NCBI RefSeq assembly: GCF_016127315.1
Contig: NZ_CP065997.1
Coordinates: 5,766,001-5,830,000 of the forward strand
Length of the DNA: 64,000 nt
Direction: 5' to 3'
Origin: Achromobacter deleyi
GTDB lineage: Bacteria; Pseudomonadota; Gammaproteobacteria; Burkholderiales; Burkholderiaceae_B
Below the pieces are notes generated by a model that saw only the letters and a program-made list of their open reading frames with translations, made no database searches and was not told where the DNA came from. Of this stretch, positions 1-64,000 are shown piece after piece. Each line of letters opens with the position of its first letter. The stretch's first letter is position 1. The translations under genes and the position numbers were made by a program.

Positions 1-266
1 GAATGGATGCAGTAGGCGCAGCCGTTGGCCGTCGATACCGCGATGTAGATCATCTCGCGCACCAGCGGCGGGATTTCGCCGTCGGCCATCATGACCTGCT
101 TGAGCTGTTCCCAGACGCGCTTGAGCTGGGGCGGGTCGTTGGCCAGGGCGCGCCAGAAGTTATTGACGAAATCGGATTTGCGGGTGACGCGGATGTCTTC
201 AAACACCGCCCACGCCTCGGGGATCTTGCGCGCTTCTTCATCCGACAGCAGATGCACCGTAGCCAT
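1..266 (-). CDS. AhpD-like / carboxymuconolactone decarboxylase family protein (3' part outside window)
   Basis: The first 88 codons of a gene that runs off the window edge. The start ATG (266) is preceded by a GGAG about 6 bases upstream. The visible protein has a Glu at residue 71 and a Cys-x-x-Cys at 83-86 (NGCAYC), spaced as in the AhpD/CMD-fold thiol peroxidase motif; the expected His would lie just beyond the edge. Family members act as peroxidase or decarboxylase-fold cytosolic enzymes, often reducing peroxides through the CxxC. It lies 97 bases downstream of the broken fimbrial adhesin gene, on the same strand. Substrate unknown. Confidence 0.8.
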   Translation of the reverse strand, partial: MATVHLLSDEEARKIPEAWAVFEDIRVTRKSDFVNNFWRALANDPPQLKRVWEQLKQVMMADGEIPPLVREMIYIAVSTANGCAYCIH

Positions 267-363
267 ATGCCACTCCAACGGGTAAGGGGCCGGGCGGCGG
301 CGTGCCGCCCGCGCAATGTCCCATTGAACTGGAAAGCCCGGCGCGGTTCAAGGCGCGGGGCGT

Positions 364-1544
364 TCAGTAATAGGTCACCCTGACGAGCACCTGGGTCGAG
401 TATTTGCCGATTTTCAGTTCCTTGCCTGGGTCCGGCATCAGCAATGCGGTATAGGTGTGGACCGCCGCGGCGGGGTGGTAGCCGACCAGTTGGCCGAAAG
501 TGCCGATGTCGGCGCGTGAAGGCGGCGCCGGGGCGGGCAGAATGGTGACGGGCAGGTTCGCATTGTCGGCATCGAGTATCTGCATCTTCAGTCCGTTATC
601 GACGCCGTCGTCATTGCTCAGGATGATGGACTGGCCGCCATCGTCGAGGCGCCCTGCCCCTTGCAGGACGAACTGCGCCGCGAGCGGCATCAGGAATTGG
701 GTTTGAGCGTTATCGGGACTGGCGGGCGCGGTCAGGGAGCCGATAGCGCAGGACGGGTTGATTCGGGCGGTGACCGTGAAGGGGTGCTGTTGTGGCAGGG
801 TGCCCGCATAGCCCGTCACCGCCATGACCCCGCCGAACTGCACCAGATTGTCCACACTGACATCGCCGATGCACTGCGGGACGTACTGCATGCGCGTGGC
901 GGAACTGGTGATGAATGGACCGGGCGAACCCCCCGCCCCATAAGCTGCGGCCAGTTTGAATATGGTTGTCGAGGGAACCGGGTAACGCGCCGCTGGAGGG
1001 TTATCGTTTACCACCGACAGCTTGGCGACAAGGCTGACGGTTCGCGGGCCCGAAGTCCCTGTGTAAGGAGGGCCGGCCTCGTGGGTTTCCGATATCGGCA
1101 TAGTCCCCGCGACCAGGTTCGGATACCACGGGTTGCTCTCGTCGCCATTGACGATGATTGCCAGGGCAATCCCGCCTTGGACAAGGCATCGTTCAGCTTG
1201 CTGTAGTCGGCGAGCGCGTACAGCTGGGGCGTGGCGGTAACGGCATTACCTAACCTGTCAAAGTAGTGGCATTCATAGTTGATGACATAGGTGATCGTTC
1301 TATAGATTTCGGCGCCGACCGGCGGCAGCTTGCCAAGCGTGAAATTCACGGAAGGGATCAACGGGATATTGAAGCCGCCGGAGGAAGTGCATCCTCTTCC
1401 CGAGGTCTGTGCCTGCGCCAGGCCCGGCAGTCCCATCAACGCCGCGCAGGAGATGACCAGCATCCCTGCCCTTCGCCTGCCCTTGCGGGCCCAAAGACTC
1501 CCGCCGCGGCGAGGGGTTTGCGCCGTGATTGTCGTGTTGTTCAT
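364..1544 (-). pseudogene. Fimbrial (type 1 pilus-like) tip adhesin, interrupted by a frameshift
   Basis: Two overlapping frames together encode one protein of about 393 residues. The upstream frame (start 1544) gives a signal peptide ending near ALMGLPGLAQAQ and an N-terminal domain up to SKLNDALSKAG. The downstream frame carries IALAIIVNGDESNPWYPN, then a fimbrillin-like domain ending VLVRVTYY, the usual donor beta-strand-type C-terminus of chaperone-usher subunits. The frames join if one base is restored around 1171-1173, so this is a one-base deletion or a base-calling error. Two-domain length and terminus fit a tip adhesin (compare Bordetella FimD). No fimbrillin, chaperone or usher gene is seen next to it. 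As read, it would give only a truncated N-terminal domain. Confidence 0.7.
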
Positions 1545-1927
1545 TGATGCGTTCCATTGCCCAGGCTACAGGGTGAAGTCGGCGTCGAGGGCGCGTGCCG
1601 ATGCCGCAGGCAGATGCCTACCTTGGGATTCTGGGGGAGCCCGGCGGTTGCAGTCGGCGTGACCCATGGCCTGATTTATGCGATCGCGGTTGTTTCGCTA
1701 TCGCTGGCGCGGTGACGATGCGCCGGCAGACCTGGGCACGACGTCTTTATGCGTTGGGATTTTGCATAGGAAGGATTATCCGAACGTTAACTCCGCGTCG
1801 GATCGATCTTGAGCGTGTCCCTGTCTGATCGGACACGTCATCGCGGCGGGCGGCGGCGCGCTGCGATGACCGCTATTGAACGGGAAAGTCCGGCGCCGAT
1901 CAAGGCGCGGGCAACATCCGCCCCACC
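1545..1927. other. Intergenic stretch without a gene (383 bases)
   Basis: No frame here has a credible start, ribosome site and protein character. It separates the end of the mlrC-like gene from the adhesin start. An inverted repeat (CGTGTCC at 1814-1820, GGACACG at 1831-1837, 10-base loop) lies about 90 bases beyond the mlrC stop and could help terminate transcription, although no T-run follows. A weak minus-strand promoter-like pair (TTAACG, 16 bases, TATGCA) around 1765-1795 could serve the adhesin gene. Confidence 0.5.
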
Positions 1928-3421
1928 CTACGCCGACCTCTGCGCCGGCTTGAACGGATCGAGCGGATAGCGCGGCCGATTGCGCCGCTGGTACGGGAAC
2001 AGCGAGAAGTCCGAGCTGGTGACGCCGGGGCTGTCGCATTCGATCAGGGCGCACGAGATGGGCACGAACACCGGGCGGCAGTACATGCGCGACTTGACCA
2101 GGATGAAGCGGGCGGCGCGCGGGTCGATGCCCAGGCTCTCGAAGACGCCCAGGTCCCAGGGTTCGTGGGTGCGTTCGGTGATGACCAGTTGCGCGGCGCC
2201 GATGTCCAGCACGGCGCTGCGGCCCATGCAGGCGGTCTGGCCGGTGTAAGTGGGGCCGGTGATGACGTAGCTGCCGTCGGTGATGGCGCGCACCTCGCCG
2301 GTCAGCGTCACCGGCGCGGCGGGTCGGCCGATGGCGGGGATGGGCAGCTTGTTGCCGACCGGCAGTTCGACCCGGGCGCCCTGCCCGGCCGCGATCATGG
2401 CGGCGACGGCTTCGGGGTCGCAATACAGGCCGGCGACGATGCCGGTGAGGCCCGCGTCGACGGCGGCCACCAGCACGTCCATGGTGTCGCAGGTGCCGCC
2501 GGACATGCAGTTGTCGCCGTGGTCCAGCAGCAGCACGGGACGGTCGGCGCCGCGCGCCAGGGCGATGGCGCGGTCGAGCGAGGCGGCCAGGGGTTCGCTT
2601 TCGTAGACGAAGCCGTCGCGGTCGTCCCAGATGGCGGCGGCCAGGCCTGCCGCGACGCGGTCGGCGGCCTCGGCGTCGCCGGCGGCGACCACGATGACGC
2701 TCAGGCACGGGTCGGGGATGTCGGCCAGGGCGAAGCCGGCCAGCACGGACACGCCCAGCATGCCGCCGGCCTCGGCCCCGCGGGCGGCCTGGACGGCGCG
2801 GCGCATGGCGCCTTCGGCGGTGTTGCTGCGCAGGGTGTGGCTCATGAGCGGCAGGCGGCGCCAGGCCAGGCGCGGGCGCGGGCCGCCCGCCAGCCAGTCG
2901 AACAGGAGGCGGCCGGCGTGCTCGCCGGTTTCGTACATGTCGATGTGCGGGTAGGTCTTGAAGCTGACGATGACGTCGGCGTTGTCGATCATCTTTTGCG
3001 TGACGTTGCCGTGCAGGTCCAGGGCGACGGCGATCGGCACGCCAGGGGCTTGCTGGCGCAGGCGTTCGAGCAGGTCGCCTTCGCCGTCGTCGGTGGTCTC
3101 TACCGCCATGGCGCCGTGCAGGTCGAGCAGCAGCGCGTCGCAGCCGACGGCGGCGGCGACGATGCGGTCGCACAGTTCGCGGTAGGCCTGGCCGTCGACG
3201 CGGCCGCTGGGGTAGGCGGTGGCGGACACGGGCGTGACCAGCGTGGCGCCCTGCGCTTCGGCCAAGTCGATGAAGGCGGACATGGCGGTGCGCTTGCCGT
3301 GGTTCTCTTCGTAGGCGGCGGCGTCGTAGGTGGGGCCGTCGTTGCCGAAGGCGGACAGCGGCGTGGGCACCGGCGAAAAGGTGTTGGTCTCGTGGTTCAT
3401 GCGGGCGATCATGACTTTCAT
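1928..3421 (-). CDS. MlrC-like M81 family metallopeptidase
   Basis: A 497-residue protein matching the MlrC (microcystinase C) family in length and motifs. MlrC is a zinc hydrolase that cleaves peptide or amide bonds in linear microcystin products. Visible putative metal or catalytic positions are His10-Glu11 (NHETNTFSP), Asp100/His102 (LDLHGAM), Asp135/His137 (LDLHGN) and His159/Asp161 (YPHID). No signal peptide, so probably cytosolic. Its ATG overlaps the stop of the ANTAR regulator gene by four bases (ATGA), so it is translationally coupled and is the last gene of the amidohydrolase/ABC operon. The natural substrate here is unlikely to be microcystin; an imported amide or peptide is inferred. 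Confidence 0.87.
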   Translation of the reverse strand: MKVMIARMNHETNTFSPVPTPLSAFGNDGPTYDAAAYEENHGKRTAMSAFIDLAEAQGATLVTPVSATAYPSGRVDGQAYRELCDRIVAAAVGCDALLLDLHGAMAVETTDDGEGDLLERLRQQAPGVPIAVALDLHGNVTQKMIDNADVIVSFKTYPHIDMYETGEHAGRLLFDWLAGGPRPRLAWRRLPLMSHTLRSNTAEGAMRRAVQAARGAEAGGMLGVSVLAGFALADIPDPCLSVIVVAAGDAEAADRVAAGLAAAIWDDRDGFVYESEPLAASLDRAIALARGADRPVLLLDHGDNCMSGGTCDTMDVLVAAVDAGLTGIVAGLYCDPEAVAAMIAAGQGARVELPVGNKLPIPAIGRPAAPVTLTGEVRAITDGSYVITGPTYTGQTACMGRSAVLDIGAAQLVITERTHEPWDLGVFESLGIDPRAARFILVKSRMYCRPVFVPISCALIECDSPGVTSSDFSLFPYQRRNRPRYPLDPFKPAQRSA

Positions 3422-4071
3422 GCCTTGCCTCCGTTGTTGCTGTTGTTGTACGGGTCGGGGCGCGCGCCGCCCAGGCCCAGTTTTTCCATGGCTTCGCTGG
3501 CCTCGACGATCATGGCGGCGACCTCGGCCACGCTGACCCGCAGGCCGGTGGCGCGGGTTCGCATGTGTTCGTAGGCGGCGCGTTCGTCCAGGCGTTGGTG
3601 GTCCATCAGCACGCGGATCGCCTTTTCGATCACGCGGCGCGCCTTGATGGTGCTTTCCAGTTTGTCGATCTTGTTCTGCTGGCGGTTCTGGAACTGCTTG
3701 GCCGAGCGCGCCAGCACCAGGGTGCTGAGGATGCCGGCCGAGCGGAACGGCCGCGTCAGCACGCCGTGGGCGTTGGTCTTGAGCAGCTGCTTCAAGGTGG
3801 TGGGGGTTTCGTATTCGGACAGCGCGATCAGCGTGGCGTCGACCTCGCTGGCGGACCAGGCGAACGAGTTCTGGCCGCATTGCGAGACCTGGAAGAACAC
3901 CACGTCGGCGCCGGCCGGCGGCTTGTCGGGGAACGGCCAGACCAGGTGGATGCGGCAGCCGATGCGCTTGAGCTGCTCGACCAGCAGGTCGCGGTCTTCG
4001 CCGGGCGGATAGGCCACGGCGACGGCCACGCTGCGCAGGTCTTCGTAGAGGCGGCGGAGGCTATGGTCCAT
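3418..4071 (-). CDS. AmiR-like ANTAR-domain transcription antiterminator
   Basis: 217 residues: an N-terminal pseudo-receiver (about 10-120), a coiled coil (about 121-145) and a C-terminal ANTAR RNA-binding domain (about 146-192, RRVIEKAIRVLMDHQRLDE then VSVAEVAAMI). This is the AmiR layout of Pseudomonas, where AmiR binds leader RNA and prevents termination unless held by AmiC. The position of the receiver phospho-acceptor reads ADVVFF, so phosphorylation is not obvious. ATG 4071 starts two bases after the AmiC-like gene stop; a GTG just upstream is an alternative. It overlaps mlrC by four bases. Its likely target is the leader terminator at 10913-10950 of its own operon. Confidence 0.9.
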   Translation of the reverse strand: MDHSLRRLYEDLRSVAVAVAYPPGEDRDLLVEQLKRIGCRIHLVWPFPDKPPAGADVVFFQVSQCGQNSFAWSASEVDATLIALSEYETPTTLKQLLKTNAHGVLTRPFRSAGILSTLVLARSAKQFQNRQQNKIDKLESTIKARRVIEKAIRVLMDHQRLDERAAYEHMRTRATGLRVSVAEVAAMIVEASEAMEKLGLGGARPDPYNNSNNGGKA

Positions 4072-4073
4072 GG

Positions 4074-5234
4074 TCACGCCAGCCAAAACTCGTCCAGGCC
4101 GAAGGCCGTCAGGTAGGGGTCCGGCTTGACCGGTTCGCCGCTGGCCCAGACGATGTCGAAGCGGCCGTCGGCGCGGCACAGGCCGATGCGCGGGGTCAGC
4201 ACGCTGTGGTTGTTCTCGGCCAGGATGGTCAGCCGGCCGCCGGGCGCGTCGAAGCCCACCTGGTGCACCGCCTGCACCAGCTTGCGCGTGTCCAGGCTGC
4301 CGGCGCGCTGCAGGGCGCGCGCGAACAGGTGTACCTGGCTGTAGCAGGCTTCGGCGTAGACGCTGGCGGGCCGGTCGCCGAAGCGGGCGCGCCAAAGGTC
4401 CAGGAAATGGGCGTTGGCGGGCGAGTCGACGGTGTTGAAGTAGGTGGCGGCGGTGATGTGGCCGGCGCACAGCGCGGGGTCGATCTCGGCCACTTCGGAT
4501 TCGGCCATGGTGAGGCTGGCGATGGGGATGTGCGGCGCGCCCGGGTCGGCCTCGCAGGCGGCGTGGTAGCGGCGGTAGAAGCGCTGGGCGTCGTCGCCGA
4601 TCAGGGTGGAGAACACCACATCCGGCCGGATGCGGCGGATGTCGCGCACCACGTCGATGATCTCGCCTTCGTCGCAGCCCAGCGGCAGGTAGGTTTCGTC
4701 GAGGATCTCGCCGCCGTGTTCCTCGACGGTGTCGCGCATGATGCGGTTGGTCTCGCGCGGGTAGATGTAGTCGGCGCCCACCAGGAAGATGCGCTTGCCG
4801 CAGTGCTGGATCAGGTAGGCGGCCAGCTGCATGCTGCCCTGGTTGGGCGCGGCGCCGGTGTAGATGATGTTGGGCGAATACTCGAAGCCTTCGTAGACCG
4901 AGGCGTACCAGAGCAGCGCGTTGTTGCGCTCGATCACCGGCAGCATGGCCTTGCGGCAGTGCGAGGTGCAGCCGCCGAAGATCACGTTGACCTCGTCGTC
5001 CAGCAGCAGCCGCGCGGCCAGGCGGCGGTATTCTTCGGCCTCGCTGCGCGGGTCGTAGACCACCGGTTCCAGCGGTCGGCCCAGCACGCCGCCGAGGGCG
5101 TTGATTTCCTCGACCGCCAGCACGGTGCCGAAGAAATGCTGCGATTCGGTGGTGCCGGTCACGCCGCTGCGGGAATACAGCACGCCGATGCGCCATCCCG
5201 GCGCGGCGGCGTCCGTGTCAGTGCGGGGGGTCAT
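4074..5234 (-). CDS. AmiC-like ligand-sensing protein (periplasmic-binding-protein fold, cytosolic)
   Basis: 386 residues with a type I periplasmic binding protein fold of the amide/urea-binding group (GVLYSRSGVTG, EINALGGVLGRPLEPV, NIIYTGAAPNQ). It has no signal peptide, unlike the related binding protein encoded at 8784-9950, which suggests a cytosolic sensor. In the Pseudomonas ami system AmiC binds amides and, when empty, sequesters AmiR. The gene lies two bases upstream of the AmiR-like gene, matching the amiC-amiR order. Ligand unknown; an amide or nitrile taken up by the neighbouring transporter is inferred. Confidence 0.88.
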   Translation of the reverse strand: MTPRTDTDAAAPGWRIGVLYSRSGVTGTTESQHFFGTVLAVEEINALGGVLGRPLEPVVYDPRSEAEEYRRLAARLLLDDEVNVIFGGCTSHCRKAMLPVIERNNALLWYASVYEGFEYSPNIIYTGAAPNQGSMQLAAYLIQHCGKRIFLVGADYIYPRETNRIMRDTVEEHGGEILDETYLPLGCDEGEIIDVVRDIRRIRPDVVFSTLIGDDAQRFYRRYHAACEADPGAPHIPIASLTMAESEVAEIDPALCAGHITAATYFNTVDSPANAHFLDLWRARFGDRPASVYAEACYSQVHLFARALQRAGSLDTRKLVQAVHQVGFDAPGGRLTILAENNHSVLTPRIGLCRADGRFDIVWASGEPVKPDPYLTAFGLDEFWLA

Positions 5235-5272
5235 AGGGGCATCCTTGTGCTCAAACGGGGTTCATGCGGGGC

Positions 5273-5986
5273 TCAGACTTTCAGGTGGTCCATGATATGG
5301 CCGGCGGCCCCGGGCGCGCCAGCCTCGCCCTGGTCGACGATGGCGCCCTGCTTGAGCACCAGGTAGCGGTCGGCCACGTCCAGCGCGAAGGCCACGTTCT
5401 GTTCGACGATGAACATGGACGTGCCGCGCCGTTCGCGTTCCCAGTTCAGGGCGCGTCCCAGCCGCTCGATCACCGAGGGTTGCAGGCCTTCGGTGATTTC
5501 GTCCAGCAGCAGCAGGGCCGGCCGCTGCATCAGGCCGCGCGCCACCAGCAGCATCTTCTGTTCGCCGCCGGACAGCGTGCCGGCGTATTGCCGCAGGCGG
5601 CTGGAGAACACCGGGAACAGCTCGGCGATCTCGCCGAAGCGTTCGTCGAACAGGCGATCATTGGGCAGGCCCAGGCGCAGGTTGTCGCGGATGTTCAGGT
5701 CGGGAAACAGCGGCTGGTCCTGGGCGGCGTAGGCGACGCCGCGGCGGGCGACCTCGTGCGGCCGCAGCCGGGTGGCGTCGACGCCGCCCAGGCTGACCTT
5801 GCCGCGCAGCTTGGGCAGGTAGCCCATCACGGTCTTGAGCAGCGTGCTCTTGCCCATGCCGTTCTTGCCCAGCAGCGCCACGCAGGCGCCGCCGGCCACG
5901 GACAGCGAGATGTCGTTCAGCACCACGGCGCCTTTGTAGCCGCTGGCGACGTGGTCCAGGCGCAAGGCCGGGGCGGCGTGGCTCAT
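5273..5986 (-). CDS. ABC transporter ATP-binding protein, LivF/UrtE type
   Basis: 237 residues. Walker A GKNGMGKST, signature LSGGEQKML, Walker B LLLLDEITEGL and a switch His in the FIVEQNV region are replaced or arranged as in LivF-type subunits. It powers import through the LivH/LivM-type permeases encoded just upstream. The ATG at 5986 overlaps the stop of the fused permease-ATPase gene by four bases. The amide/urea-type binding protein and AmiC/AmiR neighbours favour amide or amino-acid-like substrates over simple branched-chain amino acids. Confidence 0.92.
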   Translation of the reverse strand: MSHAAPALRLDHVASGYKGAVVLNDISLSVAGGACVALLGKNGMGKSTLLKTVMGYLPKLRGKVSLGGVDATRLRPHEVARRGVAYAAQDQPLFPDLNIRDNLRLGLPNDRLFDERFGEIAELFPVFSSRLRQYAGTLSGGEQKMLLVARGLMQRPALLLLDEITEGLQPSVIERLGRALNWERERRGTSMFIVEQNVAFALDVADRYLVLKQGAIVDQGEAGAPGAAGHIMDHLKV

Positions 5987-7902
5987 GCCGGGGCTCCTTG
6001 GGACGGGGTGGGTTGCGGGTCGGGCGGATTGCCGCCGGGGTTTTCGCCGAGGGTGCCGGCCTGGGCGCCCTGCCCGGCCGGCGCGCTGCCGGCGTAGATA
6101 GTGCGCACCAGTTCGGATTCGGTCACCTCGCGGAAGCTGCCGTCCATGACGATGCGGCCCTGGTGCAGCACGATGATGCGGGTGGCCACCTCGGCCACGA
6201 AGTCCAGGTCGTGCTCGACCAGCAAGCAGCACAGGCCGTGAGTATGGGCCAGCGCCGACAGCACCTGGCCGATGCGGGCGCGTTCGTCCTTGCTCAGGCC
6301 CGCGGTGGGTTCGTCCAGCAGCACCACGCGCGGCTCCAGCGCAAGCACCATGGCCAGTTCCAGCGCCTGCTGCTGGCCGTGCGACAGGTCGCGCGCCACG
6401 CGGTCCAGCTGCTGGTCCAGGCCGGTCATGCGCAGCACCTCCAGCGCGTAGGCCGGCAGCGCCAGCCGCGGCGACCGACGCCGCCACGACGGCCGCTCGC
6501 GCAGCGTGGTGGCGATGCGCAGGCTTTCGGCGACCGTCAGCGTGTCGAAGATGTTGGCGTTCTGGAACTTGCGGCCCAGACCGTAACGCACGCACTGCTC
6601 GGGCCCTTCGCGCTTGACCGCGTGGCCGCACAGTTCGACCGAGCCGTCGCTGCGTTCGGCGCCGTCGGCGATGCAGCGCATCAGCGTGGTCTTGCCCGCG
6701 CCGTTGGGGCCGATCAGGCCCAGCAGCTCGCCGCCGCGCGCCCGCAGGTCGATGCCTTCCAGCACCTTGAGGCTGCCGAAGCGCTTGGCCACGCCGGCCA
6801 GCACCAGGCCGCCCTCGCCGCCCGGGGCGCCGGCCCCGTGGCCGGGAGCGGCGCCCGCCGCCGAGGCGGTGGCGGGCGCGCGTACCACCAGCTCAGGCAC
6901 CGGCGCCGCACGCCGCCGGCGCCACGGCGCCAGCAACAGCGGCAGCAGCCCGCGCGGCAGCAGCAGGATCACCAGGATGAAGGTCACGCCCAGCACCAGC
7001 TGGTAGAGGAACGGCATGTTGCCGCTGAGATACGAGCCGGCCACGTTGATCAGCACGGCGCCCAGCACCGGCCCCCACACCGTGCCGCGCCCGCCCAGCG
7101 CCACCCAGATGATGAGTTCGGTGCCGAACACGAAGCCGGTCAGTTCCGGCGCGACCACGCCGCTGAAAGCGCCGTAGCCGAAACCCGCCAGGCTGGCGAC
7201 CGCGCCGCACACCACCAGCAGCGCGATGCGCCAGTGGGCGGTGTTCAGCCCGAGGTAGCTGCAGCGGCCCTCGTTGTCGCGCAGCGCGGCCAGGATGCGG
7301 CCGCCATCGCTGCGCACCGCGACCCAGGCCAGCAGCGCCACGATCGACAGGCCGCCGGCGGCGATGACGTACCAGGCCTCCAGCGACAGGTCGAAGGTGT
7401 CGTAGCCGGTCAGGCCGGACGAGGACCCGGTGTAGGTGCCGCCCGACAGCACGACCTGGGTCAGCACGATGGGCAGCACCAGCGAGATCACGGTGGCGAA
7501 AAACGGCGAGGCGCCGCGGTAGAACGACAGCCAGCCGGTGGCCAGCGCCAGCAGCATCGCCGCCCCCACCGCCACCAGCGCGGCCGCGAGCGCGATGCCC
7601 GGCGAGAAGCCGTAGTGCGTGAAGGCCAGCCCGGCCGCGTAGGCGCCGACGCCGAAGAAGGCCGACTGGCCGAAGGTCAGGTAGCCGGTGTAGCCCCACA
7701 GGATATCGACCGTGACCGCCGCCACCGCGAAGAACAGCGCCTTGATCAGCACGTTCAACAGATAGGTGTCGAACAGCCAGGGGCCCGCCACCGTCAGCGC
7801 CAGGCAGGCGATGGCCAGCCACAGCAGGTCGCGGCCACGGGCGGCGCGGCGCGGATCGGCGCGCGCCGCCAGCGCCGGTTGCGCAAGGGAAGAATCAGTC
7901 AT
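5983..7902 (-). CDS. Fused branched-chain/amide-type ABC transporter permease and ATPase (LivM-LivG)
   Basis: 639 residues in one frame. Residues about 1-340 form a LivM/UrtC-like permease with about eight to ten membrane segments (DILWGYTGYLTFGQSAFFG is typical). A Pro/Ala/Gly-rich linker (about 340-375) leads to a LivG/UrtD-like ATPase (about 375-605) with Walker A GPNGAGKTT, signature LSHGQQQALELAM and Walker B VVLLDEPTAGL. A Gly/Pro/Gln-rich tail follows. It overlaps the livH-like gene by eight bases and livF by four. The fusion leaves the usual five-part Liv importer with four polypeptides. Both domains look intact. Confidence 0.93.
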   Translation of the reverse strand: MTDSSLAQPALAARADPRRAARGRDLLWLAIACLALTVAGPWLFDTYLLNVLIKALFFAVAAVTVDILWGYTGYLTFGQSAFFGVGAYAAGLAFTHYGFSPGIALAAALVAVGAAMLLALATGWLSFYRGASPFFATVISLVLPIVLTQVVLSGGTYTGSSSGLTGYDTFDLSLEAWYVIAAGGLSIVALLAWVAVRSDGGRILAALRDNEGRCSYLGLNTAHWRIALLVVCGAVASLAGFGYGAFSGVVAPELTGFVFGTELIIWVALGGRGTVWGPVLGAVLINVAGSYLSGNMPFLYQLVLGVTFILVILLLPRGLLPLLLAPWRRRRAAPVPELVVRAPATASAAGAAPGHGAGAPGGEGGLVLAGVAKRFGSLKVLEGIDLRARGGELLGLIGPNGAGKTTLMRCIADGAERSDGSVELCGHAVKREGPEQCVRYGLGRKFQNANIFDTLTVAESLRIATTLRERPSWRRRSPRLALPAYALEVLRMTGLDQQLDRVARDLSHGQQQALELAMVLALEPRVVLLDEPTAGLSKDERARIGQVLSALAHTHGLCCLLVEHDLDFVAEVATRIIVLHQGRIVMDGSFREVTESELVRTIYAGSAPAGQGAQAGTLGENPGGNPPDPQPTPSQGAPA

Positions 7903-8728
7903 GGGCGAATCCTTTGGGACGCAGGCGCAGGGTCAGGGCCGCCAGCACCGCGATGGTGACGCCGCCCAGGATCGGGCTGATGAACACGCCCACCAGCACC
8001 TGGCAGGCGCCATAGACCAGGCAGGTCAGGAGCAGCGCGGTGATCGAGTTGCCCGACACCATCACCAGCATGAAGGCGCTGACCAGCCACGGCAGCCCCA
8101 TGTTCGGGTCGACGCTGGACAGCGGCGTGATCAGCGCGCCGGCCAGCGCCCCCAGCCCCGCGCCCAGCGCGAAGGTCGTGAAGCGGATTCGCTCGGCGTT
8201 GATGCCCAGGCCGCGCGCCAGGTCTTCGTTCATGATGACGGCGCGGGTGCGCACGCCGAAGCGCGTGCCGTTCAGCAGCAGCGTCAGCGCCAGGTACAGC
8301 AACAGCGCGCCGGGCACCAGGAACAGCCGGTAGGCCGAATACTCGGTGCCCAGGAACGGCACCGCGCCCTGGATCGGCGCGTCGGCGAACTGCACCTCGC
8401 GGCCGAAGGCCATGGTGATGAGCTGGCCGATCACGATGCCCAGGCCCCAGGTGGCCAGGATGGCGTCCAGCGGCCGCTTGTACAGCGGCTGCACGATCAG
8501 GCGCTCGACCAGCATGCCCACCAGCACGCCCGCCACCAGCGCGCACGGCAACGCCAGCCACGGGTCCAGTCCCAGGCGCGTCACCACCAGGGCGGCGTAG
8601 CTGCCCAGCGTGATGATGGCGCCGTGGGCGAAATTGACGATCTTCATCACGCCGAAGATGATCATCAGCCCGGCCGTCACGATGAACAGCATGGCGGCCG
8701 TGCTCAGGATGTCCAGCATCAAACCCAT
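7895..8728 (-). CDS. ABC transporter inner-membrane permease, LivH/UrtB type
   Basis: 277 residues, very hydrophobic, about eight membrane segments. IFGVMKIVNFAHGAIITLGSY is the signature stretch of LivH-type permeases, and the EAA-like loop region is followed by a GALITPLSSV segment. It pairs with the LivM half of the downstream fusion to form the import channel. It lies 55 bases after the binding-protein gene and overlaps the fusion gene by eight bases. Confidence 0.93.
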   Translation of the reverse strand: MGLMLDILSTAAMLFIVTAGLMIIFGVMKIVNFAHGAIITLGSYAALVVTRLGLDPWLALPCALVAGVLVGMLVERLIVQPLYKRPLDAILATWGLGIVIGQLITMAFGREVQFADAPIQGAVPFLGTEYSAYRLFLVPGALLLYLALTLLLNGTRFGVRTRAVIMNEDLARGLGINAERIRFTTFALGAGLGALAGALITPLSSVDPNMGLPWLVSAFMLVMVSGNSITALLLTCLVYGACQVLVGVFISPILGGVTIAVLAALTLRLRPKGFAHD

Positions 8729-8783
8729 TGTGTTCTCCAGCGCCGCCGGCGAACCGGCGGCGCGCAGGGTGTGGCTTGCCGCG

Positions 8784-9950
8784 TCACTTCAGGTCGGGGC
8801 ACTGCGCGCCCGGATCGACCTGGTCGAAGGTCTGCAGGATCTTGATGGAGCCGTCCTGCTGCACCTGGCCCAGCCGCATGGTCAGGGCGGCGTGGCGCTG
8901 GCGGTCCATCTTGACCGGGCCGCGCGGGCCGTCGAACGACACTTCGCTCAGGGCCTGCACCACCTTCTGCGAGTCGGTGCTGCCGGCTTTCTCGACCGCC
9001 GCCTTGTAGAGGAAGAAGGCTTCGTATTGCGGGCCCGAGAACTCGTTGGCGGTCTTGGCGTCGGCGCCGAACTTGGCCTTCAGGCCGTCCAGGAACTTGT
9101 GGTTCTGCGGCGTATCGATGCTGGTCAGGTACGAGGCCGACAGGTACATGCCCACCGCGGTGTCGCCCATGGTCTTGGCGGTGGCTTCGTCGATGGCCAG
9201 ATTGCCGTAGGGCATGGTCAGGCCGGCCGCCTTGACCTGCTTGGCGAGGCTGACGTTGGGGCCGCCGCCGGCGGTGGAGCTGATCAGCGCGTCCGGGTTG
9301 GCCGAGCGGATCTTCGAGACCACCGGCGTCCAGTCGGAGCCGTCGATCGGCAGGTATTCCTCGCCCACCACGCGCCCGCCCTGCTTCTCGATGTATTCGC
9401 GGGTGAACTTGAGCATGCCGCGGCCGAAGGCGTAGTCGCTACCGACCAGGAAGAAGGTCTTGGCGCCACGCTCTTTCATGAAGTGGTCCACCACCGGCGC
9501 CACCTGCTGCTCGGGCACCCAGCCGTTGACGTGCATCCAGCGGTTGCACGAGCGGCCTTCGTAGAACGAGGTGTAGATGTACGGCACCTTGCCGCGCGAG
9601 ACGATGGGCAGCGCCGCGTTGCGCGCCGCGCTGGTTTCCATGGCGATGATGGCGTCGACCTTCTTCTGGAACACCAGCGTGTCGTAGGCCTTCTGCGCGC
9701 CGACCGCGCCCGAGGCGTCGTCGGCGATCTCCAGCACCACCTGGCGGCCGAGGATGCCGCCGGCGGCGTTGATTTCATCGGCGGCCAGCTGCGAGGCCTG
9801 CACCACGCCGGGCGCGACCACGCTGTTGGCGCCCGACAGGCCCACCGGCACGCCGATGCGCAAGGGGTCGGCCGCGTGCGCGCTGGCGGCGCCGGTCAGC
9901 GCGGCGATGAAGGAAAGTCGGATGAGGAAGCTGCAAGTGGGTTTTTTCAT
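8784..9950 (-). CDS. Periplasmic substrate-binding protein of amide/branched-chain-type ABC importer
   Basis: 388 residues with a Sec signal peptide (MKKPTCSF then a hydrophobic run ending ASAHAADP, cleavage near residue 27). The mature part is a type I binding protein (RIGVPVGLSGANSVVAPG, EINAAGGILGRQVVLEIAD, FFLVGSDYAFGRG). It is distantly similar along its length to the AmiC-like sensor in the same operon, so transporter and sensor probably recognise related ligands. Translation start ATG 9950 lies 39 bases after the nitrilase gene stop. Confidence 0.92.
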   Translation of the reverse strand: MKKPTCSFLIRLSFIAALTGAASAHAADPLRIGVPVGLSGANSVVAPGVVQASQLAADEINAAGGILGRQVVLEIADDASGAVGAQKAYDTLVFQKKVDAIIAMETSAARNAALPIVSRGKVPYIYTSFYEGRSCNRWMHVNGWVPEQQVAPVVDHFMKERGAKTFFLVGSDYAFGRGMLKFTREYIEKQGGRVVGEEYLPIDGSDWTPVVSKIRSANPDALISSTAGGGPNVSLAKQVKAAGLTMPYGNLAIDEATAKTMGDTAVGMYLSASYLTSIDTPQNHKFLDGLKAKFGADAKTANEFSGPQYEAFFLYKAAVEKAGSTDSQKVVQALSEVSFDGPRGPVKMDRQRHAALTMRLGQVQQDGSIKILQTFDQVDPGAQCPDLK

Positions 9951-9989
9951 GGGGATTTCTCCTTGGGGGCCGGCTGTCCGCCGTTGTAT

Positions 9990-10880
9990 TCAACGCTGCC
10001 GCGGCGCATCGGTGGCGCCCAGCAGTTCGTCGTAAAGGTCGCGGCGCCGATCGCGCAGCACGTGGTTGAAGTCGTTCAGTTGCCGCGCGCGGCGCGAGGC
10101 CATCACGTCCACCGGCGCCAGCAGCACCTCTTCGCGGTCGTGGCTGGCGGGGCCGGCGCTGGTCCAGCCCTGCGAGCCGACGATCAGGCTGCGCCCGACG
10201 AAGGGCTGGCCGCGCTCGACGCCGACGCGGTCGGCGCACACCAGCGTCAGGCCGTTGCTGTGGGCGCCGGCAATCGCCAGCGCGTGCGCCATGGCCGGGC
10301 CGTCGGGCGTCTGCCCGGGCATCGGCACCCAGTTGGTCGGCACCGCGACGATGTCGGCGCCGCGCAGCGCCAGCAGGCGATAGACCTCGGGGAACCAGCC
10401 GTCGTAGCAGATCGCCACGCCGATGCGGCCCAGCGCGGTGTGGAACACCGGCAGGCCCAGGTCGCCCGGCTCGAAGAACAGGTTCTCGTCGCCCCACAGG
10501 TGCAGCTTGCGGTAGGTGCCCAGGTAGCCGTCGGGGCCGGCGATGAGGGCGGCGTTGTAGAGCTTGCCGCCGCTGCGCTCGGCGATGCCGGCCACCAGGT
10601 AGATGCCCAGGCGCCGCGCCAGCGCGATCCAGGCCTGCGAGCTGGGGCCGTCGGGCACGGCTTCGGCCAGCGCGTGGGCCTCTTCGCGGCTGGCGAACAT
10701 GTAGCCGGTGTTGGCCAGCTCGGGCAGCACCACCAGCCGCGCGCCCTGCGCGGCGGCCTGCTCGGCCAGCTCGATGGATCGGGCCACGTTGGCCGCGACA
10801 TCCCCCATGACGGGGGCCGTCTGCACACTGGCCACGTGGATCGCGGACGCGGCGGCGTCCGGCGGCGGTGATACTTGCAT
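9990..10880 (-). CDS. Nitrilase/carbon-nitrogen hydrolase superfamily amidohydrolase
   Basis: 296 residues with the full nitrilase-superfamily triad: Glu54 (VVLPELANTG), Lys125 (TYRKLHLWGDE) and Cys158 (GVAICYDGWFPE). Such enzymes hydrolyse amides, nitriles or carbamoyl groups in the cytosol. ATG 10880 has a GGGAG ribosome site; an in-frame GTG/ATG further upstream would read through the terminator hairpin and is rejected. It is the first gene of the operon, directly behind the leader terminator, as amiE is in Pseudomonas, although AmiE itself is a longer aliphatic amidase. Exact substrate cannot be read from the sequence. Confidence 0.9.
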   Translation of the reverse strand: MQVSPPPDAAASAIHVASVQTAPVMGDVAANVARSIELAEQAAAQGARLVVLPELANTGYMFASREEAHALAEAVPDGPSSQAWIALARRLGIYLVAGIAERSGGKLYNAALIAGPDGYLGTYRKLHLWGDENLFFEPGDLGLPVFHTALGRIGVAICYDGWFPEVYRLLALRGADIVAVPTNWVPMPGQTPDGPAMAHALAIAGAHSNGLTLVCADRVGVERGQPFVGRSLIVGSQGWTSAGPASHDREEVLLAPVDVMASRRARQLNDFNHVLRDRRRDLYDELLGATDAPRQR

Positions 10881-10908
10881 GCGATCTCCCTGCAACGTTT
10901 CGGAAAAC

Positions 10909-10950
10909 AAAAAAGCCCCCGACCACGCATCGCGTGTGAGTCGGGGGCTT
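10909..10950 (-). terminator. Strong intrinsic terminator inside the operon leader
   Basis: On the minus strand AAGCCCCCGAC (10950-10940) pairs with GTCGGGGGCTT (10923-10913), an 11-bp stem. The loop can form an inner CACGC/GCGTG hairpin. Six Ts follow (10914-10909), then GTTTTCC. It lies 28 bases upstream of the nitrilase start and downstream of the likely promoter, so it would stop transcription before the first gene unless overcome. With amiC/amiR-like genes in the same operon this fits an antitermination switch. Confidence 0.85.
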
Positions 10951-10972
10951 CTATAGCCAGACGAAGGTTCGG

Positions 10973-11040
10973 GCAGCAATCATTGCTGCGGGGCACTGCC
11001 GCGCCAGGCAGTGCCGGCGCGTGCGGATCAGTCCTGATCC
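10973..11040 (-). promoter_or_regulatory. Operon leader with three consecutive inverted repeats (candidate antiterminator RNA)
   Basis: Reading the minus strand: GGATCA-GGAC-TGATCC (11040-11025), GGCACTGCC-TGGCGC-GGCAGTGCC in two 9-base arms (11015-10992), then GCAGCAAT-G-ATTGCTGC (10989-10973). All are perfect and stand between the promoter and the terminator. ANTAR proteins typically bind paired hexaloop hairpins. The second hairpin has a six-base loop and the first can be drawn with one, but neither loop has the usual A1/G4 pattern, so the target is inferred from position, not from consensus. Confidence 0.65.
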
Positions 11041-11048
11041 TGTGGCGA

Positions 11049-11078
11049 ATCATAGGGATGCGCGCCAGCCCGGGGCAA
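11049..11078 (-). promoter_or_regulatory. Putative sigma-70 promoter of the amidohydrolase/ABC/AmiCR operon
   Basis: Minus-strand -35 TTGCCC (11078-11073) and -10 TATGAT (11054-11049) are separated by 18 bases. Transcription would begin near 11042, immediately before the first leader hairpin, giving a leader of about 160 bases. Only the -10 is a good match. Confidence 0.5.
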
Positions 11079-11143
11079 TAAGAGGTTTCCCGGACGGCGC
11101 CGCGGATGCGAGAATCAGGGTCGGCCACAAGGAGGAACCCGCA

Positions 11144-11572
11144 ATGCCCCAACTTTCCGCCTACCTCAGTTTCGACGGCAACTGCGCCGAGGCCATGCGT
11201 TTCTACGAACGCGTGCTCGGCGGCCGCGTCGAGGCCATGGTGCGCTACGCGGATGCGCCCGCCGATGCCGCCATGCCGGCGCTGTCGATCGAAGAATCCG
11301 AACGCATCATGTACGCCCGCCTGGCGCTGGACGAACAGGTGCTGATGGCCAGCGACGCCACCACCAGCCATCCCTATCCCGGCAAGCAGGGCATGGCGCT
11401 GTCGCTGGCCTACCCCACCGTGTCGGACGCGCAACGCGTGTTCGATATGCTGGCCGAAGGCGGCAGCGTTACCATGCCGCTCCAGAAGACCTTCTGGGCC
11501 GAAGCCTACGGCGCCCTGATCGACCGCTACGACACGCGGTGGATGGTCAGCGGCGGCCGGCTCAACCACTGA
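11144..11572 (+). CDS. VOC-superfamily protein, PhnB-like glyoxalase/bleomycin-resistance fold
   Basis: 142 residues. The start ATG 11144 follows AGGAGG (about 11129-11134). The sequence (AYLSFDGNCAEAMRFYERVL near the start, GMALSLAYPTVSDAQRVFDML, WAEAYGALIDRYDTRWMV at the end) is typical of the PhnB-like VOC group, which often binds a metal. It probably does not make phosphonate chemistry itself; many members have no known substrate. It starts 38 bases before the MFS exporter gene begins and may be cotranscribed with it. Confidence 0.8.
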   Translation: MPQLSAYLSFDGNCAEAMRFYERVLGGRVEAMVRYADAPADAAMPALSIEESERIMYARLALDEQVLMASDATTSHPYPGKQGMALSLAYPTVSDAQRVFDMLAEGGSVTMPLQKTFWAEAYGALIDRYDTRWMVSGGRLNH

Positions 11573-11610
11573 CAACCCAATCCGCCACGAGCGGATGGAG
11601 CGAGAGATCC

Positions 11611-13056
11611 ATGACGCATGGCATACAGGGCAAGCAACGCTGGTGGGCACTGATGGTGCTGTGCCTGGGCGTATTGATGATCGTGCTGGACACCACCATC
11701 GTCAACGTCGCGTTGCCGTCCATCCGCGAAGACCTGCATTTCACCGAGACCTCGCTGGTCTGGGTGGTGAACGCCTACATGCTGACCTTCGGCGGCTTCC
11801 TGCTGCTGGGCGGACGGCTGGGCGACCTGCTCGGCCACCGGCACATGTTCCTGGCGGGCCTGAGCCTGTTCACGCTGGCCTCGCTGGCCTGTGGGCTGGC
11901 CCAGGGCCAGGGGCTGTTGATCGCCGCGCGCGCCGCGCAGGGACTGGGCGGCGCGGTGGTGTCGGCGGTGTCGCTGTCGCTCATCATGAATCTGTTCACC
12001 GAGGCCGGCGAACGCGCCCGCGCCATGGGCGTGTACGGCTTCGTCTGTGCGGGCGGCGGCAGCCTGGGCGTGCTGCTGGGCGGGCTGCTGACCAGCACGC
12101 TGTCGTGGCACTGGATCTTCCTGGTCAACATTCCGATCGGCGCGGTGGTGTATGCGCTGTGCCTGCGGCTGCTGCCGGCGGCGCGCGGCGCGGCCGGCGG
12201 CGGCAGGCTCGACGTGGCCGGCGCGTTGACGGTCACCGCGTCGCTGATGCTGGCGGTGTACGCCGTGGTCAACGGCAACGAGGCCGGCTGGACCTCGGCG
12301 CAGTCGCTCGGCCTGCTGGGCGCCGCCGCGCTGCTGATGGCGCTGTTCCTCGTGATCGAGTCGCGCGTGGCCGAACCGCTGATGCCGCTGGCGCTGTTCC
12401 GCCTGCGCAACGTCGCCACCGCCAACGTGGTCGGCGTGCTGTGGGCCGCGGCCATGTTCGCCTGGTTCTTCGTGTCGGCCCTGTACATGCAACTGGTGCT
12501 GGGCTATGACGCCATGCAGGTCGGGCTGGCGTTCCTGCCGGCCAACCTGATCATGGCGGCGTTCTCGCTGGGCCTGTCGGCCAAGCTGGTGATGCGCTTC
12601 GGCATCCGCGCGCCGCTGGCCACCGGGCTGCTGATGGCGGCGCTGGGGCTGGCGCTGTTCGCGCGCGCCCCGGTCGATGGGAGTTTCACGGCAGACGTGC
12701 TGCCCGGCATGCTGCTGCTGGGCCTGGGCGCGGGCATCGCCTTCAACCCGATGCTGCTGGCCGCCATGAGCGATGTCGAGCCGAGTCAGTCCGGCCTGGC
12801 GTCCGGCGTGGTCAACACCGCCTTCATGATGGGCGGCGCGCTGGGCCTGGCGGTGCTGGCCAGCCTGGCCGCCGCGCGCACCGCGGCCCTGGCCACGGCG
12901 GGCGCGGCGCCGGTGGCGGCGCTGGCTGGCGGCTACCGCGTGACCTTCCTGGCCGGCGCCGTGATCGCGGCCGTGGCGGCGGCGCTGGCCGCCGCGCTGG
13001 TGCGCTCGCGCAACCGCGACCTGGGCGGCCACGGCGTGACGCCGGCCGGGCACTGA
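11611..13056 (+). CDS. MFS multidrug exporter, DHA2 (14-helix) family
   Basis: 481 residues and about 14 membrane segments. TM1 carries the family D1 motif (LDTTIVNVALPSI) and loop 2-3 the motif-A-like GGRLGDLLGHRHMF. Proton-driven efflux of drugs or organic compounds across the inner membrane is the family role. Start ATG 11611 sits after GGAGCGAGAG; an upstream in-frame start would overlap the preceding gene. No adaptor or outer-membrane partner adjoins it, so it may work alone. Confidence 0.9.
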   Translation: MTHGIQGKQRWWALMVLCLGVLMIVLDTTIVNVALPSIREDLHFTETSLVWVVNAYMLTFGGFLLLGGRLGDLLGHRHMFLAGLSLFTLASLACGLAQGQGLLIAARAAQGLGGAVVSAVSLSLIMNLFTEAGERARAMGVYGFVCAGGGSLGVLLGGLLTSTLSWHWIFLVNIPIGAVVYALCLRLLPAARGAAGGGRLDVAGALTVTASLMLAVYAVVNGNEAGWTSAQSLGLLGAAALLMALFLVIESRVAEPLMPLALFRLRNVATANVVGVLWAAAMFAWFFVSALYMQLVLGYDAMQVGLAFLPANLIMAAFSLGLSAKLVMRFGIRAPLATGLLMAALGLALFARAPVDGSFTADVLPGMLLLGLGAGIAFNPMLLAAMSDVEPSQSGLASGVVNTAFMMGGALGLAVLASLAAARTAALATAGAAPVAALAGGYRVTFLAGAVIAAVAAALAAALVRSRNRDLGGHGVTPAGH

Positions 13057-13163
13057 ACCCGGGCGCGTCGCGGCCGCGCCACGTCTTTTGAATTATTTAC
13101 GGTCGGCGCGCGCGGCCGGGAGTAATCTGGCGGCGCCCCTCCACCGGACAGGAAGCGCCCGCC

Positions 13164-14339
13164 ATGACATTCCTCGCCAGCGCCAATCTGCTGCGCCACC
13201 GCGACGGCCACGAAGCCCGCGTCACGTTTGTCGAGCTGTTCTTCGACCTGGTTTACGTCTTCGCCGTCACGCAGCTGTCGCACAGCCTGCTGCACGACCT
13301 GACGCTGATGGGCGCGCTGCACACCCTGGTGCTGTGGTTCGCGGTGTGGCTGGGCTGGCAATACACCTGCTGGGTCACCAACTGGTTCGACCCCGACGCG
13401 CTGCCGATGCGGCTGATGCTGTTCGGCGTGATGCTGGTGGGGCTGGTCGCGGCCGCCTTGCTGCCCGGCGCTTTTGGCGAAAACGGGCTGATCTTCGCCA
13501 TCTGCTATGTATTGATCCAGGTGGGCCGCACGCTGTTCGTGGTGCTGCACCTGGGGCCGTCGCATCCGCTGGCGCCGAACTTCCGCCGCATGCTGGGCTG
13601 GCTGTGCATTTCAGCGGTGCTGTGGATCGCCGGCGGCCTGTCCTCGGGCGATACGCGGCTGGTGTTGTGGATCCTGGCGGTGGCCTGCGAGTACATGTCG
13701 CCCATGGCCGGCTTCTGGCTGCCGGGCCTGGGCCGCTCCACCACCCGCGAATGGACCATCGAAGGCGGCCACCTGGCCGAACGCTGCCAGTTGTTCGTGA
13801 TCGTCGCGCTGGGCGAGACGCTGCTGATCACCGGCGCCACGCTGGGCGAACACCCGCACTGGGACATCCCCACCCTGATCGCCCTGCTGGCCGCGTTCCT
13901 GGGCACGGCGGCGATGTGGTGGGTGTACTTCGACACCAGCAGCAAGGACGGCAGCGAGGCCATCGCCCACCACGCCGATCCAGGCCGGGTCGGGGCCTAC
14001 TTTCACTACGTGCACGTGATCCTGATCGCCGGCGTGATCGTCTCGGCGGTGGCCAATGAACTGGTGATCCTGCACCCGGACGGCCGCATCGTCACGGCGG
14101 CCGCGGCGGCGCTGCTCGGCGGCCCGGCGCTGTACCTGCTGGGCAACGGCATCTACAAGACGGTGGTGTACGGCCGCTTTCCGCTGTCGCACGTGATCGG
14201 GCTGGCGCTGCTGGCGGCGCTGGCGCCGATCGCGTTCGTGACCGACAACCTGATGGTGGGCGGACTGACGACGCTGATCATGATGCTGGTGGCCGGGTGG
14301 GAAAGCGTGTCGCGGCGGCGGGCACGGGCGGCGCACTAG
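13164..14339 (+). CDS. LtrA-like (low temperature requirement A) membrane protein
   Basis: 391 residues with many hydrophobic helices. The N-terminal stretch VTFVELFFDLVYVFAVTQLS and the later EGGHLAERCQLFVIVALGE are the diagnostic motifs of the LtrA family, named for a Listeria gene needed for growth in the cold. Molecular function is unknown. It stands alone between the DHA2 exporter and the convergent AraC gene. Confidence 0.88.
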   Translation: MTFLASANLLRHRDGHEARVTFVELFFDLVYVFAVTQLSHSLLHDLTLMGALHTLVLWFAVWLGWQYTCWVTNWFDPDALPMRLMLFGVMLVGLVAAALLPGAFGENGLIFAICYVLIQVGRTLFVVLHLGPSHPLAPNFRRMLGWLCISAVLWIAGGLSSGDTRLVLWILAVACEYMSPMAGFWLPGLGRSTTREWTIEGGHLAERCQLFVIVALGETLLITGATLGEHPHWDIPTLIALLAAFLGTAAMWWVYFDTSSKDGSEAIAHHADPGRVGAYFHYVHVILIAGVIVSAVANELVILHPDGRIVTAAAAALLGGPALYLLGNGIYKTVVYGRFPLSHVIGLALLAALAPIAFVTDNLMVGGLTTLIMMLVAGWESVSRRRARAAH

Positions 14340-14378
14340 GGCACGCGCCAGGCCAACGCACGAAGGGCAACACACGAA

Positions 14379-14398
14379 GGGCAACGACATCGTTGCCC
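14379..14398. terminator. Hairpin between convergent genes
   Basis: GGGCAACG and CGTTGCCC with a four-base loop ACAT, 8 bp, between the LtrA-like gene and the convergent AraC-type gene. No T-run, so a weak or bidirectional terminator at best. A partial direct copy of ACGAAGGGCAAC precedes it at 14360-14371. Confidence 0.4.
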
Positions 14399-14404
14399 GC
14401 CGCG

Positions 14405-15373
14405 TCAACGCCGCTTGCCGAACACCGATTTGGGCGCGCGGCCGTGGAAACGGGTGAAGGCCGCGCTGAAGTTGGCCGGATGGCGATAGCCCACCTGATA
14501 GGCCGCCTGCGCCACCTGGCAGCCGCCTTCCAGCAATTCCCAGGCGCGTCGCATGCGCATGCCGGTCAGCAGCCGCATGGGGCTGTCGCCGTATAGCGCG
14601 CGAAAGCCCTGCTTGAGCTTGAATTCGTTCAGCCCGGTCGCCAGGCACAGGTACTGCAGCGTCAGCTCCCGGTCCATCTGTTCGCGCATCAGCGCATGGG
14701 CCCGCTCCAGCCGCGCGATGTCGGCCTGGCTGAGCCGGCCCGGCGCCGGTGTCGGCGCCAGCGCGCGCAACTGGCGCGACAACAGCGTCAGCGCCTTGAT
14801 GTGCGTGTCCAGCGGATCGTCGGTCCGCGCCAGCTCGGCCGCAACGGCGGCCAGGTCGGCGCTGGTGCGGCCCTGCGCCAGACGCTGCAGGCCGCCGGCG
14901 CCGAACAGCGCCTCGGCCTGGGCCTCGCCGGCGTAGCGGCGCAGCGCCGGCTCGCCCACCAGCAGGCGCAATTGCGAGACGGTGGCGCCGCCGAGGTAGC
15001 GGCGCTCGCCCAGGTGGCGGCGGAATGCCGTCACCGTGGTGTGGCCGCCGCGGAAATCCAGCTCGGCGCCGTCCGCGCCGCGATAGGCTGACACCCCGCC
15101 CAGGGCCAGCGTGATGACCAATGTGCGCCCGCCCTGCCCGGCGGCGTTCTCTTCGATCAGGTCGCGGGCGGGCGTGTACTGCGAATGCACCAGCGCCAGG
15201 CCGTCGCCCAGGTCCAGGCGGTCGGCGTGGCAGTCGCCCAGGTCGGCGGGCAGGGCCAGCCGCGACCAGCCGGGACGGGGGCCTGGGCCGGGCCGGGCGA
15301 GCGTGGCGGAGATGCGCAGGGACATGGCGTCGATGGTCGGCGGCGCGAGTGGCGCCGGGGTGAAAGAAGGCAT
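14405..15373 (-). CDS. AraC-family regulator, PchR/YbtA-like
   Basis: 322 residues if started at 15373; an internal ATG at 15325 (MSLRIS) would give 306 and neither start has a clear ribosome site. The C-terminal third (about 220-320) has the two helix-turn-helix motifs of AraC proteins (LTLQYLCLATGLNEFKLKQGF and VAQAAYQVGYRHPANFSAAF). The divergent TonB receptor and permease and the general length fit siderophore-responsive regulators such as PchR and YbtA, which activate uptake genes when the siderophore is bound. The shared control region has three direct repeats. Confidence 0.85.
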   Translation of the reverse strand: MPSFTPAPLAPPTIDAMSLRISATLARPGPGPRPGWSRLALPADLGDCHADRLDLGDGLALVHSQYTPARDLIEENAAGQGGRTLVITLALGGVSAYRGADGAELDFRGGHTTVTAFRRHLGERRYLGGATVSQLRLLVGEPALRRYAGEAQAEALFGAGGLQRLAQGRTSADLAAVAAELARTDDPLDTHIKALTLLSRQLRALAPTPAPGRLSQADIARLERAHALMREQMDRELTLQYLCLATGLNEFKLKQGFRALYGDSPMRLLTGMRMRRAWELLEGGCQVAQAAYQVGYRHPANFSAAFTRFHGRAPKSVFGKRR

Positions 15374-15381
15374 GCGCCGGA

Positions 15382-15443
15382 TCGCATACGAATGGATCCG
15401 GTTCGCATATGAATGCTAATGATAGGCGTTCGCATAAAGAAAT
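15382..15443. promoter_or_regulatory. Three direct repeats, candidate AraC/PchR-type binding sites
   Basis: TCGCATACGAATG (15382-15394), TCGCATATGAATG (15403-15415) and TCGCATAAAGAAAT (15430-15443). The first two are 21 bases apart, two helical turns, on one DNA face; the third is 27 bases further. They occupy the region between the AraC gene and the TonB receptor gene, where a PchR-like protein would act on both. Confidence 0.6.
15409..15436. promoter_or_regulatory. Possible Fur box upstream of the TonB receptor
   Basis: ATGAATGCTAATGATAGG with inverted ends ATGC...GCAT (15412-15435) resembles the AT-rich hexamer array of Fur sites and lies within the AraC-type repeats. The match is partial; iron control is expected for a siderophore receptor. 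Confidence 0.35.
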
Positions 15444-15502
15444 ACCATCTTCGGGACGGCGCCGCACGTTGGACCGCCGTGACTGCATGCACAGGAATCC
15501 CG

Positions 15503-17494
15503 ATGATCCGCCCTCTTCCCCACCCCCGCGCCGCCTGGGCCCTGCTGTGGCTGTGCGCCACGCCCGCCGCGTTGGCGCAGACCGCCGCGCAGCTGCCCGC
15601 CATCACCGTCACCGCCGACAAGCAGGAACGCGCGCTCGAATCCCTGCCCGGCAGCCTGTCGGTGTTCGACGGCGACAGCCTGGAAAGCCAGGGCGTCCTC
15701 GACATCGACGGACTGCAGCGCATCACCCCCGGCCTGACGTTCCAGCCGTTCGGCCAGGCAGGCGTCAACGCGGCCGTGATGCGCGGCCTGTCGGCCAACT
15801 TCTTTTCGTTCTCGACCTCGACCCTGCTGGTGGTCGACGGCGTGCCCACGCTGATGGCGCAGGGCTTTGACGACCAGTTGCTGGATATCGACCGCGTCGA
15901 GGTCCTGCGCGGCCCGCAGTCGACCCTGTACGGCCGCAATGCCGAGGCCGGCGTCATCAACGTCTACACCCGCCCGCCCGGCGATACCGTGCGCGGCAGC
16001 GTCTCCACCACCGTGGGCAGCCGCGACCTGCGCATGCTGCGCTTCGACCTGAGCGGGCCGATCGTCGATGACACCCTCTACGCCAGCGTGGCCGGCGCCT
16101 GGCGCAGCCAGCACGGCTTCATCGACAACACCTACACCGGCCGGCGCGAGGACGACCGCGAGCTGCGCAACGGCAAGCTGGCGCTGCGCTGGACGCCGTC
16201 GGCGCGCACCGACGCCACGCTGCGCTATGCGCAAATCAATTACCAGGACGGCGCCGCATTGTGGGGTTCGCCCACGGCCCCCCGCGCCACGGTGGCCTCC
16301 GGCACGCCCAGCTGGAACCGCTCCATCGGCCGCAGCGCGTCGCTGTCGCTGCGGCACGAACTGGACGGCGGCCTGCGCCTGACCTCGGTCACCGCCTGGA
16401 ACGACCTGCGCGACCGAGTGCAGCAGGACACCGACTTCCAGCCCGCCGACCTGCTGCACATCGCCCGCGACCACCACTTCCGCACCCTGTCGCAGGAGCT
16501 GCGGCTGGAAGGCACGCTGGGCCGCGCGCAGTGGCTGGCGGGACTGTATGCCGACAGCGACGACCACGACCTGCGCAACACCCAGAAGATGCCGCGCGGC
16601 CTGACCGAAAGCGTGGTGCAGCTGCGCGGCCAGTCCAGCGCCGCCTTCACCCACTGGACCGTGCCGCTGGCCGAACGCTGGACGCTGGAAGCCGGCGCCC
16701 GGGTCGAACGCGACGCGCTGCGTTTCACCCCCCGCGGCGACAGCGCGCGCCGCGCCGACTGGACCCGCGTCACGCCCAAGCTGGCGCTGCAATACGCCTT
16801 CGCGCCGCGCCAGCAGGTCTATGCTTCGGTGGCCGACGGCTTCCGCGCCGGCGGCTACAACGTGTTCTCGCCGGCCGCCGACTATGCCGCCTACCAGCCG
16901 GAAACCCTGCGCTCGTACGAGATCGGCGCCAAGGGCTGGCTGCCCGGCAACCGCCTGCGCTACGCCGGCGCGTTGTACCTGATGACGGTCGACAACATGC
17001 AGGTGCAGCAGATGCCGCTGCCGGGGCTGGTGTACGTGACCAACGCCGCGTCGGCGCGCTCGATCGGGGCCGAATTCGAACTCGAATACCTGCTGGGCCA
17101 GGGCTGGTCGCTGCAGGCCGGGCTGGGGTTGAACCGCACCCGCTTCAGCCGTTTCCGCGATGGCGCCAACGACTACGGCGGCAACCAGAACCCGTTCGCC
17201 CCACGCGTCAACGGCCACCTGACCGCGCGCTACGACGCGCCCGCCGGCTGGTACGCCCAGGCCTCGCTCAGCGGCACCGGCCCGGTCTACCTGGACGCCG
17301 CCAACCGCTACCGCCGCAACGGCTACGCGCTGGTCAACCTGGCGGCCGGCGTCACGGTGCGGCAGGTCGAAATCTCGGCCTACGTCAACAACCTGGCCAA
17401 CCGCCGCTACGACGCGGTGGGCTACCAGAACGGCATCGTCACCGTCTACAGCCCGCCGCGCGAACTGGGCCTGCGCCTGACCTGGCGCCTTTGA
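15503..17494 (+). CDS. TonB-dependent outer-membrane siderophore receptor, FyuA/FptA-like
   Basis: 663 residues. A signal peptide (MIRPLP then a hydrophobic stretch ending AALAQ) is followed by a TonB-box-like AITVTADKQ, a plug domain (VEVLRGPQSTLYGRNAEAG near 145) and a 22-strand barrel ending LRLTWRL. Length and features (YVNNLANRRYDAVGYQNG near the end) resemble FyuA, the yersiniabactin receptor. No STN signalling domain, so control is probably by the divergent AraC protein. The likely start is ATG 15503 after AGGAAT. It leads an operon with a methyltransferase and an FptX-like permease. Confidence 0.9.
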   Translation: MIRPLPHPRAAWALLWLCATPAALAQTAAQLPAITVTADKQERALESLPGSLSVFDGDSLESQGVLDIDGLQRITPGLTFQPFGQAGVNAAVMRGLSANFFSFSTSTLLVVDGVPTLMAQGFDDQLLDIDRVEVLRGPQSTLYGRNAEAGVINVYTRPPGDTVRGSVSTTVGSRDLRMLRFDLSGPIVDDTLYASVAGAWRSQHGFIDNTYTGRREDDRELRNGKLALRWTPSARTDATLRYAQINYQDGAALWGSPTAPRATVASGTPSWNRSIGRSASLSLRHELDGGLRLTSVTAWNDLRDRVQQDTDFQPADLLHIARDHHFRTLSQELRLEGTLGRAQWLAGLYADSDDHDLRNTQKMPRGLTESVVQLRGQSSAAFTHWTVPLAERWTLEAGARVERDALRFTPRGDSARRADWTRVTPKLALQYAFAPRQQVYASVADGFRAGGYNVFSPAADYAAYQPETLRSYEIGAKGWLPGNRLRYAGALYLMTVDNMQVQQMPLPGLVYVTNAASARSIGAEFELEYLLGQGWSLQAGLGLNRTRFSRFRDGANDYGGNQNPFAPRVNGHLTARYDAPAGWYAQASLSGTGPVYLDAANRYRRNGYALVNLAAGVTVRQVEISAYVNNLANRRYDAVGYQNGIVTVYSPPRELGLRLTWRL

Positions 17495-17517
17495 ACCGCT
17501 TACCAAGGAACCCTCAC

Positions 17518-18552
17518 ATGCCGACTTCTCCCCTGCCCCTGCAACGCTACTGGGACTTGGCCGCCGCGCCGGTCGAAACCGCGGCGCTGGACGCCGCGCT
17601 GGAACTGGACCTGTTCGCGCACCTGGTGGCGCCGGCCAGCGCGGCGCAGGTCGCCCAGGCGCTGGCGCTGCGCCCCGCCGCCGTCGAGCATCTGCTGGAC
17701 CTGCTGTGGGGCCTGCGCCTGTTGCATCGCATCGCCGGCGAACCCGCGCTGTACCGCTGCGGCGCCACGGCGCGCGCCCATTTCGTGGCGGGCCGGCCCG
17801 GTTACTGCGGCGACGCCTGGCGTTACCGGCGCCGCTCGCTGGCGCAATCCGGCGAGCAATTGCCGCAACGGCTGCGCCAGGATCCCGCCGCCGCGCTCGC
17901 CGCCCCGCCGGGCGCCGGGTCCGAGGCCAGCGGCTGGGCCCAGGCGGCGCGGGTGCAGATCGGCCAGGAACAGCGCGTGCTGGCCGTGGCCGCCGCGCGC
18001 GAGGCGGTCGCCTGCGTGCCCGGCGCCGAGGCGGCGCGACGCATCCTGGACCTGGGCGGCGGCCCGGGCCTGATCGGCATCGCGCTGGTGCAGGATCGCC
18101 CCGACGCCAGCGGCGTGGTGTTCGACTGGCCCGAGACCGCCGCCGTGGCGCGCGAGAACATCGCCGCCGCCGGGCTGGCGGACCGCATGGCGGCCGTGGG
18201 CGGCGACCTGGCCACGGCCGACATCGGCGCGGGCTACGACCTGATCTGGTGCTCGTCGGTGCTGCATTTCGTGCCCGACGCCGCCGCCGCGCTGCGCAAG
18301 ATGCACGATGCGCTGGCGCCGGGCGGGCTGCTGGTGATGGCGCACGCCGAGGTCCCCGACGACGCCGACGCCGCCGCGCGCGTGCTGCGCTATTACCTGC
18401 CGATGCTGTTGCTGGGCCGGCGCGTAACGCGCCGCGGGGAATTGGCCGACGCGCTGCGCGGCGCCGGCTTCGCCGACGTGCGCGGCTTCGATTCCGACCG
18501 CTTTCCGCTGGCGCCGCTGCATGTGCTGTCGGCGCGGCGGCCCGCGCCATGA
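17518..18552 (+). CDS. SAM-dependent O-methyltransferase (family 2, acetylserotonin/caffeate-type)
   Basis: 344 residues. An N-terminal dimerisation/winged-helix part (about 1-110: QRYWDLAAAPVETAALDAAL, LDLLWGLRLL) precedes a Rossmann methyltransferase domain with the SAM motif RILDLGGGPGLIGIAL near 180 and SSVLHFVPD near 250. The family methylates hydroxyl groups of small molecules, often in secondary metabolism. It sits between a siderophore receptor gene and a siderophore permease gene and overlaps the latter by four bases, so modification of an imported or secreted metallophore is inferred. No biosynthetic NRPS/PKS genes are in the window. Confidence 0.83.
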   Translation: MPTSPLPLQRYWDLAAAPVETAALDAALELDLFAHLVAPASAAQVAQALALRPAAVEHLLDLLWGLRLLHRIAGEPALYRCGATARAHFVAGRPGYCGDAWRYRRRSLAQSGEQLPQRLRQDPAAALAAPPGAGSEASGWAQAARVQIGQEQRVLAVAAAREAVACVPGAEAARRILDLGGGPGLIGIALVQDRPDASGVVFDWPETAAVARENIAAAGLADRMAAVGGDLATADIGAGYDLIWCSSVLHFVPDAAAALRKMHDALAPGGLLVMAHAEVPDDADAAARVLRYYLPMLLLGRRVTRRGELADALRGAGFADVRGFDSDRFPLAPLHVLSARRPAP

Positions 18553-19760
18553 GGCCCGCGCTGCGCCACGGCCTGGCCCAGGCCCTGTTCGGCTGGCTCA
18601 ACCTGGCGCTGACCGCGCCCGGCGTCTATCTGTGGCTGGGCCTGCCGCTGGTGCTGCGCCAGCACGGCTGGTCGGGCACCGCCATCGGCCTGTTCCAGTT
18701 GGCCAGCCTGCCGACGGTGTTCAAGTTTCTGCTGGCGATGCCGCTGGACCGGCGCGGCGCGGGCCGTGGCGGCTATCGGCGCTGGACGGTGGCGCTGTTG
18801 CTGGCCTACGCCGCCGTGCTGCTGGCGCTGGGCTGGCGCGACCTGTTGAATGATGGCGCCCTGCTGTTCGCGCTGGCGGCGGCCGCCGCCCTGGCCGGCA
18901 CCTGGGCCGATGTGCCCGTCAATGCGCTGGCGATCCGCGTGCTGCCGGCGGCCAGCCGCGCCTGGGCCGGCGGCATCCGCTCGATGGCGCTGTGCCTGGG
19001 CGCCATCGTCGGCGGCGGCCTGATGCTGCTGGCGCAGGCGCGCTGGGGCTGGCAGGCGCCGTTCCTGATCATGGCCGCCGCGCTGGCATTGGGTGCCGCG
19101 CTGACGCTACTGCTGCGGGAGACCGCGGACACCGTGGAGGCCAAGCGCGCGGACGACGGCGCCATCGCCACGCGCCAGGCCATCGCCTACCTGCGCCTGC
19201 CCGCCAGCCGCCGCTGGCTGCCGCTGCTGGCCCTGCTGTTCCCCTTCATCGGCGCCGGCTGGTTCTACCTGAAGCCGCTGCTGCTGGACCACGGCCTGGC
19301 GCCCGAGCGCGTGGCGTGGCTGGTGGGGGTGGTTGGCGGCACGGTCGGCGCCCTGGGCAGCATTGCAGGCGCGCGCCTGCTCAAACACTTGGGGCCGGGC
19401 CTGGCGGTACCGCTGCACGCGGGCCTGGGCGCCGCCGCCCTGGCGGCGCTGGCCCTGGCGGTCGGCCTGGACGCCGCGCCCGCCGCGCTGGTGGCCTGCG
19501 CCATGGCGGTGGCCGCATCCATGGGCGCCACGGCGGCGCTGGTGTTCGGGCTGATGATGTCGCACGCGCGGCCGGGCCTGCAGGCGCTGGACTACGGCAT
19601 CCAGTCCAGCGTCTTCGCGCTCACGCGCATCGCCGCGCCGCTGGCGGCGGGCGTGCTGCTCGACATCGCGGGCGCCGGCGCGATGCTAGCGGCCCTCGCA
19701 ATCGGCGCCACCGGCGTGCTGGCGCTGGCCTGGCGCCAGGGCCGGGCGCTGCGCGGGTAG
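18549..19760 (+). CDS. MFS inner-membrane permease, FptX/RhtX-like siderophore transporter
   Basis: 403 residues, about 12 helices. GVYLWLGLPLVLRQHGWSG, FKFLLAMPLDRRG and the DVPVNALAIRVLP segment resemble the RhtX/FptX and AmpG-related branch, which imports ferric siderophores such as pyochelin and rhizobactin across the inner membrane without an ABC system. ATG overlaps the methyltransferase TGA (ATGA), so it is translationally coupled. Alternative: an exporter of a methylated product. Confidence 0.75.
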   Translation: MRPALRHGLAQALFGWLNLALTAPGVYLWLGLPLVLRQHGWSGTAIGLFQLASLPTVFKFLLAMPLDRRGAGRGGYRRWTVALLLAYAAVLLALGWRDLLNDGALLFALAAAAALAGTWADVPVNALAIRVLPAASRAWAGGIRSMALCLGAIVGGGLMLLAQARWGWQAPFLIMAAALALGAALTLLLRETADTVEAKRADDGAIATRQAIAYLRLPASRRWLPLLALLFPFIGAGWFYLKPLLLDHGLAPERVAWLVGVVGGTVGALGSIAGARLLKHLGPGLAVPLHAGLGAAALAALALAVGLDAAPAALVACAMAVAASMGATAALVFGLMMSHARPGLQALDYGIQSSVFALTRIAAPLAAGVLLDIAGAGAMLAALAIGATGVLALAWRQGRALRG

Positions 19761-19816
19761 CGGCGCCGGCCGCCTGCCGCAAACGTACGGGCTGTCCCAG
19801 CCGCCTGGATCGCTGT

Positions 19817-19830
19817 CAACCGCGCGGTTG
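19817..19830. repeat. Palindrome between convergent genes
   Basis: CAACCGCGCGGTTG is a perfect 14-base palindrome between the ends of the FptX-like and IclR genes. No T-run; possibly a weak bidirectional terminator. Confidence 0.35.
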
Positions 19831-19834
19831 CTGC

Positions 19835-20677
19835 TCAGCCGCCCGGCCGGTGCTCGGCCAGCACCGCGCTCATCGACTGCGCCGCGCTCTGCAAGACCGG
19901 CACCGCACGCAACAGGTCATCGAGCATCAGCCGCGCGGTCGGCGCGTGGCACGCCACCGCCGCCACCACGCGGTCCTGCGCGTCGCGCACCGGCACCGCC
20001 ACCGCGCTCATGCCACGCACGAATTCTTCGTTGTCGATGCCGATGCCGCGCGTGGCCAGGCGTTCCAGTTCATCCTCCAGCCGCGCCGGGTCGGTCAGCG
20101 TGCGCGGCGTGTTGCGCGTGAGCGGCAGGCGCGCCAGCACGCGGCCGCGTTCGAGCCGGTTCATCGACGCCAGGAACAGCTTGCCGCTCGCGGTGCAGTG
20201 CATCGGCACGTGGCTGCCGACCGCGAAGAAGAGCCGCAGCGGCTCGGCGGTTTCGACCCGCTCCATGTAGATCACCTGGTCGCCATCGGGCGCGGTGAGA
20301 TTGCAGGTTTCGCCCAGCTTGCCGACCAGTTGCGCCAGCACCGCGCGGCAGGCGCGGGTGAAGGCCGAGGCGCGCAGCGTCGACAGCGCCAGCGCGGTGG
20401 CCTGCGGCCCCGGCACGTAGCCGTTCTCGGTGGGCGTGGCGGCGACGAAGCCGGCGCGCTGCATCGACGCCAAGAGGCGCATCAGGGTGGACTTGGGCAT
20501 GTCCAGGCGCTGCGCCAGTTGCGCCAGCGTGGGCGGATGCTGGGCGCGCGCCAGGTAGTCCAGCACCAGCAGCGCGCGCAGCGAACGCGCGGCGTCCTGC
20601 GGTTCGCCGGCCTCGGCATCGGTCCGCGACGATGCTGCACTGCGATTTTGAAACCGAAGATCCATGTTCTGTGCCAT
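19835..20677 (-). CDS. IclR-family transcriptional regulator
   Basis: 280 residues. The N-terminal winged helix (about 25-85: SLRALLVLDYLARAQHPPT, QRLDMPKSTLMRLLASMQRAG) and a C-terminal IclR effector domain (GKLGETCNLTAPDGDQVIYM, PMHCTASGKLFLA, GMSAVAVPVRD) are complete. IclR proteins control catabolic genes in response to a small metabolite. The gene is divergent from the GMC oxidoreductase/MHS permease pair, its probable targets. The chosen ATG 20677 has a G-rich stretch just ahead; ATG 20665 is an alternative. Confidence 0.88.
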   Translation of the reverse strand: MAQNMDLRFQNRSAASSRTDAEAGEPQDAARSLRALLVLDYLARAQHPPTLAQLAQRLDMPKSTLMRLLASMQRAGFVAATPTENGYVPGPQATALALSTLRASAFTRACRAVLAQLVGKLGETCNLTAPDGDQVIYMERVETAEPLRLFFAVGSHVPMHCTASGKLFLASMNRLERGRVLARLPLTRNTPRTLTDPARLEDELERLATRGIGIDNEEFVRGMSAVAVPVRDAQDRVVAAVACHAPTARLMLDDLLRAVPVLQSAAQSMSAVLAEHRPGG

Positions 20678-20883
20678 TTCCCCGTTCCCGCGCTTGCCGC
20701 GCTTTCTTTCCCGTGGCCGCTTCCTAGAATCGCCACAGATACGGAACCTTTGCGCGTCGCCGCGCCCCCCTCGCATCAGGCCAGTATATAAGTGCCCGGC
20801 GTGGCGGCAAGCAGGGTAAACGCGCCGTCCGAACGCGGGAGTCGCCGCGCGCAGGCATGGCCAGACCAAGGAGGAAAGCAGAC

Positions 20884-22536
20884 ATGTCCGAAGCCGTGGA
20901 CTACATCGTGGTAGGTGCCGGATCGGCCGGCTGCGTGCTGGCGAACCGCTTGAGCGCCAATGGCAAGCACACGGTCTGCCTGCTGGAGGCGGGGCCGCCG
21001 GATCGCTCGCCGTGGATCCACATCCCCATCGGCTACGGCAAGACCATGTTCCACAAGGTGCTGAACTGGGGCTACTACACCGAGCCCGACCCCAACATGC
21101 TGAACCGCCGCATCTACTGGCCGCGCGGCCGCACGCTGGGCGGCTCCAGCGCCATCAACGGCCTGATCTACATCCGCGGCCAGCGCCGCGACTACGACGA
21201 CTGGGCCGCCGCCGGCAACCCTGGGTGGAGCTGGGACGAATGCCTGCCCTACTTCCGCAAGCTGGAAAACAACGATCTTGGCCCGGGCGCCACGCGCGGC
21301 ACCGAAGGGCCGCTGAACGCCACTTCGATCAAGACGCCGCATCCGCTGGTCGAGGGCCTGATCGGCGCGGCCGGCGCGCTCGGCCTGCCGCACGTGACCG
21401 ACTTCAACAGCGGCGACCAGGAAGGCGTGGGCTACTACCAGCTCACCACCCGCAACGGCCGCCGCTGCTCCACCGCGGTGGCCTACCTGCGGCCGGCGCG
21501 AGGCCGCGCCAACCTGCGCATCGAGACCGGCGCGCACGCCATGGCGGTGCTGTTCGAGGGTAGCCGCGCCTGCGGCGTGCGCTATCGCCAGGACGGCCAG
21601 GTGCGCACGCTGCGCGCCCGCCGCGAAGTGCTGCTGTGCGCCGGCGCGCTGCAATCGCCGCAGCTGCTGCAACTGTCGGGCGTGGGGCCGGCCGCGCTGC
21701 TGCGCCGCTTCGGCATCGGCGTGGTGCGCGACCTGCCGGGCGTGGGCGAGAACCTGCAGGACCACCTGCAGATCCGGCTGATCTACGAGACGCGCCAGCC
21801 AATCACCACCAACGACCAGTTGCGCACGCTGCACGGCCGCGCCGCGATGGGGCTGCAATGGCTGCTGTTCCGGGGCGGGCCGCTGGCGGTGGGCATCAAC
21901 CAGGGCGGCCTGTTCTGCCGGGTCGACCCGGCCAGCGCCACGCCCGACACCCAGTTCCACTTCGCCACGCTGTCGGCCGACATGGCCGGCGGCAAGGTGC
22001 ATCCGTTCTCGGGCTGCACCTACTCGGTGTGCCAGTTGCGGCCGTCCTCGCGCGGCACGGTGCAGTTGCGCGGCGCCGATCCGTTCGAGGCTCCGGCCAT
22101 GCAGCCCAACTACCTGTCCACCGAGCTGGACCGCCGCATGACGGTGGCGGCGGTCAAGTACGCGCGCCGTCTGGCCGCTACCGAACCGCTGGCCGGGCTG
22201 ATGAAGCGCGAATTCCGGCCCGGCCCCGACGTCCGGAGCGACGACGAGATCCTGCACTTCTGCCGCGAGTACGGCGCCACCATCTTCCATCCGTCGGGCA
22301 CCGCGAAAATGGGCCCGCGCGGCGACCCCATGGCGGTGGTCGACGAACGCCTGCGGGTACACGGCGTGAGCGGACTGCGGGTAGTGGATTGCTCCATCAT
22401 GCCGACGCTGGTCTCGGGCAACACCAACGTGCCGGTGGTGATGCTGGCCGAGCGCGCGACCGACTTCATTCTGCAGGACCTGCACGCGGCGCGGCCGCGC
22501 GCGCAGGCGGAACCGACGCTGAAACAGGCGGCGTGA
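20884..22536 (+). CDS. GMC-family FAD-dependent oxidoreductase (choline/alcohol dehydrogenase-like)
   Basis: 550 residues. The N-terminal FAD site is YIVVGAGSAGCVLANRL, the GMC signature region is RGRTLGGSSAINGLIYIRG, and the catalytic His is in FHPSGTAKMGP (His469) with the second active-site pair in SGNTNVPV (about 513-515). The family oxidises primary alcohols to aldehydes or acids. ATG 20884 has AGGAGG eight bases ahead, which excludes the longer upstream start. It precedes an MHS permease gene and is divergent from an IclR gene, so an uptake-and-oxidation pathway for an alcohol or hydroxyacid is inferred. Confidence 0.92.
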   Translation: MSEAVDYIVVGAGSAGCVLANRLSANGKHTVCLLEAGPPDRSPWIHIPIGYGKTMFHKVLNWGYYTEPDPNMLNRRIYWPRGRTLGGSSAINGLIYIRGQRRDYDDWAAAGNPGWSWDECLPYFRKLENNDLGPGATRGTEGPLNATSIKTPHPLVEGLIGAAGALGLPHVTDFNSGDQEGVGYYQLTTRNGRRCSTAVAYLRPARGRANLRIETGAHAMAVLFEGSRACGVRYRQDGQVRTLRARREVLLCAGALQSPQLLQLSGVGPAALLRRFGIGVVRDLPGVGENLQDHLQIRLIYETRQPITTNDQLRTLHGRAAMGLQWLLFRGGPLAVGINQGGLFCRVDPASATPDTQFHFATLSADMAGGKVHPFSGCTYSVCQLRPSSRGTVQLRGADPFEAPAMQPNYLSTELDRRMTVAAVKYARRLAATEPLAGLMKREFRPGPDVRSDDEILHFCREYGATIFHPSGTAKMGPRGDPMAVVDERLRVHGVSGLRVVDCSIMPTLVSGNTNVPVVMLAERATDFILQDLHAARPRAQAEPTLKQAA

Positions 22537-22603
22537 CATGAACTGACCGCAACACGCGGCGCGGCACCGCAGAGTGCCGCCCGCCCCACCAAAGGAGACA
22601 GGC

Positions 22604-23938
22604 ATGGCCAAGCAGAACGAAACCGCGGTGCGCAAAGTCGTCGCCGCGTCGCTGATCGGCGCCACCATCGAGTGGTACGACTTTTTCCTGTACGGCGTGG
22701 TCGCCGGCATCGTGTTCAACAAGCTGTACTTCCCCACCGGCGACCCGCTCGTCTCGACCATGCTGGCCTACACCACCTTCGCGGTGGGCTTCATCACCCG
22801 GCCGCTGGGCGGGCTGGTGTTCGGCCACTTCGGCGACCGCATCGGCCGCAAGAGCATGCTGGTGATGACGCTGATGATCATGGGCGTGTCCACCTTCCTG
22901 ATCGGCCTGGTGCCCACCTACGACAGCATCGGCCTCTGGGCGCCAATCCTGCTGTTGCTGCTGCGGGTGTTCCAGGGCATCGGCCTGGGCGGCGAATGGG
23001 GCGGCGCGGTGCTAATGGCCTATGAATACGCGCCGCCCGGAAAGAAGGGCTTCTACGCCTCGCTGCCGCAGATCGGGCTGGCCATCGGCCTGTGCCTGGC
23101 CTCGGGCACGGTGGCGCTGCTGTCGACGCTGCTGACCGACGAGCAGTTCATGGCCTGGGGCTGGCGCCTGGCCTTCCTGGCCTCGGCCGCGATGGTCGGG
23201 GTCGGCATGTACATCCGCCTGAACATCAAGGAAACGCCCGAGTTCGCCGCGGTCAAGCGCGACAACGCCGAAAGCCGCATTCCGTTCATGGACATGATCC
23301 GCCGCTATCCCGGCAACGTCGCCAAGGGCATGGGCGCGCGCTACATCGACGGCGTGTTCTTCAACGTCTTCGGCGTGTTCTCGATCTCGTACCTGACGCA
23401 GACGCTGCAGATCACGCGCACCGAGGCATTGACCGGGGTGATGGCGGCGGCGCTGGTGATGTGCTTCACCATCCCCTACTTCGGCCGGCTGTCCGACCGC
23501 ATCGGACGCACGCGGGTGTATTTCTGGGGCTCGCTGATCACGGCGGTGGCCGCCTTCCCCGGCTTCTGGCTGATGCTCAACAGCCAGGGCAGCGTGATGC
23601 TGGTATGGCTGGCCATCATCATTCCCTTCGGCATCTTCTACGCCGCCGTCTACGGCCCCGAGGCCGCGCTGTTCTGCGAGCTGTTCGACGCCAAGGTGCG
23701 CTACACCGGCATCTCGTTCGTCTACCAGTTCTCGGGCATCTTCGCCTCGGGCATCACGCCGATCATCGCCACCGCCCTGCTCAAGACCGGCAATGGCCAG
23801 CCGTGGCTGATCTGCCTGTACGTGCTGTTCTCGGGCGTGGTGTCGGCGCTGTGCGTGTGGCTGATCGGACGCGGCGGCCGCAGCGCCGCGCCAGAGGCAG
23901 CGGCGCCGCCCACCGGCGCGAACCTGCGCAAGGCCTGA
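22604..23938 (+). CDS. MFS metabolite:H+ symporter family permease
   Basis: 444 residues with 12 membrane segments. The metabolite:H+ symporter (MHS) signatures are present: GATIEWYDFFLYG in TM1 and FGHFGDRIGRKSML in loop 2-3; this family includes ProP, KgtP and ShiA. It likely imports the substrate of the GMC dehydrogenase encoded 67 bases upstream. Start ATG 22604 follows AAAGGAGA. Confidence 0.92.
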   Translation: MAKQNETAVRKVVAASLIGATIEWYDFFLYGVVAGIVFNKLYFPTGDPLVSTMLAYTTFAVGFITRPLGGLVFGHFGDRIGRKSMLVMTLMIMGVSTFLIGLVPTYDSIGLWAPILLLLLRVFQGIGLGGEWGGAVLMAYEYAPPGKKGFYASLPQIGLAIGLCLASGTVALLSTLLTDEQFMAWGWRLAFLASAAMVGVGMYIRLNIKETPEFAAVKRDNAESRIPFMDMIRRYPGNVAKGMGARYIDGVFFNVFGVFSISYLTQTLQITRTEALTGVMAAALVMCFTIPYFGRLSDRIGRTRVYFWGSLITAVAAFPGFWLMLNSQGSVMLVWLAIIIPFGIFYAAVYGPEAALFCELFDAKVRYTGISFVYQFSGIFASGITPIIATALLKTGNGQPWLICLYVLFSGVVSALCVWLIGRGGRSAAPEAAAPPTGANLRKA

Positions 23939-23958
23939 CGGCATCCATGGCCACCTGC

Positions 23959-23997
23959 CGCCTCGCCCTGGCCGATCTCCGGCCGCCAGGCGAGGCG
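23959..23997. terminator. GC-rich hairpin between convergent genes
   Basis: CGCCTCGCC (23959-23967) pairs with GGCGAGGCG (23989-23997) and an inner GGCCG/CGGCC stem. It separates the permease gene from the convergent efflux outer-membrane gene. No T-run on either side. Confidence 0.5.
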
Positions 23998-24011
23998 CAT
24001 CATGGCCATGC

Positions 24012-25490
24012 TCAGCCGCGCGCCTGTCCGCCCGCGGGCGCGGCGCCCTTGTCGGCGCCAGGCGCCACGGGCGCCGGCGCCGACGGCAACCAGCCGCCGC
24101 CGAGCGCCTTGAACAGCGTCGCCAATGCGGCCTGGCGCTGCGTCGCCACCTCGATGTAGGACAGCTGGTCGGCATAGGCGCGGCGCTGCGCATCCAGGTA
24201 ACGCAGGTGGCTGTCGACACCGCCGCGATAGCGCGCTTCCGACAGCTGCATGGCCTGCGCGCTGGAACGCGTCAGCGCCAGCCGCGAGGCTTCCTCGCGC
24301 CGCAGCGTGTCGGTGGCGGCGAGCGCGTCCGAGACCTCGCGGAACGCCGACTGCACCGTCTTTTCGTACTGCGCCACGGCGATGTCCTTGCGGGCGTTGG
24401 CCAGGTCCAGGTTGGCGGTATTGCGGCCGCCGGCGAAGATCGGCAGCGTGATCTGCGGGGCGAACGACCAGGCGCGCTGGCCCGAGTCGAACAGGTTCGA
24501 CAGTTCCGCGCTGGACGAGCCAAACATGCCGGTCAGCGAAATGCTCGGAAAGAACGCCGCCCGCGCCGCGCCGATGCTGGCGTTGCGCGACCGCAGTTGA
24601 TGCTCCGCGGCCACGATGTCGGGCCGCCTTTCCAGCAGTTCGGACGGCGCGCCCGCCGCGATCTCCTGCACCAGCATCGGCCCCTCGGCCAGGCCCTTGG
24701 GCAGGAACGGCCCCAGGTCGCCCACGCCCACCAGCAGCGCCAGCGCATTGCCGGCCTGGCGCGCTTCGCGGTCGATGCGCTCCAGGTCGGCCCGCGCCTG
24801 CTCGGCCAGGCCCAGCGCTTCCTGGTAGTCGAGCGCCGTGGCCGAGCCGGCCTGGCGCCGCTTGGCGGTCAGGTCGAGCGAGGCCTCGCGGCTCTCGAGC
24901 GTCTGGCGCGTGACCTGCAGCCGGCGCAGCGCGCTGTCGCGCGCCAGGTAGGCCTGGATCACTTCGGCCACCAGGCTGATCTGGGCGCCGCGGGCCGTGG
25001 CCTCGGTGGCCAGGTATTCCTGCAACGCGGCGTCCGACAGGCTGCGCACCCGGCCGAACAGGTCGATCTCGAACGAGGTCAGCCCCAGGCCGGCCTGGTA
25101 GTTGCTCTGCACGCCGGCGCTGCCGCTGCTGTTGAGGTCGCCCGGCACCCGCTGGCGCGTGCCGCTGCCCTGCGCATTGATGCCCGGCAGGCGGTCGGCG
25201 CGCTGCACCCGGTACTGGGCCCGCGCCGCCTCGATGTTCAAGAGCGCCTGGCGCAGGTCGCGGTTGTTGTCCAGCGCCAGCGTCACCAGCCGGCGCAGGC
25301 CATCGTCGGTGACGAACGACTGCCAGTCCAGCGTCGCGGCGGCCGAGGCCGGGCCGTCCGCCGAGGACGGGTTCCAGGTCGAAGGCACGGGCGCCTCGGG
25401 CCGCTGGTAGGTGGGCGCCATCGAGCAACCAGCCAGCGCGGCGGCCAGGATCGCGGCGGCGAGCCGCGAGCTGATAAAAGTCAGGTTCAT
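24012..25490 (-). CDS. RND efflux outer-membrane lipoprotein (NodT/OprM family)
   Basis: 492 residues. Signal sequence with lipobox LAALAGC-like end (Cys22), so lipid-anchored. Long helical repeats follow, typical of TolC/OprM channels, with a Gly-rich tail. It forms the exit duct of the RND pump. ATG 25490 lies five bases after the pump gene stop, so it is the last gene of a three-gene operon (adaptor, pump, channel). Confidence 0.92.
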   Translation of the reverse strand: MNLTFISSRLAAAILAAALAGCSMAPTYQRPEAPVPSTWNPSSADGPASAAATLDWQSFVTDDGLRRLVTLALDNNRDLRQALLNIEAARAQYRVQRADRLPGINAQGSGTRQRVPGDLNSSGSAGVQSNYQAGLGLTSFEIDLFGRVRSLSDAALQEYLATEATARGAQISLVAEVIQAYLARDSALRRLQVTRQTLESREASLDLTAKRRQAGSATALDYQEALGLAEQARADLERIDREARQAGNALALLVGVGDLGPFLPKGLAEGPMLVQEIAAGAPSELLERRPDIVAAEHQLRSRNASIGAARAAFFPSISLTGMFGSSSAELSNLFDSGQRAWSFAPQITLPIFAGGRNTANLDLANARKDIAVAQYEKTVQSAFREVSDALAATDTLRREEASRLALTRSSAQAMQLSEARYRGGVDSHLRYLDAQRRAYADQLSYIEVATQRQAALATLFKALGGGWLPSAPAPVAPGADKGAAPAGGQARG

Positions 25491-25495
25491 CACTC

Positions 25496-28400
25496 TCACT
25501 CCTGCGATGCGGTGGCGGCGGCCGGCGCCGGCGTTGCCGCCTTCCGGGCCTTGATCCGCGACAACACCCACACGAAAAACACCGGCACGAAGATCACCCC
25601 GAGCAAGGTGGCGCTCAGCATGCCGCCGATCACGCCCACGCCGAGGGCGCGCTGGCTGGCGCCGCCCGCGCCGCTGGCCAGCGCCAGCGGCACCACGCCC
25701 AGGATGAAGGCCAGCGACGTCATCACGATCGGCCGGAAACGCAGCTTGGACGCCTCGACCGCGGCGTCGACCAGCGAATGGCCCTGCTCGCGCAGGCTCT
25801 TGGCGAACTCCACGATCAGGATGGCGTTCTTGGCGGCCAGGCCGATGATGGTGATCAGGCCGACCTTGAAGTACACGTCGTTGGGCATGCCCAGCACCGT
25901 CACCGCCAGCACCGAGCCGAGCGCGCCGATCGGCACGATCAGCATCACGGACGCGGGAATGGCCCAGCTTTCATACAGCGCCACCATCAGCAGGAACACC
26001 ACCAGGAACGCCAGGGCGAACAGCATCGGGGCCTGGGAGCCGGCGAACTTTTCCTGCAGCGACAGGCCGGTCCACTGGTAGCCGATGCCGGCCGGCAGCT
26101 CGGACGCGATGCGTTCGATTTCGGCCATCGCCTCGCCGGTGCTGTGGCCCGGCCGCGCATCGCCGGCGATCTTGAAGGCCGGGTAGCCGTTGTAGCGCGA
26201 GATCTGCACCGGGCCGGTCTCCCAACGGGTTTCGACGAAAGCGGCCAGCGGCACCATGCCGCCCGACTTGTTGGGCACGTTCAGCTTGAGCACGCTTTCG
26301 GGCGTCATGCGGTCGCGCACATCGGCCTGCACCACCACGCGCTGCAGGCGGCCGGCGTTGGCGAAGTCGTTCACCGTGGCCGAGCCATAGGCCGACGAGA
26401 TCGCGGTATTGATCACGTCGAAGCCCACGCCCAGCGCCTCGGCCTTCTGCCGGTCGATATCCAGCCGCAGTTGCGGCGCGTCGGCCAGGCCTTCCATCAT
26501 GGCGTAGGCGATCACCGGCGAACTGTTGGCCTTGGCCAGCAGCTCGTCGCGCGCCGCGGTCAGCGCCGCGCGCCCCACGCCGCCACGGTCCTGCAACCGC
26601 AGCGCGAAACCGCCCGAGTTGCCCAGGCCCTCGATGGGCGGCGGGTTGACGGCCATGACCGTGCCGTCATCGATCACCGCGAAGCGGCCGTTGACGCTGT
26701 CGGCCACGTCATTGGCCGACTGGCCCTTGCCGCGCGCCGACCAGTCCTTCAGGGTCGGGAAGGCGATGCCGGCATTCTGGCCGGTGCCGGAGAAGCTGAA
26801 GCCCATCACGGTGAAGGCATCGCCCATGGCGTCCAGCGACATCAGGTGCTGCTCGACGTCCGCCACCACCTTGTCGGTGCGCAGATGCGTGGCGCCCGGC
26901 GGCAGTTGCATGTCGACGATGACGTAGCCCTGGTCTTCCGGCGGCACGAACGATTCCGGCAGGCGCGTGTACAGCACGCCCAGCATCGCCACGATGGCCG
27001 CGTAGATCACCATGTAGCGCCCGGTGCGGCGCACCAGCCGCGAGTTCAGCGATTCGAAGCGGCTGGTCAGGCGCGTGAAGAAGCGGTTGAAGGCGCCGAA
27101 GAAGCCGCGCTTTTCCTCGTGGTGGCCCTTCGGAATGGGCTTGAGGAAGGTGGCGCACAGGGCCGGCGTGAAAGTCAGCGCCAGGAAGCCCGAGAACAGG
27201 ATCGACACCGCCAGCGACAGCGAGAACTGGCGGTAGATCACGCCCACCGAGCCGCTCATGAAGGCCAGCGGCAGGAACACGGCCGCCAGCACCATGGTGA
27301 TGCCGATGATGGCGCCCGACACCTGGCCCATGGCCTTGATGGTGGCGTCGCGCGGCGACAGCCCTTCCTCGGCCATGATGCGCTCGACGTTCTCGACCAC
27401 CACGATGGCGTCGTCCACCAGGATGCCGATGGCCAGCACCATGCCGAACATGGTCATCATGTTGACCGAGAAGCCCAGCACCGACATCACCGCGAACGTG
27501 CCCAGCAGGCACACCGGCACCACGATCGCCGGGATCAGCGTGTAGCGCACGTTCTGCAGGAACAGGAACATCACCAGGAACACCAGCACCATAGCCTCGA
27601 TCAGCGTGTGCACCACCTTCTCGATGGCCACGCTGACGAAGCGCGAGGTGTCGAACGGCACCGAATAGGCGACGTCCTCGGGGAACGAGGTGGACAGTTC
27701 CTGCAGGCGTTCCTTGACGGCCTTGACCGTGTTGATGGCGTTGGCGCCCGGCGCCAGCTGCACCGCCGCGCCCACGGCCTTGCGGCCGTTCAGGCGGGTC
27801 TCGAAGTCGTAGCTCTGGCGCCCGACTTCCATGCGCGCCACGTCGGCGAGCCGCACCGACGAACCGTCGGCGTTGGCGCGCAGCACGATGCGGCCGAATT
27901 CCTCGGGCGTGTCGAGCGTACCCTTGACGGCCAGCGTGGCGGTCAATTCCTGCTCGGGCGAGCCGGGCCGGCTGCCGAAACTGCCGGCCGGCACCTGCAC
28001 GTTCTGCGCGGCGATGGCGGCGTTGACATCGGCCACCGACAGGCCCACGCCCAGCAGCTTCTGCGGGTCGATCCAGACGCGCATGGCGGCTTCGGCGCCG
28101 AAGAACTGCACCTTGCCCACGCCGTCGATGCGGCGGATCTCATTGTTGACGTGGCGCGCGGCGTAGTCGGACAGGCCGACCACGTCCTTGCCGCTGTCGT
28201 CGCCCTTGTAGGTCAGGGCGTAGATCATCAGGAAGTTGGCGCTGGCCTGCTCGACCTGCAGGCCCTGCTGCGTCACGGCCGTGGGCAGGCGCGCCTCGGC
28301 CTTCTTGATGCGGTTCTGCACGTCCACCTGCGCCAGCGCCGGATCGGTGCCGGGCTCGAAGGTGACTGTGATCTCGGCGCTGCCGCTGGAGCTGCTGGAC

Positions 28401-28639
28401 GACTCGTAGTACAGCAAGTGCTTGGCGCCGTTCAGCTCCTCCTCGATGACGCTGGTGACCGAGTCGACCAGCGTGCTGGCGGACGCGCCGGGATAGACCG
28501 CGTTGATGGTCACCTGGGGCGGCGCCACCACCGGAAACTGCGCCACCGGCAGCGACGGGATCGCCAGCAGGCCGGCGAGCGAGATGAAGAGAGCCACCAC
28601 CCACGCGAATTTGGGGCGGTCGATGAAAAACCTGGACAT
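25496..28639 (-). CDS. RND multidrug efflux pump, HAE1 family (AcrB/MexB-like)
   Basis: 1047 residues, the usual length. It starts MSRFFIDRPKFAWVVALF and has 12 membrane helices and two large periplasmic domains. The proton-relay Asp pair is in TM4 (GILVDDAIVVVENVERI) and the relay Lys in AAKNAILIVEFAKSL. It extrudes drugs and other hydrophobic compounds from periplasm and membrane using proton motive force. Operon with adaptor (upstream) and OMF (downstream), next to a divergent TetR gene. Confidence 0.95.
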   Translation of the reverse strand: MSRFFIDRPKFAWVVALFISLAGLLAIPSLPVAQFPVVAPPQVTINAVYPGASASTLVDSVTSVIEEELNGAKHLLYYESSSSSSGSAEITVTFEPGTDPALAQVDVQNRIKKAEARLPTAVTQQGLQVEQASANFLMIYALTYKGDDSGKDVVGLSDYAARHVNNEIRRIDGVGKVQFFGAEAAMRVWIDPQKLLGVGLSVADVNAAIAAQNVQVPAGSFGSRPGSPEQELTATLAVKGTLDTPEEFGRIVLRANADGSSVRLADVARMEVGRQSYDFETRLNGRKAVGAAVQLAPGANAINTVKAVKERLQELSTSFPEDVAYSVPFDTSRFVSVAIEKVVHTLIEAMVLVFLVMFLFLQNVRYTLIPAIVVPVCLLGTFAVMSVLGFSVNMMTMFGMVLAIGILVDDAIVVVENVERIMAEEGLSPRDATIKAMGQVSGAIIGITMVLAAVFLPLAFMSGSVGVIYRQFSLSLAVSILFSGFLALTFTPALCATFLKPIPKGHHEEKRGFFGAFNRFFTRLTSRFESLNSRLVRRTGRYMVIYAAIVAMLGVLYTRLPESFVPPEDQGYVIVDMQLPPGATHLRTDKVVADVEQHLMSLDAMGDAFTVMGFSFSGTGQNAGIAFPTLKDWSARGKGQSANDVADSVNGRFAVIDDGTVMAVNPPPIEGLGNSGGFALRLQDRGGVGRAALTAARDELLAKANSSPVIAYAMMEGLADAPQLRLDIDRQKAEALGVGFDVINTAISSAYGSATVNDFANAGRLQRVVVQADVRDRMTPESVLKLNVPNKSGGMVPLAAFVETRWETGPVQISRYNGYPAFKIAGDARPGHSTGEAMAEIERIASELPAGIGYQWTGLSLQEKFAGSQAPMLFALAFLVVFLLMVALYESWAIPASVMLIVPIGALGSVLAVTVLGMPNDVYFKVGLITIIGLAAKNAILIVEFAKSLREQGHSLVDAAVEASKLRFRPIVMTSLAFILGVVPLALASGAGGASQRALGVGVIGGMLSATLLGVIFVPVFFVWVLSRIKARKAATPAPAAATASQE

Positions 28640-28731
28640 GATCTATCCTCGGAAGGATGGGCGGCGCAGGGCGACCGGCCGCCGCGACGGCCGGCCCCGC
28701 GGGCAAGAAGAAGGAAGGGTCGGCATGGCCG

Positions 28732-29913
28732 TCACTGCCGCGACACGGCGTCCGGCGCGGCCGCGACCTTGTCGGCCGGCGGCGGCGCCGTCACGCTGAC
28801 CTTCTGGCCGGGCACGGCGGCGTTCACGCCGCCGACGATCACCCGGTCGCCCGCCGCCAGGCCTTCGACGATGTGCCAGTCGGCGCCACGCATGGTGCCG
28901 GTGCGCACCGCGCGCGTCTCGACCACGTCGTCCTGGCCCACCAGCAACACTTGCGGCTTGCCGTCGGTGCTGCGCACCACGGCGCGCTGCGGCACCAGGA
29001 TGGCGTCCGGGTCCACGCCCTGGCGGGTCTGCACCCGCACGTACATGCCCGGCAGCAGCAGCACGTCCGGATTGGCGAACTCGCCGCGCAGCGACACCTG
29101 GCCGGTGCCGCGGTCCACCGCGATGTCGGAGAACAGCAGGCGGCCGCTGCGAGTGCGGTCGGTGCCGTCGATGCTGATGGAGATGGCGGCGCCCTCTTCC
29201 TGGCCCAGCTCGCCGGTCTGCATCGCGGTGCGCATGCGCAGCATGTCGGCCACCGGCTGGGTGAAGTCGACGTAGATGGGGTCGAGCTGCTGGATCTTGG
29301 CCATCACGGTGGCCTCGTTCTGGCCCACCAGCGCGCCTTCGGTGACCTGGGCGCGGCCGATGCGGCCGGAGATCGGCGCCTTGACGGTGGCGTAGTCCAG
29401 GTTCAGGCGCGCGGTCTCGACGTCGGCCTGCGCCGAGCGGCGCGCGGCCTGGGCGCTCTTGAGCGCCGCGGTGGCGGTGTCGAAGTCCTGCTGGCTGACG
29501 GCCTCGATCTTGACCAGCGGGGTGTAGCGCCGCACCACCGCCTGGGCGTCCGACAGCGCCGCGTCGGCCTTGGCCAGGTCGCCCTCGGCGCGCGACAGGG
29601 CCGCCTTGAACGGCGCCGGGTCGATGCGGAACAGCACGTCGCCGGCCTTGACGTCGGCGCCTTCCTCGAACTCGCGGCTGAGCACGATGCCGGCGACGCG
29701 GGCGCGGACCTCGGCCACGCGCACCGGCTCGACCCGGCCCGGCAGCGTGCTGGCCAGCGCATAGCGCTGCGGCTGCACCGCCAGCACCTGCACGGGGCGG
29801 GGTTCCGCGGCGGCGGTCGGGGCGTTGTCGCCTCCGCAACCGGCCAGTCCGGCCGACAGACTGGCGGCCAACACCGCCATGACAGGCCAACGCCAGGGTT
29901 GATGCTTGATCAC
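28732..29913 (-). CDS. RND periplasmic adaptor (membrane fusion) lipoprotein
   Basis: 393 residues. Signal sequence with lipobox ending LAGC (Cys26), so anchored to the inner membrane. Lipoyl-like halves flank a helical hairpin (VARVAGIV-type start, QQDFDTATAALKSAQ hairpin, LDYATVKAPISGRIGRAQV), then beta-barrel and membrane-proximal domains. It bridges the RND pump and the outer-membrane channel. First gene of the operon; its control region is shared with the TetR gene. Confidence 0.94.
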   Translation of the reverse strand: MIKHQPWRWPVMAVLAASLSAGLAGCGGDNAPTAAAEPRPVQVLAVQPQRYALASTLPGRVEPVRVAEVRARVAGIVLSREFEEGADVKAGDVLFRIDPAPFKAALSRAEGDLAKADAALSDAQAVVRRYTPLVKIEAVSQQDFDTATAALKSAQAARRSAQADVETARLNLDYATVKAPISGRIGRAQVTEGALVGQNEATVMAKIQQLDPIYVDFTQPVADMLRMRTAMQTGELGQEEGAAISISIDGTDRTRSGRLLFSDIAVDRGTGQVSLRGEFANPDVLLLPGMYVRVQTRQGVDPDAILVPQRAVVRSTDGKPQVLLVGQDDVVETRAVRTGTMRGADWHIVEGLAAGDRVIVGGVNAAVPGQKVSVTAPPPADKVAAAPDAVSRQ

Positions 29914-29980
29914 TTCGATACCTCCCGCCCATGGCGTCTTGAACTCAACAAGAGTCGAATGGTATCTTGAAGGTCAATTT

Positions 29981-30048
29981 GAATCAATAATGATTCATTT
30001 AATTCCGTTAAGGTTCTTATTGCGACTTCACAAGATTTAACTTGTCAA
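29981..30048. promoter_or_regulatory. AT-rich divergent control region with two palindromes (candidate TetR operators)
   Basis: GAATCA-ATAA-TGATTC (29981-29996) and ACAAG-ATTTAA-CTTGT (30030-30045) are perfect 16-base palindromes in an AT-rich segment unlike the surrounding GC-rich DNA. A perfect -35 TTGACA reading toward the pump operon (30048-30043) overlaps the second palindrome. A TetR-type repressor encoded next door could bind either or both. Confidence 0.6.
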
Positions 30049-30130
30049 TTTGGCGAAGATTTGCGCAATTTGAACCCGACATGATCCAATAGCTGTTCCA
30101 TCAACGGCACAATGAGGAAAAGGAGACACG

Positions 30131-30727
30131 ATGTCCGAGGATGCGGGCCACGAACGCCTGCTGATCGCGCTGGCCCAGGCCATGGTCGACCAGCCGCGCG
30201 CCACCCTGCAGGAACTGGCCAAGGCCGTGGGCGTGAGCAAGGCCACGCTGTACCGCTTCTGTCAGACGCGCGACCAGCTGGTGACGCGCCTGATGACGCA
30301 CAGCGCGCAGGTCATGAAGCAGACCCTGGCTGATTCGCGGCTGGACGCCGCCCCGACCCGCGAGGCGCTGCGCAACTTGATCGAGCAGCACCTGGCCCAC
30401 AAGGAACTGACCGTCTTCCTCATGTACAACTGGAAGCCGGACATGGAGATGCAGCCGGACATCATGCAGAGCTGGTCCGGCTACCAGGAAACGCTGGATG
30501 CGTTCTTCCTGCGCGGCCAGCGCGAAGGCGTGTTCCGCGTCGACATCACCGCCGCCGCCCTGACCGAACTGCTGATCACGGTCATCACCAGCATGGTCGA
30601 CGCCGAGCGGCGCGGCCGCATCGCCCGGCTCGGCATCGCCACCGTGGCCGAGCAGATGCTGTTGCACGGCATCAGCGCCGAGCCCGCCGCCCTGCCCCCT
30701 CAGGCCGTCGCCACCGGGCGGCCGTAG
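30131..30727 (+). CDS. TetR-family regulator of the adjacent RND efflux operon
   Basis: 198 residues. N-terminal helix-turn-helix (about 25-55: TLQELAKAVGVSKATLYRFC) and a mainly helical ligand domain. It is divergent from the RND operon with 217 bases between starts, as in many pump-repressor pairs. It probably represses the pump operon and itself. Its last 28 bases overlap the 3' end of the convergent aldo/keto reductase gene. Confidence 0.88.
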   Translation: MSEDAGHERLLIALAQAMVDQPRATLQELAKAVGVSKATLYRFCQTRDQLVTRLMTHSAQVMKQTLADSRLDAAPTREALRNLIEQHLAHKELTVFLMYNWKPDMEMQPDIMQSWSGYQETLDAFFLRGQREGVFRVDITAAALTELLITVITSMVDAERRGRIARLGIATVAEQMLLHGISAEPAALPPQAVATGRP

Positions 30728-31710
30728 AACGGATAGTTGGGATCGTTGTAGCCGTGGGTCGAGGCATGGCCGGGCGTGACCCAGCCGTCCACGATGGCTT
30801 CGTCCTCGGGCGTGATGGTGACATCCAGCGCGGCGTAGTAATCGTCCATCTGCGCCAGCGTGCGCGGACCGGCGATGACGCTGGTGACCACCGGATTGGC
30901 CAGCACCCAGGCGGTGGCGAAGTGGCCCGGTTGCACGCCGCGGGCCGCGCTGTGCTCGACCAGGCGCTGCGCGATCTGCAGCGACTCTTCACGGAACTCG
31001 GTGGCCAGGATGCGGCGGTCGCCACGCCCGGCGCGGGTATCCGCCGCCGGCGCCTGGCCCGGCAGGTACTTGCCGGTGAGCACGCCGCGCGCGATCGGGC
31101 TGTACGGCACCACGCCCAGGCCGTAGTGCTTGCAGGCCGGCAGGATCTCGACCTCGGGGCCGCGATTGAGCATGTTGTAGTACGGCTGGCACACCACCGG
31201 CTGCGGCACGCCGAGCTTTTCGCACAGGCGCAGGGTTTCGGCGATGCGCCAGCCGCGGAAATTCGACAGCCCGAAGCTGCGCAGCTTGCCGGCGCGGATC
31301 AGGTCGCCCAGCGCCCACAGCGCCTCTTCCAGGTTTTCCTCGTGGTAGTCGCGGTGCAGGTACAGGATGTCCAGGAAATCCGTGCCCAGCCGCGCCAGGC
31401 TCTGCTCGACGCCGCGGATCAGCCATTGGCGCGAATAGTGCGACTGGTTCGGGCCCTTGCCCACCACGTTGCCGATCTTGCTGGCCAGCACCCAGTCGTG
31501 GCGCTGCCCTTGCAGCAGCTTGCCCACCACTTCCTCGGACCGGCCGTCGTTGTAGACGTCGGCGGTGTCGATGAAATTCAGGCCGTGGTCGCGCGCCGAC
31601 GCGACGATGCGCGCGGCTTCGTCGTCCGGCGTCTGTTCGCCGAACATCATGGTGCCCAGGCACAGGGGCGAGACGCGCAGGTTGCTTGATCCGAGACGGC
31701 GGTAATTCAT
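30700..31710 (-). CDS. Aldo/keto reductase
   Basis: 336 residues. The catalytic tetrad is visible: Asp48, Tyr53 ([11 protein letters not shown]), Lys78 (VLASKIG) and His119 (ILYLHRDY). It reduces carbonyl compounds with NADPH in the cytosol. The start ATG 31710 is the first Met of a typical [17 protein letters not shown]-terminus. It overlaps the TetR gene end-to-end by 28 bases. Physiological substrate unknown. Confidence 0.93.
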
Positions 31711-31904
31711 GGCGGGAGTCCTTGGTCGGCGTGATGCGGGTGCGCCAGCGCGCATGGCGGCGGCGTGGCGGTACAGGAAGCGGGGCGTGCCCGCCGGCGA
31801 CGCGGCGAGCAAAACATCCATGTTGCCAGAAGAATGCCGGCGCGCCGCGAAAAATCCCTGAGGCGCGCAGGGACTCCGGCGCCGCGCGCGGCAGGAAGGT
31901 CGGC

Positions 31905-32963
31905 TCAGCCGGCCGGCGCGTCCACCGCCGCCAGGATCTTGCCGAACAGCGCATCGGCATGCGCCGAATCGAGCCAGCGCACGATCACCACCAGCTTGCG
32001 CTCGGGCTCGATCCAGGTGAACGAGCTGCCCGCGCCCACGCCAAAAAAGCTCGACGCCGGCACGCTGGGAAACACCCGTCCTTCGTGATTCAGCCAGATC
32101 AGGTAGCCGTAATACGGCGCGATCGCGCACGGTTCGCGCATGGCGGCGATCCATTCGCTCGACAGCACCTGGCGGCCATCGGTGGCGCGGCCCTGGTTCA
32201 ACAGCATCTGGCCGATCAGCGCCTGGTCGCGCGCGCTGATGGACATGCCGCCGCCCCAGTGCGAACCGCCCGGCACCGACGGCATGCGCTGGCCATCGAT
32301 CTCGACCCAGGCGTTGTCGTAGCCCACCCACTGCCAGTTCTCGCTCGCGCCCAGCGGCCGCGTGACCGCTTCGCGGAACACCTCGGGCAGCGGCTTGCGG
32401 AACAGGTGCAGCAAGGCATACGACAGCTGGTTGATGCGCACGTCGTTGTATTCCCAGTACGTGCCGGGCCGCTGCAGCGGCCGCGCGTCGCCCTTCTTGC
32501 CGTCGGGCGGCACGCCAAAGGTGACGGCGCGGTAGCGGTCGGCCTGGTCGGACACGCCGAAACGCTCGCCTTCCCATTCGCTGGTCTGCTGCAGCAACTG
32601 GCGCCAGGTGATCTGCGCATTCTGGCCCTGGTCGAAGCCGATGCCCGGCACACGCTTGCCGACGGGTTCGTCGACATCGGGCAGCAGGCCGCGGTCGTGC
32701 GCCAGGCCGGCCAGGATCGCCAGATACAGCTTGGCCACGCTGAACGTCAGGTCGGCGCGCTCGGGCTCGCCCCAGGCCGCCAGCGTCTGACCGTCGCGCA
32801 CCACCACGCCCGACACCGGACCGCGATCGTGGATCGGGCCCAGCAGCCGGTTCCACGGCGGCGGATCGTTCTGGTGCACCCCGAAGACGCCGTCGACGCT
32901 GCGGTCCCAGGCGGTTTCGTGGTCGTTGGCGAACTGGATCGCCTGCTGCATGAGCGCGTTCAT
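31905..32963 (-). CDS. Serine hydrolase, class C beta-lactamase/penicillin-binding fold
   Basis: 352 residues. The nucleophile motif is Ser75-Val-Ala-Lys78 (LTFSVAKLYL), with a Tyr-x-Asn-type YND near 162 and a conserved HWGGGMSISARD near 265. No signal peptide, so an esterase or peptidase role is more likely than antibiotic resistance. ATG 32963 has AAGGGAA six bases ahead. Followed on the same strand, after 194 bases, by the aldo/keto reductase gene. Confidence 0.85.
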   Translation of the reverse strand: MNALMQQAIQFANDHETAWDRSVDGVFGVHQNDPPPWNRLLGPIHDRGPVSGVVVRDGQTLAAWGEPERADLTFSVAKLYLAILAGLAHDRGLLPDVDEPVGKRVPGIGFDQGQNAQITWRQLLQQTSEWEGERFGVSDQADRYRAVTFGVPPDGKKGDARPLQRPGTYWEYNDVRINQLSYALLHLFRKPLPEVFREAVTRPLGASENWQWVGYDNAWVEIDGQRMPSVPGGSHWGGGMSISARDQALIGQMLLNQGRATDGRQVLSSEWIAAMREPCAIAPYYGYLIWLNHEGRVFPSVPASSFFGVGAGSSFTWIEPERKLVVIVRWLDSAHADALFGKILAAVDAPAG

Positions 32964-33146
32964 TGCATTCCCTTGTCTTGTCGTTGGCCAATGGCGCTTG
33001 CGAGTATATCCATCCGCGCGCGGCCGCATGCGCCGCGGCCGCGATATCGCCAGGGGCAATAAGCATGGCGGGAATCAATCGTTGGCGCGCGCCGTCGCGG
33101 CCGGTAGAGTCCAACGCCCCGCATCCCTCGACGACATTACCGCCCC

Positions 33147-34166
33147 ATGCCTGCTTCATTCCTGTCCACGCTCCCGCGCGCCGCCGGCGCCTCTTCGCCG
33201 TCGCGCCGCCTTGCCCGCGCGCGCCTGGGCGCCGCCCTGCTGGCCCTGGCCGCCTGGAGCGGCGCCGCCCAGGCCGACGCGCGCGTCATCCGCATCGTCG
33301 TGCCGTATGGCACCGGCGCCGTGCAGGACACCATCGCCCGCGCCATCAGCGACGAACTGGGCCGGGCGCTGGACGCCTCGATCGTGGTCGAGAACCGCGC
33401 CGGCGCCGGCGGCACGGTCGGCACCGCGCAGGTGGCGCGCGCCGCCCCCGACGGCAACACGCTGGTGCTGGCCGCCGCCAGCCACCACATCGCCGGCTAC
33501 CTATACAAGAACCTGAGCTACGACCCCTACAAGGATTTCACCGGCGTCGCCTACGTGGGCAACACCGGCTACATCCTGCTGGCGTCGTCGACGCTGAAGG
33601 TCGCCAACACGGCCGAGTTCATCCAGGCCGTCAAGGCCCGGCCCGGCGCCTACGATTACGCCTCGGCCGGCAACGGCAGCGCCTCGCACCTGGGCATGGC
33701 CTCGCTGCTGGCGGCCGCCGGCGCGCAGATGCAGCACATTCCGATGAAGTCCACCGGCGACGCCGTCACCGAGCTGCTGGCGGGCCGGGTGCAGGCGGTC
33801 ACCGCCGCCACCATCGGCGTCACCGGCTACCGCAACGATCCGCGCGTGACCTTCCTGGCGTATACCGGCAAGCAGCGCTCGCGCTTCGCCCCCGATCTGC
33901 CGACCGTGGCCGAAAGCGGCCTGCCCGGCTATGCCTTCGATTCGTGGCTGGGGCTGCTGGCGCCGGCGGGCATCGCGCCGGCCGAACGCGACCGGATCAA
34001 CGCCGCCGTCAACAGCGTGCTGGCCGATCCCAAGGTGCAGGCGCGCCTGGCGGCGCTGGGCGTGGAGGCCGAAGCCAAGTCGCCGGCCCAGTTCCAGGAT
34101 CTGTTGAAAGCGGATTGGGACGCCACCGGCGGCCTGGTGACCGCGTCCGGCGCCCGCGTCGAATAA
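33147..34166 (+). CDS. Bug-family tripartite tricarboxylate transporter (TTT) substrate-binding protein
   Basis: 339 residues with an Ala-rich signal peptide (cleavage near AQADARV). Typical Bug segments: RIVVPYGTGAVQDTIARAI, VVENRAGAGGTVGTA, TDAVTELLAGRVQ-like and LPTVAESGLPGY. Bug proteins bind organic acids in the periplasm. No membrane TctA/TctB genes adjoin it, so it is an orphan of the kind that is numerous in Bordetella/Achromobacter. Divergent from the serine hydrolase gene. Confidence 0.92.
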   Translation: MPASFLSTLPRAAGASSPSRRLARARLGAALLALAAWSGAAQADARVIRIVVPYGTGAVQDTIARAISDELGRALDASIVVENRAGAGGTVGTAQVARAAPDGNTLVLAAASHHIAGYLYKNLSYDPYKDFTGVAYVGNTGYILLASSTLKVANTAEFIQAVKARPGAYDYASAGNGSASHLGMASLLAAAGAQMQHIPMKSTGDAVTELLAGRVQAVTAATIGVTGYRNDPRVTFLAYTGKQRSRFAPDLPTVAESGLPGYAFDSWLGLLAPAGIAPAERDRINAAVNSVLADPKVQARLAALGVEAEAKSPAQFQDLLKADWDATGGLVTASGARVE

Positions 34167-34229
34167 AGCGCCAAGCGCGATGTCCCTGGCGCGCCGCCCG
34201 CGGCGGCCGCCAGGCGGGGACAGGCCCGG

Positions 34230-34835
34230 CTAGCGCTGGCGCACGCCTTCCAGGAACATGTCGGTGATGAAGTCGGCCAGGGCCTCGCGCTGCGCGGCGT
34301 CGGGCGCCTGGCGCGTGAAACGCTCGATCACCCCCATGAACGCGTGCGACAGCCACTCGGGCGGGATGTCCTTGCGGAACACGCCGGCGCGCTGGTCGAT
34401 GCGCACGTTCTCGGAGATCATCTCGACCAGCTCGTCCTTGAGCGCCTCGGCCGCGTCGACCTGGAAAAAGCCGATGCGGGTCAGGTTGGGATCCTCCTGC
34501 AGGATGCCCAGCCAGTTGCTCACGCCGCGGCGCACGCGCACCTCGACCGGCAGGTCCTGCTGGTCGTCGGACCCGCGAGCGCGGCAGACTTCCTGCCGCA
34601 GCCGCTGCGCGAACATGCCCACGAGCTCGTCGTAGGCCGCCTGCTTGCCGGCGAAATATTGGTAAAAGACGGGTTGCGTGACGCCCGCGCGGGCGACAAT
34701 ATCGCTGATCCGGGTGTGCTGGAACCCGCGCTCGGCGAACTCCGCCGCCGCGACTTCCAGAAGTTGCAACCGGGTGCGCTCACCTTTCGTCAAACGCTTT
34801 TCTTGCGGTACAGATGGGGGTAGTGCCGTCGTCAT
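34230..34835 (-). CDS. TetR-family transcriptional regulator
   Basis: 201 residues. Helix-turn-helix TRISDIVARAGVTQPVFYQYF near residues 45-65; C-terminal helices with GVIERFTRQAPDA near the end. Ligand and targets unknown. It is divergent from a small lipoprotein gene with only 61 bases between starts, so autoregulation together with that gene is possible. Confidence 0.88.
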   Translation of the reverse strand: MTTALPPSVPQEKRLTKGERTRLQLLEVAAAEFAERGFQHTRISDIVARAGVTQPVFYQYFAGKQAAYDELVGMFAQRLRQEVCRARGSDDQQDLPVEVRVRRGVSNWLGILQEDPNLTRIGFFQVDAAEALKDELVEMISENVRIDQRAGVFRKDIPPEWLSHAFMGVIERFTRQAPDAAQREALADFITDMFLEGVRQR

Positions 34836-34868
34836 CGCGTGAAAATACTATCCTTCCAGTCTTTTTGC

Positions 34869-34887
34869 CATACATTCCTGCATACAT
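34869..34887. repeat. Direct repeat CATACAT in the divergent TetR/lipoprotein region
   Basis: CATACAT at 34869-34875 and 34881-34887, 12 bases apart, immediately ahead of the lipoprotein start. Could be part of a regulator site; no further support. Confidence 0.3.
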
Positions 34888-34896
34888 AGAATCCCG

Positions 34897-35367
34897 ATGC
34901 CCCGACTGTCGCGCCCGCTCCACGCTTTCTGCGCCGCCGCGCTCCTGTCGGCCCTGCCGGGCTGTGTACCTTACCCCACTTATAAGACCCTGCAGCCGCG
35001 CGCGGCCATCACCGTGCAGGACGAGGTCGGGCAGCCGCTGGCCGACGCCCGCGTAGTGCTGATCGCCGGCGCCTATCCCTACGGCTACGACCGCTTCCGC
35101 GTCGAACAGCGCACCGGCGCCGACGGCCACGCCGGCTTCGAGGCGCGCCACGAATGGCGCGTCGAAGTGCTGGCGATTCACGGCGCGGAGATCTTCTTCT
35201 GGAACTGGTGCGTGGAAAAGCCCGGCTACGAGACCTACGCCACCCAGGACCGCAATGCCGACGCCTTCGACCCCAAGCCGGTCGTGCGCCTCAAGCCCGG
35301 CACGTCGCAAACTTGCGACAACCCCAATGGCTCGCCGTTCATGCGCGAGACGCGCCCAAGCCCCTGA
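34897..35367 (+). CDS. Small secreted lipoprotein with a carboxypeptidase-regulatory-like beta-sandwich
   Basis: 156 residues. Signal peptide with lipobox LSALPGC (Cys26), so anchored in the envelope. The rest (ITVQDEVGQPLADARVVLIAG, GADGHAGFEARHEWRVEVL) looks like the peptidase-regulatory-like beta fold common in envelope proteins. No enzymatic motif is seen. Its neighbours do not explain it. Unknown function. Confidence 0.75.
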   Translation: MPRLSRPLHAFCAAALLSALPGCVPYPTYKTLQPRAAITVQDEVGQPLADARVVLIAGAYPYGYDRFRVEQRTGADGHAGFEARHEWRVEVLAIHGAEIFFWNWCVEKPGYETYATQDRNADAFDPKPVVRLKPGTSQTCDNPNGSPFMRETRPSP

Positions 35368-35391
35368 AATCACTTGAAATCTTCGTAAATC

Positions 35392-35397
35392 TTGACA
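35392..35397 (+). promoter_or_regulatory. Perfect -35 hexamer TTGACA upstream of the Gly/His/Pro-rich gene
   Basis: TTGACA at 35392-35397, 85 bases ahead of the ATG at 35482. A convincing -10 at 16-18 bases is missing; TACAGT (35421) is 23 bases away. Weak evidence for a promoter. Confidence 0.25.
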
Positions 35398-35481
35398 CAA
35401 CTATTGCGCCGCCGCGGCGTTACAGTACGGTATCGCCGGTCGCCGCAACACGTGGACGCCCGGCGGCTCAGGAGCAAGATC

Positions 35482-36006
35482 ATGAAGCGGTTTACAGGTC
35501 GTATGGTCGGCGTCGCGCTGGCACTGGCCTTGGCAAGTTCCCCCGCGCTGGCGGGCGGGTATCGTGGCGGTTATCACCATCACCACGGCGGTGGCGGCGG
35601 CAACGGCTGGTGGATTGGCGGCGCGGTCGCGCTGGCGGCCACCGGGCTGATCCTGGCGGCCAATAATTCCGGCCCCAGCTACGTGCAGACCGGCGTCTAC
35701 GCGCCGGGCGTGGCCTACTACAGTCCGCCGGTGTATGCGGCGCCCGTCTACGAAGCCCCGCCGGTCTATGCCGCGCCCCCGGTCTACCAGGCCCCGCCGG
35801 CCCAGTACGCCCCGGTGCAGTACGAGCCGGCCCCGCCGGTCAACCGGGCGCAGGCCAGCGCCTCGACCGACTGCCAGCGCTGGGCCATGAACCAGAGCGG
35901 CTACGACCCGGCGACCATTTCGCAATGGACCACGCAGGTGATGGTGGATACCTACAACCACGCGCTGGATTCGTGCATGAACAGCCGCGGCTACCGCGCC
36001 AACTGA
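35482..36006 (+). CDS. Secreted Gly/His/Pro/Tyr-rich protein with YxAPP repeats
   Basis: 174 residues. Signal peptide MKRFTGRMVGVALALALASSP-type (cleavage near ALAGG), then a Gly/His tract (HHHHGGGGGNGWW), a hydrophobic segment (GGAVALAATGLILAA), a repeat region (PPVYAAPVYEAPPVYAAPP) and a Cys-containing C-terminal part (STDCQRWAMNQSGYDP, SCMNSRGYRAN). Surface or cell-wall-associated role is inferred; the tail resembles small secreted proteins of unknown function. Metal binding by the His run is possible but not shown. ATG 35482 has AGGAGC upstream. Confidence 0.8.
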   Translation: MKRFTGRMVGVALALALASSPALAGGYRGGYHHHHGGGGGNGWWIGGAVALAATGLILAANNSGPSYVQTGVYAPGVAYYSPPVYAAPVYEAPPVYAAPPVYQAPPAQYAPVQYEPAPPVNRAQASASTDCQRWAMNQSGYDPATISQWTTQVMVDTYNHALDSCMNSRGYRAN

Positions 36007-36024
36007 CCGGCGCCGCGTCACATC

Positions 36025-36064
36025 AAGGGAGGGTTCCGCGAGGAGGCCCTCCCTTCTGCTTTTC
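36025..36064 (+). terminator. Intrinsic terminator after the Gly/His/Pro-rich gene
   Basis: AAGGGAGGG (36025-36033) pairs with CCCTCCCTT (36047-36055), followed by CTGCTTTT. A 9-bp stem plus short T-run on the plus strand, 18 bases beyond the stop. Confidence 0.7.
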
Positions 36065-36088
36065 AGGCGCCGAAAAACGAAGCGCGCC

Positions 36089-36415
36089 TCAAGCGCGGCG
36101 GCCGCCCCAGCCACGCCAGGCGAAGAACGCCCCCGCCGCCAGCGCCAGCACGGCCGGCAGCACCCACACGAAGCCGCTGTCGGTATAGACGACCCCGTCG
36201 ACCGGATCGTAGTAGCGCCCCAGTTCGTTGAACTCCCACTTCAGGTACTGCTCGTACCAGAGCCAGAAGAAGAACGCCGACAGCGCCAGCGACACCCCCG
36301 CGCCCGCTCGCGCCAGCAGCCGGCCACGGCCGGTGCCGGCGATCAGGCGCCAGGCCGTCAGCACGCCGGCCGCCACGGCCACCAGCACCAGCCAATCGCC
36401 GACGTTAAAGCCCAT
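36089..36415 (-). CDS. Small two- to three-helix membrane protein
   Basis: 108 residues with hydrophobic helices (DWLVLVAVAAGVLTAW, LALSAFFFWLWYEQYL, VWVLPAVLALAAGAFFAW). Not recognised as a named family. Its start overlaps the end of the DUF523 gene by 11 bases, so the two are probably cotranscribed and translationally coupled. Confidence 0.6.
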   Translation of the reverse strand: MGFNVGDWLVLVAVAAGVLTAWRLIAGTGRGRLLARAGAGVSLALSAFFFWLWYEQYLKWEFNELGRYYDPVDGVVYTDSGFVWVLPAVLALAAGAFFAWRGWGGRRA

Positions 36416-36911
36416 CGCCCGCCTCCAGCCGCGCCAGCCAGGCGGCGGCTTCCGTCCATTGCCATTCGCTGAAGACGCGCACCCCGGCATCCCCCAGCAA
36501 TTGCGCGGCCACGCCCACGCCCGGCTGCTTCTGGCCCGAGAAATGGCCATCGTAGACATAGCCACTGCCACAGGACGGGCTGCCTTCCTTGAGCACCGCG
36601 ATGCGGATGCCGCGCTCGCGCGCCGCGGCCAGCGCCAGCTGCGCGCCGTGGACGAACGGCACCGTGGCGTCCTCGCCCGACACCGCGATCACCCGCGCGC
36701 GGCCGCCCAGCACGGCGGCGGCATCGGCGCCCGGCTCGATCTCGGCCGGAGGACGCGGGATCGGCATGCCGCCCGCCACCTCCGGACAGACCGACACGAC
36801 CCGCCCCTCATCGCGCCAGCGGGCCAGCACCTCGTGGTCGCGCGGCGCGGAACGGCCGTCGTAACGCACGGGGTGGCCCAACAGACAGGCGCTGATCAGA
36901 ACGTATTGCAT
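36405..36911 (-). CDS. DUF523 family protein
   Basis: 168 residues with the DUF523 features: ISACLLGHPVRYDG at the N-terminus, CPEVAGGMPIPRPPAEI in the middle and KEGSPSCGSGYVYDG near 125, including three conserved Cys. Function is not established; a Cys-metal or redox role has been suggested for the family. Starts at ATG 36911 and is followed by the small membrane protein gene with overlap. Confidence 0.88.
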   Translation of the reverse strand: MQYVLISACLLGHPVRYDGRSAPRDHEVLARWRDEGRVVSVCPEVAGGMPIPRPPAEIEPGADAAAVLGGRARVIAVSGEDATVPFVHGAQLALAAARERGIRIAVLKEGSPSCGSGYVYDGHFSGQKQPGVGVAAQLLGDAGVRVFSEWQWTEAAAWLARLEAGDGL

Positions 36912-36964
36912 GTGAACCAGAACTCCCGGAGCCAGTATGCCGCTCCATTGAATGCCGCCAGGGC

Positions 36965-37654
36965 CTAGACCACGGCGCCGAACAAGGCGCCGACGCCGGC
37001 CGTCACCGCCATCGCCAGCGCGCCCAATATCGTCACGCGCAGCGCCGCCGGCCCCTTGGGCGCGCCCCCGGCGCCTGCCGCCAGGGCACCCAGACAGGCC
37101 AGACAGGCGACCGACGCGCCGATCACCCAACCGATCAGGTGCGGCACCGGCACCACCGCGGCCACCACCAGCGGCAGCGCGGCGCCGCCGGCGAACGAGG
37201 CGGCCGAGGCCACCGCCGCCTGCACCGGCCGGGCGCGGTTGTGGATCGAGATGCCGAGCTCGTCGCGGGCATGGGCATCGAGCGCATCATGGCGCGTCAG
37301 TTGCCGCGCGACCTGTTCGGCCAGGTCGCGCGACAGGCCGCGGCCGACGTAGATCTCGACCAGTTCCTCGAGCTCTTCGCCCGAGTTGCGCTTGAGCGAG
37401 CGCTGCTCCAGCCGCAGGTCGGCGGCCTCGGTGTCGGCCTGTGACCGTACCGAGACGTATTCGCCCGCGGCCATCGACAACGCGCCGGCCACCAGGCCGG
37501 CCAGGCCCGAGGTCAGCACCGCCGCGTGGCCGGCCTGCGCCGCCGCCACGCCGGTGATGAGGCTGGCGGTCGAGACGATGCCGTCATTGGCGCCGAGCAC
37601 GGCCGCGCGCAGCCAGTTGCTGCGGAAAATCCGGTGATGTTCTTTGGAAGGCAT
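36965..37654 (-). CDS. VIT-family (Ccc1/VIT1-like) iron/manganese transporter
   Basis: 229 residues. The VIT signature GANDGIVSTASLITGVAAA near 25-45, a Glu-rich metal-binding loop between TM2 and TM3 (RSLKRNSGEELEELVEIY, VARQLTRHDALDAHARDE) and five membrane helices. The family moves Fe2+ or Mn2+ out of the cytosol. ATG 37654 is preferred to an in-frame TTG at 37672. Independent of the thioesterase gene just upstream, from which it is separated by a strong hairpin. Confidence 0.88.
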   Translation of the reverse strand: MPSKEHHRIFRSNWLRAAVLGANDGIVSTASLITGVAAAQAGHAAVLTSGLAGLVAGALSMAAGEYVSVRSQADTEAADLRLEQRSLKRNSGEELEELVEIYVGRGLSRDLAEQVARQLTRHDALDAHARDELGISIHNRARPVQAAVASAASFAGGAALPLVVAAVVPVPHLIGWVIGASVACLACLGALAAGAGGAPKGPAALRVTILGALAMAVTAGVGALFGAVV

Positions 37655-37683
37655 TACCGAAGACCTGTTCAAGGCGCGACAAG

Positions 37684-37709
37684 GCTTGCGGCGGACGACC
37701 GCCGCAAGC
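37684..37709 (-). terminator. Perfect 11-bp hairpin behind the thioesterase gene
   Basis: GCTTGCGGCGG (37684-37694), loop ACGA, CCGCCGCAAGC (37699-37709), right after the thioesterase stop. On the minus strand CCTTGTCG follows, so a moderately good terminator of the isobutyryl-CoA operon. Confidence 0.6.
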
Positions 37710-37712
37710 GGA

Positions 37713-38150
37713 TCAACGCGGCGTCACGCGCACCGCGGTCAGCAAGCCTATCACGCAAAGCGTGGCCTGTTCGCCCTCATAGGCGTGGACTTCGACCTGG
37801 CAGATCGACAGGCGCTTGCCGGGTTTGACCACGCGGCCGCTGGCCACGTAGCGCTCGCCCTTGGCGGGCGCCAGGAAGTTCATCTTGAACTCCGAGGTCA
37901 GCACGTCCTCGCCCGGCTGGAACAGGCTGAAGGCGGCGTAGCCGCCGGCCGAATCGGCGATGGTGGTGGAGATGCCGGCGTGCAGGAAGCCGTTCTGCTG
38001 GCACAGGTCCGCGCGGTACGGCAGGACGATGTCCACCCTGCCCGGCTCGACCACGTCCAGGCTGGCGCCGAGCAGCCGCATGATGCTCTGCCGCTCGAAG
38101 CTCGCCTGGACCCGCCCGGCCGGATCGACACAAGTGGCGGGCGTGGCCAT
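37713..38150 (-). CDS. PaaI/hotdog-fold thioesterase
   Basis: 145 residues with a hotdog fold. Conserved elements: CQQNGFLHAGISTTIADSAGGYAA (putative catalytic Asp in the ADSAGG stretch) and LAPAKGERYVASGRVVKPGK. It hydrolyses acyl-CoA thioesters in the cytosol. It follows the dehydrogenase gene after one base, so it belongs to the branched-chain acyl-CoA operon and may remove stalled CoA intermediates. Confidence 0.85.
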   Translation of the reverse strand: MATPATCVDPAGRVQASFERQSIMRLLGASLDVVEPGRVDIVLPYRADLCQQNGFLHAGISTTIADSAGGYAAFSLFQPGEDVLTSEFKMNFLAPAKGERYVASGRVVKPGKRLSICQVEVHAYEGEQATLCVIGLLTAVRVTPR

Positions 38151-38151
38151 G

Positions 38152-39042
38152 TCAGTCCTGTTCGCGCTTGACCAGGTTGACGATGCTGGAGAAGTCCAGC
38201 CGGCCGGAACCGCCGGCGCTGTGCAGCGAATACAGGTTGCGCGCCAGTTCGCCCAGCGGGATCGAGGCGCGCGCCGACAGCGCCGCCTCGGCCGCCAGGC
38301 CCAGGTCCTTGAGCATCAGGTCGACGCCGAAGCCGCCCGCGTAGCCCTTGGAGGCCGGCGCATGCTCCATCACGCCGGGCCACGGGTTGTACAGCTCGGT
38401 GGCCCAGTTGCGGCCCGAGCTCTTGGCGATGATGTCCGACAGCACCTTGGGATCGAGGCCGTTGGCCACGCCCAGCGCCAGCGCCTCGGAGGTGCCGGCC
38501 ATGAGGATGCCGAGCAGCATGTTGTTGCAGATCTTGGCGACCTGGCCAGCGCCCGCGGGGCCGGCGTGGAAGATGTTCTTGCCCATCTTTTCCAGCACCG
38601 GGCGGGCCCGCTCCAGCGCGGCGGGCTGGCCGCCGACGATGAAGGTCAGCGTGCCGGCGGCGGCGCCGCCGGTGCCGCCCGAGACCGGCGCGTCGATCAT
38701 GGCGATGCCGCGCACCTCGGCCGCCTGGGCCACCTTGCGGGCCGAGTCCGGCGCGATGGTGCTGCACTCGATGACGAGCGCGCTGGCCGGGATCTTGCCC
38801 AGCAGGTCCTGGTCCAGGTACAGGCCTTCGACGTGCTTGCTGGCCGGCAGCATCGAGATCACCACCTCGGCGCCCTTGACCGCCTCGGCGGCCGACGCCG
38901 CCGACTTGGCGCCCGCATCGGTCAAGACCTTGACCGCCGCCGGCACCAGGTCGAAGACCGTCAGGCTGTGGCCGGCCTTGACCAGATTCAGCGCCATGGG
39001 CGAACCCATGTTGCCCAAACCGATAAACGCGATACTGCTCAT
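38152..39042 (-). CDS. mmsB: 3-hydroxyisobutyrate dehydrogenase
   Basis: 296 residues. Rossmann motif IGLGNMGSPMALNL at the N-terminus, substrate-site stretch DAPVSGGTGGAAAGTLT near 125 and catalytic Lys in GAGQVAKICNNML near 170. It oxidises 3-hydroxyisobutyrate to methylmalonate semialdehyde with NAD in valine breakdown. Preceded by HIBYL-CoA hydrolase and isobutyryl-CoA dehydrogenase genes, which supports this substrate over other beta-hydroxyacids. No mmsA gene in the window. Confidence 0.92.
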   Translation of the reverse strand: MSSIAFIGLGNMGSPMALNLVKAGHSLTVFDLVPAAVKVLTDAGAKSAASAAEAVKGAEVVISMLPASKHVEGLYLDQDLLGKIPASALVIECSTIAPDSARKVAQAAEVRGIAMIDAPVSGGTGGAAAGTLTFIVGGQPAALERARPVLEKMGKNIFHAGPAGAGQVAKICNNMLLGILMAGTSEALALGVANGLDPKVLSDIIAKSSGRNWATELYNPWPGVMEHAPASKGYAGGFGVDLMLKDLGLAAEAALSARASIPLGELARNLYSLHSAGGSGRLDFSSIVNLVKREQD

Positions 39043-39122
39043 GATGTCCTGTCTCCTGTTGCTATTGCTGTAGGTGTGAAATCAGTGTTGCGACGCGATG
39101 CCGGCCCGCTCTGCGGCGGACG

Positions 39123-40294
<1,172 letters not shown>

Positions 40295-40298
<4 letters not shown>

Positions 40299-41449
40299 CT
40301 TATGTCGGCTCCTTTTTCCAACAATTGGCGGGCAATGATCACGCGCATGATCTCGTTGGTGCCCTCCAGTATCTGATGTACGCGAGTATCGCGCACCAGA
40401 CGCTCCAAGGGATAGTCCCGCAGGTATCCATAGCCGCCGTGGATCTGCTGGGCGTCCAGGCAGATCTGGAAGCCCATGTCGGTGGCGAAGCGCTTGGCCA
40501 TCGCGCAGTAGGTGGCCGCGTCGGGCGCGCCCGCGTCCAGCTTGCAGGCCGCCAGCCGCACCATCTGGCGCGCCGCGACCAGGTGGGTGGCCATGTCGGC
40601 CAGCTTGAACTGCAGCGCCTGGAATTCCGCCAGGCGGCGGTTGAACTGGCGCCGCTCGTCCATGTAGCGGCGGGCCGCGTCCAGCGCGCCCTGGGCCGCG
40701 CCGACCGAGCAGGTGCCGATGTTGATGCGGCCGCCGTCCAGGCCCTTCATGGCGATCTTGAAGCCCTCGCCCTCCTCGCCCAGCAGGTTGCTGGCCGGCA
40801 CGCGCACGTTCTCGAACACAATCGGACGGGTGGACTGGCTGTTCCAGCCCATTTTTTCTTCCTTGCGGCCGTAGCTGATGCCCTCGCTGTCGGCCGGGAC
40901 CGCAAACGCGCTGATGCCGCTCGCGCCTTCGCCGCCGCTGCGCGCCATCACCACCAGCAGGTCGGTGTCGCCGCCGCCCGAGATGAAGGCCTTGGCGCCG
41001 TTGAGCACGTAGTGGTCGCCCTGGCGCTGCGCCCGGGTCGAGAGCGAGGCGGCGTCGGAGCCGGCGCCCGGCTCGGTCAGGCAGTACGAGGCCAGCTTCT
41101 GGCCGCTGGCCAGCAACGGCCCCCAGGCCTCGCGCAGGGCCGGCTGGCCCCATTTGCCGACCATCCAGGTGGCCATGTTGTGAATCGTCAGGAACGCGGT
41201 GGTCGACGGGTCGACGGCGGCCATTTCCTCGAACACCAGGGTGGCGTCCAGGCGCGGCAGCCCCAGGCCGCCGATGTCCTCGCTGGCGTAGATGGCGCAG
41301 AAGCCCATCTCGCCGGCGCGCGCGAACGCCTCTTTGGGGAAGATGCCCTCGGCGTCCCAGTGCGCCGCGTGCGGCGCCAGTTCGCCTTCGGCGTAGTCGC
41401 GCGCGGCCTGCGCGAACGCGCGCTGCTCGTCGGTCAGTTCCAAGTCCAC
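40295..41449 (-). CDS. Acyl-CoA dehydrogenase, probable isobutyryl-CoA dehydrogenase
   Basis: 384 residues. FAD-binding TEPGAGSDAASL and the C-terminal catalytic Glu in QILEGTNEIMRVIIARQLL, as in short/branched-chain acyl-CoA dehydrogenases. Transfers electrons to ETF. Position at the head of an operon with HIBYL-CoA hydrolase and HIBADH points to isobutyryl-CoA (valine). A LiuR-like operator stands 80-100 bases upstream. Confidence 0.9.
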
Positions 41450-41532
41450 AGCCTGTCTCCTGATGTCATCGGTATTGTCTGTTGGCGTTGCTGCCGTCTC
41501 GTGAACGTCAGCCAGGTCATTTTGACATGACG

Positions 41533-41548
41533 TTGACGTAAACGTAAG
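41533..41548. promoter_or_regulatory. LiuR-like MerR operator upstream of the isobutyryl-CoA operon
   Basis: TTGACGTAAACGTAAG resembles the known LiuR sites of beta- and gamma-proteobacterial branched-chain and fatty-acid degradation operons. It is 84 bases upstream of the acyl-CoA dehydrogenase start. LiuR represses in the absence of branched-chain acyl-CoA intermediates. No liuR gene in the window. Confidence 0.6.
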
Positions 41549-41621
41549 GGTGCGGCGCCGTCAATGTTACGCCGGAAGGGCCGGCGTGATTTGTCCTGAT
41601 GATGACAATGTGGCGGCAGCC

Positions 41622-41641
41622 CGCGCCGCCCGGGCGGCGCG
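41622..41641. repeat. GC-rich perfect palindrome behind rnfH
   Basis: A 20-base perfect palindrome centred at 41631-41632, just beyond the rnfH stop and upstream of the acyl-CoA dehydrogenase control region. It can form a stable hairpin on either strand and may end the ratA-rnfH transcript; no T-run. Confidence 0.5.
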
Positions 41642-41657
41642 CGCCCGGGGCCGGCCG

Positions 41658-42005
41658 CTACAGCAGCCCGGCCGGTCGCACCCGCCCGTTGCGGGCGGTC
41701 TTGGCGCGCCGGTGCTCGGCGCGGCGGCGGCGCGATTCCTTGGGATCGAAGCTCAGGCCGCGATAGATCTCGACGCGGTCGCCGTCGGCCAGCGGCGTGG
41801 CGGCCTCGACGGCGCGGCCGAACACGCCCACGCCCCGCTCCCACGGCTGGACCACCGGAAAGGCCTGGGCGAAGCCGCTGGCGCGCAGGGCGTCGGCCAC
41901 GGTCGCGCCGGCCGGCAGGCGCAGCTCGCGCAGCCAGACCTGGGCGGACAAGGCATAACAGACCGAGACCTCGATCTGCCCGGCGGCGGACGGCTCATTC
42001 GCCAT
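41658..42005 (-). CDS. rnfH: RnfH family (ubiquitin-like fold) protein
   Basis: 115 residues. The RnfH/RatB signature is IEVSVCYALSAQVWLRELRL at the start, GATVADALRASG, VGVFGRAV and GDRVEIYRGLSFDPKESRRRRAE at the C-terminus. Beta-grasp fold; cellular role poorly known. It overlaps ratA by 11 bases, the conserved ratA-rnfH order seen in many proteobacteria next to smpB. Confidence 0.88.
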   Translation of the reverse strand: MANEPSAAGQIEVSVCYALSAQVWLRELRLPAGATVADALRASGFAQAFPVVQPWERGVGVFGRAVEAATPLADGDRVEIYRGLSFDPKESRRRRAEHRRAKTARNGRVRPAGLL

Positions 42006-42429
42006 ACTTGGCCTGCGCGCGCTTGGTGAAGGAATCAATGAAGCTGGTGGCGATGCGGTTGAACACCGGCCCCACCACCATCTCCAGCGCGCGGTTGGAA
42101 AAGGCGTATTCCATGGTGAACAGCACCTTGCAGGCATCCTCGGCCAGCGGCTGGAACTCCCAGTGCCCCACCAGGCTGGAGAAGGGGCCATCGACCAGTT
42201 CGAGGTCGATGCGGTCGGGGTAGACGTGCCGGTTGCGCGTGGAGAAACGCTGCTTCATGCCCGCGAAACTGATCAGGATGGACGCCTGCATGCCGTGCTC
42301 GTCGCGGCTCTGCACCTCGGCGCCGCCACACCACGGCATGAACTCGGGGTACTTTTCCACGTCGGCCACCAGGTCGAACATCTGGGCGGCGCTGTAGGGC
42401 ACCAGGACGGATCGCTGTACTTTGTGCAT
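41995..42429 (-). CDS. ratA: RatA-like START-domain protein (coenzyme Q-binding/ribosome-associated)
   Basis: 144 residues. Polyketide cyclase/START-type fold (VPYSAAQMFDLVADVEKYPEFMPWC, VGPVFNRIATSFIDSFTKRA). E. coli RatA was reported to block 70S assembly; homologues bind coenzyme Q (Coq10-like). Translationally coupled to rnfH and divergent from smpB, the standard arrangement. Confidence 0.9.
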   Translation of the reverse strand: MHKVQRSVLVPYSAAQMFDLVADVEKYPEFMPWCGGAEVQSRDEHGMQASILISFAGMKQRFSTRNRHVYPDRIDLELVDGPFSSLVGHWEFQPLAEDACKVLFTMEYAFSNRALEMVVGPVFNRIATSFIDSFTKRAQAKYGE

Positions 42430-42533
42430 CGACTATCGCAAATGGCTAGAATGATAGGATTTTACCGGCACTGCGCCGCCGGGGCGCAAACGAGCACAAA
42501 CGAAGAACAAACGGGCATATTGGGCCCCACAAG

Positions 42534-43001
42534 ATGAGCATTATCGATAACCGCAAGGCCACGCACGACTATTTCATCGAAGACCGCTACGAAGCCGGCC
42601 TGGTTCTCCAGGGCTGGGAAGTCAAGGCGATCCGCGATGGCCGCGTGCAGCTCAAGGAAAGCTACGTCATCGTGCGCGACGGCGAACTTTACCTGCTGGG
42701 CATGCACGTCAGCCCCCTGCCCACCGCGTCCACCCACATCCATCCGGACGCCATGCGCACCCGCAAGCTGCTGCTCAAGGCCGAGGAAATCAGCAAGCTG
42801 ATCGGCAAGGTCGAGCAGCGCGGCTATACGCTGGTGCCGCTCAACCTGCACTACAAGAACGGCCGCATCAAGCTCGATTTCGCCCTGGGTCGCGGCAAGA
42901 AGCTGTTCGACAAGCGCGACACGGCGCGCGAGAAGGACTGGCAGCGCGAGAAAGAACGCATCATGAAGCACGACACCCGCGCCTCGCGCAAGGACAGCTG
43001 A
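42534..43001 (+). CDS. smpB: SsrA-binding protein SmpB
   Basis: 155 residues. Conserved SmpB features: [20 protein letters not shown] at the start, [29 protein letters not shown] and a basic C-terminal tail ([18 protein letters not shown]). It binds tmRNA and rescues stalled ribosomes. The ssrA gene itself is not nearby. Divergent from ratA. Confidence 0.97.
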
Positions 43002-43016
43002 CCGCCCTTCGCGGCG

Positions 43017-44207
43017 TCAGGCCGCCGCCTGCATCGGCGGCGGCTCGACCAGGCTCACGCCCGATCCCGCCACCCGGTTGCGGCCGGCCTGCTTGGCCAT
43101 GTACAGCATGCGGTCGGCGCGCTCGAAGAAGGCCTGCAGGTTCTCGCCCGGCAGCCAGTCCGCCACCCCGGCGCTGAAGGTATAGGCGATGGTGCTGCCG
43201 CCATGCGCGCACGGCGTGCGCCGCACCGAATCGAGCAGCCGGTCCGCCACCTCCATCACCGCGTCGCTGCGCATGTCCGCGAACAGCACGCTGAACTCCT
43301 CGCCCCCCACCCGGCCCACGTGGTCGCCGGTGCGCAGCGTGGCCGTGGCCAGCAGGCCGAAATGGCGCAGCACCGCGTCGCCGGCGGCATGGCCGTGGGT
43401 GTCGTTGATGCGCTTGAAATGATCGATGTCCAGCACCATCAGCGTCAGCGGCCGGCGCGTGCGCAGGGCCTGGGCGCAGTAACGCTCGCCCTGCAGCCAC
43501 CAGGCCTTGCGCGACATCAGGCCCGTCAGGAAATCGGTGCTGGCCTCCTGCTCGCGGTCGGCCAGCATGCGGTCATGGATGATCATGATGGTGCCCAGCG
43601 ACAGGCACGGCATCGCCAGCACGCCCAGCGTCATGAAGAGGATATTCCAGGCGGTCGGCTGCAGCAGGAAATCGGCGTGGGCCACGCCGGAGGCGAACAG
43701 CGCCACGCGCAGCGCGCAGGTCACGCCCGAGATCATCGCCACCGACCAGACGAAGTAATAGCTGTAGCGCGAGCGGTTGGCCGGCAGGCCCTGCCACACC
43801 GCCGCGGCCACGGCGAACATGAAGCCCATCTGCAACGCCGACATGGCCACGATGCGCGGCGCGACCTGGCTGTCCAGGTAGGTGTAGCCCACCAGCACCA
43901 GCCAGGCGGCGACGCAGGCCAGGCCCATCAGGTGGCGCGGCAGGCGCTGCCCCAGCAGGCGCCGCAGGCCGGCGTAATAGGCGCACAGCGCCAGGCCGAT
44001 CAGCATGTTGGGCAGCAGGATCGAGACCCAGCGCGGCGCCTCGGTGGCCTGCAGCCCGAATAAAAAAAACGCCAACAGCGTGAGCAGGTTGGCGCGTATG
44101 GTTTCGCGGATCCCCGCCATGCCGCTGCGCGCCAGGGATCCCAGCACGCAGAGCGACAGCACTCCCGTCAGTACTGCTATCGACAGCAAATGCACGGGAG
44201 CAATCAT
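43017..44207 (-). CDS. Membrane diguanylate cyclase (GGDEF domain)
   Basis: 396 residues. The N-terminal half (about 1-215) has six to seven hydrophobic helices forming a MASE-like sensor. The C-terminal GGDEF domain has LMVLDIDHFKRINDTHGH and active site GGEEF at 301-305. A product-binding I-site RxxD (RTGD) sits five residues ahead, so feedback inhibition by c-di-GMP is expected. No EAL domain. It makes c-di-GMP, affecting biofilm and motility. The gene ends 15 bases from smpB and is not part of its operon. Confidence 0.92.
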   Translation of the reverse strand: MIAPVHLLSIAVLTGVLSLCVLGSLARSGMAGIRETIRANLLTLLAFFLFGLQATEAPRWVSILLPNMLIGLALCAYYAGLRRLLGQRLPRHLMGLACVAAWLVLVGYTYLDSQVAPRIVAMSALQMGFMFAVAAAVWQGLPANRSRYSYYFVWSVAMISGVTCALRVALFASGVAHADFLLQPTAWNILFMTLGVLAMPCLSLGTIMIIHDRMLADREQEASTDFLTGLMSRKAWWLQGERYCAQALRTRRPLTLMVLDIDHFKRINDTHGHAAGDAVLRHFGLLATATLRTGDHVGRVGGEEFSVLFADMRSDAVMEVADRLLDSVRRTPCAHGGSTIAYTFSAGVADWLPGENLQAFFERADRMLYMAKQAGRNRVAGSGVSLVEPPPMQAAA

Positions 44208-44233
44208 GGGCGGGGCGCCTCACGGCGCGCGGT

Positions 44234-45160
44234 TCAGCTGTTGCGGGTGGATTTGACGATGGTCATGGCCGAGGCGATCATGCCGCCCACGTCCGCCAGG
44301 TTGGCCGGCAGGATCAGCGTATTGCCTTCCTTGGCCACGTTGCCGAAGGCCTCGACGTAACGCTCGGCCACCTTCAGGTTGACGGCTTCCATGCCGCCGG
44401 GCTGGCGCACCGCGTCGGCCACTTGCGTAATGGCCTTGGCGGTGGCTTCGGCGATCGCCAGCACCGCCGCGGCCTCGCCCTGGGCCTGGTTGATCTGGGC
44501 CTGCTTCTCGCCTTCCGAGCGGGCGATGGCGGCTTCACGTTCGCCGGTGGCGATGTTGATCTGTTCCTGGCGGCGGCCTTCCGAGGCCGCGATCAGCGCG
44601 CGCTTTTCACGCTCGGCGGTGATCTGCGCCTGCATCGAGCGCAGGATCTCGTTGGGCGGCGTCAAGTCCTTGATTTCATAGCGCAGCACCTTCACGCCCC
44701 AGTTCAGCGCGGCCTCGTCGAGCGACGACACGATGGTGCTGTTGATGGCGTCGCGTTCCTCGAAGGTGCGGTCCAGTTCCATCTTGCCGATCACCGAGCG
44801 CAGCGTGGTCTGCGCCAGCTGTGTGATGGCCGAGATGTAGTTGGACGAGCCGTACGAGGCGCGCATCGGGTCGGTCACCTGGAAGTACAGCACGCCGTCC
44901 ACCTGCAATTGGGTATTGTCGCGCGTGATGCAGACCTGGCTCGGCACGTCCAGCGGGATTTCCTTGAGCGAGTGCTTGTAGGAAACGCGCTCGATGAACG
45001 GGATCACGAAGCCGGCGCCCGGCGACAGTACGCGGTCGAACTTGCCCAGCCGCTCGACCACCCAGGCATGCTGCTGGGGGACGATGGCGATCGCCCTGAT
45101 GACGATCAGGATCGCCAGCGCGACGATGACGAGCAGGACGATGGTGGAGTTATCGATCAT
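44234..45160 (-). CDS. SPFH/Band 7 domain protein (stomatin-like, QmcA-type)
   Basis: 308 residues. One N-terminal membrane anchor (VLLVIVALAILIVIRAIAIV), then the SPFH domain (VVERLGKFDRVLSPGAGFVIPFI, VDGVLYFQVTDP) and a long Ala/Glu/Gln-rich coiled coil (AERE-rich around 180-240). Such proteins scaffold membrane microdomains. It pairs with the NfeD-like gene directly upstream, a common partner, with 150 bases between them. Confidence 0.93.
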   Translation of the reverse strand: MIDNSTIVLLVIVALAILIVIRAIAIVPQQHAWVVERLGKFDRVLSPGAGFVIPFIERVSYKHSLKEIPLDVPSQVCITRDNTQLQVDGVLYFQVTDPMRASYGSSNYISAITQLAQTTLRSVIGKMELDRTFEERDAINSTIVSSLDEAALNWGVKVLRYEIKDLTPPNEILRSMQAQITAEREKRALIAASEGRRQEQINIATGEREAAIARSEGEKQAQINQAQGEAAAVLAIAEATAKAITQVADAVRQPGGMEAVNLKVAERYVEAFGNVAKEGNTLILPANLADVGGMIASAMTIVKSTRNS

Positions 45161-45228
45161 GGTGTGGTGCCTCTTCTGGGGTGAATGCGATGACGCGCCT
45201 GCCCGCGAAAGTCAGGGCGCCTGCTGCG

Positions 45229-45300
45229 GCCGGCCCGTCTGCGCGGGTCCGGGTCCTGCCTTGGAACGGGCCGGCGCGCGAAGGCACGAAGCCTTCCACG
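45229..45300. repeat. Hairpin-rich spacer between nfeD-like and stomatin genes
   Basis: GCCGGCCCGT (45229-45238) pairs with ACGGGCCGGC (45266-45275), and a GAAGGC/GCCTTC hairpin (about 45282-45297) follows. They lie in the 150-base gap and may stabilise or attenuate the transcript. Confidence 0.4.
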
Positions 45301-45310
45301 CCGCCACGCC

Positions 45311-45751
45311 CTAGCGCGTGGCGCCGGTCGCGTCCCCCTTGGGAGTCAGGACCAGGCGCGTGCCGCGCATTTCGGTGATGATGTGTTCGCCGCCGTGGGC
45401 CGGCTGCCCCTCGGCCAGTTCCGCCTGCCAGTGCGCGCCGCGGTACCAGACGCGCGCGGTGCCGTCCTGGCTCCAGGCTTCCACCTTGACGGTCTGGCCG
45501 ATGTCCAGGTTGACGTCGGCGTTGCGCGAGGCGTCGACCTCGCGCTTTTTCAGGACGCGCGTCTTGCGCAGCACCAGCAGGCCCAGCAGCAGCACGACGC
45601 CGCACGCCACCAGCTGCCATTCCAGGCCCGCCAGCAGCCAGGCGGCGACGCCGCCCGCGGCCAATCCCAGCGCCACCAGCAGCAAGTAGAAGGTTCCCGT
45701 CGCCAGTTCGCCAATGAGCGCCAGCGCGGCCAGCCCTAACCAAATCCACAT
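45311..45751 (-). CDS. NfeD-like membrane protein
   Basis: 146 residues. Three to four hydrophobic helices (GLAALALIGELATGTFYLLL, VALGLAAGGVAAWLLAG, LVACGVVLLLGLLVL) and a C-terminal OB-fold (VNLDIGQTVKVEAWSQDG, HGGEHIITEMRG). NfeD proteins work with stomatin/SPFH partners encoded next to them, as here. No protease domain (short form). Confidence 0.9.
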   Translation of the reverse strand: MWIWLGLAALALIGELATGTFYLLLVALGLAAGGVAAWLLAGLEWQLVACGVVLLLGLLVLRKTRVLKKREVDASRNADVNLDIGQTVKVEAWSQDGTARVWYRGAHWQAELAEGQPAHGGEHIITEMRGTRLVLTPKGDATGATR

Positions 45752-45905
45752 AGTTACGTTCGCCTGAAAGGATGAGTCGGTCAGCGGATTGTACGTATTT
45801 CCATGACGCCGCGGTGACACCCCCGCCGACCCCGGACAATCGGCTGGATTATGATGTGCGCTGGCTGCAGTCCCCGGCCCCAGCATTTTCCACGCATACA
45901 CCCCA

Positions 45906-46643
45906 ATGACCGCTGCAATCTCCTCCGCCCGTCCCGTTCTCATCCTGCACACGGGCGACCCGGACGATACGCTCAAAAGCCAGTTCGGCGGCTATGCCGA
46001 ACAGCTGGCGCGGGCCTCCGGCCTGACGCCGGACGCCCTCGAGGTCGTGGCCGTCCACGCCGGCGAACGCCCGCGCGTGCCAGACCAGTACCGCGCCGCC
46101 CTGATCACCGGCTCGCCCGCCATGGTCTCCGACCTGGAACCCTGGAGCGAGGACACCGCCGCCTGGCTGCGCGAGGCCGCCGCGGCCGGCCTGCCGATGT
46201 TCGGCATCTGCTACGGCCACCAGCTGCTGGCGCACGCGCTGGGCGGCAAGGTGGGCTACAACCCCGCCGGCCGCGAAGTCGGCACCCAGACGGTCGAGCT
46301 GCTGCCCGCCGCCGCCGGCGACAGGCTGCTGGCCGGCCTGCCGCCCACCTTCCCGGCCCAGATGCTGCACGCGCAGACCGTGCTGCAGCTGCCGCCCGGC
46401 GCCGCCGTGCTGGCGCGTTCCGACCTGGACCCGCACCAGATGATCCGCATCGGCCGCAACATCTTCTCGACCCAGTTCCACCCCGAATTCGGCCCCGATT
46501 TCGTGCGCGCCCATCTGGAACGCTTCGGCCGCCGCTACGCCGCCGAGAATCTCGACGTGCCCGGCCTGTCCGCCAACGTGCGCGCCACCCCGGTGTCGGG
46601 CGAGCTGGTGCGCCGCTTCCTGGACGCCTACGCGCCCGCCTGA
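45906..46643 (+). CDS. Class I glutamine amidotransferase (GATase1-like)
   Basis: 245 residues. Triad: nucleophile Cys102 (GICYGHQLL), His192 and Glu194 (FSTQFHPEF). Resembles free-standing GMP synthase glutaminase-like proteins, which release ammonia from glutamine or act on gamma-glutamyl compounds. No synthetase partner is adjacent. Divergent from the nfeD-like gene. Confidence 0.88.
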   Translation: MTAAISSARPVLILHTGDPDDTLKSQFGGYAEQLARASGLTPDALEVVAVHAGERPRVPDQYRAALITGSPAMVSDLEPWSEDTAAWLREAAAAGLPMFGICYGHQLLAHALGGKVGYNPAGREVGTQTVELLPAAAGDRLLAGLPPTFPAQMLHAQTVLQLPPGAAVLARSDLDPHQMIRIGRNIFSTQFHPEFGPDFVRAHLERFGRRYAAENLDVPGLSANVRATPVSGELVRRFLDAYAPA

Positions 46644-46751
46644 GGCCCGGCCTGGGGCGCGCCGCCCCGGGCAACAACCGGAGTGCGGCACGGGCCGGCC
46701 TTTGAGAACATTGTCGAAAGCGCGCGAACCGGCGCGCCCCTGGAGCCCGAC

Positions 46752-47594
46752 ATGACCCACGCCGCCCCCTTGAGCAAACAGCACGCCGCCGCCGTCGAAC
46801 GCGCCTGCCGGGCGCTGGAGGCCGAGCAGCCGCCCGACCTGAACACGCTGGCCGAACAGGCCGGCATGAGCCGCTTCCACTTCCACCGCATCTTCAAGGC
46901 CGCCACCGGCATCACGCCCAAGGCCTACGCCAACGCGCTGCGCGCCGACCGCGCCCGCCAGCAGCTGCGCCAGAGCGCCAGCGTCACCGACGCCATGTAC
47001 GGCGCCGGCTTCAACTCCAGCGGCCGCTTCTACGAGGCCGCGCCGGCCATCCTGGGCATGACGCCCACCGCCTTCCGCAAGGACGGCGCAGGCGTCGAGA
47101 TCCGCTTCGCCGTGGGCCAGTGCGCGCTCGGCGCGCTGCTGGTCGCGGCCAGCGACACCGGCATCTGCGAAATCGCGCTGCACGAGGATCCCGAACAGCT
47201 GGTGCGCGACCTGCAGGACCGCTTCAAGGCGGCCCGGCTGATCGGCGCCGACCACGAATTCGAGCAATGGATGGCGGCGGTGGTCGGCTTCGTCGAGAAC
47301 CCGTCGGTGGGCCTGCACCTGCCCCTGGACGTGCGCGGCACCGCCTTCCAGCGCCGCGTCTGGGAGGCGCTGCGCGAGATCCCGGTGGGCACCACGGTCA
47401 CCTACACCGACGTCGCCGAACGCATCGGCTCGCCGCGTTCGGTGCGCGCGGTGGCGCGGGCCTGCGCCACCAACAACATCGCGCTGGCGATTCCCTGCCA
47501 CCGCGTGGTGCGCACCGACGGCTCGCTGGCCGGCTACCGCTGGGGCATCGAGCGCAAGCGCGAACTGATCGAACGCGAGGCCAAGGCGGCCTGA
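46752..47594 (+). CDS. AraC-type HTH fused to O6-methylguanine-DNA methyltransferase (Ada-like)
   Basis: 280 residues. An AraC-type DNA-binding domain (about 10-110: LNTLAEQAGMSRFHFHRIFKAATG) is fused to a methyltransferase domain (about 115-280) with active-site Cys249 (AIPCHRVVRTDGSLAGYRWG). It accepts the methyl group from O6-methylguanine and may activate repair genes. The N-terminal methyl-phosphotriester/Zn domain of E. coli Ada is missing. ATG 46752 has GGAG six bases ahead; GTG 46683 would add 23 residues. Confidence 0.9.
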   Translation: MTHAAPLSKQHAAAVERACRALEAEQPPDLNTLAEQAGMSRFHFHRIFKAATGITPKAYANALRADRARQQLRQSASVTDAMYGAGFNSSGRFYEAAPAILGMTPTAFRKDGAGVEIRFAVGQCALGALLVAASDTGICEIALHEDPEQLVRDLQDRFKAARLIGADHEFEQWMAAVVGFVENPSVGLHLPLDVRGTAFQRRVWEALREIPVGTTVTYTDVAERIGSPRSVRAVARACATNNIALAIPCHRVVRTDGSLAGYRWGIERKRELIEREAKAA

Positions 47595-47673
47595 AGCAAG
47601 CAGCGCGTCATGGCCGCGGGCGCGGCGCAGCCCGCCTCGGCCCGGCATCGCATGCCACGGCAGGGAACCCCGG

Positions 47674-47715
47674 TATAATTGAGAAACGTTGTCAATCGTA
47701 TTTGACTGATTCTCA
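47674..47715. promoter_or_regulatory. Promoter -10 and possible Fur operator ahead of fecI-like gene
   Basis: A perfect -10 TATAAT (47674-47679) is followed by TGAGAA (47680-47685) and an inverted TTCTCA (47710-47715) in an AT-rich stretch (GTTGTCAATCGTATTTGAC). This resembles a Fur-bound region overlapping the start site, expected for an iron-controlled fecI-type sigma factor. A matching -35 is not obvious. Confidence 0.5.
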
Positions 47716-47743
47716 CCCGGGCCATTCCGCCCGCCGGCTTTCC

Positions 47744-48247
47744 ATGAACGTGCCCGTTGGCGACATCTCCGCCCTCTACCAAGCCGAAGTGCGGCGCCTG
47801 CGCGCCATCGTGCGCCGCATCGTGGGCAGCCAGGGCGCGGCCGAGGATGTCGTGCAACAGGCCTTCACCAACCTGCTGCGCGTGGGCGCCCCGCCCACCC
47901 AGGTCAATGCCGGCTATATCACCCGGGCGGCCCACAACCTGGCCCTGAACCACCTGCGCGACGCGCGCAGGCGGGCGCAGATGGAACTGACCGGCCTGGA
48001 ACTCGAGCACATCCCCGATCCCCGGCCCACGCCGGAAATGATCGTGATGTACCGGCGCGAGCTGGAGCGCCTGCTGCAAGCCATCGCGGCGCTGCCCGAA
48101 CGCCGGCGCCAGGCTTTCGTGCTCAAGCGCCTCGAGGGCCTGTCCTATGACGAGATCGCCGAGCGCATGGGGACCAGCCGCAATACCGTGATCTCGCAGG
48201 TCGTGGCCGCCATGGCGCAACTGGATGCCGCGCTGGAGCCCGCCTGA
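47744..48247 (+). CDS. ECF sigma factor, FecI-like
   Basis: 167 residues with sigma region 2 (LYQAEVRRLRAIVRRIVGSQGAAEDVVQQ, FTNLLRVG) and region 4 (LPERRRQAFVLKRLEGLSYDEIAERM). It directs transcription of iron-uptake genes when the partner anti-sigma factor is triggered by the ligand-loaded TonB receptor. Followed three bases later by the fecR-like gene and then a receptor with an STN domain, the complete surface-signalling trio. Confidence 0.94.
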   Translation: MNVPVGDISALYQAEVRRLRAIVRRIVGSQGAAEDVVQQAFTNLLRVGAPPTQVNAGYITRAAHNLALNHLRDARRRAQMELTGLELEHIPDPRPTPEMIVMYRRELERLLQAIAALPERRRQAFVLKRLEGLSYDEIAERMGTSRNTVISQVVAAMAQLDAALEPA

Positions 48248-48250
48248 GCC

Positions 48251-49165
48251 ATGGCCGCCCCCGCCCAGGATCCGGTTTATCTGGCCGCCCTCGAATGGCT
48301 CGCGCGGCTGAACGACGAGGACGCCACCGAACAGGATCGCCGCGCGTTCGCCGGCTGGCTGGACGCGGATCCGGCCCACCCCGCCGCCTATGCGCGGGCG
48401 CAGGCGCTGTGGAACCGCTTCGACGCGGTCCGTCCCGCCGTCGACCGCATGCACCGGCGCCGCGCCATGCTGGGCGTGCTGGCGGCCGCCTTGACCGTTC
48501 CCGCGCTGTATGCGTTGTCGCGCCTGCACCTGCTGGCGGACTATCGCACCGGCATCGGCGAACGGCGCCGCATCGTTCTCGCCGACGGCAGCACGCTGGA
48601 ACTGGGCAGCGACACCGCCTTGTCGGTCCGTTTCGACAGCCACCAACGCCAATTGACCCTGCATCGCGGCCAGGCCTACTTCCAGGTCGCCGCCGACGCC
48701 GCGAGGCGCTTTTCCGTGCGGGCCGGCCAGGGGATCAGCACGGCGCTCGGCACGCAATTCGACGTCAAGCTGCTGGACGACATCGTCACCGTGTCGGTCA
48801 CCGAGCATGCGGTCGCGGTGCGGCCGCGCCCCGACGCGCCACCCGTTACCCTCGAGGCAGGCTGGCAGATGCGATACGGCGTCTCGGGCGGCGCCGCGCC
48901 CACGCGCTTCGACCAGGCGGCCGCGCTGGCCTGGCGCCAGGATCGCCTGGTGTTCAACGACGTGCCGCTGGCCACCGTGCTGGCCGAGCTGCAACGCTAC
49001 CAGCGCGGCCCCATCTTCCTGATGGACGCGCGCGTCGGCGCCCTGCCGGTCACGGCCGCCTTCCACACGGCGGATCCGCAAGAGGCCCTGCGCGGCCTGG
49101 CGGAAACCTTCCCGATCCGGCTGCGCGTCGTGGCGGGCTACGCCACCCTGGTCTACGCGCGCTGA
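48251..49165 (+). CDS. FecR-like anti-sigma/sigma regulator
   Basis: 304 residues. Cytosolic N-terminal DUF4880-like part (ALEWLARLNDEDATEQDRRAFAGWL), one membrane segment (MLGVLAAALTVPALYAL, near 75-92) and a periplasmic FecR domain with a C-terminal STN-like end (VPLATVLAELQRYQRGPIFL). It receives the signal from the TonB receptor N-terminus and frees or activates the FecI-type sigma factor. It starts three bases after the sigma gene. Confidence 0.93.
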   Translation: MAAPAQDPVYLAALEWLARLNDEDATEQDRRAFAGWLDADPAHPAAYARAQALWNRFDAVRPAVDRMHRRRAMLGVLAAALTVPALYALSRLHLLADYRTGIGERRRIVLADGSTLELGSDTALSVRFDSHQRQLTLHRGQAYFQVAADAARRFSVRAGQGISTALGTQFDVKLLDDIVTVSVTEHAVAVRPRPDAPPVTLEAGWQMRYGVSGGAAPTRFDQAAALAWRQDRLVFNDVPLATVLAELQRYQRGPIFLMDARVGALPVTAAFHTADPQEALRGLAETFPIRLRVVAGYATLVYAR

Positions 49166-49297
49166 CCACCTCAAAACATTTAGTTACCAACTACCCGCCC
49201 GCTTCGATCATCAGTTTCCGCGCGCCCGGTGTTTGACAGGGGGAGGACGCGCAATTCGCCGTCGCGATATCGAAACACGAACAAGGGCAAACCGCAT

Positions 49298-51757
49298 ATG
49301 TCGGCCGCACAACACCATTCCCTACGCCACCGCGCTGGCGCCTCTCTGCACACCGGCCGCCATGGCCTGCGCCGCCTGGCGGCCGCCCTGCTCGCGGCCA
49401 CCGCCTGGACCGCGGGCCAGCCCGCCGCGCGGGCGCAGGCCGCTCCCGCCGCCACGCACCAACGCTTCGATATCCCCAGCCAGCCGCTGGCAAGCGCCCT
49501 GCTGTCCTATACCGCCTCCACGGGCCTGCAACTGGTCATGAGCGGCGACATCGCGCGTGACCGGACCGCCCCCGCACTGCGCGGCAGCTATACCCCCGAT
49601 GAGGCCTTGACGCGCCTGCTGGCCGGCTCGGGCCTGGGCTGGCGCCACAGCGGCGACACCCTGATCGTGTCGCGGCTGCCCGCCGCCGCGAGCGACGCCA
49701 CCACGCTCGCCCCCATCCGGGTGCAAGGCGCGAGCGAGACCGCCCGATACGTGGCCGACACCTCCGGCGCCGGCACCAAGACCGACGCCCGGCTGATCGA
49801 GACGCCGCAATCCATCTCGGTGGTGACGCGCCAGCAGATGGACGACCAGGCGGTGCAGAACGTGCGCCAGGCGTTGCGCTACACGCCCGGCCTGACCGCC
49901 GAATACCGCGGCGCCGGCGGCTCGCGCTACGACACGGTGATCTACCGCGGCTTTGGCGGCGGCATCAACTACGACTACGCCTATCTGGACGGGATGCGCC
50001 TGCTGGGCGCGAACTACGCCATCCCGCAGATCGACACCTACAACCTGGAACGCATCGAAGTGCTGCGCGGTCCGTCCTCCGTGCTGTTCGGCCAGGGCAC
50101 CCCGGGTGGCCTGATCAACCTGGTCAGCAAGAAGCCCACCGCCACGCCGCTGCACGAGATCGAACTGCAAGCGGGCAGCCACAGCTTCGGCCAGGCCGCC
50201 TTCGACTTCGGCGGCCCGGTGGACGACGCCGGCAAGGTGCTCTACCGGCTGACCGGCATTGCCCACACCGGCAAGACCCAGATCGACCACCAGAAGGACG
50301 AGCGCGTGGCGATCGCGCCCGCGGTCACGTTCCGCCCCAACGCCGACACCTCGCTGACGCTCCTGGCGCAGTACCAGCATGATCCCTATGGCGGCTACTT
50401 TGGTTTCCTGCCGGCCGCGGGCACCGTCCAGGACCTGCCCGGCGGCGGCCGCATCGGCCGCCACTTCTTCGACGGGTCGCCGCGTTTCGACGAATTCAAG
50501 CGCACGCAGACGGCCCTGGGCTATCTGCTGGATCATCGCATCGACGCGGTCTGGTCGGTGCAGTCCAACCTGCGCTACATGCAGATGAAAACGGACTACA
50601 AGAGCGTCTACACCACGGGACTGAACGCCGCCGATCCGGCCAACCCGCTGCTGACGCGCCGCGCCATCGTCAATCACGCCAACATGGACGCCGTGACCGC
50701 CGACAACCATGCCCAGGCCCGCTTCAACACGGGGGCCCTCGCGCACACCGCGCTGTTCGGCATCGACTACCAGCGCCTGGGTTATCGCGAAGACCAGGGC
50801 ATGGGCGCGGCGCCGTCCCTGTCGATCAACCAGCCTGATTACGCCGCCGCCATCGCCACGCCCTCGATCACCGTGCGCAGCAAGCAGACGCTGGACCAGC
50901 TCGGCCTGTACGCGCAGGACCAGGTCAAACTGGGCCAATGGACAGTGCTGGGCGGCATCCGCCAGGACTGGGCCGGCAACGACCGGCGCAACCGGATCAA
51001 CGGCGACACCACCAACCAGTCCGACCGCGCCTTCACCTGGCGCCTGGGCTCGGTCTACGAATTCGACAATGGCGTGGCCCCCTACGTCAGCTATTCGCGT
51101 TCGTTCCAGCCGGTGGCCGACGCCGACGCCCAGGGCAATCTGTTCAAACCCACCAAGGGCGAGCAATACGAGGCCGGCATCAAGTACCAGCCGCCCGGCC
51201 AGGACGCGTTCATCAGCGCCGCGGTCTACCAGCTCACCCAGAGCAACGTGCTCACGACCGATCCGGCCAACACCAACTACAGCATCCAGACGGGCGAGGT
51301 GCGCTCGCGCGGCCTGGAACTGGAGGGCAAGGCCAGCCTGACGCGCAACCTGGATCTGCTGGCGTCCTACACCCTGATGGACAACGTCAACACGCGCAGC
51401 ACCACCGCGCAGGGCAAGCACCCTACCTACGTCTCGCGCCACAGCGCCAACGCCTGGGCCAACTACACCTTCCACGGCGGCGCGCTGGCCGGCCTGAGCC
51501 TGGGCGGCGGCGTGCGCTACGTCGGCAGCAGCTATGCCAACGCCGACAACACGCTGAAGGTATCGCCCTTCACGGTGGTGGATGCCGCGGTGCGCTACGA
51601 CCTGGGGCAAGCCATCCCTTCGCTCAAGGGCCTCACCGCCGCCATCAACGCCAGCAACCTGTTCGATCGCGAATACGTGTCGGCGTGCGCCACCGCGACC
51701 AAGTGCTTCTACGGCGCCGGACGCACCGTCATCGGCACCCTGACCTACCGTTGGTAA
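49298..51757 (+). CDS. TonB-dependent siderophore receptor with STN signalling domain
   Basis: 819 residues. Long signal region (about 1-48), then an STN domain (about 53-115: FDIPSQPLASALLSYTASTG, GSYTPDEALTRLLAGSGLGW), a TonB-box/plug (SISVVTRQQMDDQAVQNVRQ, VEVLRGPSSVLFGQGTPGG) and a barrel ending IGTLTYRW. FhuA/FoxA-type hydroxamate-receptor relative. The STN domain signals through the FecR/FecI pair encoded upstream. Start 49298 has AAGGGC nine bases ahead. Confidence 0.94.
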   Translation: MSAAQHHSLRHRAGASLHTGRHGLRRLAAALLAATAWTAGQPAARAQAAPAATHQRFDIPSQPLASALLSYTASTGLQLVMSGDIARDRTAPALRGSYTPDEALTRLLAGSGLGWRHSGDTLIVSRLPAAASDATTLAPIRVQGASETARYVADTSGAGTKTDARLIETPQSISVVTRQQMDDQAVQNVRQALRYTPGLTAEYRGAGGSRYDTVIYRGFGGGINYDYAYLDGMRLLGANYAIPQIDTYNLERIEVLRGPSSVLFGQGTPGGLINLVSKKPTATPLHEIELQAGSHSFGQAAFDFGGPVDDAGKVLYRLTGIAHTGKTQIDHQKDERVAIAPAVTFRPNADTSLTLLAQYQHDPYGGYFGFLPAAGTVQDLPGGGRIGRHFFDGSPRFDEFKRTQTALGYLLDHRIDAVWSVQSNLRYMQMKTDYKSVYTTGLNAADPANPLLTRRAIVNHANMDAVTADNHAQARFNTGALAHTALFGIDYQRLGYREDQGMGAAPSLSINQPDYAAAIATPSITVRSKQTLDQLGLYAQDQVKLGQWTVLGGIRQDWAGNDRRNRINGDTTNQSDRAFTWRLGSVYEFDNGVAPYVSYSRSFQPVADADAQGNLFKPTKGEQYEAGIKYQPPGQDAFISAAVYQLTQSNVLTTDPANTNYSIQTGEVRSRGLELEGKASLTRNLDLLASYTLMDNVNTRSTTAQGKHPTYVSRHSANAWANYTFHGGALAGLSLGGGVRYVGSSYANADNTLKVSPFTVVDAAVRYDLGQAIPSLKGLTAAINASNLFDREYVSACATATKCFYGAGRTVIGTLTYRW

Positions 51758-51773
51758 GCGTGGCGGCCCCGGC

Positions 51774-52931
51774 ATGAGCACCGACGCCCCGCCTCGCCTG
51801 CGCACCTGGCGATGGCTCCATACGTGGTCCAGCCTGGCATGCACGCTGTTCCTGCTGATGCTGTGCCTGACCGGGCTGCCGCTGATCTTCCATGACGAGA
51901 TCGACGCCTGGTTCGACACCCCCGCCAGTGTTCCGCCCGCGCGGCAGGCGGCCGCGCCACGGGACGTGGATGCCATGGCCGCGCAGGTGCGCGAGCAATA
52001 CCCGCGCCGTGACATCCGCTTCATCGTCTGGCTGGATGAACCTCACCAGTACCGTTTCGGGCTGAGCCCCGGCGCGCCCGGCCAGAGGCCCTTCGCGCTG
52101 GTCGATGCGCGCGGCCCCGTGATCACCGGCGAGGCCTGGAGCGAAAAAGACTGGCGCCATGGCGGGCCGATGGCCCTGTTGTTGCGGCTGCATACCGACA
52201 TGCTGCTGGGCATGCCGGGCAGCCTGATCCTGGCCGTCATGGGCGCGCTGCTGCTGGTATCGCTGGTTTCCGGTGTGGCGCTGTACGGCGGCTTCATGCG
52301 CAAGACGCCGTTCGGCACCGTGCGCAAGCGGCGTTCGCGGCTGCTGCGCATGCTGGACCTGCACAATCTGCTGGGCATGGTGCTGCTGGTCTGGTTGGCC
52401 GTGGTCGGACTGAGCGGCGCGATCAACACCCTCGATTCCTTCGTCTTTGGCGCCTGGCGCACGCACGCGGCCAGCCGGCAGTTGGCCGCCCCGCCGCCCG
52501 GTCCGCCGGTCGCCCGGCCGCTGCAGGCCGCCGTCGACCTGGCCCGGCGCACGCTGCCGGCTCGCGACGTCAGCTTCCTGGCGCTGCCCGGTTCGCTGTT
52601 CTCGTCCGACGGCGCCTGTACCGTCTTCATGCAGGGCCGCACGCCGCTGACGCGGCACCTGCTGCAACCGGTCGTGGTGCGCATCGCCGACGGCGCGCTG
52701 CTCGACGCGGATCCGCCGCCCTGGTACATGTGGCTGCTGGAAGGTTCGCGGCCGCTGCATTTCGGCAACTACGCCGGCCTGCCGCTCAAGCTGATCTGGG
52801 CCTTGCTGGACCTGGCGACCATCGCCGTGCTGGTCACGGGGCTCTACCTGTATCTGCCCAGGCGGCGCCGGCCAGGCCGGCCGCAGCCCGGCGAGACGCG
52901 CCGCGGCGCGCCCGCCGCACCACGAAGCTAG
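51774..52931 (+). CDS. PepSY-associated transmembrane protein (siderophore-iron reductase-like)
   Basis: 385 residues with four membrane helices: N-terminal WLHTWSSLACTLFLLMLCLTG, a central pair (GALLLVSLVSGVALYGGF and LDLHNLLGMVLLVWLAVVG) and a C-terminal one (ATIAVLVTGLYLYLPRRRR). PepSY-TM proteins are often encoded behind siderophore receptors and are proposed to reduce iron from siderophores. It starts 16 bases after the receptor gene. His residues in the helices (HTW, HTDM, DLHN) may bind heme. Confidence 0.85.
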   Translation: MSTDAPPRLRTWRWLHTWSSLACTLFLLMLCLTGLPLIFHDEIDAWFDTPASVPPARQAAAPRDVDAMAAQVREQYPRRDIRFIVWLDEPHQYRFGLSPGAPGQRPFALVDARGPVITGEAWSEKDWRHGGPMALLLRLHTDMLLGMPGSLILAVMGALLLVSLVSGVALYGGFMRKTPFGTVRKRRSRLLRMLDLHNLLGMVLLVWLAVVGLSGAINTLDSFVFGAWRTHAASRQLAAPPPGPPVARPLQAAVDLARRTLPARDVSFLALPGSLFSSDGACTVFMQGRTPLTRHLLQPVVVRIADGALLDADPPPWYMWLLEGSRPLHFGNYAGLPLKLIWALLDLATIAVLVTGLYLYLPRRRRPGRPQPGETRRGAPAAPRS

Positions 52932-52973
52932 ACGCGGCAGACAACGGCTGGCAGGCCGCGAAGCCGCCCCAAG

Positions 52974-53007
52974 AAAAAACCCCCGCTTCTTTCGAATGCG
53001 GGGGTTT
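52974..53007 (-). terminator. Bidirectional intrinsic terminator between the PepSY and ppsA genes
   Basis: AAACCCCCGC (52977-52986) pairs with GCGGGGGTTT (52998-53007). Flanking A-run (52974-52979) gives a T-run on the minus strand, so it ends ppsA well; GTTT on the plus strand also serves the iron cassette. Confidence 0.8.
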
Positions 53008-53026
53008 GCGTCACAACGCGGGCGAC

Positions 53027-55393
53027 TTACTGCTTCGCCAGGCGCTGCCAGGTGTCGACCACCGTGTCCGGGTTCAGCGACATCGACAGGATGCCTTCAT
53101 CCTTGAGCCACTGCGCGAAATCCGGGTGATCGCTGGGGCCCTGGCCGCAGATGCCGACGTACTTGTTGGCCGCCAGGCAAGCCTTGATCGCGCGGCGCAG
53201 CATGAACTTGACGGCCTCGTCGCGTTCGTCGAAATCGGCCGCCAGCAGTTCCATGCCGGAGTCGCGGTCCAGGCCCAGGGTCAGCTGGGTCATGTCGTTC
53301 GAACCGATCGAGAAGCCGTCGAAGTACTGCAGGAACTCGTCGGCCAGGATGGCGTTGGAGGGCACTTCGCACATCATGATCAGCTTCAGGCCGTTCTCGC
53401 CGCGCGCCAGGCCGTGCTTGGCGAGCAGGTTGACCACCTTTTCCGCCTGGCCCAGGGTGCGCACGAACGGCACCATGATCTCGACGTTGGTCAGGCCCAT
53501 GTCATCGCGCACCTTCTTGAGCGCTTCGCATTCCATGCGGAAGCACTCGGCGAAGTCGTCGGCGATGTAGCGCGAGGCGCCGCGGAAGCCCAGCATCGGG
53601 TTCTCTTCCTCGGGCTCGTAGCGCGAACCGCCGACCAGCTTGCGGTACTCGTTGGACTTGAAGTCCGACATGCGCACGATCACGGGCTTCGGGTAGAAGG
53701 CCGCCGCGATGGTGGCCACGCCTTCGGCCATCTTCTCGACGAAGAAGGCGCGCGGGCTGGCATGGCCGCGGGCGGCCGATTCCACGGCCTTCTTCAGCTC
53801 GCCATCAACGTTCGGGTAGTCCAGCACCGCCTTCGGGTGGATGCCGATGTTGTTGTTGATGATGAATTCCAGGCGTGCCAGGCCGACGCCGCCGTTGGGG
53901 ATCTGGGCGAAGTCGAACGCCAGCTGGGGGTTGCCCACGTTCATCATGATCTTCAGGTCGATGGCGGGCATTTCGCCGCGGCGCACTTCCTCGACCTCGG
54001 TCTCGATCAGGCCGTCATAGATGCGGCCTTCGTCGCCCTCGGCGCACGACACGGTCACGGCCTGGCCTTCCTTGAGCAGGTCGGTGGCGTTGCCGCAACC
54101 CACCACGGCCGGAATGCCGAGCTCGCGCGCGATGATGGCCGCGTGGCAGGTACGGCCGCCACGGTTGGTCACGATCGCCGAAGCGCGCTTCATGACGGGT
54201 TCCCAGTTGGGATCGGTCATGTCGGTGACCAGCACGTCGCCGGGCTGGACCTTGTCCATGTCGGAGATGTCGCCGACCACGCGCACCGGACCCGAACCGA
54301 TCTTCTGGCCAATGGCGCGGCCGGTGATCAGGACCTGGCCGGTGGCCTTCAGGCGGTAGCGCTGCTGCACGTCGTTGACGCCCTGCTGCGACTTCACCGT
54401 TTCCGGGCGCGCCTGCAGGATGTAGATCTTGCCGTCGACGCCGTCGCGGCCCCACTCGATGTCCATCGGACGGCCGTAGTGCTTCTCGATGATGACGGCG
54501 TAGCGCGCCAGTTCGTTGACCTCGTCATCGGTCAGCGAGTAGCGGTTGCGCTCGGACACCGGCACGTCGACCGTGCGCACGGCGCGGCCTTCCGGACGCT
54601 CGGGGTCGAATTCCATCTTGATCAACTTGGAGCCGATGCGGCGGCCGACGATCGGGAAATGACCCTGGGCCAGCGTGGGCTTGAAGACGTAGAACTCGTC
54701 GGGGTTGACGGCGCCCTGCACCACGGTTTCGCCCAGGCCGTACGACGAGGTGATGAACACCACATCCTGGAAGCCCGATTCGGTGTCGATGGTGAACATC
54801 ACGCCGGCGCTGCCCTTGTCCGAACGCACCATGCGCTGGATGCCGGCCGACAGGGCCACATCGGCGTGGGCATAGCCCTTGTGCACGCGGTAGGAGATGG
54901 CGCGGTCGTTGTAGAGCGAGGCGAACACGTGGCGGATCTTGTCCAGCACGTCATCGATGCCGACGACGTTCAGGAAGGTTTCCTGCTGGCCGGCGAACGA
55001 GGCGTCGGGCAGGTCTTCGGCCGTGGCCGACGAGCGCACGGCGAACGAGCCCTTGCCATCAGCGTCGAGCTTGGCGAAGGCGTCGCGGATCTGGGCTTCG
55101 AATTCGGCCGAGAACGGGGCCTCGACGATCCATTGGCGGATCTGCGCGCCGGCGTTGGCCAGCTCGCGCACGTCTTCGGGGTTCAGCGTGGTCAGGCGTT
55201 CGGCGATGCGCTTGTCCAGGCCGGAGGCCTGGAGGAAGTCGCGGAAGGCGTCAGCGGTCGTGGCAAAGCCGCCCGGCACGCGGACACCCGCGCCAGACAG
55301 CTGGCTGATCATTTCGCCTAGTGATGCGTTCTTGCCTCCTACCGAGTCCACGTCCGTCATGCGGAGCTGCTCGAACAAAACAACATACGACAT
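53027..55393 (-). CDS. ppsA: Phosphoenolpyruvate synthase
   Basis: 788 residues. N-terminal ATP-grasp nucleotide-binding part ([14 protein letters not shown] near 20), the phospho-carrier His417 in [14 protein letters not shown] and the C-terminal TIM-barrel PEP/pyruvate domain with [15 protein letters not shown]. Converts pyruvate and ATP to PEP, AMP and phosphate in gluconeogenesis. ATG 55393 is chosen because AGGTGA lies five bases ahead; a GTG at 55402 is in frame. Divergent from ppsR, its regulator. Confidence 0.97.
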
Positions 55394-55584
55394 TGAAGTC
55401 ACCTTTTACAATGGAATGAAAGCGAGTTTGGTCAATGCAGATTCGACGCCGGCTACCGCCGGGAATTCGTCGATCCGCCTGCGCTGACCAAACTGGCCTT
55501 GGACCGCCCTTGGGGTGACTTATAGGGGCCTGATTGTACTCGGAGGAGCACATCCGGCCATCCGCCTGGTTGGAATTTTTACAT

Positions 55585-56412
55585 ATGACATCTACCCCGA
55601 TCGTACGCACGGTATACATCGTTTCCGACAGCACCGGCATCACCGCGGAAACCTTCAGCCAGTCGGTGCTTTCCCAGTTCGAGCAAGTCGATTTCAAGCC
55701 CGTGCGGCTGCCGTTTGTCGACACGCTCGAAAAAGCCGCTGAAGTGGCCATGCGCATCGACCGCAGCGCCCTCGAAGCCGGCGTGCCGCCGATTGTCTTC
55801 AGCACCCTGGTCAATCCCGACATCCTGGCCCGTGTTCGCCAGGCGAACGGGATTTTCCTGGACCTGTTCGGCACTTTCGTCAGCCATATCGAGCAGGCGC
55901 TGGGGCTGAAATCCAGCCACTCCATCGGCCGCTCGCACATGCAGGCCAATTCGGAAAAGTACCGCAACCGGATCGACGCCATCAATTTCAGCCTGGCGCA
56001 CGACGACGGCCAGTTCGTCAACCAGCTGGACCAGGCCGACGTCATCCTGGTGGGCGTGTCGCGCTGCGGCAAGACCCCGACCAGCCTGTACCTGGCCATG
56101 CAGTACGCCATCAAGGCCGCCAACTTCCCCCTGACGCCCGATGATTTCGAGCGCGGCACCCTGCCCTCGACCATCGCCCCGCACCGCGCCAAGCTGTTCG
56201 GCCTGTCGATCCAGCCCGAGCGCCTGTCCGAGGTGCGCAACGAACGCCGCCCCAACAGCCGCTACGCGCAGCTGGAGCAGTGCCGCTATGAAGTGGCCGA
56301 GGCCGAGCGCATGATGCGCCGCGAGGGCATTTCGTGGCTGTCCACCACCACCAAGTCGATCGAGGAGATCTCGACTACGGTGCTGCAGGAAGTCGGCCTG
56401 GATCGCGGCTGA
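55585..56412 (+). CDS. ppsR: PEP synthase regulatory protein (bifunctional kinase/pyrophosphorylase)
   Basis: 275 residues, DUF299/PSRP family. VYIVSDSTGITAETFSQSVLSQF at the start and P-loop-like GVSRCGKTPTSLYLA near 155. It inactivates PpsA by ADP-dependent phosphorylation of a Thr near the catalytic His and reactivates it by phosphorolysis. The His-adjacent Thr is present in PpsA (GRTCH). Divergent from ppsA with 191 bases between starts. ATG 55585 is chosen; the ribosome site is weak. Confidence 0.95.
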   Translation: MTSTPIVRTVYIVSDSTGITAETFSQSVLSQFEQVDFKPVRLPFVDTLEKAAEVAMRIDRSALEAGVPPIVFSTLVNPDILARVRQANGIFLDLFGTFVSHIEQALGLKSSHSIGRSHMQANSEKYRNRIDAINFSLAHDDGQFVNQLDQADVILVGVSRCGKTPTSLYLAMQYAIKAANFPLTPDDFERGTLPSTIAPHRAKLFGLSIQPERLSEVRNERRPNSRYAQLEQCRYEVAEAERMMRREGISWLSTTTKSIEEISTTVLQEVGLDRG

Positions 56413-56419
56413 GCAGCTG

Positions 56420-56448
56420 CCGGCCCGGGCGGGCTTCGCCGGGGCCGG
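56420..56448. terminator. GC-rich hairpin behind ppsR
   Basis: CCGGCCC (56420-56426) pairs with GGGCCGG (56442-56448), with an inner GGC/GCC pair, eight bases beyond the ppsR stop and between convergent genes. No T-run. Confidence 0.4.
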
Positions 56449-56507
56449 TGGAACGCGCCAGGATCAACGCGTCGCACAGCCGGCGCCTGCCGGCTGCGCA
56501 AAGTCCG

Positions 56508-56945
56508 TCACTGCCGCACGGCCCCGGGCAGGACGACCGGGCGCGACAGCTCGATGTAACTGCTGTCGACGGGCAGGTAGAACCCCACCAGCTTGCCGGA
56601 CGAGGCCACCAGATAGGCGTCAGTCCGGTGGGGCAAGGCGATCGAGAACGGGCCGCCCAGCGGCCGGAACACGTCGCCCTGCACGATGGCGCCGGCCCGC
56701 CGCCATTGCGAGCCGGAAGGCAGCGTCACGGCGGCGTCATTGGGCAGCTTGGCCACCACCTCGCGCGACAGCTGCAGCCGGCCGGCCGATTCGGTCATGT
56801 CGACCGGCACCAGGCTGACCCGTTGCGGCTTGCCCGAGGCGCATCCGCCCAGCGCCAGCGCGCACAGGCAGGCGGCAAGCAACAACTGGCAGCGCGCACG
56901 CGTGGCGTGGCGTGGCTGGGAATGAGCGACCGGCAATGGCGCCAT
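56508..56945 (-). CDS. Small lipoprotein of unknown function
   Basis: 145 residues. Signal sequence with lipobox ALALGGC (Cys34), then a beta-rich body (QRVSLVPVDMTESAGRLQL, GFYLPVDSSYIELSRPVVL). Not recognised as a named family. ATG 56945 has AAGGTG five bases ahead; a longer in-frame start adds seven residues without improving the signal. Convergent with ppsR. Confidence 0.7.
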   Translation of the reverse strand: MAPLPVAHSQPRHATRARCQLLLAACLCALALGGCASGKPQRVSLVPVDMTESAGRLQLSREVVAKLPNDAAVTLPSGSQWRRAGAIVQGDVFRPLGGPFSIALPHRTDAYLVASSGKLVGFYLPVDSSYIELSRPVVLPGAVRQ

Positions 56946-57134
56946 GGAACACCTTGGGAGCGGCAAAGCGTCGAGTATATGCCGGCCCGGCGCGCGCGAC
57001 GCGTTGCCCGTCGCGCGCCGCGGCCACCACTCGAAGCACAGGATTGCATCGGCCGCATCGAGGCCATGGACGAGCCACTGCGGCCGGACATGGCCGGTCG
57101 TCTCTCAGACGGAATCAGGCGGACATCGGCAATC

Positions 57135-57150
57135 GATCCCGACAGGGATC
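57135..57150. terminator. Small hairpin behind the TrmH-family gene
   Basis: GATCCC-GACA-GGGATC (57135-57150), 18 bases beyond the TrmH-type gene stop on the minus strand, at the end of the envelope cluster. Stem 6 bp, no clear T-run. Confidence 0.4.
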
Positions 57151-57167
57151 CAGACACGCACCGAGGA

Positions 57168-57956
57168 TCAGCGCGCCGCGCCCGCCAGCGCCTGGCGGCG
57201 CTGCTCGAACAGGCAGATGGCGGCGGCGGCGCCCACATTGAGCGACTCCACCGCGGCCATGTCATGGGGAATGCGCAGCTTGAGCCGCGCCGCCGCCAGC
57301 AACTCGGCGGCCACGCCCTGGCCCTCATGGCCGAAGACCCAGGCGCAGCGCTCGGGCAGGCGCCCGGCATACAGGTCCTGGGCGCCTTCCAGCGCGGTCG
57401 CCACCAGCGGCACGCCCAGGGTCGGCAACAGCGCCGGCAGGTCCACGTGCTCGTGGATCGCCAGCGCGAAATGCGCGCCCTGGCCGCTGCGCAGCACCTT
57501 GGGCGACCACGCGGCGGCGGTGCCGGTGGCCAGGAACACGCGCTTGACGCCGGCCGCCGCGCAGGTGCGCAGCAAGGTGCCGACATTGCCCGGATCCTGG
57601 ATGCGGTCGAACAGCACGCAATTCTCGTCCACCGCCTCGGGCAGGGACGGCAGCGGCGGCGTCACCACGAAGGCCACGCCCTGCCCGCTTTCGACGCTGG
57701 CCAGCGCCTGCATCAGGCGGGCGTCCAGCGCCAGGCAGCGGGCATCCGGCACGGCCGCCGCCAGCGCCGCGATATCGGGCTGCGACAGTCGCTCGACATC
57801 GAAGATGGCCTGGTCCGGCGCGCCATGATGCTGCAGCCACGCCTGGCACAGGTGCACGCCGTCCAGCAGCACGGGCGCGCCGCGCTTGCCGGCGGTGCCC
57901 GCCAGCTTGACGAGCGCCTTGACCGCGGGATTGTCGCGGGAACTGATGTGTTTCAT
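57168..57956 (-). CDS. TrmH/SpoU-family RNA 2'-O-methyltransferase
   Basis: 262 residues. N-terminal substrate-binding part and a C-terminal SPOUT knot with the three family motifs: [28 protein letters not shown] and [15 protein letters not shown]. Methylates rRNA or tRNA ribose with SAM; which RNA is not clear. ATG 57956 overlaps the rnhB stop by four bases, so it is coupled to rnhB and the end of the lpx cluster. Confidence 0.92.
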
Positions 57957-58561
57957 GAAACCAGGCCGAAGGCCTTGATGGGCGCGAAACTGCGGCGATG
58001 CTCGGCGCAGGGGCCGTGTTCGCGCAGCATCTGCAGGTGCAGCGCGGTGCCGTAGCCCTTGTGCTGGTCGAAGGCGTATTGCGGATAGAGCGTATGCAAA
58101 CGCAGCAGATCGGCGTCGCGCGCGGTCTTGGCCAGGATCGACGCGGCGGAGATGGCCGGCACCAGGGCGTCGCCCTTGATCACCGTCTGCACCGTGCAAC
58201 CCAGCTTGGGCGCCTGGTTGCCGTCCACCAGCGCCAACTGGGGCGCCAGCGACAGGCCCTCGACGGCGCGGCGCATCGCCAGCAAGGTGGCGCGCAGGAT
58301 GTTCAGGCTGTCGATCTCGGCGACGCTGGCGCTGGCCACGCACCAGGCCAGCGCATGCGCCTGGATCTCGAGCGCCAGCGCCTCGCGCGTGGCGGCCTTC
58401 AGCACCTTGGAATCGGCCAGGCCATCGATGGTCCGGGCCGGATTCAGGATCACGGCGGCCGCGTACACGGCGCCCGCCAGCGGACCCCGGCCGGCTTCGT
58501 CGACGCCGGCCGTCACCAATGCCGGCTGCGCCGGCGCGGCAAACAGGTCAGGCTGCTCCAC
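57953..58561 (-). CDS. rnhB: Ribonuclease HII
   Basis: 202 residues. [10 protein letters not shown] at 21-30 (catalytic Asp21/Glu22), [12 protein letters not shown] near 110 and [13 protein letters not shown] near 140 match RNase HII. It removes ribonucleotides and RNA primers from DNA. It overlaps lpxB by 14 bases and the TrmH-type gene by four, continuing the coupled cluster. Confidence 0.96.
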
Positions 58562-59744
58562 CGGCCACCTCCAGGATCGCCTGGGCGGCGAGCGCCGGCG
58601 TATCGCGCAGCAGCTCCTGGTGCAGGGCCGTGAAGCGCGCCTCGATGCGCGCCGCCAGGGCTTCGTCGGTCAACGCCGTCCAGGTGGCCTCGGCCAGCTT
58701 CTCCGGCGTGGCGTCGTCCTGCAGCAGCTCGGGCACCGCGAAGTCGCGCAGCAGCACGTTGGGCAACCCCACCCACGGCAGATAGGGCCGTTCCTGCCCG
58801 GACTTCCAGGCCATGATGCGACGCATCAGCGGCGACAGCACGTAGGAAATCACCATGGGCCGCTTGTACAGCGCGGTTTCCAGGGTGGCGGTGCCACTGG
58901 CCACCAGCACCGCGGTGCTGGCTTCCATCACCGACCACGCCACCGGGGCCTGGCGATCGCCATCGGCGCCATGCAGGTCCTGCGCGGTGACGCAGCGCAG
59001 CCCCGGCACCGGGTACTTGGCCAGGATCGCCTGGAATTCGGCGCGGCGCTGGTCGTTGACCATGGGCACCACGCACTGCAGCGCCGGATCGCGCTTCTGC
59101 AGCATTTGCGCGGCTTGCAGGAAGCGCGGCGCCAGCAGGCGGATTTCGGACGAACGGCTACCCGGCAGGATCGCCAGCACGCGCGCGTCCTGGTCGATGC
59201 CGAGTCGCGCGCGCGCGGCGGCGCGGTCTGGCTGCATCGGCACGGCGCCGGCCAGCGGGTGGCCGACATAGGTCACCGGAATGCCTTCCTTGCGGTAGAT
59301 CTCTTCCTCGAACGGGAACAGCACCAGCATGTGCGACACCGATTCGCGGATCTTGTGGATGCGGTCGTAGCGCCAGGCCCAGATCGAGGGGCCGACGAAA
59401 TGGACGGTCGGCATGCCGGCCTGGCGCAACTGGTGCTCCAGGCGCAGGTTGAAGTCGGGCGCATCGATGCCGACGAACACCGACGGCGGCTCGGCCAGCC
59501 AGCGGCGCGAGACGTCGCGATAGGTGCGCAACAGGCTGGGCAGGCGCTTGAGCGCATCGACATAGCCGAACACCGTCAGCGCATGCATCGGGTGCCAGGT
59601 GTCGAAATCGCGCGCCTCCATCTGCGGGCCGCCAATGCCTTCGCACAGCACGCCCGGGGCGCGCTGCTGCAGACCGGCAATGATGCGGCCGGCCAGCAGA
59701 TCGCCCGAAGGCTCGCCGGCCACCATGCCGATCCGCATGTTCAT
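58548..59744 (-). CDS. lpxB: Lipid-A-disaccharide synthase
   Basis: 398 residues. N-terminal GT19-type motif [19 protein letters not shown] and [14 protein letters not shown] near 190, with [12 protein letters not shown] near 285. Condenses UDP-2,3-diacylglucosamine and lipid X to lipid A disaccharide at the inner membrane. ATG 59744 overlaps the lpxA stop by four bases; a longer upstream start would sit deep inside lpxA. Confidence 0.96.
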
Positions 59745-60535
59745 GGACGGATGATGCCGCGGGACGAGACGTCGAGGAAATCCAGCAGCGTCTGCAGGTG
59801 CTCGGCGACTTCGGGCTCGGCCTGCTGGCGGGCGCGCAGTTCGGCGCGCGCGTCGTCCAGCGACAGGCCGCGGCGGTAGATGATCTTGTAGGCGTCGCGC
59901 AGCGCCGACACCTGGGCCGGCGTGAAACCGCGGCGCTTCAGGCCCTCGACGTTGACGCCGACCGGACGGCACGGGTTGCCCGCGGCCAGCACGAACGGCG
60001 GCGTGTCCTGCATCAACGAGCTATTGCCGCCCGTCATGCTGTGGGCGCCGATGCGCGAGAACTGGTGCACGCCGGTCAGGCCGCCGACGATGGCCCAGTC
60101 GCCGACGTGGACGTGGCCGCCCAGCTGCACCGAGTTGGCCAGGATGGTGTGGCTGCCGACATGGCAATCATGCGCCACGTGCACGTAGGCCATGATCCAG
60201 TTGTCGTCGCCCAGCGTGGTGGCGCCGCCATCCTGCACCGTGCCGGTGTTCAGCGTGACGAACTCGCGCACCGTGTTGCGGTCGCCGACCACCAGGCGGG
60301 TCGGCTCGCCGTTGTACTTCTTGTCCTGCGGCATGCCGCCGATCGAGCAGTACCGGTAGAACCGGTTGTCGCGCCCGATGGTGGTCACGCCATCGACCAT
60401 GCAATACGGGCCGAGCTCGGTGCCGGCGCCGATCGTCACATCGGGTCCCACGACGCAGAACGCGCCGATGACCGCGCTGGGGTCGATTTTCGCCGCCGGA
60501 TCGACGACGGCGGTAGGATGGATGTTTCCTGCCAT
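59741..60535 (-). CDS. lpxA: UDP-N-acetylglucosamine acyltransferase
   Basis: 264 residues of left-handed beta-helix hexapeptides ([41 protein letters not shown]). Catalytic His122 in [11 protein letters not shown]. First step of lipid A synthesis, transferring a hydroxyacyl chain from ACP. Begins on the base after the fabZ stop; overlaps lpxB by four bases. Standard lpxD-fabZ-lpxA-lpxB order. Confidence 0.97.
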
Positions 60536-60991
60536 TTACTCTTCCAGGCTACGGATCGCGCACATGAGCTTGGCCGACGCCACTTCCTGTCCGTCGACGG
60601 TGGCGCGCGCTTGGTATTTACAGATGCTGCGGCTCAGGCGCTCGGCTTCGACCTCGATGCGCAACTGGTCGCCCGGCACCACCGGACGGCGGAAACGCGC
60701 GCCATCGATGCCGACCAGGTAGTAGGCCGTCTTGGCGCCTTCGCACTTCAGGCCGCCGTTCTCGTCGGTGAACGAGAACAACGCCGAAGCCTGGGCCATC
60801 GCTTCCACGATGAGCACGCCCGGCATCACCGGATGGTGGGGAAAGTGGCCGTTGAAAAACGGTTCATTGATCGAGACGTTCTTGATGGCGACGATGGATT
60901 TGCCGGGCACCATTTCGACGACACGATCAATCAGCAGCATCGGGTAACGATGCGGCAGCCTCTCCATGATCCCCTTGATGTCGAGTTCCAT
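60536..60991 (-). CDS. fabZ: 3-hydroxyacyl-ACP dehydratase FabZ
   Basis: 151 residues, hotdog fold. Catalytic His49 and Glu63 in [25 protein letters not shown] motif. Dehydrates hydroxyacyl-ACP in fatty acid synthesis, competing with LpxA for the same substrate, which explains the location. ATG 60991 gives the usual length (a longer start runs into the gap before lpxD). Confidence 0.97.
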
Positions 60992-61062
60992 TTTTCTGTG
61001 AATTCCTGCGTAATGAATTAAATCTGTCGGCGCCGCAAGCGCCAGGGCGGCATGGCGGCGCC

Positions 61063-62160
61063 CTAGTCTTTTTCCAGCGTCCGCAAGCGGCGGCGCAATT
61101 GCGCCAACTGTTGTATCACGGCGGCGTTGCGCTGCCATTCGCCATGTTCCGCATACGGGTACACCCCGGTATAGCGGCCAGGCTTGGAAATGTTGGACGT
61201 CACCGCGGTGCCGCCCGAAATGTGTACATCGTCAGCCAGCGTCAGGTGCCCCGACAGCATGGCCGCGCCGCCGATGGTGCAGCGCTCGCCGATGCTGGTG
61301 GACCCCGCCACGCCGACGCACGCCGCGATCGCGGTGTAGGCGCCGATACGGCAGTTGTGGGCCACCATGATCTGGTTGTCGAGCTTGACGCCGTTGCCCA
61401 CGACGGTGTCTTCGAGCGCGCCGCGGTCGATGGTCGTATTGGCCCCGATTTCGACGTCGTCGCCCACCGACACCCCGCCCAGCTGGGGAATCTTGCCCCA
61501 GGCGCCCTTGCCCAGCGACGGATCCGGCGCGAAACCGAAGCCGTCGGCGCCAAGCACCGCGCCGCTGTGGATGATGGCGCGCGCGCCGATCTTCACGCCT
61601 TCGTACAGCGTGACGTGCGCATGCAGGCGGCTATCGGGGCCGATCGAGGATCCGACGCCGATGACACAGCTGGCGCCCAGCACGCTGCCACGGCCGATGC
61701 TCGCACCCGATTCGATCACGCAATTCGGACCGATACGCACGTCTTCCTCGATGTGCGCGTCAGGCGCGACCACGGCCGAGGGATGCGTGGACGCAGGCTG
61801 GGCCGGACGCCGGGCGGCATCGAACCACTGCGCCACGCGGGCGTACAGCAGATAGGGATGCTTGCAGACGACCAGTGTGAAGCGCGGCCGGTCGGCGCCG
61901 GCGGCTTCCAGCGCCTCGGCCACGTCGGCCGAGACGATCACCGCCCCCGCCTGGGTGGCGGCGAGCTGGCTCTGGTACTTGGGATTGGCCAGGAAACTGA
62001 TTTCCTGGCCGCTGGCCGAAGCCAGGGTACCGATGCCACAGACCCGCAAGGGGTCTGCGCCAGCGGGCGCGCTGATGCGCCAGTCCATGCCCTGGGTATT
62101 GGCGGCGCTCAACAGCGCTTCGAGCGTCGGCGCGCGGGCAAGATCCAGTAGAACCGGCAT
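61063..62160 (-). CDS. lpxD: UDP-3-O-(3-hydroxyacyl)glucosamine N-acyltransferase
   Basis: 365 residues. N-terminal uridine-binding domain (about 1-100) followed by beta-helix repeats ([20 protein letters not shown]) and catalytic His in [13 protein letters not shown] near 245. Third step of lipid A synthesis. Separated from fabZ by 71 bases and from skp by 14. Confidence 0.96.
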
Positions 62161-62174
62161 ACGGCGACTGCAGC

Positions 62175-62735
62175 TTACTTGCCCAGGCTCTGGATCACCT
62201 TGTCGGTGATGTCGATGCGCGGGTTGACCGTGACGGCGTCCTGGATGATCAGGTCGTAGTTTTCCTGTTCAGCGATGCGCTTGATGGCCTCGTTGGCCTT
62301 CGTCACGATGCTGGAAAACTCTTCGTTGCGGCGGCGGTTGAAGTCTTCCTGGAATTCGCGGCGCTTGCGCTGCAGGTCGGTATCCAGGTTCGACAGCTCG
62401 CGCTGGCGCTTGACGCGGTCGGACTCGGACAGCACGGGCGCGTCCTTGTCGAATTTCTCGGCTTGCGAACGCAGGCTGGTGTTCAGACGCTGCAGTTCGT
62501 CGTCACGCTTCTTGAATTCGGCTTCGATCTTGCTTTGCGCCGTCTTGGCCGGGCCGGACTCACGCAAGATCCGCTCGGTATTGACGAAGCCGATCTTGGT
62601 GTTTTGAGCCTGAGCGGGCACCGCCGCGACGGAACCGAGAATGAGCGCACCCACCAGGGCAATGGAGCCGCCCAACTTGCCACGACGATTAACGCGCGGC
62701 GAATTCGATGATTTAAGTGCGAAGTCAGACATCAT
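62175..62735 (-). CDS. skp: Periplasmic chaperone Skp/OmpH
   Basis: 186 residues. Signal peptide (IALVGALILGSVAAVPAQAQ) then an OmpH domain: IGFVNTERILRESGPAKTAQ, a long helical arm rich in Lys/Glu/Arg (RKRREFQEDFNRRRNEEF) and YDLIIQDAVTVNPRIDIT. Holds unfolded outer-membrane proteins on their way to BamA. Lies between bamA and lpxD as in most proteobacteria. Confidence 0.94.
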   Translation of the reverse strand: MMSDFALKSSNSPRVNRRGKLGGSIALVGALILGSVAAVPAQAQNTKIGFVNTERILRESGPAKTAQSKIEAEFKKRDDELQRLNTSLRSQAEKFDKDAPVLSESDRVKRQRELSNLDTDLQRKRREFQEDFNRRRNEEFSSIVTKANEAIKRIAEQENYDLIIQDAVTVNPRIDITDKVIQSLGK

Positions 62736-62791
62736 GAAAATCTCACCTTCCAGTAAGGCAAAGCCAAAGTATGTATTGTGCCACTAAACGG

Positions 62792-62823
62792 CAAGGGAGC
62801 CGGACCAGGGGGTCCCTCCCTTG
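62792..62823. terminator. Hairpin between bamA and skp
   Basis: CAAGGGAG (62792-62799) pairs with CTCCCTTG (62816-62823), inner GGACC/GGTCC. Just behind bamA; a T-run follows only on the plus strand, so on the minus strand it may act as an attenuator or RNA-stabilising element rather than a full stop. Confidence 0.4.
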
Positions 62824-62845
62824 TTTTCAAGCGTAACGCCAGTGC

Positions 62846-64000
62846 TTAGAACCCGGTCCCGATCTGGAACTGGAAGCTCTGCTTGTCGTCGCCCGGCTTG
62901 GCATTGAGCGGACGCGCGTACGACAGTTGCAGCGGGCCCATCGGCGACTGCCACGACAGGCCGATACCGGCCGAGAAACGCCAGCCGCACGGATCGTCGA
63001 CCTCGCTGCCCGGCTTGCCGTTGGTGCAAGACAGGCCGCTGCCCGCGCCCACCTGGCCCGCGTCGCTGAAGATGAACCAGCGCAGCGTGCGGTCCTTGGA
63101 CGCGCCCGGGAACGGCAGGTACAGCTGGGCGTTCGCCACGATGCGGCGCGAACCACCCAGGTAGTCGCCCGTGACCGGGTCGCGCGGACCCAGCGACGAA
63201 CCTTCGTAGCCGCGCACCGTGCCGATACCACCGGCGTACACGTCCTTGATGATCGGGTAGTCCTTGCCGCCGTAGCTCTGGCCCCAGTCGACCATGCCGT
63301 TCAGCGCCAGGGTGTACGAGCCGCCCAGCGGGATGAAGTACTGCTGCTGGCCGGTGAGCATGTAGTACTTCAGGTCGACCGTCGAGAAGTCGCTCTTCAA
63401 GCGGGTGTACGAACCCTTGGTCGGCGCCAGGGCGCTGTCGCGGGTGTCGTTGGACCAGCCGGCGGTGAAGATCACCGAGTTGGTCGCATCGCCGTACTGG
63501 TCGACGAAGTTGCGGTAGGCCAGCGGCGAATTCGAGAACAGATCGATCTGGTTGCGCTCGAGGTTGGCGCCCAGGAAGATCCGGTCGTATTCGGAGATCG
63601 GCACGCCGAAGTTCATGCCCAGGCCCATGGACTTGACGCGGTAGTCGCCGTCGTTGTTGTTCCAGGGCTCGGTCACGCGGTAGTACGCCGACGTGGTGCG
63701 GCTGATGCCGTCCTTGGTCCAGTACGGGTCGGTGTGCGACAGCACCACGGCGCGGTTGGATTTGCTGGTGTTCAACTGCAGCGTCAGGTTGGTGCCGCTG
63801 CCGAACACGTTGTCTTCGCTGATACCGGCCGACAGGATCGCTTTTTCAGACGAACCGTAGCCCACGCCCAGGTTGATCATGCCGGTGGGCTTTTCCTTCA
63901 CGTCGACGTTGACGTCGACCTGGTCGGGCGAACCCGGCACCGGATCGGTCTTGACGTTGACGTCGCTGAAGTAGCCCAGGCGGTCGACGCGGTCGCGCGA
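62846..64000 (-). CDS. bamA: Outer-membrane protein assembly factor BamA (5' part outside window)
   Basis: The C-terminal 384 codons are visible. The last POTRA part (DRVDRLGYFSDVNVKTD, PDQVDVNVDVKEKPTGM) leads to the 16-strand barrel, with GGIGTVRGYEGSSLGPRDP (VRGF/Y loop, lid motif) near the end and C-terminal Phe signal (FQFQIGTGF). BamA inserts barrel proteins in the outer membrane. The start lies beyond 64000. The gene order bamA-skp-lpxD-fabZ-lpxA-lpxB is conserved. Confidence 0.97.
   Translation of the reverse strand, partial: SRDRVDRLGYFSDVNVKTDPVPGSPDQVDVNVDVKEKPTGMINLGVGYGSSEKAILSAGISEDNVFGSGTNLTLQLNTSKSNRAVVLSHTDPYWTKDGISRTTSAYYRVTEPWNNNDGDYRVKSMGLGMNFGVPISEYDRIFLGANLERNQIDLFSNSPLAYRNFVDQYGDATNSVIFTAGWSNDTRDSALAPTKGSYTRLKSDFSTVDLKYYMLTGQQQYFIPLGGSYTLALNGMVDWGQSYGGKDYPIIKDVYAGGIGTVRGYEGSSLGPRDPVTGDYLGGSRRIVANAQLYLPFPGASKDRTLRWFIFSDAGQVGAGSGLSCTNGKPGSEVDDPCGWRFSAGIGLSWQSPMGPLQLSYARPLNAKPGDDKQSFQFQIGTGF

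Follow-up and report, generated by a model that had tools for sequence, protein, structure and literature searches.

Gene content and leader of the operon

Eight intact ORFs were recognized, all on the minus strand, in the window, a 64,000-nucleotide stretch of the Achromobacter deleyi genome (NZ_CP065997.1). The first, nit, encodes a nitrilase-superfamily C-N hydrolase with a CN_hydrolase domain (9990..10880, 296 aa). It is followed by genes for an ABC substrate-binding protein with a signal-like segment at the N-terminus (8784..9950, 388 aa, Peripla_BP_6), a LivH/UrtB-like permease (7895..8728, 277 aa, BPD_transp_2), a fused LivM-LivG protein with permease and ATPase in one chain (5983..7902, 639 aa, BPD_transp_2 and ABC_tran), a LivF/UrtE-like ATPase (5273..5986, 237 aa, ABC_tran), an AmiC-like ligand sensor with no obvious signal segment (4074..5234, 386 aa, Peripla_BP_5), an AmiR-like antiterminator (3418..4071, 217 aa, AmiR_N and ANTAR), and an MlrC/M81-like hydrolase (1928..3421, 497 aa, M81 and MlrC_C), which is a lineage-specific addition. 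The expected domains were found in all eight, as the first-pass annotation had it, and at the sequence level the gene set of the operon is established. The genes had also been described as mostly overlapping. This was overstated: three of the seven junctions overlap (by 8, 4, and 4 nt), and the other four have gaps of 2, 38, 39, and 55 nt.

All eight proteins fall below every NCBIfam equivalog cut-off examined. Nit matches PF00795 at 187.5 bits, which places it in the nitrilase superfamily, and E54, K125, and C158, which we take to be the Glu-Lys-Cys triad, are in the expected motifs. It scores 44.9 bits with the aliphatic amidase model NF009802 (AmiE, cut-off 427) and 241.2 bits with the archaeal-type nitrilase model NF040852 (cut-off 500). 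MlrC scores 144.6 bits with the microcystinase model NF041767 (cut-off 999); its DLH and PHID motifs, presumably with a role in metal binding, align with 7ylq. In the PDB, the AmiC-like and AmiR-like proteins match P. aeruginosa AmiC at 310 bits and AmiR at 96 bits, respectively.

The leader, also on the minus strand, begins with a sigma-70-like promoter, TTGCCC-18-TATGAT (11049..11078), with 9 of 12 consensus matches. Two such sites were found in 10.2 kb of both strands against 0.7 expected, and the promoter is therefore weak as evidence taken alone; TTGACA-like and TAAT-like boxes were seen by eye 5' of P1 in many relatives. Hairpin H0, GGATC-AGGACT-GATCC, is at 11025..11040. In isolation its loop A and T also pair and 4 nt remain unpaired. 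The 6-nt-loop reading is available in all 21 Achromobacter and Bordetella leaders, the window included, when stems are filtered for ATC or GTC; the loop is ANNANN in 20 of the 21, and the stems vary in compensating ways. The 9-bp hairpin H1 (10992..11015), taken from the fold, is not generally conserved, being changed or missing in other leaders by eye. The two putative antiterminator hairpins are P1, GCAGC-AATGATT-GCTGC (10973..10989), defined by pairing across leaders and folding alone with 7 bp and a 3-nt loop, and P2, GGCU-AUAGA-AGCC (10946..10958). The 3' arm of P2 also forms the beginning of the stem of a strong intrinsic terminator (10909..10950, -27.7 kcal/mol), which has an 11-bp outer stem followed by six U and ends just under 30 nt upstream of the first ATG, that of nit. 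P2 and the terminator share bases, and the hairpins are mutually exclusive.

The leader fold is more stable than 200 of 200 shuffles (z -3.38). With P2 forced, the fold has -30.6 kcal/mol versus -40.1 kcal/mol unconstrained, and the terminator is thus the predicted default state. The consensus scan did not list the leader terminator, probably because more than 8 nt lie within its outer stem, and an Rfam search of the window at gathering scores gave no match.

Recurrence of the operon and its leader

Of 102 AmiR loci found, 80 were kept. Sixty of the 80 contain a nitrilase-like gene, the binding protein, LivH, the LivM-LivG fusion, LivF, AmiC, and AmiR, and these loci spread over 12 named genera (three loci are truncated). 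A chance assembly in one genome, which the first-pass annotation had proposed checking by gene neighbourhoods, is thereby ruled out. An amiC match lies within 500 nt before amiR in all 60 loci, and the AmiRs of the nit operons are all on one side of a tree branch with support 98/83. A class-wide search for nit at E 1e-60 matched 1 of 369 genomes, namely the window's own. The slot between livF and amiC holds a second enzyme gene in some loci, asparaginase-like in 20 of 60 and amidase-signature in two.

An ANTAR-type hairpin pair whose second member overlaps an intrinsic terminator was found in all 59 loci with a visible region (57 by scan, plus L022 and L024; L005 begins within the operon). The leader is therefore not a chance structure. 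Alignment A2 includes 55 of the 58 extracted leaders, or 51 when identical rows are counted once; L008, L014, and L017 were left out as close to others; against the model they reach 82-86 bits. Among the 51 distinct leaders, pairing of the 5-bp P1 helix is preserved in 99.6% of cells, with both-side changes at three of the five pairs. Double-change cells number 31, all within P1, against 7.3 in shuffles. Further pair types (25 versus 24.9) and pairs with double changes (3 versus 2.6) show no excess over shuffles. P2 shows zero double changes across the aligned leaders, and its conservation is not independent evidence because it shares bases with the terminator. The P2 of Bradyrhizobium is one base shorter and off by one column in A2, which lowers its pair counts.

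A covariance model of the RNA switch of this operon is provided. Within the family, it matched 13 of 151 genomes, seven at E ≤1.1e-7 and six at E 4e-4 to 0.0093. For five of these six weak matches (L103-L106 and L108; not G040), blastp of their ORFs against the operon's eight proteins and the ORF products of loci L003-L082 gave neither AmiR nor nit, and they were rejected as chance.

AmiR residues and hairpin loops

The canonical ANTAR target RNA consists of two hexaloops with A1 and G4, according to the available part of PMC3369931. The available part of PMC8934654 describes the RNA-contact surface of EutV as Met172, Lys149, Tyr164, Arg142, and Glu160, and reports Met172 as essential for RNA binding by mutagenesis. 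The nit-group AmiRs depart from this surface. Position 172 is Thr in 59 of 60, while all 21 other AmiRs have Met there, and position 149 is Ile or Val in all 60; Tyr164 and Arg142 are kept in 60 and Glu160 in 54. At positions 142 and 147, it is the other AmiRs that differ from EutV, while the nit group keeps Arg and Lys (Lys in 59 of 60).

The leaders depart from the canonical pair as well. P1 loops in 58 leaders are 6-nt in 28 and 7-nt in 22, with another stem in eight. Among the 28 hexaloops, A1 and A4 are present in 26 and G4 in none; the CGGUCG-type P1 loops of Bradyrhizobium also have no A1. P2 is GGC-7-GCC in 47 of the 58. Recognition of the leader by AmiR is not a given, because the loops break the A1/G4 rule and the Met plug is absent. 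The newest point of this analysis is this combination of Thr for Met172, Ile/Val for Lys149, and P1 hexaloops without G4. The group offers a naturally occurring exception to the requirement for Met172 that mutagenesis indicated in ANTAR-RNA binding.

For comparison, 14 candidate elements of non-nit leaders were obtained with pattern searches and read by eye (L066, L067, L072 twice, L074, L076-L079, L080 twice, L081, L082, and L109). The L066 candidate, which is distant from the ami genes of its locus, may be a chance match. Two rules were rejected. Met172 does not go strictly with a 6-nt P2 loop: 10 of the 14 have 6 nt, but L077, L078, L079, and L081 have 7-nt P2 loops although their AmiR has Met. 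Nor is A4 special to the nit group, as L074, L082, L072, and L080, with Met-bearing AmiRs, also show A4 by eye; some Met-bearing loci, again by eye, depart from the A1/G4 rule too. The loop changes and the AmiR residue changes have no one-to-one match.

The genome of the window has a second operon with amiC and amiR, amiE-ABC-amiC-amiR (L102), whose AmiE scores 723.8 bits with NF009802. Its permease and ATPase domains are in separate ORFs, and a CbbQ-type and a VWA-domain gene are added. The AmiR of L102, which carries Met172, does not belong to the nit group. The nit-type AmiRs might represent re-engineered ANTAR-RNA recognition, with Met172 changed to Thr, Lys149 lost, and the hairpins differing accordingly, insulated from the second AmiC/AmiR pair. 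This proposal is tentative, at somewhat below even odds, and its co-change part is weakened by the failure of both rules and by the departure of the other AmiRs from EutV at positions 142 and 147. If it is true, two amide switches would operate in one cell without cross-talk. With two paralogous switches in one genome, specificity is directly testable. The proposal refers to P1 hexaloops with A4 and to a P2 loop closing to 5 nt, and names Lys149 as the residue contacting G4.

Regulation, substrate, and relation to known systems

The amidase operon of P. aeruginosa comprises amiE, amiB, amiC, amiR, and amiS. The window operon shares with it the AmiC sensor adjoining an AmiR_N plus ANTAR protein and a two-hairpin terminator leader, here with P2 overlapping the 5' arm of the terminator, as expected for AmiC/AmiR antitermination. 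The differences are an ABC importer instead of AmiS, a non-AmiE Nit instead of AmiE, and altered loops and AmiR contact residues. S85, Y104, Y108, E109, and Y150 of P. aeruginosa AmiC are kept in 60 of 60 loci and positions 83, 106, and 234 are changed; all eight positions presumably line the ligand pocket. The two-hairpin terminator leader of P. aeruginosa ami is described in the available part of PMC3369931. Likewise, EutV/eut and NasR/nasF have a hairpin pair in which the second hairpin overlaps the terminator (available parts of PMC3369931 and PMC8934654); A1/G4 hexaloops and an essential Met172 are reported for these systems. Thr172 is found here instead, and leaders of the window type have A1/A4 P1 hexaloops or 7-nt P1 loops and mostly 5- or 7-nt P2 loops. 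The analogy with known ANTAR leaders is, on these residues and loops, incomplete.

The proposal that this logic switches on an import-and-hydrolysis operon is supported by these comparisons, and the locus is probably an amide-type nitrogen-scavenging operon under ligand-regulated antitermination (probability about 0.8). We infer the ligand class, AmiR binding, the direction of control, and the role of the second hydrolase as follows. With no ligand, AmiC would hold AmiR, as in the P. aeruginosa pair, and most transcripts would end at the terminator before nit. Binding of the substrate or a product to AmiC would release AmiR, which would dimerise and stabilise P1 and P2; because the 3' arm of P2 begins the terminator stem, the terminator could not then close. 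Read-through would reach nit, the importer, amiC, and amiR, and mlrC in Achromobacter. The importer would take up a small amide-like compound for hydrolysis by Nit, which in some lineages would be joined by another C-N hydrolase of the asparaginase-like, amidase-signature, or MlrC type.

Alternatively, the leader terminator could be a plain attenuator or belong to an upstream gene, with AmiC and AmiR acting on another RNA in trans, as the RNA-contact residues differing from EutV would allow. However, P1, P2, and the terminator are directly before nit in 57 of 57 loci, including those of Bradyrhizobium where amiC and amiR precede nit, and in Acidovorax two split operons each have a full element ahead of both halves (89.2 and 75.8 bits in one, 90.3 and 74.4 bits in the other). 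The own genome has one element at 82 bits and its next site at 21 bits, with no other AmiR target above 21.3 bits among 150 scored of 4513 first-look candidates. Action in trans is accordingly improbable.

The likeliest substrate is a small amide, a class suggested by relatives. A nitrile or peptide-like compound handled by Nit and MlrC is unlikely, if a little less so than action in trans. In its favour, mlrC is the last gene of the unit in 16 of 20 Achromobacter loci, 22 of the 28 nit-bearing genomes of the genus have it no more than 10 kb from nit, and one Cupriavidus has mlrC beside amiR on the opposite strand (66% identity). Those 16 are, however, all the cases among the 60 loci; the other 44 showed no mlrC in the unit (L039, ending 0.3 kb past amiR, is uninformative). 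Of 268 family genomes, 90 encode MlrC relatives, and in 22 these are at most 10 kb from nit; for nit genomes outside the genus the count is 0 of 9, eight of which have relatives on other contigs. The residues kept in AmiC also point to an amide. MlrC was thus rejected as a core part or as general operon logic, and the suggestion of the first-pass annotation that the substrate may combine an amide-type with a peptide-like bond lacks a general basis because MlrC was seen in the unit only in Achromobacter; in other lineages the second enzyme is asparaginase-like, amidase-signature, or not seen. Urea use is very improbable. The importer has the subunit types of UrtABCDE, UrtA-UrtE are the best models for its proteins, and the solved structures nearest to the binding protein are those of urea-binding proteins, but the Urt cut-offs are missed (UrtA, 246.4 of 492.75 bits), the UrtC and UrtD equivalents are fused, and no urease or urea amidolyase domain was found in the eight genes or in ten typed neighbour and slot genes of other loci.

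The first reading did not recall this gene combination as described. No description of the exact set was found in open-licence PMC papers, nor in the available part of PMC6784897. The general design, AmiC/AmiR control of an ABC importer and an amidase, is already published: as described in the available part of PMC13209695, Klebsiella plasmid pKOS9W-1 has amiC, amiR, four ABC genes, and amiE in one cluster. Compared by description, its enzyme is AmiE, and the L102 operon of the window's genome has this arrangement too. The operon described here extends this control to a conserved importer-hydrolase unit in alpha-, beta-, and gammaproteobacteria, and its exchangeable second hydrolase narrows the substrate search. 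The slot protein of L023 differs from 2wlt at the positions of the mobile-loop Tyr and the SQD of that structure.

The nit operon and its recurrence

Eight intact genes, all in one direction, lie at 1928-10880 on the minus strand, confirming the co-directional set of the first-pass annotation. They were assigned by Pfam to nit (CN_hydrolase), an ABC substrate-binding protein (Peripla_BP_6), LivH (BPD_transp_2), a LivM-LivG fusion (BPD_transp_2 and ABC_tran within one protein), LivF (ABC_tran), an AmiC-like protein (Peripla_BP_5), an AmiR-like protein (AmiR_N and ANTAR) and an MlrC-like protein (M81 and MlrC_C). Their description as mostly overlapping overstates this: three of the seven junctions overlap, and at the others the genes are 2 to 55 nt apart. 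By eye, a hydrophobic signal-like N-terminal segment is present in the binding protein and absent in the AmiC-like protein. The genome is a single contig of 6.99 Mb; judged by AmiR, its nearest genus is Achromobacter, with 98-100% identity to the proteins of A. insuavis, A. ruhlandii, A. dolens and A. pulmonis. At 364-1544 on the minus strand, two ORFs overlap in different frames: the first, of 178 aa, begins with a signal-like stretch, and the second has 245 aa. Neither has a Pfam match; as read by eye, the two may be fragments of a single secreted protein of fimbrial type.

The AmiR alignment was scanned against one genome per species (84,980 species), and the best 80 of 102 relatives were kept. 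The set of nit, binding protein, LivH, LivM-LivG fusion, LivF, amiC and amiR is present in 60 of these best 80 (L003-L062), and is not a chance assembly of one genome. The fusion and LivF were not seen in L056 and L060 because these short contigs end within LivH; L005 starts within the fusion gene, and in L022 and L024 a second search recovered nit slightly outside the first locus, still on the same contig. Among named genera, the operon is found in Achromobacter, Bordetella, Acidovorax, Paracidovorax, Hylemonella, Variovorax, Ramlibacter, Herbaspirillum, Cupriavidus, Schauerella, Pseudomonas and Bradyrhizobium, the last with the order amiC-amiR-leader-nit-importer. In an unrooted tree, a branch with support 98/83, recovered in 98% of 200 bootstrap trees, separates the 60 AmiRs from the rest; P. 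aeruginosa AmiR and EutV sit on very long branches there. Within the family, nit (E 1e-80) occurs in 37 of 268 genomes, and thus the operon is patchy there.

The leader RNA

Leaders of the window and 57 loci were compared over the 80 nt before nit, ending at the terminator U-run; those of L022 and L024 were located with a covariance model. The antiterminator hairpins P1 and P2, their linker and the terminator are visible by eye in every leader examined, although the P1 stem differs in Bradyrhizobium. Among 51 distinct rows, 99.6% of P1 cells are paired, with both-sided changes at three of the five pairs. Because shuffling ignores relatedness, the following shuffle figures are not probabilities: P1 plus terminator gave 69 double-change cells (shuffles 22.1) and 89.0% paired cells (83.5), with no excess of further pair types (25 vs 24.9); P1 plus P2 gave 31 double-change cells (7.3), all within P1, and no excess of doubly changed pairs (3 vs 2.6). 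Slid controls score below the real alignment in both paired cells and double changes.

In P2, the 3' arm (10946-10950, minus strand) doubles as the beginning of the terminator stem, and therefore the two are mutually exclusive. In the window the terminator, P1 and P2 fold at -27.7, -8.1 and -3.6 kcal/mol; a fold with P2 forced is 9.5 kcal/mol less stable, which makes the terminator the default state. P2 would thus have to be stabilised against it by a bound protein. This matches the ANTAR logic described in PMC3369931.

Independent support for the RNA switch comes from other occurrences of the element. Two Acidovorax operons have a chemoreceptor gene and a second binding-protein gene between nit and livH, and a complete element precedes each operon half (L144: 89.2 and 75.8 bits; L145: 90.3 and 74.4 bits). 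In L067 the model also matches before the amiE-cluster gene at 35 bits, and in L074 at 28 bits; in the window's genome it finds one element at 82 bits, the next site scoring 21.

An extra upstream hairpin, H0 (11025-11040, minus strand), has a readable ANNANN-type loop and compensating stem changes. It sits 19-72 nt before P1 in all 21 Achromobacter and Bordetella leaders examined, with the ANNANN loop in 20 of them, and might be a third AmiR site.

AmiR contact residues and the AmiC pocket

According to PMC8934654, EutV with the substitution M172A no longer binds RNA. Its Met172 is suggested to plug the hexaloop and perhaps to act as a gate on loop size; Tyr164 stacks against G4, which Arg142, Lys149 and Glu160 also contact. 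P. aeruginosa AmiR and EutV have Met172 and Lys149, whereas the nit group has Thr (59/60) and Ile (44/60) or Val (16/60) at these positions; the other 21 AmiRs have Met172 throughout and Lys149 in 18. Thr172 was found by pattern in 119 of the 120 listed of 408 database homologues, and by eye in the remaining one, which has a small deletion. Tyr164 and Arg142 are kept in all 60; Arg142 is absent from all 21 others. The AmiR of L049 is the single one of the 60 with Lys at position 172, and its P2 is GGCUAUGAAAGCC.

The RNA also differs: P1 loops were read as 6 nt within a C[A/G]GC-GC[T/C]G stem in 28 of 58 leaders, as 7 nt in 22, and the last eight belong to Bradyrhizobium stems. Among the 28, 26 have A1 and A4, none has G4, and two are Bradyrhizobium CGGUCG. 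P2 is GGC-7-GCC, with a possible inner U-A pair, in 47 of 58. Some Met-bearing AmiRs, however, occur with A4 loops or with P2 loops of 7 nt, and therefore residue and loop changes lack strict correspondence; moreover, the nit group counts as a single evolutionary event.

The AmiC-like protein aligns with P. aeruginosa AmiC over its full length (310 bits). S85, Y108, E109 and Y150 are invariant in nit-type and other AmiCs, and Y104 is present in 60/60 and 20/22, respectively. Position 83 is Ser or Cys in all nit-type AmiCs vs Tyr in 22/22 others; position 106 is Ser in 60/60 vs Thr (17) or Val (5); position 234 is Met in 59/60 vs Thr in 22/22. Two PDB AmiC sequences differ at residue 106 (Thr vs Asn), the Asn form being a butyramide-induced mutant. 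These residues point to an amide-like ligand in a reshaped pocket. Nit carries E54, K125 and C158. Among solved structures it is closest to PH0642 and other CN-hydrolases; the NCBIfam models that match it best are those of an archaeal nitrilase and of N-carbamoylputrescine amidase, both scoring below cut-off.

Variable hydrolases and related operons

Between livF and amiC, tblastn detected an asparaginase-like gene in 20 of 60 loci, an amidase-signature gene in two and neither in 38; the latter include 10 Bradyrhizobium loci and 16, all Achromobacter, with mlrC after amiR. One slot gene of each kind was typed by Pfam (L023 and L036). A general place for MlrC in the logic of the unit, as first annotated, is not borne out; these 16 loci come from one genus. 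In one amidase-carrying Cupriavidus, mlrC adjoins amiR on the opposite strand, and the genes directly after amiR in L025, L027, L028, L030 and L041 share no Pfam family. MlrC relatives (E 1e-130) occur in 90 of 268 family genomes. In 22 of the 37 nit genomes (22/28 inside the genus of the window, 0/9 outside) nit and mlrC are at most 10 kb apart, and mlrC therefore looks to have joined the unit within one lineage. The other six genomes of the genus have mlrC on a separate contig: two copies are 92-94% identical, likely reflecting contig breaks, and four are 78-79% identical, like stand-alone copies.

The asparaginase-fold protein at L023:7805-8830 is unlike 2wlt where the latter has its mobile-loop Tyr and its SQD, and therefore asparagine may not be its substrate.

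The genome of the window has a second AmiC/AmiR operon (L102/L109) at G000:C1 ~1,174,200-1,184,500 (region G000:C1:1165000-1185400), ordered binding protein-livH-livM-livG-livF-amiE-CbbQ-type ATPase-VWA-domain protein-amiC-amiR. AmiE scores 723.8 bits (cut-off 427) and the VWA-domain protein 27.1 (cut-off 27). The operon has its own terminator leader, with P2 read as GGGC-AAAAAG-GCCC, and its AmiR has Met172.

PMC13209695 reports two plasmid operons. One, from Klebsiella, joins amiE, amiC and amiR to four ABC genes; the other, from P. veronii, combines the same three ami genes with CbbQ- and NorD-like genes. AmiC/AmiR control of an importer and amidase is therefore already known. In the first-pass annotation the gene combination is not known to have been described. 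This stands for the nit-type operon with its leader and variable hydrolase, none of which were found in the open-licence PMC papers searched, but not for the general design, of which the nit-type operon is a variation.

In L022 and L024, together with L144 and L145, genes for a methyl-accepting chemotaxis receptor and a second substrate-binding protein lie inside the operon, which suggests chemotaxis toward the same compound.
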